Below are positions 1 to 64,000 of a stretch of DNA of 64,000 bases, one piece after another. The translations under genes and the position numbers were made by a program. Positions within the stretch are counted from its first letter, which is position 1. Every line of letters begins with the position of its first letter. This DNA comes from an uncultured Maribacter sp. (GTDB taxonomy: Bacteria; Bacteroidota; Bacteroidia; Flavobacteriales; Flavobacteriaceae). The DNA is taken from assembly GCA_947493885.1 (NCBI GenBank), contig CANLTE010000002.1, positions 62,001 through 126,000 on the forward strand. The letters run 5' to 3'. The notes under the pieces are model-generated. The model was not told the DNA's origin and ran no database searches. It was given only the letters and a program-made list of their open reading frames with translations.

Positions 1-701
1 TTCTGCTGATAGTTGTCTACTGCAAGGTTTAGTTTAGATAAGTTAATTACTTCGTTTTCTAACTCTTCATTTTTAAGTTCTAATTGCTTTTCATAAGTAC
101 TTCCTATTAATCTAACAACAACAACAAACGATAGTATTACTATAAAGCCCATGATAAACAAAATAGTATAAAAGTTGTTTTGGAGTTTATGAATTCTTTC
201 TAAGGTTTTTTCAATGTTTGTATGCGCTGCTAAAATCCAATCAGAACCTTTAACAGGAATTAAATAAATAACTTCTGATTTTTTTTGTTCTACTTCTTTA
301 GATTTTAAAAAAGTATAAAAATCTTGAGGACTTAAATCATCAGTCACGGATGAAACTAGTGATTGCGTAGGACTTACCTTTTGCCCTACAAGTTTTATAT
401 CTGGGTGGCATACTTGTTTGCCAGACCAATCAAACATACTAACAAAACCAGTTTTTAGGTTAGTGTTTTCGATACTATTTTGAATATCTTCAATAAGCTT
501 TTCTTTTTCAATATTGTTAGCCAATTGACGACTTATTAATGTAGACATCGCTTCGGCATTTTTTTTACCAAACTCTAGTTGTGTATCTAATATTTGAATA
601 GTGCTAACCTTTACAAAATAATGTATGGCAATGCTCCCCATAACAACAAAAATAATTGTAATAGACAGTAACGTTAATAAGTACAGTTTGTCTTTTCGCA
701 T
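1..701 (-). CDS. Membrane sensor protein, N-terminal part (runs off window)
   Basis: The gene starts at the ATG at 701 and is still open at position 1, so only about 233 residues are seen. A first membrane segment lies at about residues 5-29. A periplasmic region of about 150 residues follows and contains FDWSGK, CHPD and GSDWIL, which resembles a Cache-type ligand-binding domain. A second membrane segment lies near residues 180-200 and is followed by a charged, coiled-coil-like linker (YEKQLELKNEELENEV). The output domain is outside the window, so a histidine kinase, LytTR regulator or chemoreceptor are all possible. It is divergent from the cytochrome operon at 930, with a 228-base gap in which I see no clear operator. 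Confidence 0.75.
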   Translation of the reverse strand, partial: MRKDKLYLLTLLSITIIFVVMGSIAIHYFVKVSTIQILDTQLEFGKKNAEAMSTLISRQLANNIEKEKLIEDIQNSIENTNLKTGFVSMFDWSGKQVCHPDIKLVGQKVSPTQSLVSSVTDDLSPQDFYTFLKSKEVEQKKSEVIYLIPVKGSDWILAAHTNIEKTLERIHKLQNNFYTILFIMGFIVILSFVVVVRLIGSTYEKQLELKNEELENEVINLSKLNLAVDNYQQ

Positions 702-929
702 GATTTAATTTGATGCTTTGGTGACTAAGATAAGAATTTGATTTACTTTAAATAACTCTGAATTAGTTCAACCTCACTATTTGCAAAATAGCACTGTTTT
801 TCAATTTTATTCAAGTCTTTTTTTTCCTTTTTTACGGCTAATTATTCCCTTTCGCACAACTTATGTATAATAATCTGAGTAGGATATTATTGTTTTGATG
901 GCATATTAGAAACTATAAATCAGATTATT

Positions 930-1280
930 ATGAAATTTACACTCAAATTTATGCTACCCGTTGTTTGTCTTTTAATTGTAGGTTGTTCATCAAGTGATGA
1001 TGATGAAGTTATACCTCCAAAAGAAGAAGATCCAATAGCAAATGAAATTACTTACACCAAAGATATTAAGCCAATAATAACTAGTAATTGTGTTGGATGT
1101 CATGGTAATCCTCCACAAAATGGAGCTCCTTTTTCATTAACAACGTTTGACAATGTAAATAGTAGAGCAAACGGAATTTTTAACAGAACTAATAATGGTA
1201 CAATGCCTCCTTCTGGTAAGCTACCACAGGCAACTATTGATTTAATATCGGATTGGATTGACGGTGGAAAAAAAGAATAA
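930..1280 (+). CDS. c-type cytochrome-like lipoprotein
   Basis: A 116-residue exported protein. The N-terminus is a lipoprotein signal ending in IVGCSSS, so it is probably anchored in the envelope. One haem c motif, CVGCH, sits at residues 54-58, and NGTMPP near residue 92 offers a possible distal methionine ligand. The YTKDIKPII...NC start resembles the cytochrome c-like domain common in Bacteroidota envelope lipoproteins. It leads an operon with YceI, OB-fold and DUF5777-like genes, so a role in envelope redox chemistry is likely. The partner is not evident from sequence. Confidence 0.8.
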   Translation: MKFTLKFMLPVVCLLIVGCSSSDDDEVIPPKEEDPIANEITYTKDIKPIITSNCVGCHGNPPQNGAPFSLTTFDNVNSRANGIFNRTNNGTMPPSGKLPQATIDLISDWIDGGKKE

Positions 1281-1309
1281 GACAGTTTGTGAATATTAAA
1301 AAAATAAGA

Positions 1310-1873
1310 ATGAAAAAGCATATTGTAAAAATTGGGTTAACATTAGTTTTAATTTTTGGAACCCTGCAATGTGGCTTTGCACAAACTAAATATATTGACC
1401 GTAATGGAGTTGTACAATTTGAGGCTTCTGAAAAATTGTTTGAAGAAGTAAAAGCTACAAATAAATCGGTTTCAGCAGTTTTAGATGTTCAAACAGGTCA
1501 AATTGCAGCTTTGAGTTTAATTAAAGGGTTTCATTTTAAAAACTCTTTAATGGAGGAGCACTTTAATGAAAATTATATAGAATCAGAAAAATATCCCAAA
1601 GCAATTTTTAAAGGGAAATTAAACGATTTAGATGTTACTAAACTTAACCAAAATTGGCAAGAAGTAGGTGTAGATGGGAAATTACAATTGCATGGAAAAG
1701 AGAAACAAATACACCTAAATGTAATGCTTAAAATGGTTAATGGTTTAATTCTTATGAAGGGGTCATTTATAGTGGCCCCCTCAGATTTTGATATTGAAAT
1801 TCCCAAATTGGTCAGAAACAAAATTGCAAAAGAAGTAACCGTTACTTTAAATTTTGAATTCACTAAAAAATGA
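1310..1873 (+). CDS. YceI-family periplasmic protein (copy 1)
   Basis: This is a YceI-like lipocalin-fold protein. The ATG at 1310 is preferred over an in-frame GTG at 1289 because MKKHIVKIG leads directly into a signal peptide ending near FAQ. Family features include MEEHFNENYIESEKYPKA and the closing VTVTLNFEF strand. YceI proteins bind isoprenoid or other lipids in the periplasm. The stop overlaps the start of the next gene by four bases (ATGA), indicating translational coupling. A second copy lies at 3920. Confidence 0.85.
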   Translation: MKKHIVKIGLTLVLIFGTLQCGFAQTKYIDRNGVVQFEASEKLFEEVKATNKSVSAVLDVQTGQIAALSLIKGFHFKNSLMEEHFNENYIESEKYPKAIFKGKLNDLDVTKLNQNWQEVGVDGKLQLHGKEKQIHLNVMLKMVNGLILMKGSFIVAPSDFDIEIPKLVRNKIAKEVTVTLNFEFTKK

Positions 1874-2265
1874 ATAAGAAAAGAGTATTTATAAGTACAA
1901 TTTTGTTGCTGCTATCATTAATTGCAGTGTACGTTTTTTTTCTTAGTGGAAAGCATAGAGTAATCGCTGATGAAGATGCAACAATTGTACTAAAATCGGA
2001 AGAGTTATATGCTCCTTTTAAAAACAACCATAGCACATTAACAGCTAATTATATAGATCAAGTTGCCCAAGTTTCGGGTTTAATTACATCAATATCCAAA
2101 AATACCATAGAGTTAGATAATATAATTCAGGTTGACTTAAATAATGACCTTAAAACAAATCTTGAAAAGGGAAAAATAATCACCATAAAAGGAAGATGTG
2201 TTGGTTATGACGATTTGTTTGATGTTGTTAAAATAGATCAAGCAATTGTATTACCAAAAGAATAA
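1870..2265 (+). CDS. Membrane-anchored OB-fold protein (tRNA_anti-like), copy 1
   Basis: A 131-residue protein with one N-terminal membrane anchor (residues about 5-25) and a small beta-rich domain. The segments YIDQVAQVSGLITSI and KGKIITIKGRCVGYDDLFDVVKIDQA match the OB-fold 'tRNA_anti-like' proteins of Bacteroidota. The role of this family is unknown, and nucleic-acid binding is unlikely for an extracytoplasmic domain. It is coupled to the YceI gene upstream. The equivalent gene in the second module is at 3487. Confidence 0.7.
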   Translation: MNKKRVFISTILLLLSLIAVYVFFLSGKHRVIADEDATIVLKSEELYAPFKNNHSTLTANYIDQVAQVSGLITSISKNTIELDNIIQVDLNNDLKTNLEKGKIITIKGRCVGYDDLFDVVKIDQAIVLPKE

Positions 2266-2288
2266 TAAACCGCCATTAAACTATAAAA

Positions 2289-3137
2289 ATGAAATTAGCT
2301 TTTACCTTCTTATTTTTAATACCCTTTGTGTTCTTTGCGCAAGAAGACGATTTACTATCGGAGATAGATGCCGAAGTTCCAAACAGCTATGTTGGAGCTG
2401 CTTTTAAAGGGTTAAAAATTGTAAATTTTGAATCTACAAAAATGGTTTCTAAAAAGGAACTGTACTTTGTGGTTTCACACAGATTTGGAACTGTAAAAAC
2501 GGGAATAAGTGACTTTTTTGGCTTGGATCAAGCAGTTACAAGATTAAATTTTATTTACGGAATTTCAGATGGTATCAATTTAGGAGTATCCAGAAGTTCG
2601 TTTCAAAGAACCTATGAGTCGTCGCTTAAACTTCGTTTGGTTAGACAAAAAAAAGGAGGTTTTCCTTTTACCATTGTTAGTTTTAATAGTTTGCTCATAA
2701 ATACACAGCTAGACGAGCTAGTAATACCGCAAATTGAATTTACGGATCGTTTAGGGTACACAGCACAACTTTTGATATCAAAAAAAATTAATGAGAATTT
2801 CTCCCTGCAATTAATACCTAGTTTTTTTCATGATAATTACAACCCTGTAGAAAATCAAGATAACTCACAATATTCTATTGGCTTAGGCGGAAGGCATAAA
2901 TTGTCTAAAAGATGGTCAATTAATTTTGATTACGGAATGCATTTAAACAGAGCCAGTAATTCACCTTTTAACAACCCATTGTCTATTGGTTTTGATTTAG
3001 AGACAGGCGGACATGTGTTTCAATTACACTTTACAAATGCACAACCTATGAATACCAACGGTTTTTTAGGCCAAGGTGCGGGTGATTGGGGTCAAGGAGA
3101 TTTCTTTTTTGGATTTAATCTTTCAAGAATTTTTTAA
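2289..3137 (+). CDS. DUF5777-like outer-membrane beta-barrel protein (copy 1)
   Basis: A 282-residue protein with a signal peptide cleaved near FFAQ, followed by alternating amphipathic strands and ending in a C-terminal aromatic residue (FGFNLSRIF), typical of outer-membrane barrels. Segments such as SKKELYFVVSHRFG, FGLDQAVTRLNFIYGISDGINLGVSRS and LKLRLVRQK recur in the second copy at 4455, so the two are paralogues. It probably belongs to the DUF5777 family found beside YceI and cytochrome c lipoproteins. The substrate or partner is unknown. Confidence 0.75.
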   Translation: MKLAFTFLFLIPFVFFAQEDDLLSEIDAEVPNSYVGAAFKGLKIVNFESTKMVSKKELYFVVSHRFGTVKTGISDFFGLDQAVTRLNFIYGISDGINLGVSRSSFQRTYESSLKLRLVRQKKGGFPFTIVSFNSLLINTQLDELVIPQIEFTDRLGYTAQLLISKKINENFSLQLIPSFFHDNYNPVENQDNSQYSIGLGGRHKLSKRWSINFDYGMHLNRASNSPFNNPLSIGFDLETGGHVFQLHFTNAQPMNTNGFLGQGAGDWGQGDFFFGFNLSRIF

Positions 3138-3147
3138 AAATAGTAGT

Positions 3148-3405
3148 ATGACAACCGGATTAGCTAGAATACCAGTTCAGAATTTATTTTGCAATTTTTG
3201 CGGTTTGAGTATAAAAGAGACATTATTGCAAATAGAAAATATCACCAATGTATACCTTTACCCAAATGAAGCAATGATTGTTTTTAATTTTGTTAAAGCC
3301 AACGAACTTTCGTCCGCATTAAATGCCTTAACAGATTTGGGTTACCCTCCAAAAGGAGACAAAATTTTAAAAAATAAATTATCTTCAAACATATGCAGTT
3401 GCTAA
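3148..3405 (+). CDS. Small HMA-like (heavy-metal-associated) protein
   Basis: An 85-residue cytoplasmic protein. The start at 3148 lies just after the upstream stop; longer in-frame readings overlap the barrel gene and are unlikely. The LFCNFCG...ENITNVYL...ALTDLGYPP pattern fits the beta-alpha-beta-beta-alpha-beta HMA fold, with a CxxC metal-binding pair at residues 15-18 and a cysteine-rich end (CSC). It could be a copper chaperone or metal sensor accompanying the cytochrome/YceI operon. It is short and the family match is by eye. Confidence 0.6.
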   Translation: MTTGLARIPVQNLFCNFCGLSIKETLLQIENITNVYLYPNEAMIVFNFVKANELSSALNALTDLGYPPKGDKILKNKLSSNICSC

Positions 3406-3486
3406 AACCGTATTTCAGCAATTTGTTATAAAATATTTATAGCCTAAATTGCCAAGTAATTTGTTTAGTACTATATTTCTCATCTA

Positions 3487-3927
3487 ATGACAAAGAAAAC
3501 GCGTAACATTATTTATTTGTTAGTATTTGTTCTTGTGTTATTAGTATACGGGTTATATAATTTTACTAAAACTAAGGATATTGATACGTTGATTGCCGAG
3601 CCCATGCTTGAACTAACTGCGGAGGATTTAATCTCGTATTTAGAATTGCATAAAAACACAAATGATAAACAGTATTTAGAAAAGGTAATTGCAATAAAAG
3701 GTGTTGTTAAAGAAATTAATAACTTAAATGAAAGACATACCATATTGTTAAAGGGAGGTAAGGATGATGCCACCCTAATTATATGTGATATGAATCCTAG
3801 CCAGAGTATTGAATTTAAAAAATTAAAACCTGGAGATACTGTAAATGTAAAAGGTATTTATAAAGGTTTTTTAAAAGATGTTGTTCTTTTAAACTGTGTA
3901 ATAGCCAACAAAAAAACCAATGATTAA
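3487..3927 (+). CDS. Membrane-anchored OB-fold protein (tRNA_anti-like), copy 2
   Basis: A 146-residue paralogue of the gene at 1870. It has an N-terminal membrane anchor (IIYLLVFVLVLLVYGLY) followed by an OB-type domain with VIAIKGVVKEINNL and KPGDTVNVKGIYKGFLKDVVLLNCVI. It opens the second YceI/OB/DUF5777 module and overlaps the following YceI gene by 8 bases. Module order differs from the first: OB-YceI-barrel here, YceI-OB-barrel before. Function is unknown. Confidence 0.65.
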   Translation: MTKKTRNIIYLLVFVLVLLVYGLYNFTKTKDIDTLIAEPMLELTAEDLISYLELHKNTNDKQYLEKVIAIKGVVKEINNLNERHTILLKGGKDDATLIICDMNPSQSIEFKKLKPGDTVNVKGIYKGFLKDVVLLNCVIANKKTND

Positions 3928-4465
3928 ACCAGTAATAGCTATGTTGTTTTTAGTAGCATTGGAATTAACAAGCTACCAAGAAAAAATTATAGCGCGTCAG
4001 GGTAACGTTTCTTTTTTTTCATATACCTCTGTCGAAAACATAAAAGCAGAAAACAATCAGGTACTTAGTATCATTGATTTAGAAAATTCTAAAATTGCTG
4101 TTAGTATGCTAATGAATGCTTTTGTTTTTGAAAAAGCATTAATGCGAGAGCATTTTAATGAAAGTTATATTGAGTCTGATATTTACCCTAAGGCAACTTT
4201 TGAAGGAGAAATAATAGATTTTAACCCCTTACAAGAAGGTTCTCAAACCAAAATGGTAAAAGGGGTGTTTACCATGCGCGGAATTTCCAAAGAATTAGAA
4301 ATTAAAACCAAAATTGAAAAACTCAATGATAAATATATACTTTCAGGAGTGTTTGAAGCGGTGGTTAACGATTACGATATAAAAATACCACCACTATTGG
4401 CTGGTAATATTGCAAAGACAATTTTGGTAAATTTTAGATTTGAATACGATCCTTATGAAAACTAA
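3920..4465 (+). CDS. YceI-family periplasmic protein (copy 2)
   Basis: A 181-residue YceI-type protein. It shares the diagnostic stretch MREHFNESYIESDIYPKATFEGE and the end NIAKTILVNFRFEY with copy 1, confirming tandem duplication. The N-terminal signal is short and ends near SYQEK. It overlaps the OB-fold gene upstream and the barrel gene downstream, so the module is tightly coupled in translation. Lipid binding or lipid transport in the periplasm is the family expectation. Confidence 0.8.
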   Translation: MIKPVIAMLFLVALELTSYQEKIIARQGNVSFFSYTSVENIKAENNQVLSIIDLENSKIAVSMLMNAFVFEKALMREHFNESYIESDIYPKATFEGEIIDFNPLQEGSQTKMVKGVFTMRGISKELEIKTKIEKLNDKYILSGVFEAVVNDYDIKIPPLLAGNIAKTILVNFRFEYDPYEN

Positions 4466-5369
4466 AAGAATTTTATTTTTCGTTTTTTTAATAGTTGGTG
4501 CTTTTCAGTTTTCTGTTGCTCAAGAAAATCTTTTAGGAATATTGGAAAAGGAGCATAAAGACACCTTGCAGTATACTGATGCTACTTTTAAAATGACTCG
4601 TATTGCTATAGGGCATTCCTTAGAAACTAGAAAAAAAGGTACACTAGAAGTTTTTGTAGTAAATCGCTTTTGGAACGGTCCTTATGAAACCTCGCAAAGT
4701 TTTTTTGTTGAAAAGTTAAGTAGCCGTATTGCCTTAGAGTATGGTATTACGGACCGACTTTCCACAGGTTTTGGGGGTACAACTTTTGATGGTTTGTTTG
4801 ACGGATATTTAAAATATAGATTAGTACGTCAACGACTAAAAGGTCAGGGCTCACCATTTAGTATTACGCTGTTGCAAGCCTCAAGCTATAATAGTAATGG
4901 CTTTGCAGGCTTAGACGCGGGCTTTTCAGATAGATTGTCATACACTTCGCAGTTGCTTATTGGTAAAAAGTTTTCTCCAGGCTTTTCATTTCAAATAGCA
5001 CCTACTTTTATTCATCGAGGAGAGGCTTCCCCAGGGGACGACCCTAAAAGTCATTTTGCTGTTGGTTTTGGTGGAAGGTTAAAATTAGGACCCCATGTAT
5101 CCTTTGTTTCAGAATACTATTATACTGCTAACCCAATTAAGTCTTTTGATACTTATGGGCCATTTACTATAGGTGTAAATTGGGAACTTGGTGATGTAAT
5201 GCTGCAATTTATGCTTACCAATGCACAACGTATTGTAGATGATGCTTTTATTACCCAAACACGTAATAACTTCAATTTTAAAAACCCAAATCTAAATTTT
5301 GGTTTTAATGCTACTTACGTTATTCACTTTAACCGCAAATTAAAAAATGTAAAAGGGGTAAAGGAATAA
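4455..5369 (+). CDS. DUF5777-like outer-membrane beta-barrel protein (copy 2)
   Basis: A 304-residue paralogue of the gene at 2289. The ATG at 4455 is chosen over 4440 because MKTKRILFFVFLIVGAF begins a clear signal peptide ending at VAQ. Shared features include TFKMTRIAIGHSLETRKKGTLEVFVVNRF, the YGITDRLSTGFG turn, LKYRLVRQR and DRLSYTSQLLIGKKF. It ends the operon; the next gene is convergent. It is probably an outer-membrane barrel of unknown cargo. Confidence 0.75.
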   Translation: MKTKRILFFVFLIVGAFQFSVAQENLLGILEKEHKDTLQYTDATFKMTRIAIGHSLETRKKGTLEVFVVNRFWNGPYETSQSFFVEKLSSRIALEYGITDRLSTGFGGTTFDGLFDGYLKYRLVRQRLKGQGSPFSITLLQASSYNSNGFAGLDAGFSDRLSYTSQLLIGKKFSPGFSFQIAPTFIHRGEASPGDDPKSHFAVGFGGRLKLGPHVSFVSEYYYTANPIKSFDTYGPFTIGVNWELGDVMLQFMLTNAQRIVDDAFITQTRNNFNFKNPNLNFGFNATYVIHFNRKLKNVKGVKE

Positions 5370-5452
5370 AAGATGGTCTTTAAACTTACAACCATTAATT
5401 AATTTAAAAGAAGTGGCGACAATAAAAGACGTTCTAAGTTAGTTTTTTGATA

Positions 5453-6163
5453 TTATTTACGTTTACTCCAAATTTCATAAATAGGTTTTCCTTTACTGGA
5501 TGAACCTGAGTGATGCCATTTGTTCTCTTTTAGGTTAAAAACAAATTTTAATTCTGTACCAACTCTAGAATCATCACGTGAAAAGAATTTTATCTTTTCA
5601 GTATAAATACCATTTGCGGTAGTATACGTTCCACCTCCTGTACCCATAAATTGTTTGGTTTCCGTATTATAAGCAATCCATTGAAAACGAGTTCCAGATA
5701 AAATTTTCATGGTTTTCCTAGGCTTATTTGTATCTCTTTCCTGTGTTTTATCATCCTTTATACGCCCAGACATTAACCAAACACCTTGTAGTTTTCCGGG
5801 AGTACCATAATCAATTCGCTTAAACTTTTGATTGCGACCTACAATGCCCATAATAGAATCTGTAATAAATACTTTAAAACGTAGCTCTGTACCAACACGT
5901 TCTGGGTTTTTAGAATCAAATTCTACTTTTTCGGTCATGGTGTCGCCTAATAATTTCCATGAGCCTCCACTGGTAGATTTAAATTTTCCTGTATTAGAAT
6001 TATACGTTGTGATTACTTGGTACCCATCAGAAAAAATAACAACGCTCTTAAGGTTTTCTCCGTTTTCAGTAGTGTGTTGTGTTTCCCATGAGCCAATAAA
6101 GCTTTGCGCATTACCTATAAACGTTATAAAAACACAAAACAAAAATACGCTATTGTTTTTCAT
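5453..6163 (-). CDS. Secreted two-repeat lipocalin-like protein
   Basis: A 236-residue exported protein with a signal peptide ending near GNAQS. The mature part is two copies of the same domain. Each begins with a GSW or GVW motif (SFIGSWET, LQGVWLMS), has a YNSNTGKF / YNTETKQF segment, then a GGSW / GGTY turn, and ends with RVGTELRFKVF / RVGTELKFVFN. The pattern resembles small lipocalin-type DUF4488-like domains of Bacteroidota, with no catalytic residues apparent. It is convergent with the barrel gene at 4455, and its start faces the tracrRNA gene, which terminates about 90 bases upstream. Confidence 0.7.
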   Translation of the reverse strand: MKNNSVFLFCVFITFIGNAQSFIGSWETQHTTENGENLKSVVIFSDGYQVITTYNSNTGKFKSTSGGSWKLLGDTMTEKVEFDSKNPERVGTELRFKVFITDSIMGIVGRNQKFKRIDYGTPGKLQGVWLMSGRIKDDKTQERDTNKPRKTMKILSGTRFQWIAYNTETKQFMGTGGGTYTTANGIYTEKIKFFSRDDSRVGTELKFVFNLKENKWHHSGSSSKGKPIYEIWSKRK

Positions 6164-6254
6164 GAGTTTAACAATTTAGTACTTCTAAGATAGGTAATAA
6201 TTTATAGCTGTTTGTTTGAACTTTTTCGCAGATGAAAAGTTATAAAACATCCAT

Positions 6255-6333
6255 AAAAAAGCCCCGAATTGGAAGTCGAGGCGGCTTAAATGTTTTCACA
6301 ACGGAATAATCCTTATTGTGAATTGCTTTCAGT
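6255..6333 (-). ncRNA. tracrRNA of the type II-C CRISPR system
   Basis: Read on the minus strand, the RNA begins with an anti-repeat (6333-6315) matching 18 of 19 bases of the complement of the array repeat 5' end. Next comes the nexus-like AAGGATTATTCCGTTGTG. Then there is a GC-rich hairpin (GCCTCGA...TTCGGGGC, 6282-6261) and a run of six T (6260-6255), a classic intrinsic terminator. The predicted length is about 79 bases. A promoter fits exactly upstream (see 6338-6368), placing the 5' end at the anti-repeat. Its place next to cas9 and the strong anti-repeat make the assignment firm; the exact ends are inferred. Confidence 0.93.
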
Positions 6334-6337
6334 ACTG

Positions 6338-6368
6338 TAAATGTATAAAAATTTAAGTACTAAACAAA
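6338..6368 (-). promoter_or_regulatory. tracrRNA promoter (Bacteroidota type)
   Basis: On the minus strand there is TTTG at 6368-6365, a 19-base spacer, and TACATTTA at 6345-6338. This matches the Bacteroidota -33/-7 consensus TTTG-N19-TAnnTTTG except for the last base. Transcription would start at about 6331-6334, exactly at the anti-repeat. Confidence 0.7.
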
Positions 6369-6435
6369 TACGCTTTTCCGTAATTGTAATTAAGATTTTT
6401 ACTACTATTTTTATGAAAATAATTTCATTTAAAAA

Positions 6436-6459
6436 GAGAGAGCCTAAAAAGGCTCTCTC
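6436..6459 (-). terminator. Intrinsic terminator of the small RNA
   Basis: 9-bp perfect stem GAGAGAGCC/GGCTCTCTC with a 6-base loop. On the minus strand it is followed by TTTTT (6435-6431). On the plus strand there is no T run, so it terminates minus-strand transcription. Confidence 0.85.
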
Positions 6460-6460
6460 A

Positions 6461-6477
6461 TGAAAACAATTCACAAC
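6461..6477 (-). repeat. Truncated CRISPR repeat inside the small RNA
   Basis: 17 bases matching positions 1-17 of the 46-base repeat in crRNA orientation, with one C-to-T change at position 12. The rest of the repeat is replaced by a terminator hairpin. Confidence 0.85.
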
Positions 6478-6591
6478 TCACTATACGCATTTGTATATTT
6501 TGTGAAAACTGTATTTAGTTGTCACAATCCTGATGAGAGATAATGATGTTAGCAAGAGACACCATTTATTAAGTGTCTATACAGATAAGAG

Positions 6592-6622
6592 CAAAGATAG
6601 AAAAAAGACTATAATATACAAA
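6592..6622 (-). promoter_or_regulatory. Promoter of the crRNA-like small RNA
   Basis: On the minus strand there is TTTG at 6622-6619, exactly 19 bases, then TATCTTTG at 6599-6592. This is a perfect match to TTTG-N19-TAnnTTTG, and the same spacing occurs in the tracrRNA promoter. It is divergent from the cas9 promoter. Confidence 0.75.
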
Positions 6623-6633
6623 TGTTATAGTGA
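6613..6633 (+). promoter_or_regulatory. Near-match to the small-RNA guide segment, between divergent promoters
   Basis: AATATACAAATG + T + TATAGTGA here matches AATATACAAATG + CG + TATAGTGA immediately 5' of the repeat piece in the small RNA (6499-6478, minus). The site includes the -33 box of the small-RNA promoter and ends where the cas9 -33 region is expected. It may be a Cas9/guide binding site for autorepression or, alternatively, a protein operator present twice in inverted orientation. Confidence 0.55.
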
Positions 6634-6655
6634 CAATTTATAAAAATATTTTTAT

Positions 6656-6663
6656 TAACTTTG
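6656..6663 (+). promoter_or_regulatory. cas9 promoter -7 box
   Basis: TAACTTTG is a perfect TAnnTTTG element 18 bases before the cas9 ATG, giving a leader of roughly 12 bases. No clear TTTG is present 19-21 bases upstream, so the promoter may be weak or activator/guide dependent. Confidence 0.55.
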
Positions 6664-6680
6664 AATGTAGCGCAAATAAG

Positions 6681-9600
6681 ATGAAAAAAATATTGGGTTT
6701 AGATCTTGGAACAACTTCCATAGGATGGGCTTTAGTTAATGAAGCCGAGAACCAAAAAGAACAATCAGAAATTATAAAATTAGGCGTTAGGGTAAATCCG
6801 TTAACAACAGATGAGCAAACCGATTTTGAAAAAGGAAGACCACTTTCGGTAAACGCAGATAGAACATTAAAGCGTGGTGCAAGAAGAAATTTGCAACGTT
6901 TTAAACTTCGTAGAAAGCACTTAATTGAAATTCTCAAAAAGCATAACATAGTTAATGGTGAAACACCCTTAACAGAAATTGGTAAGGGAACAACACATCA
7001 AACGTTAAAATTAAGAGCTGTAGCCGCCACTCAAAAAATAGAGTTAGAGGATTTTGCTAAAGTGTTATTAGCAATTAATAAAAAAAGAGGCTATAAGAGT
7101 AGCAGGAAAGCTGTAAATGAGGATGAAGGCGTTGCAATTGATGGAATGGCTATTGCAAAAGAATTGTATGAGAACAATTTAACTCCTGGGCAATACGTAC
7201 TAAGCCTGCTTAAAACTGATAAGAAGTATATTCCTGAATTTTATCGTTCCGATTTACAAAGTGAATTTGATAAGGTATGGAATAAACAGAAAGAATATCA
7301 TCCTGAAGTTTTAACTGATAAATTACACAAAGAATTACATGGGAAAAACAAGACACAAACTTGGGCAATATGTCAAAAACCGTTTGGTATTGTTGGGGTA
7401 AGGTTAGAAGGAAATACCAAAGAACAAAAACTTAAGCGATACGAGCTAAGGGCTTCTGCTTTAAAAGAACAATTGAATTTAGAACATCTTGCTATTGTTT
7501 TACAAGAAATAAATAATGATTTAAACAAATCAAGTGGTTATTTAGGTGCCATAAGTGATAGAAGTAAAGAGCTGTATTTTAATAAAATTACTGTTGGCCA
7601 GTATCTGTATAATCAAATAAAAGTGAGTCCGCATACACCTTTAAAAAATCAAGTGTTTTATCGTCAGGATTATTTAGATGAGTTTGAACAAATATGGCAA
7701 ACGCAAACCCAACACTATTCGGTTTTAACAAATGAGTTAAAAGAAGAAGTTAGAGATGTTGTAATTTTCTATCAACGCAGATTAAAATCTCAGAAACATT
7801 TAATTTCTAATTGCCAGTTTGAAAAGTACCATAAAGCTATTCCTAAATCTTCGCCTTTGTTTCAAGAGTTCAAAATTTGGCAAAACCTGAATAATCTTCA
7901 GTTTAAACAAGTACATGGGGAATTAGATGGTTCATTAAAACAAGGTGTAAAAACAGATTATATTTTAGATGATGACACCAAGCAGCTTTTATTTGAGGAA
8001 TTGAATGTAAGGGGTGATTTAAAAGCTAATGAAGTGCTTAAGTTTTTAGGAAAGAAAACTAAAGATTGGAAATGTAATTTTGAAAAAATAGAGGGTAACA
8101 GAACCAATCAAGTTTTGTATAACATTTATCAAGAAATTGCTGAAGCAGAAGGTTACGGATTTGATTGGTCTAAAAAAACAGCTTTAGAAATAAAAGAAGA
8201 ACTAAAAGCAGTTTTTATAGAAATTGGTGTCAAAGCTGAAATATTAGATTTTGATGCAAACAAAGAGGGTTCAGCATATGATAAGCAGGGTAGTTATCAA
8301 CTATGGCATTTATTATATGCAGCTGAAGATGACCATAAAATAAATGAAGAAGACAAACTTATTTATGGAAACTCAAATGTTGCCTTAAAAAAGAAATTGC
8401 ATGTTAAATATGGTTTTAAACCTGAGTATGCCAAATGGTTAGTAAATATTAGATTACAACAAGACTATGGAAGTTTGTCATCAAGAGCTATTAAGAAAAT
8501 CATGCCTTATTTGCAGAGTGGTAATATGTTTTCGGAAGCCTGTTCATTGGTAGGGTATAATCACTCAAATTCTTTAACCAGAGAAGCATTAGATAATAGA
8601 GATTTAAAAAATAAACTTGAATTATTGCCGAAAAACAGCTTGAGAAATCCGGTGGTTGAAAAGATTCTAAATCAAATGGTGAATTTAATTAATCAAGTTG
8701 TTGATTCCTATGGAAAACCAGATGAAGTAAGAATTGAATTGGCTAGGGAATTGAAAAAATCAGCATCTGAGCGAAAAGATGCCTATTCATTTATTTCAAA
8801 ACGAACCAGAGAAAATGATGAGATTAGAAAACTGATAACTAAGGAATTTGGTATTCCTAACCCTACTAAAAACGACGTGGTAAGGTATCGATTATGGGAA
8901 GAGTTAAAAGATTTAGGATACAAAACTGTGTTTACCAATACTTACATTCCAAAGGAAAAACTTTTTTCAAAAGAAATAGATATTGAACATATTATTCCTA
9001 AAGCAATGTTGTTTGATGATTCGTTTTCAAATAAAACCTTGGCTTATAAAAAAATAAATCTTCAAAAAAGAGATAGGACAGCCTTAGATTTTATTGAAAG
9101 CGATTTTAATAACGATTTAGATAATTATAAAAATAGAGTTGAATCTCTTTACAACAAAGGAAAAGGTTTAATAGGCAAAGGTAAATACAAAAAGTTGTTA
9201 ATGAGTCAACAAAACTTGCCTGATGGCTTTATTGAGCGCGATTTAAGAAATTCTCAATACATAGCAAAAAAAGCAAAATCAATGCTGTTTGAGGTGTTTA
9301 ATGATGTAGTTTCTACTACGGGGAATATAACAGATAAATTGCGCGAGGATTGGGACTTAATTAATGTAATGAAAGAATTAAATCTTCCTAAATACAAAGC
9401 CTTGGGTTTAACCGAAATTCAAGAACGAAAAGGCAATAAAAAAGTTGTGGTTATTAAGGATTGGACAAAACGAAATGACCATCGTCATCATGCTATGGAT
9501 GCTTTAACAGTTGCTTTTACATCGCATAATCACATTCAATATTTAAATAATTTGAATGCCAGAAAAGATAAAAACCATAAAAAACATTCTAACATTCTAG

Positions 9601-10799
9601 CGATAGAAAAGTTGATTGTGAATAAAAATGAAGAAGGCAAGAAAAAATTTATTTCTCCAATGGAAAGTTTTCGTTCGGTAGCAAAAGAGCATATAGAATC
9701 AATTTTAGTATCCTTTAAAGCCAAAAATAAAGTAGTAACCAAAAATGTAAATAAAACAAAACTTAAAGGAAAAGATAATTACAAATCAAAAACACAATTA
9801 ACCCCAAGAGGTCAGCTACATAAGGAAACCGTTTATGGAAAGTCTAAACAACCAATGCATAAGCAAACAAAAATTAACAAGCGTATTTCCATAGAACAAG
9901 TTAATTACATTATAGACCCTCAAATTAAAAGTTGCGTATTAAATCATCTTGATAAATTCAATAATGATGTAACCATTGCATTTGATACAAAAACGCTAAA
10001 GAAAACCCCATTAGTATACAATAATGAGCCGTTGAAAGAAGTATGGTGTTATGAAGATGTTTATACTATAAGAAAAGAAATAGGACCAGATTTAAAAATT
10101 GATAAAGTTATAGATAAAGGAGTTAGGGAAATACTCCAACAGCGATTGGAAGAATTTGGTAATAATACAAAAGAGGCATTCTCAAATTTAGAGAAAAACC
10201 CTATTTGGCTAAATAAGGGAAAGGGTATTTCTATAAAACGAGTCACTATTTCTGGGGTTAATAATGTAGAGGCATTACATGAAAAAAGAGACCATTTAGG
10301 TAATATAATATTAAATGGTAGTGGTAAACCCATTCAAAGCGATTTTGTAAGTACGGGAAATAACCATCATGTTGCAATTTATAAAGACGAAAATGGAAAG
10401 CTGCAAGAAAAAGTTGTATCGTTTTATGAGGCTGTACAACGTGTAAATTCAGGTTTGTCAATAATTGATAAAGATTATAATAACCATTTGGGATGGAAGT
10501 TCATGTTTTCAATGAAACAGAATGAGTTATTTGTGTTTCCTTCGGGAGATTTTAATCCACGGGAAATTGATTTATTAAATAAAAAACACACTGCTATAAT
10601 TAGTAAACATTTGTTTAGAGTTCAGAAGATTGCTACTAAAAATTATATGTTTAGACATCATTTGGAAACAACCGTAGAAACGTTAAAACCTTTAAATGGA
10701 ATAGCATATAAATCTCAATTAGGATTAAATGCTATCTATGGCATAATAAAGGTAAGAACTAATCATTTAGGAGAAATTGTTCAAGTGGGCGAATATTAA
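6681..10799 (+). CDS. cas9: Type II-C CRISPR RNA-guided endonuclease Cas9
   Basis: A 1372-residue Cas9, the large size typical of Bacteroidota II-C enzymes. RuvC-I is LGLDLGTTSIGWA with catalytic Asp8. An arginine-rich bridge helix follows at about residues 60-90 (KRGARRNLQRFKLRRKHL). RuvC-II is IELAREL with Glu686. The HNH nuclease has DIEHIIPK with Asp767 and His770. RuvC-III is HHAMDA with His937 and Asp940. The C-terminal third would hold the wedge and PAM-interacting domain. The ATG at 6681 is chosen because MKKILGLDLG is the usual start; the in-frame GTG at 6630 would overlap the promoter. All nuclease residues are present, so it should cut. cas1 starts 5 bases downstream. Confidence 0.98.
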   Translation: MKKILGLDLGTTSIGWALVNEAENQKEQSEIIKLGVRVNPLTTDEQTDFEKGRPLSVNADRTLKRGARRNLQRFKLRRKHLIEILKKHNIVNGETPLTEIGKGTTHQTLKLRAVAATQKIELEDFAKVLLAINKKRGYKSSRKAVNEDEGVAIDGMAIAKELYENNLTPGQYVLSLLKTDKKYIPEFYRSDLQSEFDKVWNKQKEYHPEVLTDKLHKELHGKNKTQTWAICQKPFGIVGVRLEGNTKEQKLKRYELRASALKEQLNLEHLAIVLQEINNDLNKSSGYLGAISDRSKELYFNKITVGQYLYNQIKVSPHTPLKNQVFYRQDYLDEFEQIWQTQTQHYSVLTNELKEEVRDVVIFYQRRLKSQKHLISNCQFEKYHKAIPKSSPLFQEFKIWQNLNNLQFKQVHGELDGSLKQGVKTDYILDDDTKQLLFEELNVRGDLKANEVLKFLGKKTKDWKCNFEKIEGNRTNQVLYNIYQEIAEAEGYGFDWSKKTALEIKEELKAVFIEIGVKAEILDFDANKEGSAYDKQGSYQLWHLLYAAEDDHKINEEDKLIYGNSNVALKKKLHVKYGFKPEYAKWLVNIRLQQDYGSLSSRAIKKIMPYLQSGNMFSEACSLVGYNHSNSLTREALDNRDLKNKLELLPKNSLRNPVVEKILNQMVNLINQVVDSYGKPDEVRIELARELKKSASERKDAYSFISKRTRENDEIRKLITKEFGIPNPTKNDVVRYRLWEELKDLGYKTVFTNTYIPKEKLFSKEIDIEHIIPKAMLFDDSFSNKTLAYKKINLQKRDRTALDFIESDFNNDLDNYKNRVESLYNKGKGLIGKGKYKKLLMSQQNLPDGFIERDLRNSQYIAKKAKSMLFEVFNDVVSTTGNITDKLREDWDLINVMKELNLPKYKALGLTEIQERKGNKKVVVIKDWTKRNDHRHHAMDALTVAFTSHNHIQYLNNLNARKDKNHKKHSNILAIEKLIVNKNEEGKKKFISPMESFRSVAKEHIESILVSFKAKNKVVTKNVNKTKLKGKDNYKSKTQLTPRGQLHKETVYGKSKQPMHKQTKINKRISIEQVNYIIDPQIKSCVLNHLDKFNNDVTIAFDTKTLKKTPLVYNNEPLKEVWCYEDVYTIRKEIGPDLKIDKVIDKGVREILQQRLEEFGNNTKEAFSNLEKNPIWLNKGKGISIKRVTISGVNNVEALHEKRDHLGNIILNGSGKPIQSDFVSTGNNHHVAIYKDENGKLQEKVVSFYEAVQRVNSGLSIIDKDYNNHLGWKFMFSMKQNELFVFPSGDFNPREIDLLNKKHTAIISKHLFRVQKIATKNYMFRHHLETTVETLKPLNGIAYKSQLGLNAIYGIIKVRTNHLGEIVQVGEY

Positions 10800-10804
10800 A
10801 CGTT

Positions 10805-12069
<1,265 letters not shown>

Positions 12070-12177
12070 TATTTAAAAACTTGGGTTACTACTTTTTTAA
12101 ACTTTTAAATAGTGGCTTATTTTTAAATTCTAAGTCACTGCTTAAATAACAGTATACCAGCCTGTTGTGGCAGGTAT
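12070..12177. promoter_or_regulatory. CRISPR leader region with palindrome next to first repeat
   Basis: This AT-rich segment lies between cas2 and repeat 1. It contains an inverted repeat at about 12112-12140 (AGTGGCTTA/TAAGTCACT, 8 of 9). A long palindrome at 12151-12180 (arms AGTATACC/GGTATACT, then GCC/GGC around a 6-base loop) ends inside repeat 1 by three bases. The intact repeats sit at this end and the degenerate ones at the other, so this is the spacer-acquisition side. The palindrome could be an integrase anchor or a terminator for minus-strand array transcripts. Confidence 0.6.
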
Positions 12178-12982
12178 ACTGTGAATCATCACTAAAAGTA
12201 ATGAACTGAAAGCAATTCACAACTTTTGAATGAATCTCGAAGAGCAGTGGCAAAACTGTGAATCATCACTAAAAGTAATGAACTGAAAGCAATTCACAAC
12301 ACTTAGCTCTGTCATTAAATCTTGATGAGAACTGTGAATCATCACTAAAAGTAATGAACTGAAAGCAATTCACAACTACTGCCCGTGTCGCTGTAACGTT
12401 TAGCGCACTGTGAATCATCACTAAAAGTAATGAACTGAAAGCAATTCACAACATCCTTCTCTAGCTCTTTATCTTTTAAATACTGTGAATCATCACTAAA
12501 AGTAATGAACTGAAAGCAATTCACAACTGTAATTCGTGTACATATTTCAAAGGTATAACTGTGAATCATCACTAAAAGTAATGAACTGAAAGCAATTCAC
12601 AACTAGTCATAATTGCTTTACTTTGTTGTTGATACTGTGAATCATCACTAAAAGTAATGAACTGAAAGCAATTCACAACCGTTTGCTCCATCAATCCATT
12701 CTGTTGAAACTGTGAATCATCACTAAAAGTAATGAACTGAAAGCAATTCACAACTTAATGCCATATGTGGTATGTATACGCTGCACTGTGAATCATCACT
12801 AAAAGTAATGAACTGAAAGCAATTCACAACATAAGTGCTGCAATTAGGGCAGCTTTGCGAACTGTGAATCATCATTAAAAATAATGAACTGAAAGCAATT
12901 CACAACTGGAAAATTTAATCACGAATCACCATTACGACTGTGAATCATCATTAAAAATAATGAACTGAAATCGAAGATTCAC
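12178..12982 (-). CRISPR. Type II-C CRISPR array, 11 repeats and 10 spacers
   Basis: Repeats are 46 bases, starting at 12178, 12255, 12331, 12407, 12482, 12558, 12634, 12709, 12785, 12861 and 12937. Spacers are 29-31 bases (mostly 30). In crRNA orientation (minus strand) the repeat starts GTTGTGAATTGCTTTCAG. The first nine repeats are identical. The tenth has two changes in its middle. The last also has a disrupted GTTGTG end, so the old end is on the right. Each repeat contains a promoter-like pair (GTTG, 19 bases, TACTTTTA) that would transcribe its own spacer, as in other II-C arrays. I saw no spacer matching this window. The array faces opposite to the cas operon. Confidence 0.98.
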
Positions 12983-13068
12983 GAATTCTTTAATAAAAAA
13001 TAATCAAGCTATGAGCTAAAGTATGAAGTTACCTCGTAAACTGGCTGTATTAATCCTTAACAAAGCGC

Positions 13069-14136
13069 TCAAGTAGAAAACTCAACAGTTGAGGTAACCA
13101 TAAAATGGTCAACATTTTCTTTGGTTACAATAACTAGGGGAGAGTTGTAGGTTTCGTTTGGTTGCTTTTTAAGCAATAAATATTCAAACAAAATTTTTAC
13201 GCCTAAGTAACCCTGGTCAAAAGGGTTTTGGTCCACCACAAAATCAATAATTCCTTTTTTAATGTATTTTGCGTTGTTTTGGTGTGCATCAAACCCAACA
13301 ATATGAATATGTGCTAGTTTCATGCTTTCAATAAACTTGGCTACTGTATATGCGGCACTAGAAGGAACAAATAAACCTTTAATGGCGTTATTTTTAAGTA
13401 AGGTATTTGTGAGTACTTTTTTTACCTCCGCTAAGTCCATATTCTCAAAATATATTTTCTCAATGTTTTTTTGCGGATGTTTTTGAGAAAAATAACTTAA
13501 AAAACCTTTAACCCGTGACGTTATTGCTCTGTGGTTGTTAATGTTTTTTTCAGATTGTAAAATAGCTAAATCACCTTTATTTTCCGTACATAAATTCAAC
13601 ATTTTACCACATAAATAGCCACTTGAAAAAGAATCTTGCCCTATAAAAGAAAGATTGTTGGCCGTTTCTAAATTAATATTAATGTAAACAAATTTAATAT
13701 TGCGTTTTGCTAGGGTTTCGGCAAATTCTTTTGAGGTATTATAAAAGAAAGGAGCAAATACTATACCATCTGGATTTAACTTTAAAATAAGCGCTAAGTT
13801 TTTTTTATAGCTATCTAAATCAAACTGGTTAAAATAAAAATAGTGTGCCTCAACACCATATTTTTGGATTTCTTTAAATGCCGATTTTAGTCCTTTTTGC
13901 GGACTATACCAATATTCACTTTTAGATTTTGATGACGGAATTAAAGTGGCAATTACATATTTACGTTTAAAAGCTAAAGCACTGGCAAGGAGGTTTCTTT
14001 CAAAATTATATTTATCAAGTAGTTTTTGAATTTTCTCCTTGGTTTTGGAAGATACTCCAGGCCTATTGTGAATAACCCTATCTACAGTTCCTGTAGATAC
14101 CTGGGCTTCTTCAGCAATATCTTTTATTGTTTTCAA
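13069..14136 (-). CDS. LacI-family transcriptional regulator
   Basis: A 355-residue repressor. Residues 1-50 form the LacI helix-turn-helix and hinge (TIKDIAEEAQVSTGTVDRVI, NRPGVSSKTKEKI). The rest is a periplasmic-binding-protein-like sugar sensor domain (VIATLIPSS..., LNPDGIVFAPF, FIGQDSFSSGYLCGKML, IKGLFVPSSAAYTVA, VGFDAHQNN, FVVDQNPFDQGYLGVKIL). The ligand is not evident; it belongs to the group whose sensor resembles sugar-ABC-type binding proteins. It stands alone between the CRISPR array and a metallo-beta-lactamase, so its target could be itself, its neighbour, or the sugar-acid operon 4 kb away. Confidence 0.88.
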   Translation of the reverse strand: MKTIKDIAEEAQVSTGTVDRVIHNRPGVSSKTKEKIQKLLDKYNFERNLLASALAFKRKYVIATLIPSSKSKSEYWYSPQKGLKSAFKEIQKYGVEAHYFYFNQFDLDSYKKNLALILKLNPDGIVFAPFFYNTSKEFAETLAKRNIKFVYININLETANNLSFIGQDSFSSGYLCGKMLNLCTENKGDLAILQSEKNINNHRAITSRVKGFLSYFSQKHPQKNIEKIYFENMDLAEVKKVLTNTLLKNNAIKGLFVPSSAAYTVAKFIESMKLAHIHIVGFDAHQNNAKYIKKGIIDFVVDQNPFDQGYLGVKILFEYLLLKKQPNETYNSPLVIVTKENVDHFMVTSTVEFST

Positions 14137-14162
14137 AGGAATTCTTTTTCAAGTTACACCAA

Positions 14163-14197
14163 TGTATACGCTTAACCTTAATTTTTTAGCGTGTACA
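14163..14197. promoter_or_regulatory. Possible LacI-type operator upstream of the regulator
   Basis: Inverted arms TGTATACGCTTAA (14163-14175) and TTTAGCGTGTACA (14185-14197), with two mismatches in 13 positions, lie 27-61 bases before the regulator start. The placement suits autoregulation. The CG-containing core of each arm is typical of LacI-family sites, but the arms are further apart than usual. Confidence 0.4.
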
Positions 14198-14255
14198 AAT
14201 CAAATGTAGCAATAATGCTTTAATACTGGGGTTGAAAAGTAATTAATACAAACGG

Positions 14256-14996
14256 CTATTGTTCCTCTTTAAACATTGCAATCGTATAGTTCAAGAGGTC
14301 AGTGTTTCCAGGTTTTCCATGCCCAGGAATAACAATTTTTAAATTTGGGTATTTAGATTTTATTGCGTTTACTGTGTTGGACCATTCGGTAATGTTAGCA
14401 TCACCTAAATATCCCTTGCCTGCATTTAAAGACTTAATTAAGCAACCACCAAATAACGCTTTTTCATCTGGAAAGTAAGATACAATATTGTCAATGGTAT
14501 GTCCTTCGCCCAAAAACTCGTTAATCACTTTTTTGTTTCCGACTTTTATTTCCAAGTAATTTTCAAAGCCAGTTTGTGGAATTTTATAGTTGTTTTTAGT
14601 GGCGAGTTCAATGGTTTTATTGGAAGCATATGAAGGAATTTGTTTTGCATGAAACTCCTGTAACCCTCCTAAACAATCTTGATGAAAATGGGTAACGATA
14701 ACTCCAACAGTTTTACATTTTAAACCGGTTTTTACCCAACCAATTAATTCGTTAGATGTTTTATCGTTAGTAGGAGTGTCAAAAATTAATGCTTCCCCTT
14801 GATCAATAACAATCATACCATTACAAGCAACTTTACCATAGTCAGTAGTAGAAAGGTAGGTAATATGACGATAGGTGTTTTTAGAAAGCCTTTCTATTTT
14901 AAGATTATCGCTTTGATAAGCCATGGCATTTTTTTGTGTTTTACAGCTTACAAATAGTAAAACTAAAAGGGCAGATAAAAGAGGGGTTAATTTCAT
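14256..14996 (-). CDS. Subclass B1 metallo-beta-lactamase-like lipoprotein
   Basis: A 246-residue protein with a lipoprotein signal (LLFVSCKT, Cys18). All six B1 zinc ligands are visible: His103, His105 and Asp107 in THFHQDCLGG; His166 in GEGHTIDN; Cys185 in FGGCLIKS; His226 in PGHGKPG. The order, spacing and the Cys ligand distinguish B1 enzymes from glyoxalase-like or B3 proteins. It should hydrolyse penicillins, cephalosporins and perhaps carbapenems in the periplasm, as chromosomal B1 enzymes of other Flavobacteriaceae do. It is a single-gene unit with no mobile element nearby, so it is likely intrinsic. Activity is predicted only. Confidence 0.88.
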   Translation of the reverse strand: MKLTPLLSALLVLLFVSCKTQKNAMAYQSDNLKIERLSKNTYRHITYLSTTDYGKVACNGMIVIDQGEALIFDTPTNDKTSNELIGWVKTGLKCKTVGVIVTHFHQDCLGGLQEFHAKQIPSYASNKTIELATKNNYKIPQTGFENYLEIKVGNKKVINEFLGEGHTIDNIVSYFPDEKALFGGCLIKSLNAGKGYLGDANITEWSNTVNAIKSKYPNLKIVIPGHGKPGNTDLLNYTIAMFKEEQ

Positions 14997-15331
14997 TATT
15001 GACGTTTGAGTTTTAATTATAAAAATAGAATCTTAATAGTAACAATACAACGCTGCGAATATGCTTTTAACATTACTTTATGAGCACTGAAAAAGCAACA
15101 TTAAAATGTATTAGATTTATGCGAACTTTGGTAACAAAAAATAATAGAAGTTTAAACAAAATTATTTGTTCTTAAAAACACATGACAACTAGGATTACTT
15201 TATGTGCTGGGGGTGTTTTTGTGTTTATGTCTTTGAATTTCAGATGTTAAAGTGACGATTTGTTTGTAGGAATATACTTATATATTATTTTTTAACGTTA
15301 TAGTCTAACTAAGATAAAATTGTTAGAATGT
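14997..15331. other. Intergenic region between divergent genes
   Basis: 335 bases without a gene. On the plus strand TTTG (15263-15266), 19 bases, then TATTTTTT (15286-15293) is a plausible promoter for the histidine kinase. A weaker minus-strand promoter serves the lactamase gene. I see no hairpin, repeat or RNA gene in the rest. Confidence 0.5.
15020..15051 (-). promoter_or_regulatory. Possible promoter of the metallo-beta-lactamase gene
   Basis: On the minus strand there is GTTG at 15051-15048, 20 bases, then TATTTTTA at 15027-15020. Each element differs from TTTG/TAnnTTTG by one base. It lies 24 bases before the start codon. Confidence 0.35.
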
Positions 15332-17530
15332 ATGAATACCCTTGCTGCCAAGTCGCTTATTGAAGATATCCCTATTCCCATTGCTTTTTTTGATAGCTCG
15401 TTTTGCTTTACCGCAAATTCTAATAAATGGCTTAGGATATTTAACATTATAGATGATGATGTTTGCGGTAAGTTATTAGACACTGTAATGCCAGAACTAG
15501 CAAATGTGCTTAAACCATTACTGGTTGATGGTATTTCTGGAAAAATACCATCACCAAACGATTATAAAATAACATTTGGTGATGGCCGTACTGAATGGAT
15601 TAATTTAAAAGTATATGAGGCTGAGAATACCTCTTTTGGATTAGGAAAAATTGGTGTTGTTGCCGAAGTAGTAACCGAAAGCAAGCGCAGGCAAGAGTTG
15701 TTGATAAAAGCTAAAAAAGTAGCAAGAATAGGTGGGTGGGAGTTAGATCTGCTAACCAATACAATTTATTGGACGGATACTACAAAGCAAATACATGAAG
15801 TGCCCGAAGATTATGTTCCAGATTTAGAAAAGGGAATTAATTTTTATAAAGAAGGCGAAGACCGTGATAAAATAACGCAATTGGTAAGTGAGGCCATGTA
15901 TAATGGAACGTCTTGGGATACCGAGCTTAAAATTATTACCGCTAAAGGGAATGAATTGTGGGTTAGAGCTAAAGGAGAGGCTCAGATGGTAAATGGCAAG
16001 TGTGTTCGGTTATACGGTACTTTTCAAGATATAGATAGTCAGCGAAGAATAGAGGCTCAATACAATAGTATAAACGAAAGATTACGAATAGCAACGGGTG
16101 CCGCAAAAATTGGTATTTGGGAATTTGATATTCAAAAAAAGGCCTTAATCTGGGATGATAACATGTATGAGCTTTATGGTATAAAAAAGGAAGATTTTAG
16201 CGGTGTTTTAGATGCTTGGGAAGGCAGTGTACACCCAGAGGATAAAGAAAGGTGTAATCGCGAGGTTGAAATGGCTGTTAATGGTGTTAAAGAATTTAAT
16301 ACTCAATTTCGGGTTGTTTGGCCAAATAACCAGGTGAAGTTTATTAAGGCTGAATCTATTGTGGTAAGAAATGTAGATAGTGAACCACTGAGAATGGTTG
16401 GTGTTAATTGGGATATTACAGAACTTATAAATACAAAACGCCAGTTGGTTGAAAGTGACCAATCATTAGAAGGAGCTTTTGAAAATTCATCAATTGGAAT
16501 GGCTTTAGTAAGCCTAGAAGGAAAGTTTGTTAAAGTAAACCAAAGCGTATGTAACAGTTTGGGTTATACAGAAAAAGAACTGTTGAATTTAACTTTTCAA
16601 GATATCACCTATCCTGATGATTTAGAAATAGATTTAAATCTGTTAAATCAAGTTATTGCAGGAAAAAGAAAATCGTATCAAATAGAAAAAAGATATTTTC
16701 ATAAAGAAGGAAATTTAGTTACTGTAATTCTTACCGTAACTGCGGTTAAGAAAATTAATGGAGAGCTATCACATTTTATTTCGCAGATTGTAGATATTTC
16801 AGCAAGTATTAAGGCCAAGAAGAAAGCAAAAAAATTGTTGGATGTTACCAATAAACAAAATGAAAGCCTTTTAAACTTTGCTCATATTGTTTCGCATAAT
16901 TTAAGGTCACATTCTGCAAATTTATCTATGCTTACCGATCTTATACTAAATAATAAAGTAAAAAAGCAAGAGCAACAAGGGGCAATGTTAATGCTTAGAG
17001 AAGCAGCAAATAGTTTAGGAGAAACCATTTTTCATTTAAACGAAGTAGTACAGGTTAAAACCGATATCAATGAAAAGTTACAAGAGTTAAATTTATATAC
17101 TAGCATTGGTAATGTAGAAAAGAATATAACCGAGTTGTTTCGCGAAAAAAATGTTGATTACGTTAATTTAATTCCCCCTAGTCAAAAAATAATTGCAGTG
17201 TCAGCATATTTGGAAAGCATAGTACTTAATTTATTTACCAATAGTATTAAATACAGTGATCCATCTCGTCGCTTAAATATTACAATTAGCTGTAATGAAA
17301 CTAATGATTTTTTAATAGTACTATTTAAAGACAATGGACTTGGAATTAATTTAGAAAAGTATGGCAAAAAACTTTTTGGAATGTATAAAACATTTCATAA
17401 GCATCAAGATGCTAAGGGTATAGGGCTTTTTATTACTAAAAACCAAATAGAAGCTATGGGAGGACGTATTAGTGTTGAAAGTGAAGTGGGAGTAGGAACT
17501 TGTTTTAGTTTATTTTTTAAAAAACCGTAA
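15332..17530 (+). CDS. PAS-rich sensor histidine kinase
   Basis: A 732-residue kinase without a membrane segment, so probably cytoplasmic. The ATG at 15332 is preferred over an in-frame TTG at 15320. It has about four PAS domains: residues about 5-110, 125-250 (RIGGWELDLLTN...WTDTTKQIHEV), 250-375 (AAKIGIWEFDIQKK...DDNMYELYGI) and 380-500 (FENSSIGMALVSLEG...NLTFQDITYPDD). The kinase core has the phospho-accepting His522 in VSHNLR, the N box NLFTNSIKYSD and G boxes DNGLGI and GIGLFI. A cognate response regulator follows after 6 bases. The signal is unknown; PAS domains could bind haem, flavin or small ligands. Confidence 0.9.
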   Translation: MNTLAAKSLIEDIPIPIAFFDSSFCFTANSNKWLRIFNIIDDDVCGKLLDTVMPELANVLKPLLVDGISGKIPSPNDYKITFGDGRTEWINLKVYEAENTSFGLGKIGVVAEVVTESKRRQELLIKAKKVARIGGWELDLLTNTIYWTDTTKQIHEVPEDYVPDLEKGINFYKEGEDRDKITQLVSEAMYNGTSWDTELKIITAKGNELWVRAKGEAQMVNGKCVRLYGTFQDIDSQRRIEAQYNSINERLRIATGAAKIGIWEFDIQKKALIWDDNMYELYGIKKEDFSGVLDAWEGSVHPEDKERCNREVEMAVNGVKEFNTQFRVVWPNNQVKFIKAESIVVRNVDSEPLRMVGVNWDITELINTKRQLVESDQSLEGAFENSSIGMALVSLEGKFVKVNQSVCNSLGYTEKELLNLTFQDITYPDDLEIDLNLLNQVIAGKRKSYQIEKRYFHKEGNLVTVILTVTAVKKINGELSHFISQIVDISASIKAKKKAKKLLDVTNKQNESLLNFAHIVSHNLRSHSANLSMLTDLILNNKVKKQEQQGAMLMLREAANSLGETIFHLNEVVQVKTDINEKLQELNLYTSIGNVEKNITELFREKNVDYVNLIPPSQKIIAVSAYLESIVLNLFTNSIKYSDPSRRLNITISCNETNDFLIVLFKDNGLGINLEKYGKKLFGMYKTFHKHQDAKGIGLFITKNQIEAMGGRISVESEVGVGTCFSLFFKKP

Positions 17531-17536
17531 AATATT

Positions 17537-17950
17537 ATGAAAAAAATTGATAAAATATGCATTATAGATGATGACTCTATTTTAGTTTATGGGATGAAAC
17601 TTATGATGAATGAGGTTGATTTTTGTGAGGAAGTACTGGAGTATTCAGACGGATTAGATGCTATAGAAGGTTTGGCATCAATTGTAAATAAAGGTGAGCC
17701 ATTACCATCGATTATATTTTTAGATTTAAATATGCCCATTATGGATGGATGGGAGTTTTTAGATGATTTTATAAAAACTCCGAATTACAATCTAGATGAT
17801 GTTGTAATTTACATCATAAGCTCTTCTGTTGATCCTAGAGATAGGGAGAAGGCTAATGAATATGAAATCGTAAAGGGGTATATTTTAAAACCAGTTACTA
17901 CAAATGATTTTAGCGCAATTCAAGACGCAATCTATAAAAAGGTTGTTTAA
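17537..17950 (+). CDS. Single-domain response regulator
   Basis: A 137-residue receiver domain with no output domain. It has the acidic pocket Asp11-Asp12-Asp13 region (IIDDDS), phospho-acceptor Asp63 (FLDLNMPIMDGW), the switch Ser in ISSS and Lys in YILKPV. It belongs to the small receivers paired with PAS kinases in Bacteroidota, acting by protein contact or phosphorelay. It is encoded 6 bases after the kinase. Its stop overlaps the convergent lactonase gene by 3 bases (17947-17950). Confidence 0.88.
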   Translation: MKKIDKICIIDDDSILVYGMKLMMNEVDFCEEVLEYSDGLDAIEGLASIVNKGEPLPSIIFLDLNMPIMDGWEFLDDFIKTPNYNLDDVVIYIISSSVDPRDREKANEYEIVKGYILKPVTTNDFSAIQDAIYKKVV

Positions 17951-19008
17951 TGCAAATCTACCGCTAATATATAATCATCTGCAGTCATATATAAACGATT
18001 CTCTTTGGCGTTTAGAGCGCAATTTGCGGTTAATTGTCCGGTATGAATACGGGCAATAAGTTTATCACTTGCATTAAATACCCATACTCCATTAGGTCCG
18101 GTTGCGAATACGATACCTTTTTTATTAACTTTTAAACCATCGGGTAAACCTTGGTGACCATCACTAGTAACCAAAGCAGTAACATCGTGTAAAACCTTTT
18201 TGTTTTCCACTTTTCCTGGAGCTACAATATCGTAAGTATACCAACTTGCCTTTTTGCGATTAGAAACCGCTACATATAACCTTTTTCCATCGTTAGAAAC
18301 GGCAATACCATTAGGATATTTAAGTTGGTCATCTAATAAAATTAATTCTCCATTTTTTAGCAAACAATAAACACCTTGAAAATCTAACTCTTTATTAGGG
18401 TCTTCTAAATCTCCTGGTAAGCCATAAGGAGGGTCTGTAAAATAAAGGTTTCCAAAAGCATCGTATGACGCATCGTTAGGACTGTTTAGCCTTTTTCCTT
18501 TATAATTATCTACAATAGTTGTGTATTTTGCATTTGGACTATCTAAAGCTGCGTCCATAATACCAATACGTCTATCACCTTGTTGCATTAAGACTAATTT
18601 TCCATCAGGACTAAGCGTTAAACCATTTGATCCAGACTCTTTACCCGTAAAATTTTGAATATCACAACCAGAAGGCTTTAAATAGGTTATAGTATCGTTT
18701 TTTGCATCTAGTTTGTAGACCTTATTGTTTGGAATATCAGAGAACAGTAAATAATTACCTTTTTCTATCCAAAGAGGCCCTTCTGTCCAGGTAAAACCAC
18801 TTGCTAAAACTTTAATTTTTGCTTCAGGATTTATAACGGCTAAAGCCTCGTCATCTATAATTTCTATAGAAAACTCAGAAGTGATGTCAGGTGAAGTTTC
18901 AGCAACGGTATGATTTGTAACTTCTTTTTTTAAAGTTTCTTTTTTTTCTTGTTTACAGGCAATAAATCCAGTAAACAGTATTACATAAACAAATATTATT
19001 TTTTTCAT
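17947..19008 (-). CDS. SMP-30/gluconolactonase-family lipoprotein
   Basis: A 353-residue six-bladed propeller with a lipoprotein signal (GFIACKQ). The ATG at 19008 is used; an earlier in-frame start would overlap the dehydratase gene. Family signatures are FTWTEGPLW (metal-binding Glu), SGSNGLTLSPDGKLVLMQQGDRRI, LNSPNDASYDAFGNLYFTDPPYG, KYPNGIAVSNDGKRLYVAVS and SDGHQGLPDGLKVNKKG. The enzymes hydrolyse sugar lactones to aldonic acids. As last gene of the galactonate-type operon, it likely opens galactono- or related lactone in the periplasm to supply substrate for the dehydratase. The exact lactone is unknown. Confidence 0.87.
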   Translation of the reverse strand: MKKIIFVYVILFTGFIACKQEKKETLKKEVTNHTVAETSPDITSEFSIEIIDDEALAVINPEAKIKVLASGFTWTEGPLWIEKGNYLLFSDIPNNKVYKLDAKNDTITYLKPSGCDIQNFTGKESGSNGLTLSPDGKLVLMQQGDRRIGIMDAALDSPNAKYTTIVDNYKGKRLNSPNDASYDAFGNLYFTDPPYGLPGDLEDPNKELDFQGVYCLLKNGELILLDDQLKYPNGIAVSNDGKRLYVAVSNRKKASWYTYDIVAPGKVENKKVLHDVTALVTSDGHQGLPDGLKVNKKGIVFATGPNGVWVFNASDKLIARIHTGQLTANCALNAKENRLYMTADDYILAVDLH

Positions 19009-19024
19009 GTTTAAGAAATTTAGA

Positions 19025-20185
19025 CTACCATTCAGTAAAATTACCATCGGTACCTCGCCATATTGGATTAGACCAATTATGTCCTATTTTTTGACCTTCT
19101 TTTAATTTTTCTTCGTTTATTTCAACTCCAAGCCCTGGTTTTTTGAATAAATCAACATAACCGTTTTTTACATTAAAAACCTCTGGATTAAGCACGTAAT
19201 CTAAAAGGTCAAAACCTTTGTTGTAATGAATGCCCAAACTGCTTTCTTGAATAAATGCATTTGCCGAAACAAAATCTACCTGTAATGCAGATGCTAAGGA
19301 AATGGGGCCTAGAGGGCAATGTGGAGCTAAGGTAATATCATAAGCTTCGGCCATTGTTGCTATACGCCTTACTTCTGAAATTCCTCCAGCATGACTTAAA
19401 TCAGGCTGAAGAATATCTACCACTCCTTGATGTAATATTTCTTTAAAATCCCACCGAGAAAACATGCGTTCACCCGTGGCTATAGGTATACTAGTATAGG
19501 AATAAATATGTTTTAGGGCGTCGTTATTTTCACTTAATACAGGTTCTTCTATAAACATTGGTTCATATGGAGCGAGTTCATCAATAAGTCTTTTTACCAT
19601 GCCTTTGTGTACTCTTCCATGAAAATCTAGTCCTATGTCTAAATTATTTCCAAACTCCTCACGTAATAGTCTGATATTTTGGGATACGGTCTTAATGTCT
19701 TTAAGCGAAGCAATCCAATCCATTCCTCCAGTGGCGTTCATTTTTACGGCTTGGTACCCCGCATTAACCTTTTCATGAGCTTGTTCTAAAATAACTTCAG
19801 GATTATCCCCTCCAATCCAGCAATACATTTTCATTTTATCGCGTACAGCTCCTCCAAGTAACTCATAAACTGGAACACCTAAGGTTTTTCCTTTAATATC
19901 CCATAAGGCTTGATCAATTCCAGAAATAGCACTCATTAATATTGGTCCACCTCGATAGAACCCACCGCGATATAAAATTTGCCATAGGTCCTCAATGTTT
20001 TTTACGGGCTTACCAATTAAGTATTGCTTTAATTCTTCAATGCAAGCAGCAACAGTATCTGCTTTCCCCTCAACAACAGGTTCGCCCCATCCAACAACAC
20101 CATTTTTTGTAGTAATCTTTAAAAATAGCCACCTCGGAGGGACTTTAAAAAGCTCAATTTGTGCAATGGAGTCGTCTTGCGTCAT
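19025..20185 (-). CDS. dgoD: D-galactonate dehydratase (enolase superfamily)
   Basis: A 386-residue enzyme converting D-galactonate to 2-keto-3-deoxy-galactonate. The active-site residues Asp187 and His189 (GLDFHGRVHKG), Glu213 (FIEEP), Glu239 (ATGERM) and His289 (APHCPLGP) have the same spacing as in E. coli DgoD with an offset of four. The C-terminus ends DGNFTEW, usual for the family. Metal (Mg2+) binding is by Asp187, Glu213 and Glu239. It sits between the aldolase (3 bases upstream) and the lactonase, giving a coherent acid-sugar pathway. A close alternative is a dehydratase for an epimeric aldonate. Confidence 0.87.
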   Translation of the reverse strand: MTQDDSIAQIELFKVPPRWLFLKITTKNGVVGWGEPVVEGKADTVAACIEELKQYLIGKPVKNIEDLWQILYRGGFYRGGPILMSAISGIDQALWDIKGKTLGVPVYELLGGAVRDKMKMYCWIGGDNPEVILEQAHEKVNAGYQAVKMNATGGMDWIASLKDIKTVSQNIRLLREEFGNNLDIGLDFHGRVHKGMVKRLIDELAPYEPMFIEEPVLSENNDALKHIYSYTSIPIATGERMFSRWDFKEILHQGVVDILQPDLSHAGGISEVRRIATMAEAYDITLAPHCPLGPISLASALQVDFVSANAFIQESSLGIHYNKGFDLLDYVLNPEVFNVKNGYVDLFKKPGLGVEINEEKLKEGQKIGHNWSNPIWRGTDGNFTEW

Positions 20186-20188
20186 TTG

Positions 20189-20815
20189 TTATTTAAGAAT
20201 TGATAAGTATTGTTTAGCTTCTTCTACAATATCGTTAAAATCTGCTTGAGTATTTACTGGTTTTGTGATGCTTCCACCTACACCTATACCTTCGGCCCCT
20301 GCAGCAATCCATTCCGCAGTATTTTCAACATTTACACCTCCTACGGCAAATAAAGGAATATCATTTAAAGGAGCTTTCACAGCTTTAAAGTATTTAAGTC
20401 CCATTGCACCCGCAGGAAAAAGTTTAACAACATCAGCACCAGATTCAGCAGCTAGACATATTTCTGATGGTGTTATTGCGCCCATTAAGATAGGAATATT
20501 ATTTTCGTGAGAGACTTTTATGGTGTCAACATTGGTATTGGGTGTAACTATAAATTGTGCCCCAGCAGCAACAGCTTCATTTGCTTTGGCAGCGTTTGTG
20601 ATGGTTCCAGCTCCAACCAGAATATTTGGGTACAAGGCTCTTGCTTTAGCTATTTCTTCAGCATAGCCAGGTGTATTCGAGGTGATTTCTAAAACTTTTA
20701 TACCTCCAGCAACTAAAGCTTCAACTACTTTAGCAACTTGGTTTTGTTGTTTCATTCTAATGATAACAACTATTTTTTCTTTTTTAATTACTTCTAAAAT
20801 GTCTTGTCTGCTCAT
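20189..20815 (-). CDS. 2-keto-3-deoxy-6-phospho-aldonate aldolase (KDPG/KDPGal type)
   Basis: A 208-residue class I aldolase. Catalytic Lys is in VVKLFPAG; other conserved pieces are VVIIRM, KVLEITSNTPG, VGAGTI, VTPN and AVGGVN. It splits KDPGal or KDPG into pyruvate and glyceraldehyde-3-phosphate. The first codon overlaps the kinase stop (ATGA), and the dehydratase follows after 3 bases. In the E. coli galactonate pathway this is the DgoA step. Sequence alone cannot separate gluco from galacto specificity. Confidence 0.92.
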   Translation of the reverse strand: MSRQDILEVIKKEKIVVIIRMKQQNQVAKVVEALVAGGIKVLEITSNTPGYAEEIAKARALYPNILVGAGTITNAAKANEAVAAGAQFIVTPNTNVDTIKVSHENNIPILMGAITPSEICLAAESGADVVKLFPAGAMGLKYFKAVKAPLNDIPLFAVGGVNVENTAEWIAAGAEGIGVGGSITKPVNTQADFNDIVEEAKQYLSILK

Positions 20816-21822
20816 CGTAGTACGTGACCGGTTATATTTCCATCATAGATGGAGTTGATTTCATTTTCTGTGCTTGTATGTTGATCCCCTTTTATGGTGT
20901 GCTTTAGCGCAAAGGCTGCTGTGGCAAAACCAATAACTTTTTCGTTATTCCAGTTATTGCCTAGTCCATGTAAGCATCCTGCGGCAAAGGCATCCCCAGT
21001 TCCAAAACGATCTAAAATTTGAACCTTATAGGTGTCTGAAATAATGGGTTCACCATCTTCTAGATAAACACCAGTAAGTGCATTTTCGCTAGCGGAGAAG
21101 TGATCCCTAACCGTGAATGCTAATTGGTTTAGATTAAATTTTTCTTTGGCCTTAGCAATTGTAGTCACAGTTTTTTCGATTTGATTGTTACCTGAAGCTA
21201 CATCCATATCGTACACATCTTTTAAAACACCCATATTTCCAAAAAGTAAATCGGTATGTTCTAAAATGGCATCAAATATTTTTCTGGCAGCAGATTTATC
21301 CTTCCAAAGCGTTCTTCTAAAATTCATGTCAAAGCTAACCTTGACATTCATTTCTTTTGCTATTCTGGCAACTTTCACTACCTCCTCTGCACATGTCTTA
21401 GATAAGGCTGGTGTTATACCAGAGATGAAAAGCCATTTTTGCCCTTTAAGGATGTTTTTCCAATCAAACTCTCCACTATTAATAGCACTTATTGCAGAAT
21501 CTGCCCTGTCATAAATTACACTTGAAGGGCGTATGGAGGAACCTATTTCAATAAAATAAGTACCAATGCGGTTTCCGCCACGTATAATATTTGAGGTGTT
21601 AATACCATAGCTTCTTAATGAATTTATAGCACCATCTCCTAATTGATTATTTGGTAATTTAGTTACAAACTGAGTTTGATTTCCAAGATACGCCAACGAA
21701 CTTGCTACATTAGATTCTGATCCAGCATAATGTACACCAAATAGTCTGGTGTCATTTATTTTTGCTGCATGGTCACTTGGAGTTAACCGCAGCATAATTT
21801 CTCCAAAAGTTATAAAACTCAT
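20812..21822 (-). CDS. PfkB-family 2-keto-3-deoxy-aldonate kinase
   Basis: A 336-residue ribokinase-fold sugar kinase. The N-terminus has GEIMLRLTP and the substrate-binding YAGSESNVASSLAYLG. The C-terminal signature DRFGTGDAFAAGCLHGL holds the catalytic Asp, with Thr in place of Ala in the usual GAGD. It phosphorylates 2-keto-3-deoxy-galactonate or -gluconate at O6 for the aldolase that follows with a 4-base overlap. It is a PfkB type, unlike the E. coli DgoK family, which is common in Bacteroidota. Confidence 0.88.
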   Translation of the reverse strand: MSFITFGEIMLRLTPSDHAAKINDTRLFGVHYAGSESNVASSLAYLGNQTQFVTKLPNNQLGDGAINSLRSYGINTSNIIRGGNRIGTYFIEIGSSIRPSSVIYDRADSAISAINSGEFDWKNILKGQKWLFISGITPALSKTCAEEVVKVARIAKEMNVKVSFDMNFRRTLWKDKSAARKIFDAILEHTDLLFGNMGVLKDVYDMDVASGNNQIEKTVTTIAKAKEKFNLNQLAFTVRDHFSASENALTGVYLEDGEPIISDTYKVQILDRFGTGDAFAAGCLHGLGNNWNNEKVIGFATAAFALKHTIKGDQHTSTENEINSIYDGNITGHVLR

Positions 21823-21829
21823 ATATTAT

Positions 21830-22987
21830 TTACCAATTTGTAAGTGAACCATCTTTTCTATATAATCTCGGAATTTGAATGGGTTCAAATTTTTGTTTTT
21901 TAGCATAATCTTCATCAAACTCTACTCCTAAACCAGGTGTATCCGTAACTGGGTAACGCGCTCCAGCAAGTTTATGTTGAACAGGATAAAATTTAGGGTC
22001 ATTGGTTATTACATGCGCTCCTGTATTTACCTCTTCTAGCCAACTAAAGTTAGGGCATGCAGCTGCTAGATGTATTGTTGCTGCGGTACAAATTGGGCCT
22101 AACGGGTTATGCGGCATTAAATCTATATAATGTGATTCGGCAAGTGAAGCTACTTTCATTGCCTCACTAATACCACCAACATTACAAACATCAATGCGGG
22201 CATATTGGGTAATATCTTGTTCTATATATGGTAGAAATTGCCATTTACTTGAAAACTCTTCTCCAATGGCAAAAGGAACATCAATCATTTTGCGAAGATT
22301 ATGGTAGGCACTTGGGTTTTGATCTCGGATCGGTTCTTCGATAAAATCAATTGTTCCTTCAGGCATTTTTTTCATGAACGAATAGGTTTCTGCTTGCGTA
22401 AGTCTGGTATGGTAATCTATACCTATGGTAACCGCCGAACCAACTTCTTGTCTTAATTTTACTAACCAGTCTGCTATAATAGAAATTGATGTTCTAGGTT
22501 CAAATTCGCTCTGGTTTTCTTGTGCCTCAAACTCCGCAGGAGCTAAACGTAACATATTCCATCCTTCAGCTATTAGCCCTTTAGAAAGTCTGAGTAGCTC
22601 TTCCAATGATGAAAAACGTACTGAAGCAAAACATTCAACAAAATCACGTTGTTTGCCTCCTAAAAGTTCATATACTGGAACACCGAGTGCTTTTCCTTTT
22701 ATATCATGTAGGGCAATATCTATTGCTGATATGGCAGCTGTTAATACCCTACCTCCTTCAAAGTATTGACCCCTATATAAATCTTGCCAAATAGCTCCAA
22801 TTTGATTAGGGTTTCTTCCTATAATAAGTGGTTTAAAATGTTCAATAGCACCAATCACGGCAAGTTCTCTTCCTGAGAGACCAGAAGCTCCCCATCCATA
22901 TATACCAGAATCGGTTTCAATTTTTACAACAAGTTGACTTCCTGATCCAACATTAATTGGATATGTTTTTACAGCGGTAATTTTCAT
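21830..22987 (-). CDS. Second enolase-superfamily enzyme (dehydratase or cycloisomerase)
   Basis: A 385-residue mandelate racemase-type enzyme. Asp191, His193 (IDYHTRL), Glu217 (FIEEP), Glu243 (IGEEF) and His293 (MPHNPLGP) keep the spacing of the DgoD paralogue two genes away, so it should be active. The N-terminal capping domain differs (LSGRELAVIGAIEHF), implying another substrate. Candidates are another aldonate/aldarate dehydratase or the anhydrogalactonate cycloisomerase used in agar/carrageenan catabolism, which is also from this superfamily and yields 2-keto-3-deoxy-galactonate. The neighbouring GH117 PUL makes the latter attractive, but it is inference. Confidence 0.8.
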   Translation of the reverse strand: MKITAVKTYPINVGSGSQLVVKIETDSGIYGWGASGLSGRELAVIGAIEHFKPLIIGRNPNQIGAIWQDLYRGQYFEGGRVLTAAISAIDIALHDIKGKALGVPVYELLGGKQRDFVECFASVRFSSLEELLRLSKGLIAEGWNMLRLAPAEFEAQENQSEFEPRTSISIIADWLVKLRQEVGSAVTIGIDYHTRLTQAETYSFMKKMPEGTIDFIEEPIRDQNPSAYHNLRKMIDVPFAIGEEFSSKWQFLPYIEQDITQYARIDVCNVGGISEAMKVASLAESHYIDLMPHNPLGPICTAATIHLAAACPNFSWLEEVNTGAHVITNDPKFYPVQHKLAGARYPVTDTPGLGVEFDEDYAKKQKFEPIQIPRLYRKDGSLTNW

Positions 22988-23004
22988 TATAATCTATACG
23001 TGAT

Positions 23005-24312
23005 TTATTTGATAGTTTCTTTTTCATTTTTTGGCACAATACGCTCTACCTTACCAACGATAAAGGTATATGATATAAAGCCAAGAAGTGCAATTCCGCC
23101 TATAAAAAATAGGGCAGGACTAAAGTCTCCGTCTTTTACTAAATATCCAATTACTATAGGAACAATTATACCTGCTAAACCACCTATGAAGTTAAAAGCT
23201 CCACCAGTAAGCCCAATAAGTCGTAAAGGTGCTATTAATGAGATAAATACCCATGCAATACTTGCTAGTCCGTTACCAAAAAAGGAAATTGATAAGAAAA
23301 GTATGATGAAAAAAGTATTATCAGTGTAATTGGCGCCAATAACTGCTATAGAAAGTAGCATGCCTATAATAATGGGAGTTTTTCTAGAAACTTCAATAGA
23401 ATACCCTTTTTTTGTCAAATAATCTGAAGTGAAACCTGACAAAAGCACCCCAACAAAAGCTGCCAAATACGGAATGGATGCTAAAAATCCTGATTTTAGA
23501 AAGTCTAACCCTCTATATTTTACTAAGTATGTAGGAAACCAAGTAAGGAAAAAGATTAGCGTTGCACCTAAGCAAAATTGACCAATATAAAGCCCCCAAA
23601 GCTTACGATATTTAAATACTTCAGCAACATCTGACCAGTTAAATTTTTGTTTATCTTCTTTTTTAGTAGATGTATTATCAACCAAACCACCACCTTCTGC
23701 AATATGTGTTAATTCTGATTCACTAACCGTTTTATGATCTTTTGGGTCTCTATAAAAGAAGTACCAAATGGCAGCCCATACTAATCCAATAATACCAGAA
23801 ACAATAAATAAACCTCTCCAACCTAATGCATCTTGGATAAGGGTTAAAATAGGTAATAAAAATGCCATTCCTAAAAATTGACCAGAAGTATAAATACCTA
23901 TTGCGGATGCTCTTTCATTTTCTGGAAACCAACGAGTAACAACCAAGTTGTTTATAGGGTATGAAGGAGCTTCAAATAAACCAATACTAGCACGAAGGCC
24001 AATTAATGCTCCAAGTGAGTTAACCATACCTTGAACTAAAGTTGCAATGGACCAAAATGCCATGATAAAGGTGTATAAAATTCTAGATTTTATTTTATCG
24101 GCAAGTAAACCTCCTGGAATTTGTAAAAGTGCGTAGGTCCAGGCAAAAGCCGAAAAAACATATCCCATCTGAACGGAATTAATATTTAACTCGGTTTGTA
24201 ATGCAGCAGCTGCTATTGAAAGGTTACTACGGTCTAAATAGTTAATAACTACGGTAATAAAAACCATAGCAAGAATGTTGTGACGCTTACGCGTGGAAGG
24301 GCTTTTGGTCAT
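23005..24312 (-). CDS. MFS transporter, ACS (aldonate/hexuronate) family
   Basis: A 435-residue inner-membrane transporter with about 12 hydrophobic segments. INYLDRSNLSIAAAALQTEL and GYVFSAFAWTYALLQIPGGLLADK match anion:cation symporters such as DgoT, ExuT and GudP. It is first in the operon that encodes the galactonate-type enzymes, so it probably imports the sugar acid with protons. Specificity within the family cannot be read from sequence. Confidence 0.9.
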   Translation of the reverse strand: MTKSPSTRKRHNILAMVFITVVINYLDRSNLSIAAAALQTELNINSVQMGYVFSAFAWTYALLQIPGGLLADKIKSRILYTFIMAFWSIATLVQGMVNSLGALIGLRASIGLFEAPSYPINNLVVTRWFPENERASAIGIYTSGQFLGMAFLLPILTLIQDALGWRGLFIVSGIIGLVWAAIWYFFYRDPKDHKTVSESELTHIAEGGGLVDNTSTKKEDKQKFNWSDVAEVFKYRKLWGLYIGQFCLGATLIFFLTWFPTYLVKYRGLDFLKSGFLASIPYLAAFVGVLLSGFTSDYLTKKGYSIEVSRKTPIIIGMLLSIAVIGANYTDNTFFIILFLSISFFGNGLASIAWVFISLIAPLRLIGLTGGAFNFIGGLAGIIVPIVIGYLVKDGDFSPALFFIGGIALLGFISYTFIVGKVERIVPKNEKETIK

Positions 24313-24478
24313 TGTGAGTTTTTTGAGTTAAATTTTATATAAGGGAATAGGTTGTAATAGTATTGTTTGGCAAGTTATAAAAAGAAAGGTAATTAATTTA
24401 ACTTAATTTGTGAATGGAGTAACAGGCATTATTTTAATATAAAGTTTGGACTATATAATAATTTTAATCAATGTTAAA

Positions 24479-24515
24479 TTATTGGAAATAATCCAATAAA
24501 ATGGAAATAATCCAT
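24479..24515. promoter_or_regulatory. Tandem palindromic operator before dinB-dnaE
   Basis: A perfect inverted repeat TTATTGGA-AATAA-TCCAATAA (24479-24499) is followed by ATGGA-AATAA-TCCAT (24501-24515). Both share TGGAAATAATCCA and their centres are 19 bases apart. They end 30 bases before the dinB start, a suitable place for a repressor, perhaps a LexA- or S24-type damage regulator. A third small palindrome ATCCT/AGGAT (24525-24540) covers the ribosome-binding region. Confidence 0.6.
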
Positions 24516-24544
24516 AAATTAGCTATCCTGTTTTTAGGATGCTG

Positions 24545-25759
24545 ATGAACAAAACTATATTACATATTGATTTGGATACCTTTTACGTATCTGTAGAAAG
24601 GTTACTTAATAGAGAGCTGCAAAATAAGCCATTATTGGTTGGTGGTACAGGAGATAGGGGAGTGGTTGCGGCTTGTAGTTATGAAACTCGGGGTTATGGT
24701 GTGCATTCTGGTATGCCAATGCGAATGGCAAGAGAGTTATGTCCAGAAGCTTTTGTTATTAGAGGTAACGCAGGTACATATAGTAAGCATTCTGATGTAG
24801 TTACTGAAATTATTAAAGAACATGTTCCGCTTTTTGAAAAATCTAGTATCGATGAGTTTTATGCAGATCTTACAGGAATGGATCGCTTTTTTGGGTCCTA
24901 TAAATACGCTTCTGAGCTTCGAAATCGTATTATAAAAGAAACAGGTCTGCCTATTTCATTTGGGCTATCGTGTAATAAGGTGGTTTCTAAAGTTGCTACA
25001 AATGAAGCCAAACCTAATAGCAAATTAAAAATTGATTACGGATTAGAAAAACCATTTTTAGCTCCCCTGTCTATTAAAAAAATCCCTATGGTGGGAGATA
25101 AAACATATCAAGTATTACGAAACCTTGGATTACGACAAATAAAAACAATTCAAGAAATGCCAGTAGATGTAATGCAGCGTGTACTAGGGGCTAATGGTAA
25201 AGTAATATGGAAACGGGCAAATGGTATTGATAATACTCCTGTGATTCCTTTTAGTGAGCGAAAATCTATTTCTACCGAACGAACCTTTGACCGTGATACT
25301 ATTGATGTTGTAAAACTAAAAGGTATTCTTATTGCTATGACCGAAAATTTAGCATACCAATTACGTAGGGGCGATAAATTAACGGCATGTATTGCAGTAA
25401 AAATTAGGTATTCAGATTTTAACACTTATTCAAAGCAAATGAGAATACCATATACAAGTGCAGATCATGTTTTAATTCCTAAAATCTTAGGACTTTTTAA
25501 AACACTATATAATAAGAGATTGCTAGTGCGCTTGGTCGGTATTAGATTTAGTCACTTAGTATCAGGAAATTATCAGATAAACCTTTTTGAAGATACCGAA
25601 GAAATTTTAAATCTATATCATGCTATGGATCACATTAGAAAACGTTATGGAGATAAAAGTGTAATAAGAGCTTCGGGGATGGATGCAAAAACTATAGGTC
25701 GAATGCATAATCCATTTAATGGTATGCCACCTGTAGTGTTAGCACATAGGAAACAGTAA
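24545..25759 (+). CDS. dinB: DNA polymerase IV (Y family, translesion)
   Basis: A 404-residue Y-family polymerase. Catalytic carboxylates are in HIDLDTFYVSVE (residues about 6-17) and SSIDEFYADLTG. The little-finger domain follows the helix-hairpin-helix region (IPMVGDKTYQVLRNLGL, SISTERTF). The second ATG (24545) is favoured because AGGA at 24536-24539 lies at normal distance, whereas the ATG at 24539 overlaps it. The stop is 2 bases before the DnaE-type gene. The pair resembles error-prone mutagenesis cassettes, in which both polymerases act together at DNA lesions. Confidence 0.93.
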   Translation: MNKTILHIDLDTFYVSVERLLNRELQNKPLLVGGTGDRGVVAACSYETRGYGVHSGMPMRMARELCPEAFVIRGNAGTYSKHSDVVTEIIKEHVPLFEKSSIDEFYADLTGMDRFFGSYKYASELRNRIIKETGLPISFGLSCNKVVSKVATNEAKPNSKLKIDYGLEKPFLAPLSIKKIPMVGDKTYQVLRNLGLRQIKTIQEMPVDVMQRVLGANGKVIWKRANGIDNTPVIPFSERKSISTERTFDRDTIDVVKLKGILIAMTENLAYQLRRGDKLTACIAVKIRYSDFNTYSKQMRIPYTSADHVLIPKILGLFKTLYNKRLLVRLVGIRFSHLVSGNYQINLFEDTEEILNLYHAMDHIRKRYGDKSVIRASGMDAKTIGRMHNPFNGMPPVVLAHRKQ

Positions 25760-25761
25760 TT

Positions 25762-28761
25762 ATGTATCTTAATTGTCATACATATTACAGCTTACGTTAC
25801 GGTACTTTTTCAGAAAAAGAGCTTTTAAAAATAGCTCAAGAAAATCATGTAAAGCAATTAGTGCTTACGGATATTAATAACACTTCAGCATGTTTAAATT
25901 TTGTGCGAAAGGCTCCAGAATATGGTATAAAACCTATTTTGGGTATAGACTTTAGAAATGGTATTGAGCAGTGCTTTGTAGGTATAGCCAAGAATAATAA
26001 AGGATATTTAGAACTTAATAATTTTCTTTCTGAACATATTCATAATAAAAAGCAATTAGAGGTTAGAGCACCCAATTTTGAACATGCTTATGTAATTTAC
26101 CCTTTTGAAAAAGTATTAGAACATGAAATAGATGTTTTTGCTGAAAATGAATATATAGGTATTTCTATTACAGACTTACGTAGATTACGATTTTCTAAAA
26201 TTACCGAGTTTAAAAATAAATTAGTAGTACAACAACCTGTTACTTTTCGTAATAAACGGGATTTTAATGCGCATAGATTATTACGAGCAATAGATAATAA
26301 TACATTACTAAGTAAGCTGTCTACAACAGAGCAAGCCAGTGAGGATGAAAAAATGTTTCCTATTGAAAATATAGTAAAAGCATATTCTGAATATACCTAC
26401 ATATTAGAAAATACAGAACAGCTACTTAATAATTGTTCTATTCATTTTGATTTTTTAGAAGGAAGAAAACCACAAAACCTTGAAACGTATACAGGCAGCA
26501 AAGAAAAAGACATAGCATTGCTGAAAAAACTATGTCAAGATGGGTTGCCATACCGATATCTGAATATTAAAGCTGATGTTTTAACGCGTTTACAAAAAGA
26601 GTTACAGCTAATTATAAAAATGAATTTTGTTTCTTACTTTTTAATTAATTGGGATATTGTGTCTTATGCGCAAAAGCAGGACTTTTTTTATGTAGGAAGA
26701 GGTAGTGGAGCTAATAGTATAGTAGCTTATTTATTACGTATTACTGATGTTGATCCCATGGAGTTGGATCTTTATTTTGAACGATTTATAAATTTATATC
26801 GTACCAATCCTCCTGATTTTGATATTGATTTTTCGCATCGAGATAGACCTGTAATAACAGAATATATTTTTAATCGATTCGAAAATGTGGCGTTGCTAGG
26901 TACTTACGTTACTTTTAAATGGAAGGGAATGGTGCGAGAGTTAGGTAAAGTTTTTGGCTTACCTAAAGATGAAATAGACATATTGAGTGATGGGAATTTT
27001 GAAGCTACCCGGTTAGATGAAATATCATCTTTAGTTATAAAATACACAGAACTTCTTCAAGGAATGCCTAATTATTTAAGCATTCACGCAGGAGGAATTT
27101 TAATTAGTGATAAACCTATACATTGGTTTTCAGCTACAAATTTACCCCCTAAAGGATATCCAACTACACAGTATGATATGGTCATTGCCGAAGATGTAGG
27201 TTTATATAAGTTTGATATTTTGGGACAACGTGGGCTGGCTAAAATAGAAGAGGCAATTACAATACTACAAAAAACACGCTCTGATGATTTTTCTCAATGG
27301 GATATTCATGATATAAAAAGGTTTAAAGAAGACACTAAAATTAATAATCTTATAAAAACAGCACAGTGTATGGGTTGCTTTTATGTAGAATCTCCAGCAA
27401 TGCGTATGCTGTTAAAAAAGCTAGAGGTTGATAATTATTTAGGGTTGGTAGCAGCGAGTTCTATTATTAGACCGGGTGTTGCAAAAAGTGGAATGATGAG
27501 GGAGTATATTTTACGCCACCGAAACAAAGGTAGAGCACAAGAGAAAGCTCATCCAGTAATGTTAGATATTATGCCAGATACTTATGGTGTTATGGTATAT
27601 CAAGAAGATGTTATAAAAGTAGCGCATCATTTTGCAGGCCTCAGTTTAGGTGAAGCAGATGTGCTACGAAGAGGAATGAGTGGTAAGTTTCGTTCTCGTG
27701 AAGAATTTCAAAAAGTAAAAGAAAAATTTATAGATAATTGCCGTAAAAAAGGATATAACGAAAAACTCATTTTTGAAATTTGGAATCAAGTTGCCAGTTT
27801 TGCAGGTTATGCTTTTGCTAAAGGACACTCCGCTTCATATGCAGTAGAAAGCTATCAAACACTTTTTTTACGAGCCTATTTCCCTCTAGAATATATAGTG
27901 TCAGTACTCAATAATGGAGGAGGTTTTTATAGCTCTGAATTTTATATTCATGAGGCGCGTATGTTAGGAGCTACAATACATGCTCCATGTATTAATAAAA
28001 GTGATGTTACTAATCGCATTTATATAAAACAGTTGTATTTGGGGTATATGTATTTAAAGGGTATAGAGCGTCAAGCAATTAATCGCATTATTAATGAACG
28101 AAAAAAGAATGGTATTTATAATTCTTTGGAAGATTTTTTAGACCGTGTATTAATATCTACAGAACAGGTGAGTATTTTAATTAGGATAAATGCTTTTAGA
28201 TTTACAGGAGAAAATAAGCACGAGTTATTGTGGAAAGCACATTTAATATTAAATAAGATTGTAAAGATAGACTACCCCAAACTTTTTACTCCTAAACATA
28301 AAAATTTTACGATTCCTAAGCTACATACAACAAGCCTTGAAATGGCATTTACACAATTAGAGTTATTAGGTTTTTCGTTATGTAGCCCGTATAAATTATT
28401 GGCAGAGTTACCTAAAAATGCAAGAGGAAGTAAACATTTAAAACGGTATTTAAATAAGCACATAGATATTTATGGGTATTTGGTAACGGTAAAAAACACA
28501 AAGACACATAATGGCAAACGTATGCATTTTGCAACTTTAGTAGATCAATATGGAGAAGTTTTTGACACTGTGCTTTTTCCGCCTGTAGCCGCCAAATATA
28601 GATTCAGAGGAAAAGGAGTTTATAGATTTTATGGAAAAGTAGTAAGTGAGTTCGGTTTTTTAAGTATTGAAGTTGTAAAAATGCAAAAACAAGATTATAT
28701 ACAAGATCCTCGCTACGCAGAAATGAAAACATCGAATAAAAAAATTCAAAATGTGAGCTGA
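25762..28761 (+). CDS. Error-prone DNA polymerase III alpha-like subunit (DnaE2/ImuC-like)
   Basis: A 999-residue C-family polymerase, shorter than a replicative DnaE (about 1150 or more). The order is PHP domain (1-70), palm with PDFDIDF and the aspartate in YKFDILGQRGL, fingers (GRGSGANSIVAYLLRI, VGLYKFD), tandem HhH (YMYLKGIERQAINRI) and a C-terminal OB domain (IYGYLVTVKNTKTHNGKRMHFATL). The PHP metal ligands look lost: NCHTYYS replaces the usual HxH pattern and LTDINN replaces TDH. The operon with dinB and the shared operator point to damage-induced mutagenic synthesis. ImuC-like by context; ImuA/ImuB proper are absent. Confidence 0.88.
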   Translation: MYLNCHTYYSLRYGTFSEKELLKIAQENHVKQLVLTDINNTSACLNFVRKAPEYGIKPILGIDFRNGIEQCFVGIAKNNKGYLELNNFLSEHIHNKKQLEVRAPNFEHAYVIYPFEKVLEHEIDVFAENEYIGISITDLRRLRFSKITEFKNKLVVQQPVTFRNKRDFNAHRLLRAIDNNTLLSKLSTTEQASEDEKMFPIENIVKAYSEYTYILENTEQLLNNCSIHFDFLEGRKPQNLETYTGSKEKDIALLKKLCQDGLPYRYLNIKADVLTRLQKELQLIIKMNFVSYFLINWDIVSYAQKQDFFYVGRGSGANSIVAYLLRITDVDPMELDLYFERFINLYRTNPPDFDIDFSHRDRPVITEYIFNRFENVALLGTYVTFKWKGMVRELGKVFGLPKDEIDILSDGNFEATRLDEISSLVIKYTELLQGMPNYLSIHAGGILISDKPIHWFSATNLPPKGYPTTQYDMVIAEDVGLYKFDILGQRGLAKIEEAITILQKTRSDDFSQWDIHDIKRFKEDTKINNLIKTAQCMGCFYVESPAMRMLLKKLEVDNYLGLVAASSIIRPGVAKSGMMREYILRHRNKGRAQEKAHPVMLDIMPDTYGVMVYQEDVIKVAHHFAGLSLGEADVLRRGMSGKFRSREEFQKVKEKFIDNCRKKGYNEKLIFEIWNQVASFAGYAFAKGHSASYAVESYQTLFLRAYFPLEYIVSVLNNGGGFYSSEFYIHEARMLGATIHAPCINKSDVTNRIYIKQLYLGYMYLKGIERQAINRIINERKKNGIYNSLEDFLDRVLISTEQVSILIRINAFRFTGENKHELLWKAHLILNKIVKIDYPKLFTPKHKNFTIPKLHTTSLEMAFTQLELLGFSLCSPYKLLAELPKNARGSKHLKRYLNKHIDIYGYLVTVKNTKTHNGKRMHFATLVDQYGEVFDTVLFPPVAAKYRFRGKGVYRFYGKVVSEFGFLSIEVVKMQKQDYIQDPRYAEMKTSNKKIQNVS

Positions 28762-29066
28762 TTTTTAGCTTTACAAGTATTAAATATAGTAAAGTTAAAA
28801 TGATAATTATTCTAAAATAAAGGTGTTGAAATTTTAAATTGTTAATTTTTGGTGTCAAAAATTATCTCTTTGGTAAAAATGGGTTAAAACCTCCATTTAT
28901 GCTTGATTTTACAGGATAAATCAGCGTGATACTTTTTTTAGTACACCATTAACACAAATTTAACTTGAACATTTGTTGTCCCCTTCTGAAGATTTTTATC
29001 CCTGCTCTTAAATGGTTAGTTGTTCTTTTGGGATAAGATAATTTAATAACTAACTCAAATTAACAA
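28762..29066. other. Intergenic region upstream of the PUL
   Basis: 305 bases, AT-rich, expected to carry the SusC promoter and the HTCS binding site. One weak promoter candidate is TTTG with TATCCCTG 21 bases later (about 28970-29005). I see no clear hairpin terminator for the polymerase operon or direct repeats. Confidence 0.4.
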
Positions 29067-32000
29067 ATGCTTATGAAATTAATTAAGAAAAAACGCCAAT
29101 ATCACATATGGTCATTGCTGCTGCTTTGGCTTGTTGGTACAGCGTTTGTGCAAGCGCAGTCACAAACTGTGACAGGAACCACTTCTGATAGTAACGGGCC
29201 GTTACCAGGAGTAAATGTTGTTGTTAAAGGAACAACAAATGGAACTACTTCCGATTTTGACGGAAATTTTACTATTAATAACGTTCCAGACGGGGCAACT
29301 TTGGTTTTTTCCTATTTAGGGTACAAAACACAAGAAGCACCGGTCTCTGGAGGAACGGTGTCAATAACAATGGAAGAAGATGCCGAATATCTAGATGAGG
29401 TAGTTGTTGTAGGGTATGGTTCTCAAAAGAAAAGTGATTTAACCGGAGCAGTAGGAGTTGTGGACAACAAAGAAATTGAAAAGTATACCTTTAGTGATGC
29501 TTCACAAGCTTTACAAGGTAGAGTTGCAGGTGTTAATGTGCAATCTGCAGGAGGTGCGCCTGGTGCTGGGGCAAACATTACTGTTAGAGGTTTAGGTTCT
29601 TTAACAGATGCTAGCCCTTTATTTGTTATTGATGGTGTTATTACTGGAGGAATGAGCTCTATTAATTCATCAGATATTGAGTCCATTTCAGTTTTAAAAG
29701 ATGCTTCGGCAACTGCTATTTACGGTTCGCGAGCTGCGAATGGTGTAATAATAATAACTAGTAAAAAAGGTGTTAGAGGTAAAGTATCTATAGACTTTGA
29801 TACAAGTATTGGATTTCAAAAATTAATAAAGTCATTAGATTGGGCAAATGCAAGACAGTATGCTGATATTGTTAATCAAGCAAATGATAATGATGGGGTT
29901 ACAAGAGCCCCTGCTAATGATAGCGAATTTAATCCAAACCTAACAAGTAATCTTTATGATGAATCTATTAGAACAGCAACTATTAAAAATACTAATTTCA
30001 GAATTTCTGGAGGAGGAGAAAATACACTTTACAGTTTTTCTGTAGGTCATCAAGAAAATGAAGGTATCGTAAAATATTCAGATTTTACATTATCCACCGC
30101 AAGGTCAAATGTTTCATTTACTAAAGGTAAATTTAAGCTAAACAATACTATAGGTTTAACAAGGTCAGTAAATAATCCTAACCCATATTTTAATAAAGAA
30201 AGAAACTTGCCTCCAACTATAAGCTTAAAAGATGAAAATGGTGATTGGGTACATACAAATGTAGATGCTAGTAGTGCAGGAGCATTTTACGGACAGAGTA
30301 GTAGAATTAATGAATTAGGTTTTGCTGCTTTAGAAGATAGAACTATTACAAGAAACACGGTATTAGGGAATTTAACAGCTTCTTATGAGATACTTAATGG
30401 GTTAACGTATAAAATAAGTTTAGGGGCAGAGTATTATGCTGATAATAATTATAAGTTTACTCCAGATCATCCTGTAATTACTGGAACAGGAGGGAACATT
30501 ATAACTTCGGAATTATCAGAAACTAATACGAATTATTTATCTACACTTGTAGAGCAGACTTTAAATTATAAGAGGTCTTTTGGGAATCATAACATTGATC
30601 TTTTAGGAGGTATTACACAACAGAAGGATAATTTAAGAAGTTTAGGAACTAAGGCTCTTGATTTTCCAAGTAATAATATTCGCATAGCTTCTCAAGCAGA
30701 AACGTTACAAAGTGCTCCATCTAGAGATTTAACTAGCGCGATTCAATCATACTTTGGAAGATTAAATTATAATTACGATGATCGTTATTTATTAACCGCT
30801 ACTTTACGTAGAGATGGGTCTTCTTTGTTTATAGGAGATTTAAGATGGGGAACATTTCCATCGTTTGCCCTTGGGTGGAATATAAGTAATGAGAAATTTC
30901 TTGAAAATTTTGATGCGCTAACAAATATTAAGTTTAGAGCTAGTTATGGTGAAATAGGGTCAAGTAATGTTCCTATTTATGCTGTAGACCCAGAAATTAA
31001 TTTATTTAGTGAATATATTTTAGGTGTAAATCAAGGCAGAGTTACTGGTTACTCTATAACTAAAGGAGTTGATCCAAGTATATTTTGGGAGACCACTAAA
31101 ACAACAGACATCGGTTTAGAGTTTAGTGCATTAAATAATAAATTAAATGTAACTATGGATTATTTTATTAAGAAATCCGAAGATGTATTGGGTCCAGTTC
31201 CTCCTCCTTTTTATTCTGGCTATCAATCAGCTATTCCACAAAATACGGCTAGTGTAGACAATAAAGGTTTTGAATTTTCTGCTAGTTATGCTAATCAAAT
31301 AGGAGATTTATCATATAATGTGTCTGGTAATTTCTCTGTATTAGATAATGAAGTTACTTCATTAGGAGGAGCTACTCCAAGAGCAGCAGGTAGTTTTACT
31401 TCAAATACAACAAATAGTACATTAACTGATGTTGGCCAACCGATAGGGTCTTTTTATGGATATATTGTAGATGGCATTTACCAAACCGATGCTGAAGCTG
31501 CAGCAGCAAATGATGCCACAGGTAACCCAAGAGCTGGAGATTTTAGATTTAAAGATATTGCAGGTCCTGATAATAGTGGTCCTGATGGAATTATTGATGT
31601 AAATGATCAAACATTTTTAGGTAGTCCTATTCCAACATTTGAATATAGTTTAAACTTGTCGGCAGACTATAAGAATTTTGATTTGAGTTTATACTTTAAT
31701 GGAGTTTCTGGAAACTCAATAGTAAACGGAGTTAAGTATAGAGGCTATTTTGATAATGATGGAAATTATTTTGCTGATGCATTAAATGCATGGACACCAT
31801 CTAATACGAATACAAGCGTAGCAAGAAATACACAATCAGATCCAGGAAAGAACAAAAGAATGTCTTCATTTTATGTAGAAGATGGTGCATATTTTAGACT
31901 TAGAAATGCACAAATAGGATATTCATTACCAGATAATGTTTTAGACAAGATTAAATTAAGTAAGGTTAGGCTGTATCTTTCTGCGATAAATTTATTTACA

Positions 32001-32150
32001 ATAACTGACTATTCTGGTTATTACCCAGAAGTAGGTAGAAATGCTAGAGGGAATGGTGATCAAAGAAGTTCTATTTATAATGCAGGAGTAGATGAAGGAG
32101 CTTATCCAACACCTAGAACATATCAATTAGGACTTCAGGTTTCTTTTTAA
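29067..32150 (+). CDS. SusC-like TonB-dependent outer-membrane transporter
   Basis: A 1027-residue SusC family transporter. It has a signal peptide (to about residue 30, VQAQS), a carboxypeptidase-regulatory-like domain (VTGTTSDSNGPLPGVNVVVKG), the SusC box and plug (DEVVVVGYGSQKKSDLTGAV, then ALQGRVAGVNV and GSLTDASPLFVIDG), a 22-strand barrel and a C-terminal aromatic residue (LQVSF). It imports oligosaccharides with TonB energy and pairs with the SusD lipoprotein 15 bases downstream. An ATG at 29073 is an equally possible start. The substrate is inferred from neighbouring enzymes to be a red-algal galactan fragment. Confidence 0.96.
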   Translation: MLMKLIKKKRQYHIWSLLLLWLVGTAFVQAQSQTVTGTTSDSNGPLPGVNVVVKGTTNGTTSDFDGNFTINNVPDGATLVFSYLGYKTQEAPVSGGTVSITMEEDAEYLDEVVVVGYGSQKKSDLTGAVGVVDNKEIEKYTFSDASQALQGRVAGVNVQSAGGAPGAGANITVRGLGSLTDASPLFVIDGVITGGMSSINSSDIESISVLKDASATAIYGSRAANGVIIITSKKGVRGKVSIDFDTSIGFQKLIKSLDWANARQYADIVNQANDNDGVTRAPANDSEFNPNLTSNLYDESIRTATIKNTNFRISGGGENTLYSFSVGHQENEGIVKYSDFTLSTARSNVSFTKGKFKLNNTIGLTRSVNNPNPYFNKERNLPPTISLKDENGDWVHTNVDASSAGAFYGQSSRINELGFAALEDRTITRNTVLGNLTASYEILNGLTYKISLGAEYYADNNYKFTPDHPVITGTGGNIITSELSETNTNYLSTLVEQTLNYKRSFGNHNIDLLGGITQQKDNLRSLGTKALDFPSNNIRIASQAETLQSAPSRDLTSAIQSYFGRLNYNYDDRYLLTATLRRDGSSLFIGDLRWGTFPSFALGWNISNEKFLENFDALTNIKFRASYGEIGSSNVPIYAVDPEINLFSEYILGVNQGRVTGYSITKGVDPSIFWETTKTTDIGLEFSALNNKLNVTMDYFIKKSEDVLGPVPPPFYSGYQSAIPQNTASVDNKGFEFSASYANQIGDLSYNVSGNFSVLDNEVTSLGGATPRAAGSFTSNTTNSTLTDVGQPIGSFYGYIVDGIYQTDAEAAAANDATGNPRAGDFRFKDIAGPDNSGPDGIIDVNDQTFLGSPIPTFEYSLNLSADYKNFDLSLYFNGVSGNSIVNGVKYRGYFDNDGNYFADALNAWTPSNTNTSVARNTQSDPGKNKRMSSFYVEDGAYFRLRNAQIGYSLPDNVLDKIKLSKVRLYLSAINLFTITDYSGYYPEVGRNARGNGDQRSSIYNAGVDEGAYPTPRTYQLGLQVSF

Positions 32151-32165
32151 TAAAAAAAAATAAAA

Positions 32166-33731
32166 ATGAAAAAAATAAAAAAAGTTATAAAAATAGCGTT
32201 TGCAATGCTACTAACCTTTATGGTTAATATTGGTTGCAGCGACGATGTATTGGAACAACGTAACCCAAATGTTTTAACACCAGATTCGTTTTGGCAAACC
32301 GAATCAGATGCAAACAAGGGTATAATAGGGGCTTACAGCCCATTGAATACAATTTTTTATTACAGTAGATTCGAAATTTTTCTATCTGATTATAGAGATG
32401 ATGTAATTAACGGTTATGGAACTTCTGATAGGACTCAGGTAAGTTATTTTGCTGCAGATCCATCAGGAAACCCAGTAAGATGGGTATGGTCTGGAATGTT
32501 TCAGGCAGTTGCAAGAGCTAATGAAGTTTTATTTTATGTTCCAGATATTGAGGATCCAGATTTTAGTCAAGAGGAAAAAGATAATATTCTTGGAGAAGGA
32601 CACTTTATTAGAGCGTATAATTATTTTAATTTGCTAAACAATTGGTTAAACCTTCCGTTAATTACTATTCCATTTAGAGAAATAGAAGACCCTTCTTCAA
32701 TACAACAGGTTCCTCCATCAGAGATATGGGCATTGCTAGAAGCAGATTTAAAAAGTGCTCAAGAAAAGTTACCACAATCTTGGCCGGAAGATCAGGTTGG
32801 ACGTGCAACTAGTGGGGCAGCAACGGCCTATTTAGGTAAGGTTTATCTATATCAAGGTAAATATGCAGAGGCCAAAGCTGAATTTGCTAAACTTATGGAC
32901 GGTAGTTATCAACTTATGGACGATTATGCTCATAACTTCACGGAAGAGTTCGAAAATAATGCTGAATCAATTTTTGAAATTCAACTTATTGCCGACGGTA
33001 ACGGTGGTTGGGGGGGAGATGCCCCTAACAGAGGAAAAGGATCGGGTTATCAGCCAGATTTTGCACCAGCTGGATTTACTAATCAAGACGGTATGAGGGT
33101 TAATCAATGGGCATTAGATTTATTTTTAGATGAGCAAACTATTAACGGAGAGATAGACCCTAGAACCTTTACTACTTTCTTTTGGAATACAAATGAAACA
33201 ACAAATTATCAAGGAAAGGTTTTAGAATCAAGAACTTATTTGAACAAATCGTATGCTGATGCTTTTCCTAGTGGTGGAGATTTGATATTTGGTAACAAAT
33301 GGTTGGATTGGGAGTTTAATGGTCTAGAACATTCTCTTGATAAGGGGTGGCATGGAGCAGGAAATAACTTACGTGTTATGCGTTATGCTGATGTGTTGTT
33401 AATGTTCGCCGAGGCTGAATTTATGTTAAATGGGTCTTCAACAGAAGCTTTAGATGCAATAAATCAAGTTAGAGCTAGAGCAGACATGCCTCCACATGCA
33501 AGTGTTACGTTGCAGGATATAGAAGATGAACGTATAAAAGAATTAACTTTTGAGCGTACCCGTTACTTTGATTTATTGCGTTGGGGCAAGGTTGAAGAAA
33601 GAATAGTTAACTCTGATTTTAAATCAGAAAGTGGCGGTACTGGAGCTTATAAAGCTGGAAGAGAATATATCGCGATTCCTCAAAATGAAATTGATCAAAA
33701 TCCAAATATTAAACAAAATCCAGGGTACTAA
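32166..33731 (+). CDS. SusD-like surface glycan-binding lipoprotein
   Basis: A 521-residue SusD/RagB protein. Lipobox is near VNIGCSDD. Conserved family parts are the N-terminal TPDSFWQTESDANKGIIGAYS, the TPR-like helices (GEGHFIRAYNYFNLLNNW, ATSGAATAYLGKVYLYQGKYAEA) and the C-terminal RYADVLLMFAEAE...ERTRYFDLLRWGK and IPQNEIDQNPNIKQNPGY. It captures glycan at the cell surface and forms the lid of the SusC partner. A strong terminator lies 27 bases after its stop. Confidence 0.96.
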   Translation: MKKIKKVIKIAFAMLLTFMVNIGCSDDVLEQRNPNVLTPDSFWQTESDANKGIIGAYSPLNTIFYYSRFEIFLSDYRDDVINGYGTSDRTQVSYFAADPSGNPVRWVWSGMFQAVARANEVLFYVPDIEDPDFSQEEKDNILGEGHFIRAYNYFNLLNNWLNLPLITIPFREIEDPSSIQQVPPSEIWALLEADLKSAQEKLPQSWPEDQVGRATSGAATAYLGKVYLYQGKYAEAKAEFAKLMDGSYQLMDDYAHNFTEEFENNAESIFEIQLIADGNGGWGGDAPNRGKGSGYQPDFAPAGFTNQDGMRVNQWALDLFLDEQTINGEIDPRTFTTFFWNTNETTNYQGKVLESRTYLNKSYADAFPSGGDLIFGNKWLDWEFNGLEHSLDKGWHGAGNNLRVMRYADVLLMFAEAEFMLNGSSTEALDAINQVRARADMPPHASVTLQDIEDERIKELTFERTRYFDLLRWGKVEERIVNSDFKSESGGTGAYKAGREYIAIPQNEIDQNPNIKQNPGY

Positions 33732-33757
33732 TATGTATTTTTGGTTTTGAGAATAAA

Positions 33758-33787
33758 AAGGAACCGTTTTAAATGGTTCCTTTTTTT
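33758..33787 (+). terminator. Terminator after susCD
   Basis: Stem AGGAACC/GGTTCCT with a 9-base loop (33759-33781) is followed by a run of T. The lipoprotein gene starts only 16 bases later, so read-through could set a lower level for the downstream genes. Confidence 0.8.
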
Positions 33788-33802
33788 ATTTTACATTTGA
33801 TT

Positions 33803-36800
33803 ATGAAGCATTTTTTTATTTTTATTTTAATAGTTTTTTTCCTTTTCAGCTGTCAAAACAAAAAGGTATCAAGTGGTCAAATGCATTTTACGGAGCTAAA
33901 GGCAGAAAAATCTGGAGTGGCTTTTTCCAATGACATTATAGAGAATGATACTTTAAATTATTTTGATTTTCCGTATCTCTATTTAGGTGGAGGAGTATCT
34001 GCTGGTGATATTAATAATGACGGTCTAACAGATTTGTATTTTACAGGAAACTTAGTGCCAAATAAGCTATATCTTAACAAAGGAAACCTAAAATTCGAAG
34101 ACATTTCAGAATCGGCGGGAGTAGCTGGTGATAGCAGTTGGTATACGGGTGTTACCATGGCAGATGTAAACAACGATGGGTATTTAGACATTTATTTAAA
34201 CGTTTCTCAAAAGTATGGTTCTGGCGCAAATCAATTATTAATCAACAACCAAGACAACACGTTTTCTGAGCAGGCAGAAGCTTATGGTATTGCAGATAAA
34301 AGTACTTCTATACAGTCTACCTTTTTTGATTATGATAATGATGGTTATTTAGACCTTTTTGTTGCTAATTATCCTCTGGTATTAATTGGACAGGGTAATA
34401 TTTACTATTACAAGTTAATGTCAGAGAATAGGTTTGAAAATTCTGGACATTTATATAGAAATAATGGGCCTTCAGAAGAATCTGGTCAAGTTACTTTTTC
34501 AGATGTTACAACATCGGCAGGAGTGCAGAATTTTGGACTTACTCTTGGTTTAGTGGCTTCAGATTTTAATAACGATGGACTAAAAGACTTATATCTATCT
34601 AATGATTTTAATGTACCTGATTATTTATATAAAAATAATGGAGATGGTACTTTTACAGAAATTTCTAAAGACGCTACAAGACATACTTCAATGTTTGGAA
34701 TGGGTGTAGATGCCGCGGATTTTAATAATGATGGGCTTACAGACTTTTTACAGGTGGACATGACCGCAGAAGGACATAAAAGGTCAAAAACTAATATGGC
34801 TAGTATGAGCCCTGAAACGTTTTACCAAGCGGTAGATTTAGGGTTTAATTATCAATACATGCAAAATTCTTTGCAATTAAATAATGGAGTAAATCATGAA
34901 GGTACTCCTATTTTTAGTGATATCTCTCGATTTAATGGTATGGCTACAACAGATTGGAGCTGGGGAAGTTTATTTGCAGATTTTGATAATGACGGGAATA
35001 AAGATGTTTTTATAACAAATGGAATAAAACGAGATGTAAATAATAATGATGTGCATGAACATTATGACTCTCGCTCTTTTTTTAAACAAAAGAACCCATT
35101 AGATTTTAAACTTTTACCAAGTACTCCTATAGCTAACTATGCATTTCAAAATAATGGAGATTATAAGTTTTCTAACACTACAGAAGATTGGGGACTAGGC
35201 AAAAAAGGATTCTCAAACGGATTTGTATATGCCGATTTAGATAACGACGGGGATTTGGATTTAGTGGTTAATAATCTAGACGAACCTGCTTCGATTTATG
35301 TAAATGAGGCTCAGAAAACTAAAAACAATTACCTTAAGATAAAGCTAAAAGGAACTAAAAAGAATCCTTTTGGTATTGGAGCTAAAGTAGTAGTTAAGTA
35401 TAATAATGTTCAACAGTTTCAAGAGTTAACTTTAACCAGAGGTTACCAATCAAGTGTAGAACCTATATTACATTTTGGACTTGGCAATATTGGTAATATT
35501 GATGAGGTGAGGGTTATTTGGGCAGATAATAATGAACAAATTATATCTGATACAAAGGCAAATCAATTGCTGGAAATCAGTTATGAAAATACCAATCAAA
35601 ATAATAAAACAGAAGAGATTAGTGTAAAAGCCACTGATTTGGCGGAAATATGGGGGATAGATTTTAAGCATAAAGAAGATGCATATGACGATTATGCCTA
35701 TGAACCTTTATTACCGCATAAAAACTCACAATTAGGCCCTGCGCTTACTGTAGGAGATGTTAATAATGACGGACTTGAAGATTTTTATATTGGAAATGCA
35801 GCAGGAAGTTCAGGTGCAATGTATATTCAAGAGTTAAGCGGTTCTTTTTCTAAAAAAGAAGGGCCTTGGGAAGAAGATTTCCAATTTGAAGAAACCGGAG
35901 CTTTACTCTTTGATGCAGATAACGATTTAGATTTAGATTTATATGTTGTTCATGGTGGTAATGACGGCTCGCAACCAAAAACGTATTATCAAGATGTTTT
36001 ATATATAAATAACAACGGGAGCTTTGAAAAAAATGATTCTGTTTTACCAGAAATTAGTGGGAGTGGACAAGAAGTTTCTGCTGGAGATTATGATTCTGAT
36101 GGTGATCTAGATTTATTTGTAGGTGGGAGAATAGTTCCAGGGAAGTATCCATTTCCAGCAAAAAGCTATATTCTTCGCAATGATGGAGGACAGAATGGCC
36201 CCCTTAAATACACCAACGTTACATCTGATGTCGCTCCAGAATTAGAAAATGCTGGCTTGGTGACTTCCGCTTTATGGGATGATTTTAGTGGTGATGGAAA
36301 TCTTGATTTAATAATTACAGGTGAATGGATGCCTATAAGATTTTTTAAGAATGAAAATGGAACGTTTAAAGAAGTCACTAATGATTTTGGGTTTCAAAAC
36401 CAAACAGGTTGGTGGTATAGTCTTGCTAAATCGGATTTGGATGCTGATGGAGATTTAGATTATTTGGCGGGAAATTTAGGCTTAAACTATAAATATAAGG
36501 CAAAAGAAAGTGCTCCTTTTGAGGTGTTTGCGGATGACTTTGATGAAAACGGAAGTTTAGATATTGTTTTAGGCTATAAAAAGGGAAAAACTAAATTACC
36601 ATTAAGAGGAAGAGAATGTTCATCACAACAAGTTCCTGCAATTAAAAAGAGATTTAAAACATTTGAATCTTTTGCCAATGCAGACCTTGAAGCTATTTAC
36701 GGCAAACACATGCTTGAAAAAGCCTTACATTATGAAGCTAATACTTTTGCTCATCATTGGATTGAAAATATGGGAGAGGAGGGCTTTAAAATGCATAAAT

Positions 36801-37129
36801 TACCGAATGCGACACAATTTTCTTCAATAAATAAATTTCAAATTTCAAATACGGATAATGGAACATTCAAAAATGTTTTATTGCTAGGTAATTTATATCA
36901 ATCAGAGGTCGAGACACCAAGAAATGATGCTGGTGTTGGAGTGCTACTATCTGGCAATTTTAAAAAGAATATTAAAGTAACCCCCTCAGTTCAAAGTAAC
37001 TTTTTTATAACCGGGGAAGTAAAAAATACAGCAATAATTCATCTCGGAAAAAATAGAGTTCCGGCATATTTAATAGCTAAAAATAACGATAGACTAAGTT
37101 TAATAGCTATTCCTGAAACTAAAAATTAA
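33803..37129 (+). CDS. VCBS/FG-GAP repeat lipoprotein with ASPIC/UnbV domain
   Basis: A 1108-residue exported lipoprotein (lipobox LFSCQNK). The start at 33803 gives a standard signal peptide; an in-frame ATG at 33773 lies inside the terminator. Calcium-binding propeller repeats of the type DxNxDGxxD recur across the protein (DINNDGLTDLYFTGN, DVNNDGYLDIYLN, DYDNDGYLDLFV, DFNNDGL, DLDNDGDLDLVV). An ASPIC/UnbV segment lies in the middle (IGAKVVVKYNN...TRGYQSSVEPILHFGLG). These CRTAC1-like proteins often sit beside SusCD pairs in marine PULs and may bind glycan at the surface. The role is unproven. Confidence 0.85.
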   Translation: MKHFFIFILIVFFLFSCQNKKVSSGQMHFTELKAEKSGVAFSNDIIENDTLNYFDFPYLYLGGGVSAGDINNDGLTDLYFTGNLVPNKLYLNKGNLKFEDISESAGVAGDSSWYTGVTMADVNNDGYLDIYLNVSQKYGSGANQLLINNQDNTFSEQAEAYGIADKSTSIQSTFFDYDNDGYLDLFVANYPLVLIGQGNIYYYKLMSENRFENSGHLYRNNGPSEESGQVTFSDVTTSAGVQNFGLTLGLVASDFNNDGLKDLYLSNDFNVPDYLYKNNGDGTFTEISKDATRHTSMFGMGVDAADFNNDGLTDFLQVDMTAEGHKRSKTNMASMSPETFYQAVDLGFNYQYMQNSLQLNNGVNHEGTPIFSDISRFNGMATTDWSWGSLFADFDNDGNKDVFITNGIKRDVNNNDVHEHYDSRSFFKQKNPLDFKLLPSTPIANYAFQNNGDYKFSNTTEDWGLGKKGFSNGFVYADLDNDGDLDLVVNNLDEPASIYVNEAQKTKNNYLKIKLKGTKKNPFGIGAKVVVKYNNVQQFQELTLTRGYQSSVEPILHFGLGNIGNIDEVRVIWADNNEQIISDTKANQLLEISYENTNQNNKTEEISVKATDLAEIWGIDFKHKEDAYDDYAYEPLLPHKNSQLGPALTVGDVNNDGLEDFYIGNAAGSSGAMYIQELSGSFSKKEGPWEEDFQFEETGALLFDADNDLDLDLYVVHGGNDGSQPKTYYQDVLYINNNGSFEKNDSVLPEISGSGQEVSAGDYDSDGDLDLFVGGRIVPGKYPFPAKSYILRNDGGQNGPLKYTNVTSDVAPELENAGLVTSALWDDFSGDGNLDLIITGEWMPIRFFKNENGTFKEVTNDFGFQNQTGWWYSLAKSDLDADGDLDYLAGNLGLNYKYKAKESAPFEVFADDFDENGSLDIVLGYKKGKTKLPLRGRECSSQQVPAIKKRFKTFESFANADLEAIYGKHMLEKALHYEANTFAHHWIENMGEEGFKMHKLPNATQFSSINKFQISNTDNGTFKNVLLLGNLYQSEVETPRNDAGVGVLLSGNFKKNIKVTPSVQSNFFITGEVKNTAIIHLGKNRVPAYLIAKNNDRLSLIAIPETKN

Positions 37130-37136
37130 ACAATAA

Positions 37137-40100
37137 TTGATCAAGAATACTTACATATTATCATTACTAGTTTGCACATGTTTATTTATCAACGTATGCG
37201 CTCAGAATGATATTTCTTTTGATAGGTTAACTACCAATGATGGGTTATCTCAAAGTGATATTAACTGCATTTATCAAGACAAACAAGGATTTATGTGGTT
37301 TGGTACTCATGAAGGCTTAAATAAGTACGATGGGTATCAGTTTAAGGTATATAATCCAAATCCAAACAATGCGGGAAGCATTAACAGTAATTTAATTTTT
37401 GATATTGAAGGAGATGAAAATGGAAATTTATGGATTGCGACAACAGGTAGCGGATTAAATTATTTTGATAAAATTACCGAGACTTTTATAGAATACAAAC
37501 ATGATAGAAAAAATGGGAATAGCCTTATAAATAATCATATTTCCAAGATTCATATAGATAGCAAGCAAAGATTGTGGGTTGCCACAAATAAGGGAATTAA
37601 CATGTTAGATTTAAGGAGTAAAGAATCGTCTAAGGTCTTTCATAAATTTAACCTTAGCCAGGAATTTGCCTCCCATGGTCTTGACGGAAAAATTATATAT
37701 GATATCTATGAAAATGATAAAAATGAGCTTTTTATTGTGGGAACAGGGGGGTTGTTTAAACTTCACGAAAATAAAAACCAAGAGCTAGTTTTTAAAGTTT
37801 TAAACGCGGAGTTAGGATTAGATAATAAAATTATTAGTTGTGTAATTCAAGATAAATTAGGGCGATTAATTATAGGAACTTCTGACGGATTATATGTACA
37901 GCGAAAAAATAGTTTAGATGCCAAAATTATCCGATTGGCTGATGGTAATTATAATAATATTGTTGTTGATGCGGATGGTAATATATGGTGTGGAACAAAT
38001 AATGGGTTGTTGTGTTTTAGTAGTAGCACGCAAAGTGGTTTTCCTAGGCTAGTTCAAAGCCTTAGGTACAATCCTTTAAATGATAATAGCTTAAGTAAAA
38101 ATGTGATAAAATCTTTAGCAATTGATCACACAGGAATACTATGGGTTGGAACTAATGGAGGCGGAATTAATAAGTATGACCCCTATGGAAAACAGTTTCG
38201 ACACATTAGAAAAACGCTTACCCAAAACAGTTTAAGTTATGATAAAATTCGCTCCATGTATGAGGATTCTAATGGAACTTTATGGATAGGTACTGAGGGA
38301 GGGGGATTAAACATGTTGCTTAAGGATGATGATGATGGAACATATTCAAAATTCAAAATTTTTGAAACCATTTTAAAACCTTTTGCTATAGAGGAAATTA
38401 AAAGAAATGGAAGAAAAATTCTTCTTGTTGGAGCCGAAAACACTACTGGATTGTTTGAAATTGATATTACTAATCCAAAAGGTGTTCAGGAAAAAGATAT
38501 AAAGGAAATAAATGAGATTACTTACAGTGTTTTTTCTCTGCTATCTGATAAAAAAGGGAATATTTGGATTGGTACGTACAACGGTGGAATTTACAGATGG
38601 TTGCTTGATGAAGATGGTGTAAATTATAAAAAGGATATTTTAAGGAATGATCCACTAAATAGTGGTAGCATATCTAGCAATATTATAAGAGATATTTTTG
38701 AGGATAGCAAAGGAAATAAGTGGTTTGCTACGGGAGATGGACTTTGTAAACTTACAAAAGATGAAGCTCGAAAAAAGAACCCCCAATTTGAAAGATTTAA
38801 TAACATTCCGGGGGATGTAAATAGTTTAAGCCATAACTACATATTATCCATATACGAAGACGCTAGTCATAATTTATGGATAGGAACATTTGGAGGGGGA
38901 TTAAACAAATTAGAACTCAATGATAATGAGGAAAAGTTTGTTTCTTACACTCAAACGGATGGATTACCTAATAATGTAATAAAAGGAATATTGGAAGATA
39001 GTAAGGGCAATTTGTGGTTATCTACAAATGGAGGTCTTTCAAAATTTAATGCTAAAGAAAAAACGTTTAAAAATTATGATGTACATGATGGACTGCAGGA
39101 TAACGAGTTTCAAGAATTAGCATGTTTAAAAAGGAAAAATGGAGAAATGCTTTTTGGAGGTATTAATGGTTTTAATGCCTTTTATCCAGAAAACATATTT
39201 ACCAATACATTTGAAACAGAAACTGTAATAACCAATTTTTCAATTTTTAATAAAAATGTTTCCGTTGGAGAAAAGGTAAATGGAAGAATTATCTTAAAAA
39301 ACCCTATTAATCAAACAAACAAAATTGAATTAAAACATTGGGAGAATAGTTTTTCTTTTGAATTCACTTCTTTGCATTACGCGTCACCACAGAAGAATAA
39401 ATTTGAGTACATGCTAGAAGGGTTTGATAACAATTGGATAAAGACCACCACCAATAAAAGGTTTGCGACCTATACAAATTTAAGCCCAGGAGAATACGTA
39501 CTAAAGGTAAAAGCGTCCAATAATGATGAGGTTTGGGATAATTCGCCTGCGGAGTTAAAAATAAACGTAATTCCACCATTTTGGCTTACCGGAAGTGCTT
39601 ATTTTCTTTACTCCTTGTTTTTATTAGGGTTGTTGTTCGCTTATCGAAGATTCACCATTATTAAAACTACTAAAAAACATCAGCTAGAATTAGAGCACAT
39701 AGAAAAGGAAAAGCATGAGGAGATTAATAAAATGAAATTAGAGTTTTTTACTAATATCTCTCATGAATTACGAACACCGTTAACTTTAATTAAAGGGCCC
39801 TTGGAATATTTACAAGGCAAGTATAAAGAACTGGATGATAGTGTTATATCTGAGCAGTTTAACTTAATGCATAAAAATAGTGATTATCTATTGCGATTAG
39901 TAAATCAACTGCTGGATTTTCGAAAGGTTGGCAAGGGTAAAATGAAACTTGTAGTACGCCAGGGAGATATTGTTCAGTTTATTAAAGAAATAGGAGAGCC
40001 TTTTCAATTTTTGAGTATGAAAAGGAAGATTGATTTTAAGGTTGAAGAATATGGTGAGTTTAATAAGGCATGGTTTGATAGTGATGCCATTGAAAAAATA

Positions 40101-41366
40101 ATTAATAATCTTTTATCAAATGCCTTTAAATTCACTCCCGAAAATGGAAAAATTTCGATACAAATTACAAGAGGAGATGCATATTTAAAAACAAAAGGAT
40201 ATAAGCGTGGGGGCAATTTAAAGGATTATGTAGTAATTCAGGTGAATGACTCTGGAACAGGTATCCCAGAAGATAAATTGGCCTTTATTTTTGAACGTTT
40301 TTATGTTGAAAAAGATAGGGTAAAAAGAAATTCGGAAGGAATAGGAATAGGGCTTTCGTTTACAAAGAACTTAATAGAATTACATCAGGGGCAAATTGAA
40401 GTTACAAGTCAACAAGGGAAGGGTACTAGTTTTATTGTAAAACTTCCCATTCATAAAAATGCGTACGAAAATAAACCCAATATTAGTTGTGTTGACTCTT
40501 CTGAAAAGGATGAATTTATTCATAACGGAATTATAGATTCCCTAATTTACAAAGGTGATGATGAGCTAGTAGAACGCAATATTTACCATTCAAGGTCTAA
40601 ATTACCTGTTTTACTTGTTGTTGATGATAACTCCGATATTAGAAGCTTTATTAAAAGGGCAATGGGGGAAAAATATGAGGTTTATGAAGCGGAAAATGGA
40701 AAAGAAGGAGTTGAAATTGCTGTAAAAATAATTCCCAATATTATTCTTGCAGATGTTATGATGCCCGTAATGGATGGTTTTGAATTTTGCGCAAAAATTA
40801 AAAAGACTCAAGAAACTAGTCATATACCAGTTGTTATGCTAACCGCGAAGTCTTCGCAGGAAAGTGAAATGGAAGGCCTTACGGTTGGAGCTGATGATTA
40901 TTTGCGTAAGCCTTTTGATATTGAAGTTTTAAAATTAAAGTTAAATAATATCATAAATCATAGGAAAGAACTTCGAAAGCGTTTTAATAGAGAAGTTTCT
41001 TTACAACCAAAGGAGGTTACAGTTACCTCTGCTGATGAACAGTTTTTACAGCAAGCAATTGCAATAGTAGAAAAGCATATGATGGATACAAGCTTTAATG
41101 TAGAGGTGTTACTAAAAGAAATGGGCTTTAGTCGTACAAATATGTATTTAAAATTTAAAGAGTTAACAGACCTTTCTTCAAGTGAATTTATTCGAAACAT
41201 TCGACTTAAAAGAGCAATGCAACTGCTTGAAAATAGTGATATGTCCGTAAAAGAAATAATGTACCAAACTGGATTTAATACGGCGTCATATTTTGCAAAA
41301 TGTTTTAAAAAGCAATTTGGGGTTTTACCTAGTGAATATGTTCGTCAAATACATCAAAATCGTTAA
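37137..41366 (+). CDS. Hybrid two-component system regulator (HTCS)
   Basis: A 1409-residue one-protein sensor and regulator. It has a signal peptide (to about residue 22), two-component propeller repeats (about 25-700; LTTNDGLSQSDINCIYQDKQGFMWFGT and many WIGT blades), a Y_Y_Y domain (about 720-810) and one membrane helix (about 820-840). The kinase has His876 in ISHELRTPLTLIKGP and an HATPase. The receiver has Asp1206 (ADVMMPVMDG), and an AraC-type DNA-binding domain is at the end (VLLKEMGFSRTNMY...GFNTASYFAKCFKKQFGVLPSEYV). It senses a PUL oligosaccharide in the periplasm and activates the locus. The start codon is TTG, directly after an in-frame TAA; no ATG is available for over 50 codons. 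Confidence 0.95.
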   Translation: MIKNTYILSLLVCTCLFINVCAQNDISFDRLTTNDGLSQSDINCIYQDKQGFMWFGTHEGLNKYDGYQFKVYNPNPNNAGSINSNLIFDIEGDENGNLWIATTGSGLNYFDKITETFIEYKHDRKNGNSLINNHISKIHIDSKQRLWVATNKGINMLDLRSKESSKVFHKFNLSQEFASHGLDGKIIYDIYENDKNELFIVGTGGLFKLHENKNQELVFKVLNAELGLDNKIISCVIQDKLGRLIIGTSDGLYVQRKNSLDAKIIRLADGNYNNIVVDADGNIWCGTNNGLLCFSSSTQSGFPRLVQSLRYNPLNDNSLSKNVIKSLAIDHTGILWVGTNGGGINKYDPYGKQFRHIRKTLTQNSLSYDKIRSMYEDSNGTLWIGTEGGGLNMLLKDDDDGTYSKFKIFETILKPFAIEEIKRNGRKILLVGAENTTGLFEIDITNPKGVQEKDIKEINEITYSVFSLLSDKKGNIWIGTYNGGIYRWLLDEDGVNYKKDILRNDPLNSGSISSNIIRDIFEDSKGNKWFATGDGLCKLTKDEARKKNPQFERFNNIPGDVNSLSHNYILSIYEDASHNLWIGTFGGGLNKLELNDNEEKFVSYTQTDGLPNNVIKGILEDSKGNLWLSTNGGLSKFNAKEKTFKNYDVHDGLQDNEFQELACLKRKNGEMLFGGINGFNAFYPENIFTNTFETETVITNFSIFNKNVSVGEKVNGRIILKNPINQTNKIELKHWENSFSFEFTSLHYASPQKNKFEYMLEGFDNNWIKTTTNKRFATYTNLSPGEYVLKVKASNNDEVWDNSPAELKINVIPPFWLTGSAYFLYSLFLLGLLFAYRRFTIIKTTKKHQLELEHIEKEKHEEINKMKLEFFTNISHELRTPLTLIKGPLEYLQGKYKELDDSVISEQFNLMHKNSDYLLRLVNQLLDFRKVGKGKMKLVVRQGDIVQFIKEIGEPFQFLSMKRKIDFKVEEYGEFNKAWFDSDAIEKIINNLLSNAFKFTPENGKISIQITRGDAYLKTKGYKRGGNLKDYVVIQVNDSGTGIPEDKLAFIFERFYVEKDRVKRNSEGIGIGLSFTKNLIELHQGQIEVTSQQGKGTSFIVKLPIHKNAYENKPNISCVDSSEKDEFIHNGIIDSLIYKGDDELVERNIYHSRSKLPVLLVVDDNSDIRSFIKRAMGEKYEVYEAENGKEGVEIAVKIIPNIILADVMMPVMDGFEFCAKIKKTQETSHIPVVMLTAKSSQESEMEGLTVGADDYLRKPFDIEVLKLKLNNIINHRKELRKRFNREVSLQPKEVTVTSADEQFLQQAIAIVEKHMMDTSFNVEVLLKEMGFSRTNMYLKFKELTDLSSSEFIRNIRLKRAMQLLENSDMSVKEIMYQTGFNTASYFAKCFKKQFGVLPSEYVRQIHQNR

Positions 41367-41377
41367 TTGTTTTTGAA

Positions 41378-42928
41378 TTAATTCATGTAATAATCCCAAA
41401 AATCATATTTTTCTCCTTCAATATTTTTTTTAGTATCTCCGAGTTCAATTGCTTTGTTTCTCATTTCGTTTTGCATTTGTAAAACAAGCTCCCTATGTTG
41501 GGGGAAAAATGATAAGTCTTGGGTTTCCCATGGGTCTTTTTTTATATTGAAAAGCTGAGTTACCCTTGAACCTCTAATTTCTTCACCTCTTTTCCAATCA
41601 TTGTCATTAGCCCGTACATATTCTATTAATTTATAATCTCCTTTTCTATAAGCTCTTTGAAATTGCTTATAGGCGTGATACGTTGAATTGCGTACTTGAG
41701 TTGCTTTGTTTTCAATAACAGGTAAAAGACTTTTCCCATTCACGGAGGAGGGGATGTCTATATTGGTAATACTGCAAACTGTTGGGAAAATATCATGGAT
41801 ATAACTTAACGCGTCAATTTTTACACCATGTTCTTTTATAGCCCCACCTGATAAGATAAAAGGAACATGTATACCGTCTTCATCGTAAATATTTTGTTTT
41901 CCAATTAGGCCATGATTTCCCACTGCTAAGCCGCTATCTCCAGCAAAAACAATGAGCGTGTTCTCGTATGTGCCATTTTCTTTTAAAGCAGCAATAATTT
42001 TTCCAATTTGCGTATCTAGATGTGTAATAATAGCATAATAATCAGCTAAATGATGCTTAGCAATTTCAGGGGTACGTGGCCATGGAGCAAGCTCTTCATC
42101 TCTTAAAAACATATGCCCATTATCAAAAGGATGTTGAGGCATATAAGATGGTGGTAAAATAATATTATTAGCATTGTACATGTTTCGATATTCTTTTGGA
42201 GCCTGTCGGGGGTCATGTGGTGCATGAAAAGCAACGTACATGAAATAAGGTTTTTTCTTTTTTCTTTTAGAGATAAACCTAGCTGCGTTTTCAGCAAAAA
42301 TCTCTGAAGTATGAGGACCGTCTAATTCTGTTCCCGTTGGACCTCTTTTGTCGTCATCTGCAATGGCTCTACGTACTGTTTTACCTTTTTGATTATATGT
42401 TAGCAAATAGGCATCATCTTTTTTAAACTCTCCTTTTTTATCCCAGTCCCAAAAAGGCATTCTGTAATGATCAACTAGATATACTCCTCTACCCATGATT
42501 TTATCTCCTGAATCAAAAGAACGAGCAAGAGAACTGTTATCATTGTGCCATTTACCAACAATATGTGTATCGTATCCCGATTTTTGAAAAGTTTCCCCAA
42601 GTGTTACATGTGTTTTAGGAATTTGCCTCCCATTACCTTTTAGCTTAAAAAGATTTCTCCCTGTATGAAGCATTGCTCTACTCGGAATGCACGTAGCACC
42701 CGAAAAAGAGCCCATTAAATACGTATTGGTAAACGTAATTCCATTTTCTGAAAGATTGTCAATATTGGGTGTTTTTACAGCTGCTCCACTTAAAGAGTGG
42801 ACCCCTGAGAATCTATGGTCATCTGTATAAATGACTATTACATTTGGTTTTTTTTCTTTTTGAGAAAATACTTGAAAAGAAAAACAAACAAACAATATTA
42901 AAACGGAATTTTTGCGGACTGAAATCAA
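41378..42928 (-). CDS. Type I (formylglycine) sulfatase, family S1
   Basis: A 516-residue secreted sulfatase with a signal peptide ending near VFSQ. The maturation motif CIPSR places the catalytic formylglycine at Cys80. Metal and substrate residues are in IYTDDHRFSG and FAGDSGLAVGNHGLIGKQNIYDEDG. The subfamily is not recognisable by eye. It would remove sulfate from a galactan oligosaccharide. The only possible start is a TTG one base after the GH117 stop (TAA-A-TTG), implying translational coupling. No anaerobic sulfatase-maturing enzyme is in the window. Confidence 0.92.
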   Translation of the reverse strand: MISVRKNSVLILFVCFSFQVFSQKEKKPNVIVIYTDDHRFSGVHSLSGAAVKTPNIDNLSENGITFTNTYLMGSFSGATCIPSRAMLHTGRNLFKLKGNGRQIPKTHVTLGETFQKSGYDTHIVGKWHNDNSSLARSFDSGDKIMGRGVYLVDHYRMPFWDWDKKGEFKKDDAYLLTYNQKGKTVRRAIADDDKRGPTGTELDGPHTSEIFAENAARFISKRKKKKPYFMYVAFHAPHDPRQAPKEYRNMYNANNIILPPSYMPQHPFDNGHMFLRDEELAPWPRTPEIAKHHLADYYAIITHLDTQIGKIIAALKENGTYENTLIVFAGDSGLAVGNHGLIGKQNIYDEDGIHVPFILSGGAIKEHGVKIDALSYIHDIFPTVCSITNIDIPSSVNGKSLLPVIENKATQVRNSTYHAYKQFQRAYRKGDYKLIEYVRANDNDWKRGEEIRGSRVTQLFNIKKDPWETQDLSFFPQHRELVLQMQNEMRNKAIELGDTKKNIEGEKYDFWDYYMN

Positions 42929-42929
42929 T

Positions 42930-44183
42930 TTATTCTTTTTTTAATTTACGAGTTTCCTCTTTAATTCTTTTTCTTTGGTCAGCATTTAATCCTTGACTAA
43001 AGTATACTTCAGGTTTATAAGGAACTTGATGTCTTTTCATTATTGGGTCATGTATGTCTTGACTCAAATCACAATCAAATCGTAGTAATATAGAATGATT
43101 TTGAGACCAATTAGTATAGTTGGTTAGATGAGATATTCCCCAGGTTATTCCACGACCATTTTTTGTATTGTCAAAAACATCTGGAATAAAAGGTCCACCA
43201 GCTTTAGGCATGAGTTCGGTAATAGCGGCTATTTTAAAGTTAACTCCGTCTTCAGCAAATTGAATGGTGTTATGCTCGTTACCATCTTTAATAACTAATG
43301 CAGCAATACCACCTTTAAAGGGGAATAAGGTAGTTTCGTGTCCCGAAGTAATTACTGGGTTAAGGGGGTGTTTTTTAAAAGGCCCTAGAGGATTGTCTGC
43401 AATTGCTAGGCCTTGCATTCTAACTAGTTTTGGATCACCATCAAAATCTGATTTATAGTATAAATATATTTTGTCTTTATACACTATAGGGTAGGGGTCA
43501 TGAATGGAGTATTGATCCCATGCTCCTTTTTCTCCATTGGGAATAACTATTTTATTTGCAGGTGTCCAAGGACCATCAGGAGAATCCGCATATGATACAG
43601 CTACTGGGCAGTCATCTCCTCTTTTCCCACTAGCTTCCATAAACCCTTGATAGTATAGGTAGTATTTGTTTTCCCATTTTAAAATATCAGTTGTAGAAAC
43701 TGATCGCCAACCCACATTTGGTTTTGGTGGCCTTGGAACTGCCACACCTTCTTCTTTCCAGGTAAACCCATCTTTAGAAGTTGCATACCATATTTCCGAT
43801 AAATCCCAATCAGAAGAAGGGATGGTGCTACTGCTTTTAGCAGCACCCTGAGGGGGAGCAGAAGTATGTCTTTTAGTATACCAAATATAGTATTTCCCAT
43901 TTTCAAAAATTACTTTTGAAGGGTCTCTTCTACTAATAGTGCCATCATGATTATTATAATCAAAGCCTTTTAGCATAGTGTATTTGAATTGAGAAAATAG
44001 CTCATTATCTTCAGGTCTTGGAGCTATATAGCTATAATTGCGCTCCATGGATTCACTCAATGGCATATTTGGCTTTTCTTTTGGAAGCACAAATGGGAAC
44101 GATTCAGTATTTTGTGCACTACCATGGTTTATTCCAGAAAGAATAAAGGATAATGCGATATAAATAAATAGTTGTTTTTTCAT
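42930..44183 (-). CDS. GH117-family glycoside hydrolase (anhydrogalactosidase type)
   Basis: A 417-residue secreted five-bladed propeller enzyme with a signal peptide ending near GSAQN. Blocks diagnostic of GH117 are RRDPSKVIF, WYTKRH, DLSEIWYATSKDGFTWKEEG, IHDPYPIVYKDKIYLYYK, ITSGHETTLFPFKGGIA and IQFAEDGVNF. Characterised members release 3,6-anhydro-L-galactose from the non-reducing end of neoagaro-oligosaccharides; others act on related galactans or are uncharacterised. The propeller also resembles GH43 enzymes, but the block pattern is GH117. With the adjoining sulfatase it forms a two-gene operon and is the best pointer to a red-algal galactan substrate. Confidence 0.87.
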   Translation of the reverse strand: MKKQLFIYIALSFILSGINHGSAQNTESFPFVLPKEKPNMPLSESMERNYSYIAPRPEDNELFSQFKYTMLKGFDYNNHDGTISRRDPSKVIFENGKYYIWYTKRHTSAPPQGAAKSSSTIPSSDWDLSEIWYATSKDGFTWKEEGVAVPRPPKPNVGWRSVSTTDILKWENKYYLYYQGFMEASGKRGDDCPVAVSYADSPDGPWTPANKIVIPNGEKGAWDQYSIHDPYPIVYKDKIYLYYKSDFDGDPKLVRMQGLAIADNPLGPFKKHPLNPVITSGHETTLFPFKGGIAALVIKDGNEHNTIQFAEDGVNFKIAAITELMPKAGGPFIPDVFDNTKNGRGITWGISHLTNYTNWSQNHSILLRFDCDLSQDIHDPIMKRHQVPYKPEVYFSQGLNADQRKRIKEETRKLKKE

Positions 44184-44354
44184 GTTACAGGTAGTTTTTA
44201 AGTTAAGTGTTCTATCATTTATATGTGTTTTGTCTAAACTTCAATCTAAATCTCAAAGGATTTTTTGGAAACAGAAATCTGTTAACCTCTATAACAAGAG
44301 ATGAAAATGACTGTTTACAATATAAAAAAACAGATTTAATGGAGTGCATTTCGT

Positions 44355-45764
44355 CTATTGGGTTATTTTATTAACGTCATCAAAAACAACATCCTTACGA
44401 ATTTCAGTATGAGTTGAATTGAATTTTAAATTTACTAATTGAATACTATCTATATGTCTGGCGTATAAGCCATAAGCAGGGAGAGTTTTAAAAAAACTAA
44501 ATTCTGGATAGGCGGTTTCGTTTTCAGCAACTGGCTCAAGTTGTAAGTCTTTTTCACACCCAGGTAGTGTAATATTTATGTTTTCTAAAGTAATTGAGCC
44601 TATTTTATGTTTGGGCGTTCCCGTAATGAAAATACCTGATGGAGAGGAAACTCTTGAGTTTTGCAAGTTTTGCGTTGTAGCTGTTATATTTTTTATGCTA
44701 ATATTTTTGATGGAACCTACCTGTTGTTTTTCTGCATCACGGTAGGTCCTTAGTCGTTCTCCTAACCGAATAAAAATAGGCATATCTACAACGCTCATTG
44801 ACACGTTTTCAATATTAACATCATGAATGTTGGCTCCGTCTACACTTAAAATTTTGATTCCACCACCTTTAGTATTATGTATTTTGCAATCTTTAATAGA
44901 TATATTATAAAAGTCGCCCATAGATTCTGTTCCAAATTTTATAGCCCCCCAGTCGCTTTTTAGTTTACAGTTACGAACGCTTACATTATGAGTTGGTATA
45001 GGAGAAGTAGATTTTATGCATATGGCATCGTCACCAGCATCAATATTGGTATTTGAAATGATTACGTTATGACTGGAGTCTAAATCTATACCATCATTAT
45101 TATGATGAGCGTGGCTATAAATAGAAATACTATCAACTTTTATATTATTAGATTGATAAAAGTGACATGTCCAAGCCGCTGGTTGTCTTAAGTTTATATT
45201 TTTGAGAGATATTGAATTTGAGCGAACAAAACGAAGCAAAAAAGGACGATTAGCTCCGAAACCTTTTTGTTCACTTTGATTAAGGTTAAGTTCTTTTATT
45301 TTTTGTTTAATGTTTTTACTAAGAAAGGCTTTTCCATTACCATCAATAATTCCTTTTCCAACAATTCCAATATTTGTAGCATCAGTAGCTCCAATCAGAC
45401 AATTTCCTCGTTCCTGCCCCGTAGCATCAACAAAAGTATCAATGCTTTTATAATCTTGAGGGTTAGCACTTCCAATTAGTTTTGCGTTTTCAGATATTTT
45501 AAGCGTGACATTGTCTTTAAGAAGAACAGTTCCACTAATATAAATCCCATTTTCAATTAAAACAGTTCCGCCTCCGTTTTGTGTACATTCGTCAATGGCC
45601 TTTTGAATTTGGTTGGTATTTACTGATAAACTATCTCCTTTTGCACCATATTCCGTAATGTTATAAACACTTTTTTTATTGGACGAGCAAAAGGTGTTTA
45701 AATGCAGAGCAAATAAAATTAGAACTACTTTTATGAGGTTATTGATTGATAAATATTGCTTCAT
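44355..45764 (-). CDS. GH28-family glycoside hydrolase (second of pair)
   Basis: A 469-residue right-handed beta-helix enzyme with an N-terminal lipoprotein-like signal (LHLNTFCSSNK). The ATG at 45764 is used, overlapping the end of the upstream GH28 gene by 26 bases. The N-terminal YNITEYGAKGDSLSVNTNQIQKAIDEC is standard for pectin-type helices. Catalytic aspartates are in NNDGIDLD and DAGDDAICIKS. The His-containing GHG motif of classical polygalacturonases is replaced by AIKFGTES, and RIK by GIKIL. It may therefore act on an uronic or other sugar in the galactan rather than on pectin. Confidence 0.85.
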   Translation of the reverse strand: MKQYLSINNLIKVVLILFALHLNTFCSSNKKSVYNITEYGAKGDSLSVNTNQIQKAIDECTQNGGGTVLIENGIYISGTVLLKDNVTLKISENAKLIGSANPQDYKSIDTFVDATGQERGNCLIGATDATNIGIVGKGIIDGNGKAFLSKNIKQKIKELNLNQSEQKGFGANRPFLLRFVRSNSISLKNINLRQPAAWTCHFYQSNNIKVDSISIYSHAHHNNDGIDLDSSHNVIISNTNIDAGDDAICIKSTSPIPTHNVSVRNCKLKSDWGAIKFGTESMGDFYNISIKDCKIHNTKGGGIKILSVDGANIHDVNIENVSMSVVDMPIFIRLGERLRTYRDAEKQQVGSIKNISIKNITATTQNLQNSRVSSPSGIFITGTPKHKIGSITLENINITLPGCEKDLQLEPVAENETAYPEFSFFKTLPAYGLYARHIDSIQLVNLKFNSTHTEIRKDVVFDDVNKITQ

Positions 45765-47127
45765 TAATTTCTTGATTATTAGCATTTGTATTTTTAATAG
45801 TCTCTTGTAATACATCATCAAAAACAATAGGAGGTCTATGGTCTATACTTACTGTTTTAATTTGAAAATTATTTACAGAAAGTAGCTTCACATGCCTAGC
45901 AAATATTCCATATGCAGGAAGTGTTCCTACTAAATGAAATTCTGGCCACCATCCATCCAAAACATCCAATGTATATTCTTTAAAATTGGTTTTTTGGGCG
46001 TCTTCTTTCGTTCCACCACCAGAAACTATCATTTGAATGTTGTTAAGTTGAATGTCGGTAATATAATTATTAGGCATACCGGTTAAAAAAATAGCCGAAT
46101 TTTTATCCAAAGCGCTATTGTCAGCAATGATATCACTGAAAATAAAATGATGCATAGCCTTCATAGGATACATTTCTTCAGGAGCATCCACACATGCTTT
46201 TTGTTGTGCAAAAGTCATAAAAATAGGTCTAGGAACGTTTTTCATTATCAAGTTAGAGAAGGTCATATTTTTCATTTCACCTCCTTCATTAAGTTGAATT
46301 TTTAATCCTGAATCATCAATATCATTAAACGTGCAATTAGTAACACTTACAGATTCAATATCTCCTCGTGAGAGCAATCCAACACGCATTCCAGCCCATT
46401 TGCTTGTAAAGGTACAGTTAGTTACTACAATGTTTTTGCTTGGTTTATCTTGGAGGGAAGCTTGAATACATATGGAATCGTCACTGGTGTCAAAGGAGCT
46501 ATTGGATACTCGAACATTTGTGCAACCATCAAAATCTAATCCATCTCCGTTATTATTTGCTCTACTTACAATTTTAATGCCATCAACAACAATTTCATTA
46601 CAGTATAACCAAGCTGAGGTCCAAGCTGCGGGGTTTTTTATGGTAACATCTTTTAAATGAATGTCGTTACTATTCATAAAACGCATAAGCATTGGTCTTC
46701 CTGTTTCACGTGTGAAATTTTTAAAATGGCCATTTCCATCAATTGTACCATAACCTTCTATGGAAAAAGATTTTGCTTCTTGTGCAAAAATTAAACAACG
46801 ATCCATGTGTGGTTCATTTTTGTACATGTTTTTATGGGTATTGGTAGAATAGTCATTAATATTTGCACTCCCCAATAGAATTGCCCCATTTTCAAGATGA
46901 AGAGAGACAAAACTTTTCATGTATATGGTACCTATAAGAATAGTTTTTCCTGAAGGGATAATTACTCTGCCTCCACCATTTTTGGTACAGGTATCTATGG
47001 CTTTTTGTACCGCTTTTGTGTCTAGTGTAATACCGTCTGCCTTTGCACCAAAATCTATAACGTTATAGTCTTTTGAATGAAGGTATGTTGTAAATAATAA
47101 AACTAGAACAGGAAGAATTTTTTTCAT
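45739..47127 (-). CDS. GH28-family glycoside hydrolase (first of pair)
   Basis: A 462-residue secreted beta-helix protein with a signal peptide (LLFTTYLHSKD). It has VIDFGAKADGITLDTKAVQKAIDTC, GYGTIDGNGH and catalytic-region motifs NGDGLDFDG and DTSDDSICIQAS. The classical GHG is replaced by AGMRVG, and RIK by GLKIQ. It is a paralogue of the following gene, with the same blocks in the same order (AAWT, IPAPYGIFARH-like end). It sits 5 bases after the GH29 gene in a long minus-strand operon. The substrate bond is unknown; polygalacturonase is the default family activity but does not match the rest of the locus. Confidence 0.85.
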   Translation of the reverse strand: MKKILPVLVLLFTTYLHSKDYNVIDFGAKADGITLDTKAVQKAIDTCTKNGGGRVIIPSGKTILIGTIYMKSFVSLHLENGAILLGSANINDYSTNTHKNMYKNEPHMDRCLIFAQEAKSFSIEGYGTIDGNGHFKNFTRETGRPMLMRFMNSNDIHLKDVTIKNPAAWTSAWLYCNEIVVDGIKIVSRANNNGDGLDFDGCTNVRVSNSSFDTSDDSICIQASLQDKPSKNIVVTNCTFTSKWAGMRVGLLSRGDIESVSVTNCTFNDIDDSGLKIQLNEGGEMKNMTFSNLIMKNVPRPIFMTFAQQKACVDAPEEMYPMKAMHHFIFSDIIADNSALDKNSAIFLTGMPNNYITDIQLNNIQMIVSGGGTKEDAQKTNFKEYTLDVLDGWWPEFHLVGTLPAYGIFARHVKLLSVNNFQIKTVSIDHRPPIVFDDVLQETIKNTNANNQEINEAIFINQ

Positions 47128-47132
47128 GCTTT

Positions 47133-48701
47133 TTAATCTTTGTGAGCATCGATTGCTCCACCAATATTATTCTCTCTATATCCTTCTAAAATAATTTTAA
47201 AAGAATGGGCATACTTTGTGGGGTAAGTTTTTGGTGCATCAATCACAAGACCTTTTTCGGTTCTTTGCCATTTAATCTTTTCATCACTGCCTAAAAGTAC
47301 AATTTCTTCAATTTTGGAGTTTAAAACTCCTATTTGAGTGCTTAAAGATTTAACTACAATTTGATCTTGAGGAGTATCCAAAACAATAGCGAAAAATTCT
47401 TTATCAGACTTTTTAGTGAATCTAATATCTGTATTGGTGTACTCAATTTTGTGCTTTTCAACTTTATGTCCTCCTTCGGGCAACCTTGTTGGACCTTCAC
47501 CAAAAATAGTCCAGGGTCTCGTACTATAAATAGCATCTCCATTAACCGTTAACCAAGCTCCAATGTCCATTAATAAATTTTCCATAACTGGTGGAATAGT
47601 ACCATCTGGATTTGGAGGAACATTTAACAACATTAATCCGTTTTTAGAAACAATGTCGACCAATATGTCTATAAGTTCATTTGGAGATTTAAATTGAGCT
47701 CCAGGTCTATAAAACCATGCTCCTGGAGAAGTGTCTGTTAACCAGGCAGGATTTTTAGGCTGATTTGGTCTTCCTCTTTCATAGTCTTTTACAGCAGTGG
47801 AAATTGGAAAAGTAGATTCTTTATAAGCTACAGCAACTTCTTTATTCCACTCAATACCTTTGTTATAATAATAGGCTAGAAATTCTTGACGACATTCTTC
47901 CGTCATGTTTTCTAACCACCAATCAAACCAAATTAAGTCTGGCTGATAAACATCTATATACTCCTTTAATTTTGCCCACCATTCCTTGTAGAAACGTTCG
48001 TCTGGAATATCAGATTCTAGGGAATGTGGACTTGTATATAAATCATAATCTTTAGGGTTAATGTTACCATGGGCATGAGCTGGGGCAAAGTATTTCCAAG
48101 TAAACGCATGATGAAATGAAGCCATAAATCGCATTCCTTTTGCCTCAATTGCAGCCTTTAATTCAGCAGAGGGGTCAATGCCGCCATAGTTCATAGAGTT
48201 CCATCGTGTGGCTTTGCTATCCCACATAGCAAAGTTATCATGATGCATAGCCACTGGTCCGGCAAATTTAGCTCCCGATTTCTGAAATAAATCTGCCCAT
48301 TTTTTAGCATTAAAACCTGAAGGGTTAAATTGCTCAATTAAATGCTTGTAGCTGTATTTAGATGGTTTTCCGTATTTCTTCCTATGATGGATGTAGTTAG
48401 AACTGGGTTTACCATCCTCAGTTGTTACCTTTTTACCATCTAAATACATTAACATGCCATGCCAACCTCCGTAATGTTTGTTTGGGTCAGAACCTTCGAA
48501 CGCTGATGAGACAGGCCCCCAATGTGCGTATATTCCAAATTTAGCGTCTTGAAACCATTCTGGCACTTGGTTTACCTTAGATAAAGACTCCCAATTTTTT
48601 TGAAATTTTTCCGAATTATTGTTTAAATCGTTTTGAGCATTTGTAGTGTTTAACGAAACAATCGTTAGTATAAAAAACACATAAGGTTTTAATTTATTCA
48701 T
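47133..48701 (-). CDS. GH29-family alpha-L-fucosidase/galactosidase (copy 1)
   Basis: A 522-residue secreted enzyme with a signal peptide ending near TNAQN. The GH29 barrel shows WFQDAKFGIYAHWGP, AKFAGPVAMHHDNFAMWDSKATRWNS and the nucleophile Asp in DLIWFDWWLENM. The C-terminal part is a beta-sandwich. Members cleave alpha-L-fucose; some marine members act on alpha-L-galactose in porphyran. It lies 3 bases after the GH2 gene, so the two act together. It is one of three divergent GH29 copies here. Confidence 0.92.
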   Translation of the reverse strand: MNKLKPYVFFILTIVSLNTTNAQNDLNNNSEKFQKNWESLSKVNQVPEWFQDAKFGIYAHWGPVSSAFEGSDPNKHYGGWHGMLMYLDGKKVTTEDGKPSSNYIHHRKKYGKPSKYSYKHLIEQFNPSGFNAKKWADLFQKSGAKFAGPVAMHHDNFAMWDSKATRWNSMNYGGIDPSAELKAAIEAKGMRFMASFHHAFTWKYFAPAHAHGNINPKDYDLYTSPHSLESDIPDERFYKEWWAKLKEYIDVYQPDLIWFDWWLENMTEECRQEFLAYYYNKGIEWNKEVAVAYKESTFPISTAVKDYERGRPNQPKNPAWLTDTSPGAWFYRPGAQFKSPNELIDILVDIVSKNGLMLLNVPPNPDGTIPPVMENLLMDIGAWLTVNGDAIYSTRPWTIFGEGPTRLPEGGHKVEKHKIEYTNTDIRFTKKSDKEFFAIVLDTPQDQIVVKSLSTQIGVLNSKIEEIVLLGSDEKIKWQRTEKGLVIDAPKTYPTKYAHSFKIILEGYRENNIGGAIDAHKD

Positions 48702-48704
48702 TTC

Positions 48705-51200
48705 TTAATTTTTTTTATGCGTTTTAAGTTTGATAGTTTCCGATTTTAAGTTTGTTGAGTTTGCCGTTATTGTAATTTCGCCAACTTTTTCAGTTGATTT
48801 TACAACAAGTAAACACATTCCATTAAAAGCGTTTATGGTATTAGATTGAAAAGAGTTTAATGAGGTTTGGTCGCCATTACCCACGGCAGCCAAAGCACCT
48901 TGCCCTTCAATATTAAAAGTTATTGAGTTATTCGCAAGTGGACAAGGATTACCATCTTTGTCTTCGATTTGCACAGTTATAAACGATAAATCAGTACCAT
49001 TAGCATCAATTTCTGTTCTATCGGCTAAAAGTTTAACTGTAGCTGGTTTTCCAGCTGTTTTAACTTCATCTTGAGCAACCACATTTCCATTTTTGTAGGC
49101 AACAACTTTTACAGTTCCTTTTTGATATGGAACATTCCATGATAGTCTGTATTTTGATTTGTACATGCCTTTTTCAAAGCCGTGATACTGTGCGGGAATT
49201 TCGGTGATGTCTTTTCCTTTTACTTTTTTGCCATAAGATTTTCCGTTTACAAATAGTTCAACTTCGTCTGCATTAGTATAGGCAAAAACAGGTATTTTTT
49301 GTCCTTCCTTGCCCTCCCAATTCCAATGGGGGAGAACATGTACCATTGGCTTTTTAGTCCATTGACTTTGATACAAATAATAGCGGTCTTTTGGAAAGCC
49401 GCATAAGTCAACAGGTGCAAAATAGGATGCATGAGAAGGCCAGTCAGCATTCCAGTAACCATTTGTAGAATTGTCTCTCCCTCCATATGGAGTTGGCTCT
49501 CCTAAATAGTCAAACCCAGTCCAAATAAATTCTCCTAAAGATTTAGGGGCTTTCGCCTGCGCATCAAATTCGGCATCTGGTAAATATGCCCAAGCTGGAC
49601 CAACTATAGCATCATAACTTGTTACATGGTTGGTTTCATGTTTTTGTGTGTATTCTATTGGTAAGTGATACACACCACGACTACTTGTCATTGATGAGGT
49701 TTCAGAGCCATAAATAATCATATCAGGATTTTCTTCCAATATTCCAGAATAGGTTTCTGGCCAGTAGTTCATTCCAACAATATCTATTTGATAGGCTAAT
49801 TTATTATTAAAAGGTGCTGGAAAAAAATTAAATCCAGCTGTGGTAGGTCTTGTGATATCTTCATCGTGGCATATATCATTTAAATGTTTGGCCAATTTCC
49901 AACCATCTTTTTGTCCTTGTTCTAGAATTTCATTCCCAATACTCCACATAATAACAGCGGGATGATTTCTGTCTCTTTTAATCATATCGCGAAGATCTTT
50001 TTCGTGCCATTCATCAAAAACTTTGCTATATCCGTTAGGTACTTTTCCCATTTTCCATTCATCAAAGGCTTCGACTATAACTACGATTCCTAATTCATCG
50101 CAAACCCTTAATATTTCGGGAGAAGGCGGGTTATGGCTTGTTCTTAGGGCATTAACACCCATGCTTTGCATTATTTGCATTTGTCGCTGTTTGGCTCGGT
50201 AGTTAATTGCCGCACCTAAGGGTCCTTGGTCATGATGCATACATACACCGTTAAGTTCCACAGCAATACCATTTAATAAAAAACCCAGTTTTTTGTCAAA
50301 AGCAATGGTTCTTATTCCAAATTTGGTTTCGTACTCATCAAGAACAACATTTTCTTTAACTATCGTTGTAATGGCAGTATATAAAGTTGGAGAATGAATA
50401 TCCCAAAGTTCAGGGTTAGAAACGTTTAAATTAACATGCTCTTTAATTTCAGAATTTTCTGAGAGCGAAAGCAGTTTTTCTTTTTTTGAAACGATTTCTC
50501 CTTTTGTGTTTTTTATCACCGTGTTTAGTGTTATAGAAGTTTCTTTTGAAGTGTTTTTTATTGTTGTTTCAATATTTACTTCGGCTTTATCTTTAGAAAT
50601 TTTTGGAGTTGTAATGTAAGTTCCGTATTGTGGAATATGTACGGGGTTGTTTATTTTTAATCTAACATTTCTATAGATTCCAGCACCTGAGTACCAACGA
50701 GTAGCTAAATCCTCTGGAGTAAGTTGCACGGATATTATGTTTTCTTGCCCAAATTTAACATGTTTAGTTATGTCAAATTCAAAACCAATATATCCATAAG
50801 GCCTTTCTCCTACATAATCTCCATTTACCCATACTTTTGAGTTATTCATTGCCCCATCAAATTCAATAGAAATTTGTTTGTCTTTAAGTGTTTCGTCTAA
50901 TGAAAAATGTTTTCTATACCACCCCTCACCATGTACAGGTAATCCACCTGTTCTTGCATTGTATTTATTGTCAAAAGGACCTTCTATTGCCCAATCATGA
51001 GGTAAATTGAGTTTACGCCAATTGGTATCATCAAATGGTATAGTTTCTGCCCCTTTCATTGCTCCTTTTGAAAACAACCAATCCTTATTAAAACTAAGGT
51101 CAGCTATAGCTACTTTTTGTTGTTGCTTTTTATGGCATGATGATGCTAAAAACATAAAGATTGTGGCAATTAGAAGACACGCCAATTTGGTAATTTTCAT
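48705..51200 (-). CDS. GH2-family beta-galactosidase-like enzyme
   Basis: An 831-residue lipoprotein (lipobox LASSCHKK). The ATG at 51200 is chosen because a longer reading adds only a non-signal leader. It has a sugar-binding jelly roll (YNARTGGLPVHGEGWYRKHF), an Ig-like domain and a TIM barrel with acid/base Glu in MWSIGNEI (residue about 418) and nucleophile Glu in IYGSETSS (about 498). A DUF4982 domain (VFAYTNADEVELFVNGKSYGKK) and a C-terminal Ig-like domain (LTFITVQIEDKDGNPCP-type) follow. It likely removes beta-linked galactose. It heads the operon with GH29 and GH28 genes. Confidence 0.92.
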   Translation of the reverse strand: MKITKLACLLIATIFMFLASSCHKKQQQKVAIADLSFNKDWLFSKGAMKGAETIPFDDTNWRKLNLPHDWAIEGPFDNKYNARTGGLPVHGEGWYRKHFSLDETLKDKQISIEFDGAMNNSKVWVNGDYVGERPYGYIGFEFDITKHVKFGQENIISVQLTPEDLATRWYSGAGIYRNVRLKINNPVHIPQYGTYITTPKISKDKAEVNIETTIKNTSKETSITLNTVIKNTKGEIVSKKEKLLSLSENSEIKEHVNLNVSNPELWDIHSPTLYTAITTIVKENVVLDEYETKFGIRTIAFDKKLGFLLNGIAVELNGVCMHHDQGPLGAAINYRAKQRQMQIMQSMGVNALRTSHNPPSPEILRVCDELGIVVIVEAFDEWKMGKVPNGYSKVFDEWHEKDLRDMIKRDRNHPAVIMWSIGNEILEQGQKDGWKLAKHLNDICHDEDITRPTTAGFNFFPAPFNNKLAYQIDIVGMNYWPETYSGILEENPDMIIYGSETSSMTSSRGVYHLPIEYTQKHETNHVTSYDAIVGPAWAYLPDAEFDAQAKAPKSLGEFIWTGFDYLGEPTPYGGRDNSTNGYWNADWPSHASYFAPVDLCGFPKDRYYLYQSQWTKKPMVHVLPHWNWEGKEGQKIPVFAYTNADEVELFVNGKSYGKKVKGKDITEIPAQYHGFEKGMYKSKYRLSWNVPYQKGTVKVVAYKNGNVVAQDEVKTAGKPATVKLLADRTEIDANGTDLSFITVQIEDKDGNPCPLANNSITFNIEGQGALAAVGNGDQTSLNSFQSNTINAFNGMCLLVVKSTEKVGEITITANSTNLKSETIKLKTHKKN

Positions 51201-51508
51201 AATGATATTTTTAACTATTTTGTTGAGTATATACACTGGTTTAGAGGTGAATTTTAAGAAAAAAAATTTACCTCTTGTTGAAGATAATTCATTATGGTCC
51301 TTTTATAAAATGAGAATGCTTAAAAAGTTCTGAAAAGTACATTTGTGATACAAAAAAGAACAATTATTCTCTTAAGACAATTGATAAATACGAAATAGAA
51401 ATTATAATTTAGTTTTTGGATAGCATGTTTTAAGTTCTGGTTTTAAAGTTTAATACTAAGAACAGGTTTTATTGTTAGAGGAAAATTTAAGGCTTAATGT
51501 GGAAATTT
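51201..51508. other. Intergenic region between GH2 and GH29 (copy 2)
   Basis: 308 bases upstream of the GH2 operon, which is expected to hold its minus-strand promoter. I see no consensus TTTG/TAnnTTTG pair with good spacing, no hairpin with a T run and no RNA gene. Confidence 0.4.
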
Positions 51509-53083
51509 TTAACGGTGTTCTGGAGTAATTTTAAAAGCAAATGCGTGCTTTCCAATCTTGTCATCTGGAAGAGTTATATGCAAGCCACTATTTTTTACTT
51601 TATATTTTAATTTATCTGGATACCCTAACAATTCAATAGAAGCTATTTTGTGTTTATAAAAAGTATTTCCTTTTTTTAAAGATCTAACTATTAGCTCATC
51701 TTCTTTTGGCCAATCTAAAACCGTTGCATATAAAGTATCTCCTTTTGTTGTAAAACGAATATCTTTTGATGTATTATCAGGATTCTTTTCTTCACTTAAA
51801 TGACCTTCAGTAACATTTGTGTCACCTTCACCATAGATTTCAAAGGTTCGTGTACCATAAATAGCCTCACCATTAATTTTTAACCATTGCCCCATTTCCA
51901 ATAACCTTTTTTGAACCGGTTCTGGAATTTCTCCATTGGCTTTTGGTGTAATATTTAAGAGAACCACGCCATTTTTGCTTACAACATCTACAAGAAAGTC
52001 AATTAATCTATTAGTAGACTTATATCTTGGATTTTTTATATGCGACCATGATTTCCAATCAATAGAATCATCTGTTAACCATATAAAATCTTGTTTTTCT
52101 TTCATTCTAGATCGTTCCAAATCTAAAACAGCACTTCCTTTTGCAAAGTCATAGAATTTGTATGTAGAGACTACTTCTTTACCAGATTCAGCGGCTTTAT
52201 TATAGTAATATTTTAAAAAATGCTTTCTGTGTTCTTCGCTTATAATATCCATTTTGTTGTCAAACCATACCATATCAGGTTCATATTTGTCAACAATTTC
52301 TTTTAATCTATTTAACCATTCATCATTAAACATTTTGTCGGCTACTGGGTAGTACTTTTCAATACCATTGTCAATCTCATGGGGGTTTGGTGGTAGTTGG
52401 TAGTCTCCCTTTTTTAGCTTTGGGCCGTATAAGCCTGAATATTTGGGATTTGAGGCATCTGTTGTTTTGTCCCATGTTGGGTACCATCCAAACAGCCATT
52501 GACGGTGATATGTAGCAATGAATTTCATATTACGCTTACGAATTTCTTTGGATAATTCACCCATGATATCTCTTTTAGGCCCCATGTCCTTAGAATCCCA
52601 TTGAGTTAAATCACTATCCCACATAGCAAAACCATCTGCGTGTTCAGAAACAGGGCCAGCAAATTTAGCACCAGCCTTTTCAAATAAATCAGCCCATTCG
52701 GCAGCATCAAATAAATCAGCCTTAAACATGGGGATGAAATCTTTATAACCAAATTTATCTAAAGTGTTGTATGTATTAATGTGGTGGTCGTAAAATTTAC
52801 TAGGTTTTCCATTTGTTGCTTCTGGATTTTTTGCATTTACATACATCCAATGAGAATACCACTCATTTTCATATTCGGGAACACTATATGGTCCCCAATG
52901 ACAATATATACCAAGTTTAGCATCTAGAAACCAATCAGGAGTTTTATGTTGTTTTAAAGATTCCCAGTCTGCGGTATACGGAACAGAATCTTTGTTGATT
53001 GCTGAGTTTATAGGTTCTTTTTTTTGACTACTAACACATGGTGTTAGTACAATGAACAATAATCCTATAAAAAATGTTTTCAT
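51509..53083 (-). CDS. GH29-family alpha-L-fucosidase/galactosidase (copy 2)
   Basis: A 524-residue secreted enzyme. The ATG at 53083 (MKTFFIGLLFIVL) begins the signal peptide; the longer in-frame reading starts with TTG and is less likely. Catalytic barrel motifs are WFLDAKLGIYCHWGPYS, AKFAGPVSEHADGFAMWDS and nucleophile Asp in DMVWFDNKMD. The histidine pair seen in copy 1 (AMHHDNF) is SEHADGF here, so substrate recognition may differ. It is separated from the GH2 operon by 308 bases and is divergent from copy 3. Confidence 0.92.
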   Translation of the reverse strand: MKTFFIGLLFIVLTPCVSSQKKEPINSAINKDSVPYTADWESLKQHKTPDWFLDAKLGIYCHWGPYSVPEYENEWYSHWMYVNAKNPEATNGKPSKFYDHHINTYNTLDKFGYKDFIPMFKADLFDAAEWADLFEKAGAKFAGPVSEHADGFAMWDSDLTQWDSKDMGPKRDIMGELSKEIRKRNMKFIATYHRQWLFGWYPTWDKTTDASNPKYSGLYGPKLKKGDYQLPPNPHEIDNGIEKYYPVADKMFNDEWLNRLKEIVDKYEPDMVWFDNKMDIISEEHRKHFLKYYYNKAAESGKEVVSTYKFYDFAKGSAVLDLERSRMKEKQDFIWLTDDSIDWKSWSHIKNPRYKSTNRLIDFLVDVVSKNGVVLLNITPKANGEIPEPVQKRLLEMGQWLKINGEAIYGTRTFEIYGEGDTNVTEGHLSEEKNPDNTSKDIRFTTKGDTLYATVLDWPKEDELIVRSLKKGNTFYKHKIASIELLGYPDKLKYKVKNSGLHITLPDDKIGKHAFAFKITPEHR

Positions 53084-53480
53084 AAAAGAAGTGTAAAAAG
53101 TTGATTGCAAAGTAACAATTGTGCAACAAAATTTAAATAATTTTTATGGGTTAAACCTGATATATATCATTGTTATAAATGAGATAACAAGATATGAGAA
53201 TGTTGATGCTTTAGTAGGTGTTTCTCATATGTGTTTATTTTCATAAAATTAGTATGAAGTAAGTAGCATTCAGGTATTTGTTTCATAGTAATTTGATAAA
53301 GAAAATGAATATTTGAGATGTCTTTTATCTATTATTGTCGTCTTAGTTTATATGTTTGTGATGAAATAAATAAGCTAAAAAAGGGTCAAATGACCATTTG
53401 TTCTATTTATTTGAACAATTGTTGTTTGCGATTATTTATAAATGATTCAATTTAGCAAAAGATAAACTCATCAATAAAAC
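53084..53480. other. Divergent promoter region between two GH29 genes
   Basis: 397 bases, strongly AT-rich, between outward-facing GH29 genes. It should contain both promoters and possibly the HTCS binding sites. I could not find a convincing consensus promoter on either strand, nor repeats or hairpins. Confidence 0.4.
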
Positions 53481-55028
53481 ATGGCTTTAAAACAAATACT
53501 AATACCTATAACGGTTTTATGCTTATTAGGATCTTGTAAATCTGAAAAGAAAAATAAACAACTTGCAGATACTATTACTGATTCTATTCCTAAGTATGAA
53601 GCTAATTGGGAATCTATAAAGAAAAATTATAAAGATCCTGAATGGTTTAATCAGCAAAAATTTGGAATTTTTGTTCACTGGGGAGTTTATTCGGTTCCAG
53701 CATATATTTCTGAATGGTATCCAAGACAAATGTATATGGATACAGCAACATTTACCGCGCAGTTGAATTTAGAAAAAACAGGACCAAACAGTACTTATTT
53801 ACACCATAAAGAAAAATGGGGTGATCAAAAAACTTTTGGGTATAAAGATTTTGTGCCCATGTTTAAGGCTGAAAAATTTAACCCAAAAGATTGGATTAGC
53901 TTGTTTAAAAAATCAGGAGCAAAATATGTTATTCCTGTTGCTGATCATCACGATGGTTTTGCTATGTATAAATCAAATACCACTAGATGGAATTCAGTAG
54001 ATATGGGTCCAAAAAGGGATGTTCTTGGAGAACTTTTTAAGGAAGGTCGTGAGCAGGGGTTAATCATGGGAGCTTCATCGCATTATGCTTTTAATTGGGC
54101 ATTTTATAACAAAAAAGAACATTTTGACACAATGGACCCTGAGTATGCAGATTTGTACTCAGCTAAAGGAAAAGGTTTGGCAGAACCTGTTTCTGAAGAA
54201 TTTAAGCAAAAATGGTGGGATAGAACAGTTGATTTAATTGATAACTATCAACCAGATATATTATGGTTTGACTTTTTCTTAGATATCCCAGATTATAAAG
54301 ATATGAGACCTAAGATAGCTGCTTATTATTATAATAAAGGAATTGAATGGGGTAAGGAAGTCGTTATTAACGATAAAAATTATGATCATGAAGCATTTCC
54401 AGAAGGAACTGTAATCTATGATTTAGAGCGGGGTAAATTACCTGGAATAAGAAAACTACCTTGGCAAACAGATACTTCAGTTGGTAAAAAATCTTGGTGC
54501 CATGTTACAAATTGGGAATCAAAAACGGCAAATCAATTAATAGATGATTTGGTGGATATTGTTTCAAAGAATGGAAATCTACTACTTAATGTTGGCCCTA
54601 AGGCAGATGGAACCATTCCAGATGATCAAAAGGAAATACTTTTACAAATAGGAGATTGGCTATCCGTTAATGGAGAAGCAATTTATGACACAAAATATTG
54701 GAATACTTTTGGAGAAGGACCTACTGAAGTTAAAAAGGGGCATCATTCTGAGGCAGAGAACAAGGAGTTTACCGGACAGGATATTCGATTTACTCAAAAA
54801 GATGGAAAGCTCTATGCAATTATGATGGCATGGCCCAAAAATGGTGAGGTTGCTATTGAATCATTAGGAAGCAAAAGTGAATATGCTAAAGGTTTAAAGA
54901 TAAAATCAGTTAAGCTTTTAGGAAGTGATGTGGATGTAAAATTTGAACAAACAGATAAGGCATTATCAGTTAAAGGGCTTGGTAGTAAGTCAGGTGATTT
55001 TGCTCATGTTTTAGAGATTAAGATTTAA
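53481..55028 (+). CDS. GH29-family alpha-L-fucosidase/galactosidase (copy 3)
   Basis: A 515-residue lipoprotein (lipobox LLGSCKSE). GH29 motifs are WFNQQKFGIFVHWGVYS, AKYVIPVADHHDGFAMYKSNTTRWNSVDMG and nucleophile Asp in DILWFDFFLDI. WCHVTNWESKTANQLIDDLVDIVSKNGNLLLNVGPKADG is the usual C-terminal barrel block. The HHDGFA motif is the classical form. It is the only PUL hydrolase on the plus strand in this part, facing away from copy 2. A bidirectional terminator follows. Confidence 0.93.
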   Translation: MALKQILIPITVLCLLGSCKSEKKNKQLADTITDSIPKYEANWESIKKNYKDPEWFNQQKFGIFVHWGVYSVPAYISEWYPRQMYMDTATFTAQLNLEKTGPNSTYLHHKEKWGDQKTFGYKDFVPMFKAEKFNPKDWISLFKKSGAKYVIPVADHHDGFAMYKSNTTRWNSVDMGPKRDVLGELFKEGREQGLIMGASSHYAFNWAFYNKKEHFDTMDPEYADLYSAKGKGLAEPVSEEFKQKWWDRTVDLIDNYQPDILWFDFFLDIPDYKDMRPKIAAYYYNKGIEWGKEVVINDKNYDHEAFPEGTVIYDLERGKLPGIRKLPWQTDTSVGKKSWCHVTNWESKTANQLIDDLVDIVSKNGNLLLNVGPKADGTIPDDQKEILLQIGDWLSVNGEAIYDTKYWNTFGEGPTEVKKGHHSEAENKEFTGQDIRFTQKDGKLYAIMMAWPKNGEVAIESLGSKSEYAKGLKIKSVKLLGSDVDVKFEQTDKALSVKGLGSKSGDFAHVLEIKI

Positions 55029-55143
55029 GAGTAGTTGTTTTAGCCCATTGTGCTTTGGTGTAAAGCGCTTACTATATAATGGTAGATAATTATTGTAAGC
55101 CAATAATAACATCCGATGGACTTTGAGTTAGTTTTTTAGTTTG

Positions 55144-55175
55144 AAAAAACGCACTGGGTAGAGTGCGTTTTTTTT
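55144..55175. terminator. Bidirectional terminator
   Basis: Stem AAAAAACGCACT/AGTGCGTTTTTT with a 6-base loop, A-run on one side and T-run on the other. It sits between convergent genes ending at 55028 and 55183 and can serve both. Confidence 0.88.
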
Positions 55176-55182
55176 GTTTGAA

Positions 55183-56247
55183 TTAGACTATAAGTTCTTT
55201 TTTTATACTGCTACTCATATACGGTATTTTTTCCTTTGCAAGCTTAGCTAATTTAAATAAACTTTTACATCGATCTAAATTTTGGTTTTCATAGCTTACC
55301 TGATAATAAACATTGTTGTTTAAATAGTCTGTTAATGCTCTTAATCCATGAATAAATGGCATGTAAACCGCTCCATATTGAAGTGATGCTATTTCGGGTG
55401 TTGTAATTTTTAAGTCACTTATTTTTAACCCTTTTATAAATTGCTCGAACATTATGGTATTAAAAGTAATTTTTTCTAAATCCTTTTCATCCTCTTTAGC
55501 ACTATTAACAAGTGTTCGTATGGCGTCACCAAAGTCATAATAAAAATATCCTGGCATTACCGTATCTAAATCTATTAAATACAAGCCTTTATTGGAGTCT
55601 TTGGAAAATAGCATATTATTTAATTTGGTATCGTTATGACATATTCTTATTGGCAAGGAAGCATTGTTTAGTTGCGTTAAAAATGGTGCTGTTTTTTGAA
55701 CAAAATCAACTTCAGATTTCGTTACATCAATTTTATTAAAAGAAGCTTTTTTATATGCTTGCTTAAATTCATGTAATCTCAATTGTAAATTATGAAATTG
55801 GGGTATGGTTTCGATATAGTCATTTGGATTTTCATTTTGGAGAAGAGCATGAAAATTTCCAACTAGCTTACCAGCTTCAAAAGCTATTTTTTCTTCAGAT
55901 GTGGTATTATAACTTATACTGTTTTTTACAAAGCTTATTAACCGCCAGCAGTCATCATTTAAAGTGTAAAAACTTGTGTTGTCATTAGTATTATATATTT
56001 TAAACTCCGAATGAGAGTTGCTGTTAAGCAACTTAATAACGTTATTGTAGTTATGCATTAAACCCTTTACATTTTTGAAAACCGAGGTATTAATTCTTTG
56101 GAGAATGTATTTAGGTTTGTTAAGCTCAAAAACAACATAGGTATAATTAATTAGCCCAATATTGATAGATTTAAAGTTGTATACTTTTTGGGGAACGGAA
56201 AAGTTTTGTAAAATTGAATTTAGTTCATTTATATACGAGTTATCCAT
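55183..56247 (-). CDS. APH/ChoK-family sugar kinase (NahK-like)
   Basis: A 354-residue phosphotransferase of the aminoglycoside-phosphotransferase/choline-kinase fold. The catalytic loop is HNDTKLNNML and the metal-binding Asp motif is LIDLDTVMPG. The N-terminal GLINYTYVV and YILQRINTSVF resemble N-acetylhexosamine 1-kinase (NahK) and related anomeric sugar kinases. It follows a nucleotidyltransferase gene after 3 bases, so together they may turn a free sugar into its 1-phosphate and then a nucleotide sugar. The sugar is not identified; galactose-type sugars would suit the PUL. Confidence 0.82.
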   Translation of the reverse strand: MDNSYINELNSILQNFSVPQKVYNFKSINIGLINYTYVVFELNKPKYILQRINTSVFKNVKGLMHNYNNVIKLLNSNSHSEFKIYNTNDNTSFYTLNDDCWRLISFVKNSISYNTTSEEKIAFEAGKLVGNFHALLQNENPNDYIETIPQFHNLQLRLHEFKQAYKKASFNKIDVTKSEVDFVQKTAPFLTQLNNASLPIRICHNDTKLNNMLFSKDSNKGLYLIDLDTVMPGYFYYDFGDAIRTLVNSAKEDEKDLEKITFNTIMFEQFIKGLKISDLKITTPEIASLQYGAVYMPFIHGLRALTDYLNNNVYYQVSYENQNLDRCKSLFKLAKLAKEKIPYMSSSIKKELIV

Positions 56248-56250
56248 AAG

Positions 56251-57144
56251 CTATATTTGTTTCCATAGTGGAGATGGATATTGTCCTTGATTGGACTTTT
56301 CTTTTAGTTTATGTACAGCTATCAATCTATCCTTTGCGTGGGTAACACCAAACCATTTAGATTCTGCATAAATAACCTTTGCTGATGCTTTACCTTCCAA
56401 TATCAGTTTATGAATAACTTTTGGGAGATATATTTCTCCACGAACAATACTGTAATTTAAATTTAAAAATGCTTTGAAACGAGACTCAATTTCTTTAAAA
56501 ATAGTTTGGCGACAAATCCAAAAATTCATGCTGATTAGTTCGTTACCAGTATATATTTCGCCTGAATCTTCATCCATAATAGTATTATTCTCAATTTTTA
56601 TTTTTAGCCGTTCGTGAATGGATTTAAGTTGCGAATTCGTATCAATTTTACAAATGCCTCTAGATACACTTCCATGGTCGGATAATGTATCTTTTAAGGT
56701 ATAGGCAATTAGTGCGTAATTTGCTGTTTTTTGCTTTTTAAAAATAAAATCGCTGGCTAATTTAAAAGCCATTTTTCCGTAGTAATCATCGGCATTTATT
56801 ACCGCGAAATCACTTTTTACATATTCTCGCGTAGCCCAAACGGCATGTGCAGTTCCCCAAGGTTTTTCCCTTCCTGATATATTAAAATTTCCATCAGGTA
56901 TATCCGTTAAATTTTGACTTACAACATCAAGTTTTATGCCCTCTGGAAGACGTGTTTTAAAATGGTTTTTTATAAAATTAATATGCTCCTTTTGAGCGAT
57001 TATTACAATATGTTTAAATCCACTTTGTATGGCATTATAAATACTAAATTCCATTAAGAATTCACCATAAGGGCCTATGGGGTCAAACTGCTTAAGTTTA
57101 CCATATCTGCTACCTCTTCCCGCGGCCATTATTACAAGTGTCAT
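56251..57144 (-). CDS. Sugar-1-phosphate nucleotidyltransferase
   Basis: A 297-residue nucleotidyltransferase. The N-terminal signature MAAGRGSRYGKLKQFDPIGPYGE binds NTP, NADDYYG carries the metal-binding Asp, and GNELISMNFWICRQTIF is typical of this group. It is most like the uncharacterised Bacteroidota NTP_transferases found next to NahK-like kinases. It would form UDP- or GDP-sugar from the kinase product. It is first in a two-gene operon; the divergent GH109-like gene starts 144 bases away. Confidence 0.85.
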   Translation of the reverse strand: MTLVIMAAGRGSRYGKLKQFDPIGPYGEFLMEFSIYNAIQSGFKHIVIIAQKEHINFIKNHFKTRLPEGIKLDVVSQNLTDIPDGNFNISGREKPWGTAHAVWATREYVKSDFAVINADDYYGKMAFKLASDFIFKKQKTANYALIAYTLKDTLSDHGSVSRGICKIDTNSQLKSIHERLKIKIENNTIMDEDSGEIYTGNELISMNFWICRQTIFKEIESRFKAFLNLNYSIVRGEIYLPKVIHKLILEGKASAKVIYAESKWFGVTHAKDRLIAVHKLKEKSNQGQYPSPLWKQI

Positions 57145-57288
57145 GTTTAAAAAGCGTAAAAATTTATGATTATATAAATGTATTTTATTTTTTTTAGAAG
57201 AGGTAGAAGCTTTGGTTAAATGTTAAGTTATGTTTTGTATTTTTAAAAGAGTATGGCAATAGTGCCTTTTTTTTAATCAAATATCTAT

Positions 57289-58638
57289 ATGGGAACCAGA
57301 AGAAAATTTATTAAACAATCTGCTTTGGGAGCAGGAGCTATGTTTGTTTCGAGCCTTTCTTTTGGAGCAACACTTGCAAATGATAAGTTAAATATTGGAT
57401 TAATAGGAGTAGGGTTAAGAGGAACCAATCATCTTGGCAATTTATTGGCTCGTAAGGATGTTAATATTACTGCCATTTGTGATATTGATGAAAATAGAAT
57501 TGTTATTGCTAATGAAATGATAAAAAAAGCAGGTCAAAAACAACCCAAAACCTTTGGAGATTCGCAATTAGACTATCTTAATTTATTGGAATTAAAAGAT
57601 ATTGATGCCGTAATTATAGCAACACCTTGGCTTTGGCATACGCGAATGACCGTAGATGCCATGAAAGCTGGAAAATATGCAGGGGTTGAGGTTTCGGCCT
57701 CCAATACTATTGAAGAATGCTGGGATTTAGTTAATACCCATGAGGCTTCGGGTGTACATATGATGATTTTGGAAAATGTAAATTATCGTAGAGATGTTCT
57801 TGCTGTTTTAAACATGGTAAAACAAAATATTTTTGGGGAATTGGTTCATTTCAGATGCGGATACCAGCATGATTTAAGACATGTGAAATTCAATGATGGA
57901 AAGCAACCATATGGAGGTGGAGTAGAATTTGGTGAAAAAGGGATTTCTGAAGCAAAATGGAGGACACAACATTCCGTGAAAAGAAATGCAGATGTATATC
58001 CAACCCATGGATTAGGGCCAATTGCTGTTATGGCGAATGTTAACAGAGGAAACCGATTTGTTTCAATGACGTCCAATGCGAGTAAATCTATTGGATTACA
58101 TAATTACATTGTTAAAAATGGTGGGCAAAATCATCCAAATGCCAAAGTTAAGTTTAAACAAGGCGATGTTATAACATCAACAATTGAAACGGCAAATGGA
58201 GAAACTATAATAGTCACCCATGATTGTAATTTACCAAGACCCTATTCATTGGGATTTAGAGTGCAAGGGTCTAATGGTTTATGGGAGGTTGATGGAAATA
58301 GAATATATATCGAAGGGCAATCCAAGCCCCATAAATGGGATAGTGCAGACGAATGGTTAATAAAATATGATCATCCTTTGTGGAAAAAATATGGTGAATA
58401 TGCGCAAGGTGCGGGTCATGGTGGAATGGACTTTTTTGTTTTAAACGCTTTTGTGGAATCAGCTAAAGCTAACATTTCGCCTCCTTTAGACGCTTATGAT
58501 GCTGCTGCGTGGAGTGCAGTAACCCCGCTTTCCGAATTATCAATTGAAAACAACGGAGAACCTCAAAATTTTCCAGATTTTACAAGGGGTAAATGGATTA
58601 ATCGCAAACCATACAATTGGATGAAAAATTCGCATTAG
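57289..58638 (+). CDS. GH109-like Gfo/Idh/MocA-family protein with Tat signal
   Basis: A 449-residue protein. The twin-arginine signal TRRKFIKQSALGAG directs a folded, cofactor-loaded protein across the membrane. The Rossmann domain has GLIGVGLRGTNHLGN, AICDID and VIIATPWLWH. GH109-like blocks are GVEVSASNTIEECWDLV, LENVNYRRDVLAVLNMV, GYQHDLRHVKFND and YPTHGLGPIAVM. GH109 enzymes use NAD to cleave glycosides, first known as alpha-N-acetylgalactosaminidases. The real substrate here may be another alpha-linked sugar. It adjoins the sugar salvage pair and may feed it. Confidence 0.87.
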   Translation: MGTRRKFIKQSALGAGAMFVSSLSFGATLANDKLNIGLIGVGLRGTNHLGNLLARKDVNITAICDIDENRIVIANEMIKKAGQKQPKTFGDSQLDYLNLLELKDIDAVIIATPWLWHTRMTVDAMKAGKYAGVEVSASNTIEECWDLVNTHEASGVHMMILENVNYRRDVLAVLNMVKQNIFGELVHFRCGYQHDLRHVKFNDGKQPYGGGVEFGEKGISEAKWRTQHSVKRNADVYPTHGLGPIAVMANVNRGNRFVSMTSNASKSIGLHNYIVKNGGQNHPNAKVKFKQGDVITSTIETANGETIIVTHDCNLPRPYSLGFRVQGSNGLWEVDGNRIYIEGQSKPHKWDSADEWLIKYDHPLWKKYGEYAQGAGHGGMDFFVLNAFVESAKANISPPLDAYDAAAWSAVTPLSELSIENNGEPQNFPDFTRGKWINRKPYNWMKNSH

Positions 58639-58689
58639 TAGCAAAAATTAATTATCTAAATGTATGATTTTTAGATTATCAGGAGGTTT

Positions 58690-58705
58690 CATGATAATTG
58701 TCATG
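58690..58705. promoter_or_regulatory. Possible CRP/FNR-type operator upstream of hemN
   Basis: CATGATAATTGTCATG is a near-perfect palindrome with the TGA-N6-TCA core of CRP/FNR-family sites, 52 bases before the hemN start. The same ATGA-N6-TCAT form occurs before the cytochrome/nos genes at 61187. The site also overlaps a ten-codon reading frame preceded by a perfect AGGAGG (58681-58686), whose meaning is unclear. Confidence 0.45.
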
Positions 58706-58756
58706 TTTGCTGTTACTTACTAGATGTAATTTTGATTGTAGTCAAAATTGCAATCA

Positions 58757-60118
58757 ATGTGTACACTCGTTCAAAAATATAATATTCCTGGTCCAAGATA
58801 TACAAGCTATCCTACAGTCCCATATTGGAATGTTAATGATTTTTCTGGTGTTGCATGGGAAAAAACTATTCAAAAAAGTTTTGCTGAAAGTAATAGTTCT
58901 GAGGGTATAAGTTTATACATACACTTACCATTTTGTGAAAGTTTATGCACTTTTTGTGGTTGCCATAAGCGAATTACTAAAAGGCATGATGTTGAGTCTC
59001 CTTATATAAAAACACTTTTAAAAGAATGGAGACTTTACACGGATTTATTTTCCGAAAAACCAATAATTAAAGAATTACACTTAGGAGGTGGAACACCAAC
59101 TTTTTTTTCTCCAGAAAATCTTAAAATGCTTATTAATGGCATTTTTCAAAACGCAACAAAAGCTCAACGGTACGAGTTTAGTTTTGAAGGACACCCAAAC
59201 AATACTACAAGAGAACATCTTCAAGCTTTATATGATGTTGGTTTTAGACGAGTAAGCTATGGTGTTCAAGATTATAATAAAACTGTACAAAAGGCTATTA
59301 ACAGAGTTCAGCCATTTAGTAATGTAAAAAAGGTGACAGAACTAGCAAGAGAAATTGGTTTTACATCCGTAGGACATGATATTATTTTTGGATTACCGCA
59401 TCAAACTTTAGAACATGTAGAGCAAACTATTTTAAAAACTAAAGAATTGCGTCCAGATCGCTTGGCTTTTTATAGTTATGCGCATGTACCATGGATAAAA
59501 GGTAATGGACAGCGTGGGTTTAACGATTCTGATTTACCCTCTCCAGAAGAAAAACGTATACAGTACGAAAAAGGAAAACAATTGTTGACCAAAGTTGGGT
59601 ATGAAGAAATAGGTATGGACCATTTTGCTTTAATAGATGATTCACTTTATAAATCGATGAAAGCAAAAAGTCTTCATCGAAATTTTATGGGGTATACGGC
59701 CTCAAAAACGCAACTTATGATTGGTTTAGGAGCTTCTAGCATTGGAGATAGCTGGTATAGTTTTGCACAAAATGTAAAGGGATTGGAAGAATATCAGCAA
59801 TTGGTTGAAAACAATATTTTGCCAATTTATAGAGGACATATTTTAACCGAAGAGGACCAAATAATTCGAAAACACATTTTAAATCTAATGTGCAAGTTTG
59901 AAACTTCTTGGGGGTATGATGATGAATATTTTGAAGACTTGCCTCTAGTTTTGGAAAAGTTAAACGAAATGCAAAGAGACAATTTGTTGGAAATGAATGA
60001 AAACAGCATAAAAGTTTTAGATAAGGGGCAACCTTTTATTCGAAATATATGTATGGCTTTTGACCTTTTATTACATCGAAAAATGCCCGAAGCTAGGTTG
60101 TTTTCAATGACAATTTAA
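58757..60118 (+). CDS. hemN: Oxygen-independent coproporphyrinogen III oxidase
   Basis: A 453-residue radical-SAM enzyme of haem synthesis, making protoporphyrinogen IX precursor without oxygen. The [4Fe-4S] cysteines are Cys60, Cys64 and Cys67 in FCESLCTFCGC. Further signatures are LHLGGGTPTFFSPENL, RVSYGVQDYN and HDIIFGLPHQT. NIPGPRYTSYPT at the start is typical of true HemN rather than HemW. The ATG at 58757 is used; the in-frame TTG at 58748 is less likely. Its place before nosZ fits a low-oxygen, haem-demanding respiratory cluster. Confidence 0.95.
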   Translation: MCTLVQKYNIPGPRYTSYPTVPYWNVNDFSGVAWEKTIQKSFAESNSSEGISLYIHLPFCESLCTFCGCHKRITKRHDVESPYIKTLLKEWRLYTDLFSEKPIIKELHLGGGTPTFFSPENLKMLINGIFQNATKAQRYEFSFEGHPNNTTREHLQALYDVGFRRVSYGVQDYNKTVQKAINRVQPFSNVKKVTELAREIGFTSVGHDIIFGLPHQTLEHVEQTILKTKELRPDRLAFYSYAHVPWIKGNGQRGFNDSDLPSPEEKRIQYEKGKQLLTKVGYEEIGMDHFALIDDSLYKSMKAKSLHRNFMGYTASKTQLMIGLGASSIGDSWYSFAQNVKGLEEYQQLVENNILPIYRGHILTEEDQIIRKHILNLMCKFETSWGYDDEYFEDLPLVLEKLNEMQRDNLLEMNENSIKVLDKGQPFIRNICMAFDLLLHRKMPEARLFSMTI

Positions 60119-60144
60119 TTATTAACTAGTTAAAACATTTACGT

Positions 60145-60966
60145 ATGGAAAAAATTATTGTACCTATAGATTTTTCAGAACAATCGGAATATGCTTTACA
60201 AGTAGCGGCTTCACTTGCAAAAAAATACAACGCTGAGATTTTGGCTTTACATATGCTTGAATTGAATGAAGCCATTATATCGTCTTCTGAAGGGTTTCAT
60301 CCAGAACAAACTGTTTTTTTACTAAAATTTGCGGAAAAGAAGTTTAAAAAATTTCTGAATCAACCTTATTTAAAAGATATTAAAGTAGTGCCAGTAATTA
60401 AGCATTTTAAGGTATTTAGTGAGGTAAATGAAATTGCTAAAAATAATAACGCCAGCTTAATTGTAATGGGCTCACATGGTATTGATGGGCTAAAGGAAAT
60501 ATTTATTGGCTCAAATGCTGAAAAAGTGGTTAGGAATGCAGAAATACCAGTTTTGGTTATTAAAAATCGGCATGAAAATTTCAAGGTGGATAGATTTGTA
60601 TTTGCATGCGATTTTGCTGAAGAAAGCTTAGGAGCTTTTAAAAAAGCCATTGAATTTGCGGATTTGTTGGAGGCTAAATTAGATTTAGTATTTATTAATA
60701 CTCCAGGAGACGACTTTTTAAGCACCTCTGATGCGTACTCCCGTATTTCAAATTTCTTAACAAAAAGCGCACAAGGAAAAGAAGTTACTATTCACAATGA
60801 CTATAGTGTGGAAAAAGGAATTTTAAACTATAGTGAAATTAATGGAGCAGATATTATTGGTATTCCTACCCATGGGCGTAAGGGACTATCTCATTTTTTT
60901 ATGGGAAGTATAGGTGAAGATATTGCTAACCACTCAAATATACCCGTCGTGACATTTAAGATATAG
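60145..60966 (+). CDS. Tandem universal stress protein (UspA family)
   Basis: A 273-residue cytoplasmic protein with two Usp domains. Domain 1 (1-145) has IIVPIDFSEQSEYALQVA and the nucleotide-binding MGSHGIDGLKEIFIGSNAEKV. Domain 2 (150-273) has FVFACDFAEESLGAFKKA and IPTHGRKGLSHFFMGSIGEDI. Such proteins are common partners of anaerobic and denitrification genes. It starts 26 bases after hemN, so the two are probably co-transcribed. A terminator follows. Confidence 0.9.
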   Translation: MEKIIVPIDFSEQSEYALQVAASLAKKYNAEILALHMLELNEAIISSSEGFHPEQTVFLLKFAEKKFKKFLNQPYLKDIKVVPVIKHFKVFSEVNEIAKNNNASLIVMGSHGIDGLKEIFIGSNAEKVVRNAEIPVLVIKNRHENFKVDRFVFACDFAEESLGAFKKAIEFADLLEAKLDLVFINTPGDDFLSTSDAYSRISNFLTKSAQGKEVTIHNDYSVEKGILNYSEINGADIIGIPTHGRKGLSHFFMGSIGEDIANHSNIPVVTFKI

Positions 60967-60995
60967 TGTTTTTTAGTTTACTATTTAGTTGATAG

Positions 60996-61028
60996 AAAAA
61001 GAGAAATTGTAGTTGGTTTCTCTTTTTC
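60996..61028. terminator. Terminator after the stress protein gene
   Basis: Stem AAAAAGAGAAA/TTTCTCTTTTT with a 10-base loop, its arms ending in A- and T-runs. It separates hemN-usp from the cytochrome/nos genes. Confidence 0.75.
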
Positions 61029-61186
61029 GCGTTTAATAAATACATCTTTTTATTTAGTAATCAAATATGACTTACAACAGATAATATCTATACATAATTA
61101 TTTCTTCTAACTTAAAAATCGGAGTTGGTTTAGGTTTTACTTCTAAAAAATCCTTATTAGGAGAAAAAGGTATCAATATCCTAAGC

Positions 61187-61200
61187 ATGACATAAATCAT
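61187..61200. promoter_or_regulatory. Possible CRP/FNR-type operator upstream of the nos genes
   Basis: ATGACATAAATCAT has the same ATGA-N6-TCAT frame as the site before hemN. It lies 58 bases before the cytochrome start. Apart from this, the 291 bases from 60967 to 61257 hold only the terminator above. Confidence 0.4.
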
Positions 61201-61257
61201 ATTTTTCTGATAATTAGTCGATTACTTTTAAGAGATTAATAATAAACGCAAGATAAA

Positions 61258-61755
61258 ATGAAATTATGTTTAAGAGGCTTTGTATTTCTTTTTTCGCTAT
61301 TAGTGTTGAGTTGTGGAGAAAAGGAAAAGAAAAAAGATGGTTTTAGTGTTGATAGAACTAAAGCTAAAACAGAAAAACCAAAACCAATTAAAAGTTCTGA
61401 TAAAGCTTCAGTAAGAGTGGATTTAAAAACCAAAGGTGTTGGGCCTATTACATCAATTACATTAGAGACAGAAGTTAATGAAGCAATGGCTGCTAATGGA
61501 AAAGAAGTTTTTGATAAAATGTGTTTGGCGTGTCATAGAATAGGTAAAAAGTTTATTGGGCCAGCACCAAATAAAATTTTGGAAAGAAGAACTCCAGAAT
61601 GGGTTATGAACATGATTTTAAATCCTGATCAAATGGTAAAAGAAGACCAGTTGGCAAAGGATTTACTAATTGAATTTAACGGATCTCCAATGGCTAATCA
61701 AGGTCTTACAGAGGAACAGGCCAGAGCCGTTTTAGAATACTTTAGAACATTGTAA
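61258..61755 (+). CDS. c-type cytochrome lipoprotein of the nos cluster
   Basis: A 165-residue exported monohaem cytochrome. Lipobox is near LVLSCGEKE, then a lysine-rich linker, then the haem motif CLACH (Cys89, Cys92, His93), with Met in SPMANQGL as the probable sixth ligand. It lies directly upstream of the fasciclin and nosZ genes and probably passes electrons to nitrous oxide reductase. This placement is typical of clade II nos clusters in Bacteroidota. Confidence 0.9.
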   Translation: MKLCLRGFVFLFSLLVLSCGEKEKKKDGFSVDRTKAKTEKPKPIKSSDKASVRVDLKTKGVGPITSITLETEVNEAMAANGKEVFDKMCLACHRIGKKFIGPAPNKILERRTPEWVMNMILNPDQMVKEDQLAKDLLIEFNGSPMANQGLTEEQARAVLEYFRTL

Positions 61756-61764
61756 CATTTATTT

Positions 61765-62346
61765 ATGAAAACAACAATCGGTTTTAAAATGCTTTTTGGG
61801 TCGTTTTTAATGCTAGTAGTATTTATTAGCTGCAAAAATGAGGTCAAATCACAAACTAAAATTTCCGAAGCAGAAAAAACGGAAATAACATCAAAACAAG
61901 GCCAAGCCTTTATTACTGATGATGAATCCACGCCTAATATTTTAAATATTGCAATTGGATCAAAAGATCATACAACTTTGGTCGCTGCGGTACAAGCTGC
62001 TGAATTAGAAAATGCTCTTGTAAATGCAGGGCCTTTAATGGTATTTGCTCCTACTAATTCTGCTTTTGAAGCACTTCCTAAAGGAACTGTAGAGAATCTT
62101 TTAAAGCCAGAAAATAAGAATGTACTTGCCGATATTTTAAAATTTCATGTTACTCCAGGTAATTATAAAAAAGACTTTTTAAAGAAGTTTAAAAAATTAG
62201 GACAAGCTAATAACCTAAACGTGGCAGTTGAAGTTAAGGGCGATGATGTTTATGTAGGAGGAGCTAAAATTATTGCAAGCATTTCCGCTGGTAATGGAAT
62301 TGTACATGTTGTAGATAAGGTAATGTTACCACCTACCAAAGAATAA
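61765..62346 (+). CDS. Fasciclin (FAS1) domain lipoprotein
   Basis: A 193-residue exported protein with lipobox VFISCKNE. The FAS1 domain is shown by TTLVAAVQAAELENAL, MVFAPTNSAFEALPKGTVENLL and GIVHVVDKVMLPP. Fasciclin proteins mediate adhesion or assembly; next to nosZ in Flavobacteria they recur with unknown function. It starts 9 bases after the cytochrome and ends 18 bases before nosZ, in one operon. Confidence 0.9.
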   Translation: MKTTIGFKMLFGSFLMLVVFISCKNEVKSQTKISEAEKTEITSKQGQAFITDDESTPNILNIAIGSKDHTTLVAAVQAAELENALVNAGPLMVFAPTNSAFEALPKGTVENLLKPENKNVLADILKFHVTPGNYKKDFLKKFKKLGQANNLNVAVEVKGDDVYVGGAKIIASISAGNGIVHVVDKVMLPPTKE

Positions 62347-62364
62347 CAAATAAAATCAAGACTA

Positions 62365-64000
62365 ATGAAAAAATTAATGTATTGTATTCTAACCTTATTT
62401 ATGCTTGTAACACTTTTCATAAGTTGTGGTAATCAAGGTAATGGTTCAAAAGATGGAGCACTTACATCTGGTGCAGCGGAAAAAGTATATGTAGCACCTG
62501 GAGAGCATGATGAATATTATGCTTTTATTTCAGGTGGATTTAGTGGACAAATGTCTGTTTATGGTCTTCCTTCAGGAAGATTGTTTAAAGTAATACCAGT
62601 GTTTTCTCAAGATGCAGAAAAGGCTTATGGATATAACGAAGAAACTAAACCTATGTTAAATACATCTCATGGTTTTGTTCCTTGGGATGATGCGCACCAT
62701 CCAGATATTTCTCAAACAAATGGTGAGTTAGATGGTCGTTTTGTGTTTATTAACGGTAACAATACACCTCGTATCGCTAAAATAGATTTGACTACTTTCG
62801 AAACTACTGAAATTATTGAAGTGCCTAATAGTGCGGGTAATCACAGTTCTTCTTTTGTAACCGAAAATACTGAATATGTAGTTGCAGGAACACGTTTTTC
62901 TGTGCCCGTACCACAGCGAGACATGCCAATTAATGAGTATAAAGGTAATTTTAAAGGAGCTCTATCCTTTATTAGTGTTAATCCAGAAGATGGTGGTATG
63001 GACATTAAATTTCAGATTATTATGCCTGGTTTTGATTACGATTTATCTCACCCAGGTAGAGGAGCCTCACATGGATGGTTTTTCTTTACAACGTATAATA
63101 CTGAGGAAGCTAGTTCATTACTAGAAGTTAATGCATCTCAGAATGATAAAGATTTTATTGCAGCCATAAATTGGAAGAAAATTGAGGAATATGTAAATAA
63201 TGGAGGTGGTAAAATGATGCCTGCAAATTATGCTCATAATGTTTATGATGAGCATACACATACAGCAACTTCTACAATGAAAAAAGAAGTTTTAGTAGTT
63301 AACCCAACTGAAGTCCCTGGAGCAATATACTTTTTACCTACACCAAAGTCTCCACATGGTTGTGATGTAGACCCTTCTGGTGAATACATTGTTGGAAATG
63401 GTAAGTTGTCGGCTGATTTAACGGTGCATTCTTTTACAAAAATGTTAGCTGCAATTGAAGGAGAAAAGTATGATGGTGAAGCATATGGAATTCCAATTTT
63501 AAATTTCGAAGACGTTTTGGCAGGAACTGTTAGTCAACCAGGATTAGGCCCTTTACATACAGAGTTTGATGGTAAAGGAAATGCATACACCACTTTTTTC
63601 ATTTCTTCAGAGGTTGTTAAGTGGAAATTAGGGACTTGGGAAGTTGTTGATAGACAGCCATGTTACTATTCTGTAGGACACTTAATGATTCCTGGAGGAA
63701 ATTCCAGAAAACCATTTGGTAAGTATGTATTAGCAATGAACAAAATCACAAAAGATAGGTATTTACCAACCGGGCCAGAAGTTACGCAGTCCGCACAGTT
63801 GTATGATATTTCTGGAGAGAAAATGGAGTTACTTCTTGATTTTCCAACGGTGGGGGAACCTCATTATGCAGCAGGTATTGCAGCAGATATTGTTAAGAAG
63901 AATTCTAAGAAAATTTATAAACTAGACGAAAACAAACATAAATATGCTACACTTTCTGATAATGATGTAAGAGTTGAGCGAAATGGTAAGGAGGTTCATA
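62365..64000 (+). CDS. nosZ: Nitrous oxide reductase, clade II (5' part, runs off window)
   Basis: 545 codons are open to the window end. The N-terminus is a Sec-type lipoprotein-like signal (LFISCGNQ), not a Tat signal, which marks clade II (atypical) NosZ. The seven-bladed propeller that holds the CuZ centre is visible: FVPWDDAHHPDIS, RFVFINGNNTPRIAKIDL, ASHGWFFF, TPKSPHGCDVDPSGEYIVGNGKL, GLGPLHTEFDGKGNAYTTFF and SVGHLMIPGG supply histidine ligands. The CuA cupredoxin domain lies beyond the window. It reduces N2O to N2 in the periplasm, with electrons probably from the cytochrome two genes upstream. Confidence 0.97.
   Translation, partial: MKKLMYCILTLFMLVTLFISCGNQGNGSKDGALTSGAAEKVYVAPGEHDEYYAFISGGFSGQMSVYGLPSGRLFKVIPVFSQDAEKAYGYNEETKPMLNTSHGFVPWDDAHHPDISQTNGELDGRFVFINGNNTPRIAKIDLTTFETTEIIEVPNSAGNHSSSFVTENTEYVVAGTRFSVPVPQRDMPINEYKGNFKGALSFISVNPEDGGMDIKFQIIMPGFDYDLSHPGRGASHGWFFFTTYNTEEASSLLEVNASQNDKDFIAAINWKKIEEYVNNGGGKMMPANYAHNVYDEHTHTATSTMKKEVLVVNPTEVPGAIYFLPTPKSPHGCDVDPSGEYIVGNGKLSADLTVHSFTKMLAAIEGEKYDGEAYGIPILNFEDVLAGTVSQPGLGPLHTEFDGKGNAYTTFFISSEVVKWKLGTWEVVDRQPCYYSVGHLMIPGGNSRKPFGKYVLAMNKITKDRYLPTGPEVTQSAQLYDISGEKMELLLDFPTVGEPHYAAGIAADIVKKNSKKIYKLDENKHKYATLSDNDVRVERNGKEVH

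Follow-up and report, generated by a model that had tools for sequence, protein, structure and literature searches.

The window, a stretch of 64,000 nucleotides from an uncultured Maribacter sp. (contig CANLTE010000002.1), carries a type II-C CRISPR locus with a tracrRNA on the minus strand, cas9, cas1, cas2 and an array of repeats 46 nt long. Among named cas9 loci, the nearest is that of an uncultured Maribacter isolate (98%). The cas9 gene (6681..10799, plus strand, 1372 aa) was recognised by its HNH_4 and RuvC_III domains and by TIGR01865, and cas1 (10805..11704) and cas2 (11722..12069) lie on the same strand. The array (12178..12970, minus strand) consists of ten full repeats and an eleventh that is truncated (12937-12970), with spacers mostly of 29-30 nt. 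Upstream of cas9, the tracrRNA (6255..6345, minus strand, ends approximate) was delineated by sequence, terminator scan and nexus match, and comprises an anti-repeat (6331-6315), the nexus AAGGATTATTCCGTTGTGAAAAC and a terminator (6282-6261).

The crRNA-like RNA gene and its target

Between tracrRNA and cas9, a separate gene for a crRNA-like RNA had been predicted on the minus strand, and this is supported by similar elements in other Bacteroidota, a leader that covaries among six relatives and targets that change together with the guide. A pattern scan located TTTG-N19-TATCTTTG (6592..6622, minus strand), which we take to be a promoter motif of the Bacteroidota -33/-7 type. The "perfect promoter" of the original prediction is present at 6622-6592, but its pattern occurs no less often than by chance in the window (2 found, 3.15 expected) and is by itself no evidence. 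The leader (6508..6586, minus strand, start predicted) folds into hairpins, in line with the 5' hairpin that had been proposed, and is followed by the guide segment (6478..6507, minus strand), the length of which was assumed from the array spacers of 29-30 nt.

The adjoining repeat piece GTTGTGAATTGTTTTCA (6461..6477, minus strand) is indeed in crRNA orientation and identical in 16/17 positions to the array repeat GTTGTGAATTGCTTTCA. A search of the whole genome with the Y-degenerate 17-mer, allowing at most one mismatch, returned 12 sites, namely the ten array repeats, the tracrRNA anti-repeat and the copy at 6477-6461. The expected pairing with the tracrRNA anti-repeat extends over 17 bp including a G-U pair (dG -21.2 kcal/mol, compared with -9.3 +/- 2.6 for shuffles and -27.9 kcal/mol for the array repeat). 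In place of the remainder of the repeat, terminator scans found an intrinsic terminator (6431..6459, minus strand) with a 10-bp stem at 6459-6436 followed by T5; three terminator-like sites including that of the tracrRNA lie within 6180-6700, where 0.1 are expected. The predicted transcript as a whole folds with z = -5.4, partly because of the terminator. Rfam has no family for the crRNA-like RNA. All matches to the stretch of the window stayed below gathering score, and in seven other loci nothing but two tRNAs exceeded it.

The spacer-like segment turned out to have a target, missed in the original prediction, at 6613..6633 on the plus strand. The guide bases 5' of the repeat piece, in seed position, are AATATACAAATG-CG-TATAGTGA, and the target reads AATATACAAATG-T-TATAGTGA followed by the PAM-like CAATTT (6634-6639, plus strand), so that the 3' 22 nt of the guide pair over 8 nt, a 2:1-nt bulge and 12 nt. 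Throughout the 3.84-Mb genome, ATACAAATG-N1-2-TATAGTGA occurs at two sites only, the guide and the target, and with one interruption allowed the match scores 17, compared with a maximum of 11 in 5000 shuffles. The target overlaps the -33 element of the crRNA-like RNA, the -7 box of which lies 34 nt from the target start. Its PAM-side end is 22 nt upstream of TAACTTTG (6656..6663, plus strand), which by its motif is the putative -7 box of the cas9 promoter.

Recurrence and target geometry in Bacteroidota

Cas9 matches were collected from 30/296 genomes of relatives, 22/397 of the family, 30/395 of the order and 44/395 of the class (overlapping sets), from genus-level genomes (37/148, 4/11 and 1/2) and from 55 loci in genome contigs. 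After loci with identical first 200 nt of cas9 had been merged, 137 distinct loci were obtained among the matches listed, of which at most 30 per search were taken; nine loci with an unparsed cas9 start and L170 were left out. A minus-strand tracrRNA nexus is found upstream of cas9 in 129 of the 137 loci, with a gap of less than 180 nt in 107 and a longer one in 22. Seventeen of these 22 long-gap loci hold a crRNA-like element, 14 of them on the minus strand and three on the plus strand (L134, L162 and L164), and the remainder consist of L021 with a fused guide-tracrRNA and of L054, L061, L071 and L122 without an element. Among the 107 short-gap loci none was accepted. Two candidates were rejected, L050, whose minus-strand score of 10.9 was the best in the short-gap group, and L140, with a plus-strand score of 12.4 and a match of 6 nt. 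L142 was accepted despite a weak repeat score of 9.8, a value also seen in some non-elements, and is supported by the leader model described below.

The fused guide-tracrRNAs are natural single guides, about 340-460 nt upstream of cas9 on the minus strand in L021 and about 300-510 nt upstream in the short-gap locus L093, in both of which a repeat-like arm, a loop, an anti-repeat and a tracrRNA scaffold form a single unit within a second tracrRNA copy; that of L093 lies further upstream than the first and also has a cloverleaf-like leader. Second copies of the tracrRNA nexus upstream of cas9 were seen in L082, L151 and L154 as well. In L073, two near-identical standalone repeat starts lie past the array end, at about 6495 and 6663 nt downstream from where cas9 begins. 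An AT-rich stretch of 11 nt that matches the gap between tracrRNA and cas9 precedes one of them; both are probably array-end remnants.

The repeat pieces of other loci track the anti-repeat of their own locus (e.g., L062, L090 and L098). A hairpin with T-run follows the repeat piece in 16 of 19 elements, counting L184 and L185, which were found later with the leader model. No local terminator hairpin was detected in L108, L134 and L142; the first two show long-range stems with the leader, and L142 shows neither. The terminator scan was also positive at 108 of 380 starts drawn at random from these stretches (terminators included) and is therefore weak as a statistic.

Exact matches to the plus strand, anchored at the repeat piece, measure 7-13 nt in each of the 14 minus-strand elements and sum to 138, compared with 64.4 +/- 4.0 and a maximum of 80 in 3000 shuffles. 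Twelve of the 14 had been picked by anti-repeat pairing before the matches were computed, seven of these having already been inspected by eye, and L157 and L172 were picked by repeat score with the guide match visible in the same output. In the first 12 elements, the mean match peaks at the repeat boundary among 79 anchor positions compared, and a second peak at +9 to +15 is due to the anti-repeat. When guides and regions were swapped between loci, 8 nt were reached in 6 of 132 combinations, two of them from the similar pair L013/L095. Of 251 array spacers from seven element loci, 14 reach 7 nt, five reach 8 nt and none reaches 10 nt; one of the 57 array spacers of L043 equals the 9-nt match of its element. 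On their own, the 7-nt matches of L073 and L142 and the ungapped 8-nt match of L062 are close to chance level and not significant (P 0.066-0.072).

The arrangement of an 8-nt seed, an interruption of 2 nt in the guide and 1 nt in the target, and 12 further matching bases is common to L010, L062 and L108, and L162 and L164 have the same geometry with the target on the other strand. These five loci represent three unlike sequences, with L010 and L062 alike, L162 and L164 alike and L108 distinct. A 10-nt match of L162 and L164 to an adjacent hairpin arm was set aside in favour of the 8 + 12 match at the promoter. In the related L184 and L185, one guide base within the match differs and the target changes in step.

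These comparisons bear on two other readings of the match. The RNA might be a guide of the scaRNA type that silences unrelated chromosomal genes, as in Francisella novicida, with the match beside cas9 being incidental. Its own promoter, degenerate repeat and tracrRNA pairing would suit such a role, and any genome holds many partial matches to short seeds; however, the matches near cas9, taken over all elements, greatly exceed those of shuffles, swapped pairs and array spacers, and the extended match of the window is unique in the genome, which makes this reading very unlikely. Spacer and target could also be the two halves of an inverted repeat in the DNA to which a protein repressor binds, as the copies are inverted and the distance from target to repeat start is 147-216 nt in 16 of 17 elements (69 or 32 nt in L090). 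However, the best anchor lies exactly at the start of the repeat piece, the other copy precedes two purines (RR) and not repeat sequence, and the letters vary between loci, so that we consider an inverted repeat of this kind even more improbable.

Purines were found at +2 and +3 past the target in 14 of 15 cases (14 elements and L021; background 0.296, P 4e-7); L090 has two target sites, both followed by RR, of which the second was used in this count. The later-found L134, L162, L164 and L185 also have RR and L184 does not, which gives an N-R-R flank in 18 of 20 targets, L172 and L184 being the exceptions. For L093, the outcome depends on its register, which is uncertain by a base or two. A PAM consensus deduced from these target flanks would be in keeping at +3 with the NNRAA given for the Chryseobacterium CbCas9 in a review table (PMC12302564). 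Comparison of array spacers from L083, L043, L090 and the window with phages gave three weak matches and no usable protospacer for the PAM, and exact scans of IMG/VR with the window spacers gave no usable protospacer either. In Riemerella phage vB_RanS_CRP19, a mini-CRISPR array was seen that lies under no annotated feature (OR089151.1, about 29150-29548; L178:2343-2741). It has three full host-like type II-C repeats and a degenerate one, with 30-nt spacers of which two are identical, and a terminator-like hairpin adjoins it.

In 14 of 17 elements, the strand of the RNA has a perfect TANNTTTG box at a distance of 21-36 nt from the target start (P about 1e-12, with the seed length of L162 and L164 set by hand), and a random site in the same stretches has a box at 20-40 nt with a probability of 0.09. 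The target thus lies over the -33 region of the promoter of the RNA itself. With distances of 31 nt in L184 and 30 nt in L185, the number rises to 16 of 19, and L093 has its box at 32-35 nt depending on the register. The exceptions are L043 and L090, which have boxes with one mismatch, and L142, which has none; L021 also breaks the rule, with its target end 61 nt upstream of cas9. With respect to the putative -7 box of cas9, the target end lies at -27 to +18 nt in 11 of the 14 elements on the minus strand; of the others, L083 and L098 lack a perfect box, and that of L142 is at a distance of 133 nt. The three loci with co-directional genes have the targeted promoter upstream of cas9. In L134, the T-run closing the RNA is about 20 nt before the cas9 start, which leaves little space for a further promoter.

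It could be argued from this geometry that the guide silences its own promoter only and acts as a self-limited sink for Cas9 and tracrRNA with a small effect on cas9. The tightest spacing is that to the RNA's own -7 box, and the targets of L162 and L164, at the RNA's own promoter, are 344 and 326 nt upstream of the cas9 start. The proximity of the target end to the cas9 -7 box in most minus-strand elements and the position of the T-run in L134 speak against such a limited effect, and we regard it as unlikely, though less so than the other alternatives.

Distribution and leaders of the cassette

Similar cassettes occur across the phylum, also in bacteria that are only distantly related. On a quick Cas9 tree with 127 rows, the 14 minus-strand elements required 13 state changes compared with a mean of 13.5 for shuffled labels, the three plus-strand elements being unlabelled in this comparison. 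Five sister pairs (L010/L011, L013/L012, L073/L066, L172/L036 and L157/L027) differ by a cassette of about 230-275 nt that lies between the tracrRNA promoter and the cas9 start. Conservation in close relatives, proposed in the original prediction as a check, was found only in part: the arrangement recurs in other Bacteroidota, but a sister locus with a 98% identical Cas9 is without the whole cassette, which indicates that the cassette is often gained and lost and is dispensable.

Six leaders (L028, L083, L172, L073, L098 and L157) form a four-way cloverleaf with GUCCAAA or a variant of it in the third loop. They were trimmed by hand to the closing stem of single folds and aligned by sequence with MAFFT, and the structure was predicted on the alignment; 23 of 29 consensus pairs show at least one two-sided change. 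A covariance model built from these six and run on 99 sources recovered all of them together with L142 (E 3e-4); L093 (E 0.13) and L101 (E 1.5) matched weakly. With 150 candidates scored per genome, it matched in six of 15 chosen genomes, each time at the site already known next to cas9. A search of 326 genomes of the order with stricter filters gave three matches, namely L028 and the new L184 and L185. The two new sites adjoin genes above the NCBIfam Cas9 cut-off and are absent from the matches of the survey. Both have a repeat piece, a terminator and a target match of 11-12 nt at their own promoter. The leader of the window does not fit the cloverleaf model.

L162 and L164 contain a tRNA within the leader, between promoter and guide (ARAGORN; Rfam 60.2 and 58.3 bits). 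The two are otherwise alike, and by anticodon they are Phe-GAA in L162 (1219-1291, plus strand) and Ile-TAT in L164 (5955-6029, minus strand). Leaders of this kind, cloverleaf or tRNA, may define or protect the 5' end of the guide.

That the element might be a functionless decayed mini-array or a stray repeat had already been doubted in the original prediction. It is found in a minority of loci and close relatives are without it, as would be expected of a remnant; on the other hand, the guide-target match with PAM-like flank is seen in many lineages, the leader pairs show the two-sided changes given above, and the model search recovered two further complete cassettes. We consider decay barely conceivable, the least probable of the readings weighed here.

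Proposed autoregulation and related systems

Read together from the sequence, the architecture of the RNA, its match to the target, the PAM-like flank, the position, the recurrence and the leader covariation in relatives point to a crRNA-like guide with which tracrRNA-loaded Cas9 would bind the divergent promoter region without cutting and repress both the guide and cas9; we hold this to be highly probable. Transcription of the guide, loading into Cas9, cleavage-free binding and repression are the steps that we infer. The repeat piece would pair with the tracrRNA and bring the guide into Cas9, and the guide segment would then steer Cas9 to its site among the divergent promoters that separate the RNA gene from cas9. 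Since the pairing is short or interrupted (8 nt, bulge and 12 nt here, 7-13 contiguous nt elsewhere), Cas9 should bind and not cut. Bound at the -33 region of the RNA promoter, and in divergent loci mostly at the cas9 promoter as assigned by its motif, it would block transcription. This would give a negative feedback in which free Cas9 shuts the promoter, and array crRNAs drawing Cas9 off reopen it.

In a wider sense, type II-C loci of Bacteroidota might possess a swappable thermostat cassette for Cas9 of about 230-275 nt, composed of the cas9 promoter, the guide and a target within the guide's promoter, which would have been gained and lost repeatedly; its tRNA-shaped or tRNA leader may set the 5' end of the guide and make it a tRNA-guide fusion. 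For this extended proposal, we see about even chances.

Related systems are known from other types. CreR RNAs have limited complementarity to their target and typically form a mini-array with two repeats flanking a spacer. The element differs from this form in having one repeat piece followed by a terminator, with a leader on its 5' side, and in some loci a cloverleaf or tRNA leader. CreR was placed in types I and V-A by a 2025 review (PMC12737573), according to which this crRNA-like RNA, encoded apart from the array, binds both effector and cas promoter and exerts feedback. The window element is likewise a crRNA-like RNA outside the array, with a partial guide match to the putative cas9 promoter beside a PAM-like flank, but it belongs to a type II-C Cas9 with tracrRNA and has its target at the RNA's own promoter.

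In Streptococcus pyogenes (type II-A), tracr-L similarly uses a short match to bring Cas9 to the promoter of its own cas genes (PMC11417352, PMC8730458), and this match is given as 9 bp (PMC8730458). Unlike this single guide, the 19 elements are separate crRNA-like RNAs of type II-C loci that need a tracrRNA, and in the window guide and tracrRNA are separate units, the latter with its own terminator; the fused guide-tracrRNAs of L021 and L093 are nearer to tracr-L. With a crRNA of 11 matching and nine non-matching nt, the cas promoter of S. pyogenes showed low activity (PMC11417352). Whether scaRNA leads to repression or to cleavage is reported to depend on how far its complementarity extends (PMC8730458). 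By analogy, repression without cutting is most likely what the short or bulged guide would cause in the window.

Francisella scaRNA (type II-B) had been named in the original prediction, along with CRISPR-derived regulatory RNAs, as an analogue. It resembles the element as a small RNA with a degenerate repeat, a tracrRNA partner, a promoter motif and a terminator (PMC6199352, PMC9458426), but it acts on virulence genes, whereas the target proposed here is the promoter of cas9 and guide. Autoregulation in the manner of CreR or tracr-L fits better than a control of other genes as by scaRNA. Guzina 2018 predicted scaRNAs in types II-A, II-B and II-C, with targets that were not predictable and a strain table in which Bacteroidota do not appear (PMC6199352). 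A small RNA associated with type II-C that binds Cas9 has also been described in Neisseria meningitidis, but it acts post-transcriptionally on efeO mRNA, and the account available names no cas9-promoter target (PMC13431127). Bacteroidetes II-C tracrRNA has been described in passages that include no such crRNA-like RNA (PMC9067536).

A crRNA-like autoregulatory element of Bacteroidota II-C was not found in the open-licence papers searched, in agreement with the view that the arrangement had not been described there. We group the element with the autoregulatory crRNA-like guides, among which its Bacteroidota II-C form would be new. If the proposal is true, RNA-guided self-control of Cas effectors would extend to type II-C Cas9 in a large phylum, and a natural Cas9 with nuclease domains would serve as repressor via seed-limited or bulged guides. 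A separate dedicated guide with a target rule (own -33 region, RR flank) would be predictable from sequence, and the flanks of the targets offer an indirect PAM readout for uncharacterised Bacteroidota Cas9s. Natural tRNA or tRNA-like leaders on guide RNAs would be a further consequence.

Elsewhere in the window, apart from the CRISPR locus, a 130-nt direct repeat with 70% identity is present at 1500-1629 and 4092-4221, within ORFs 1289-1873 and 3920-4465, and is probably a gene duplication.
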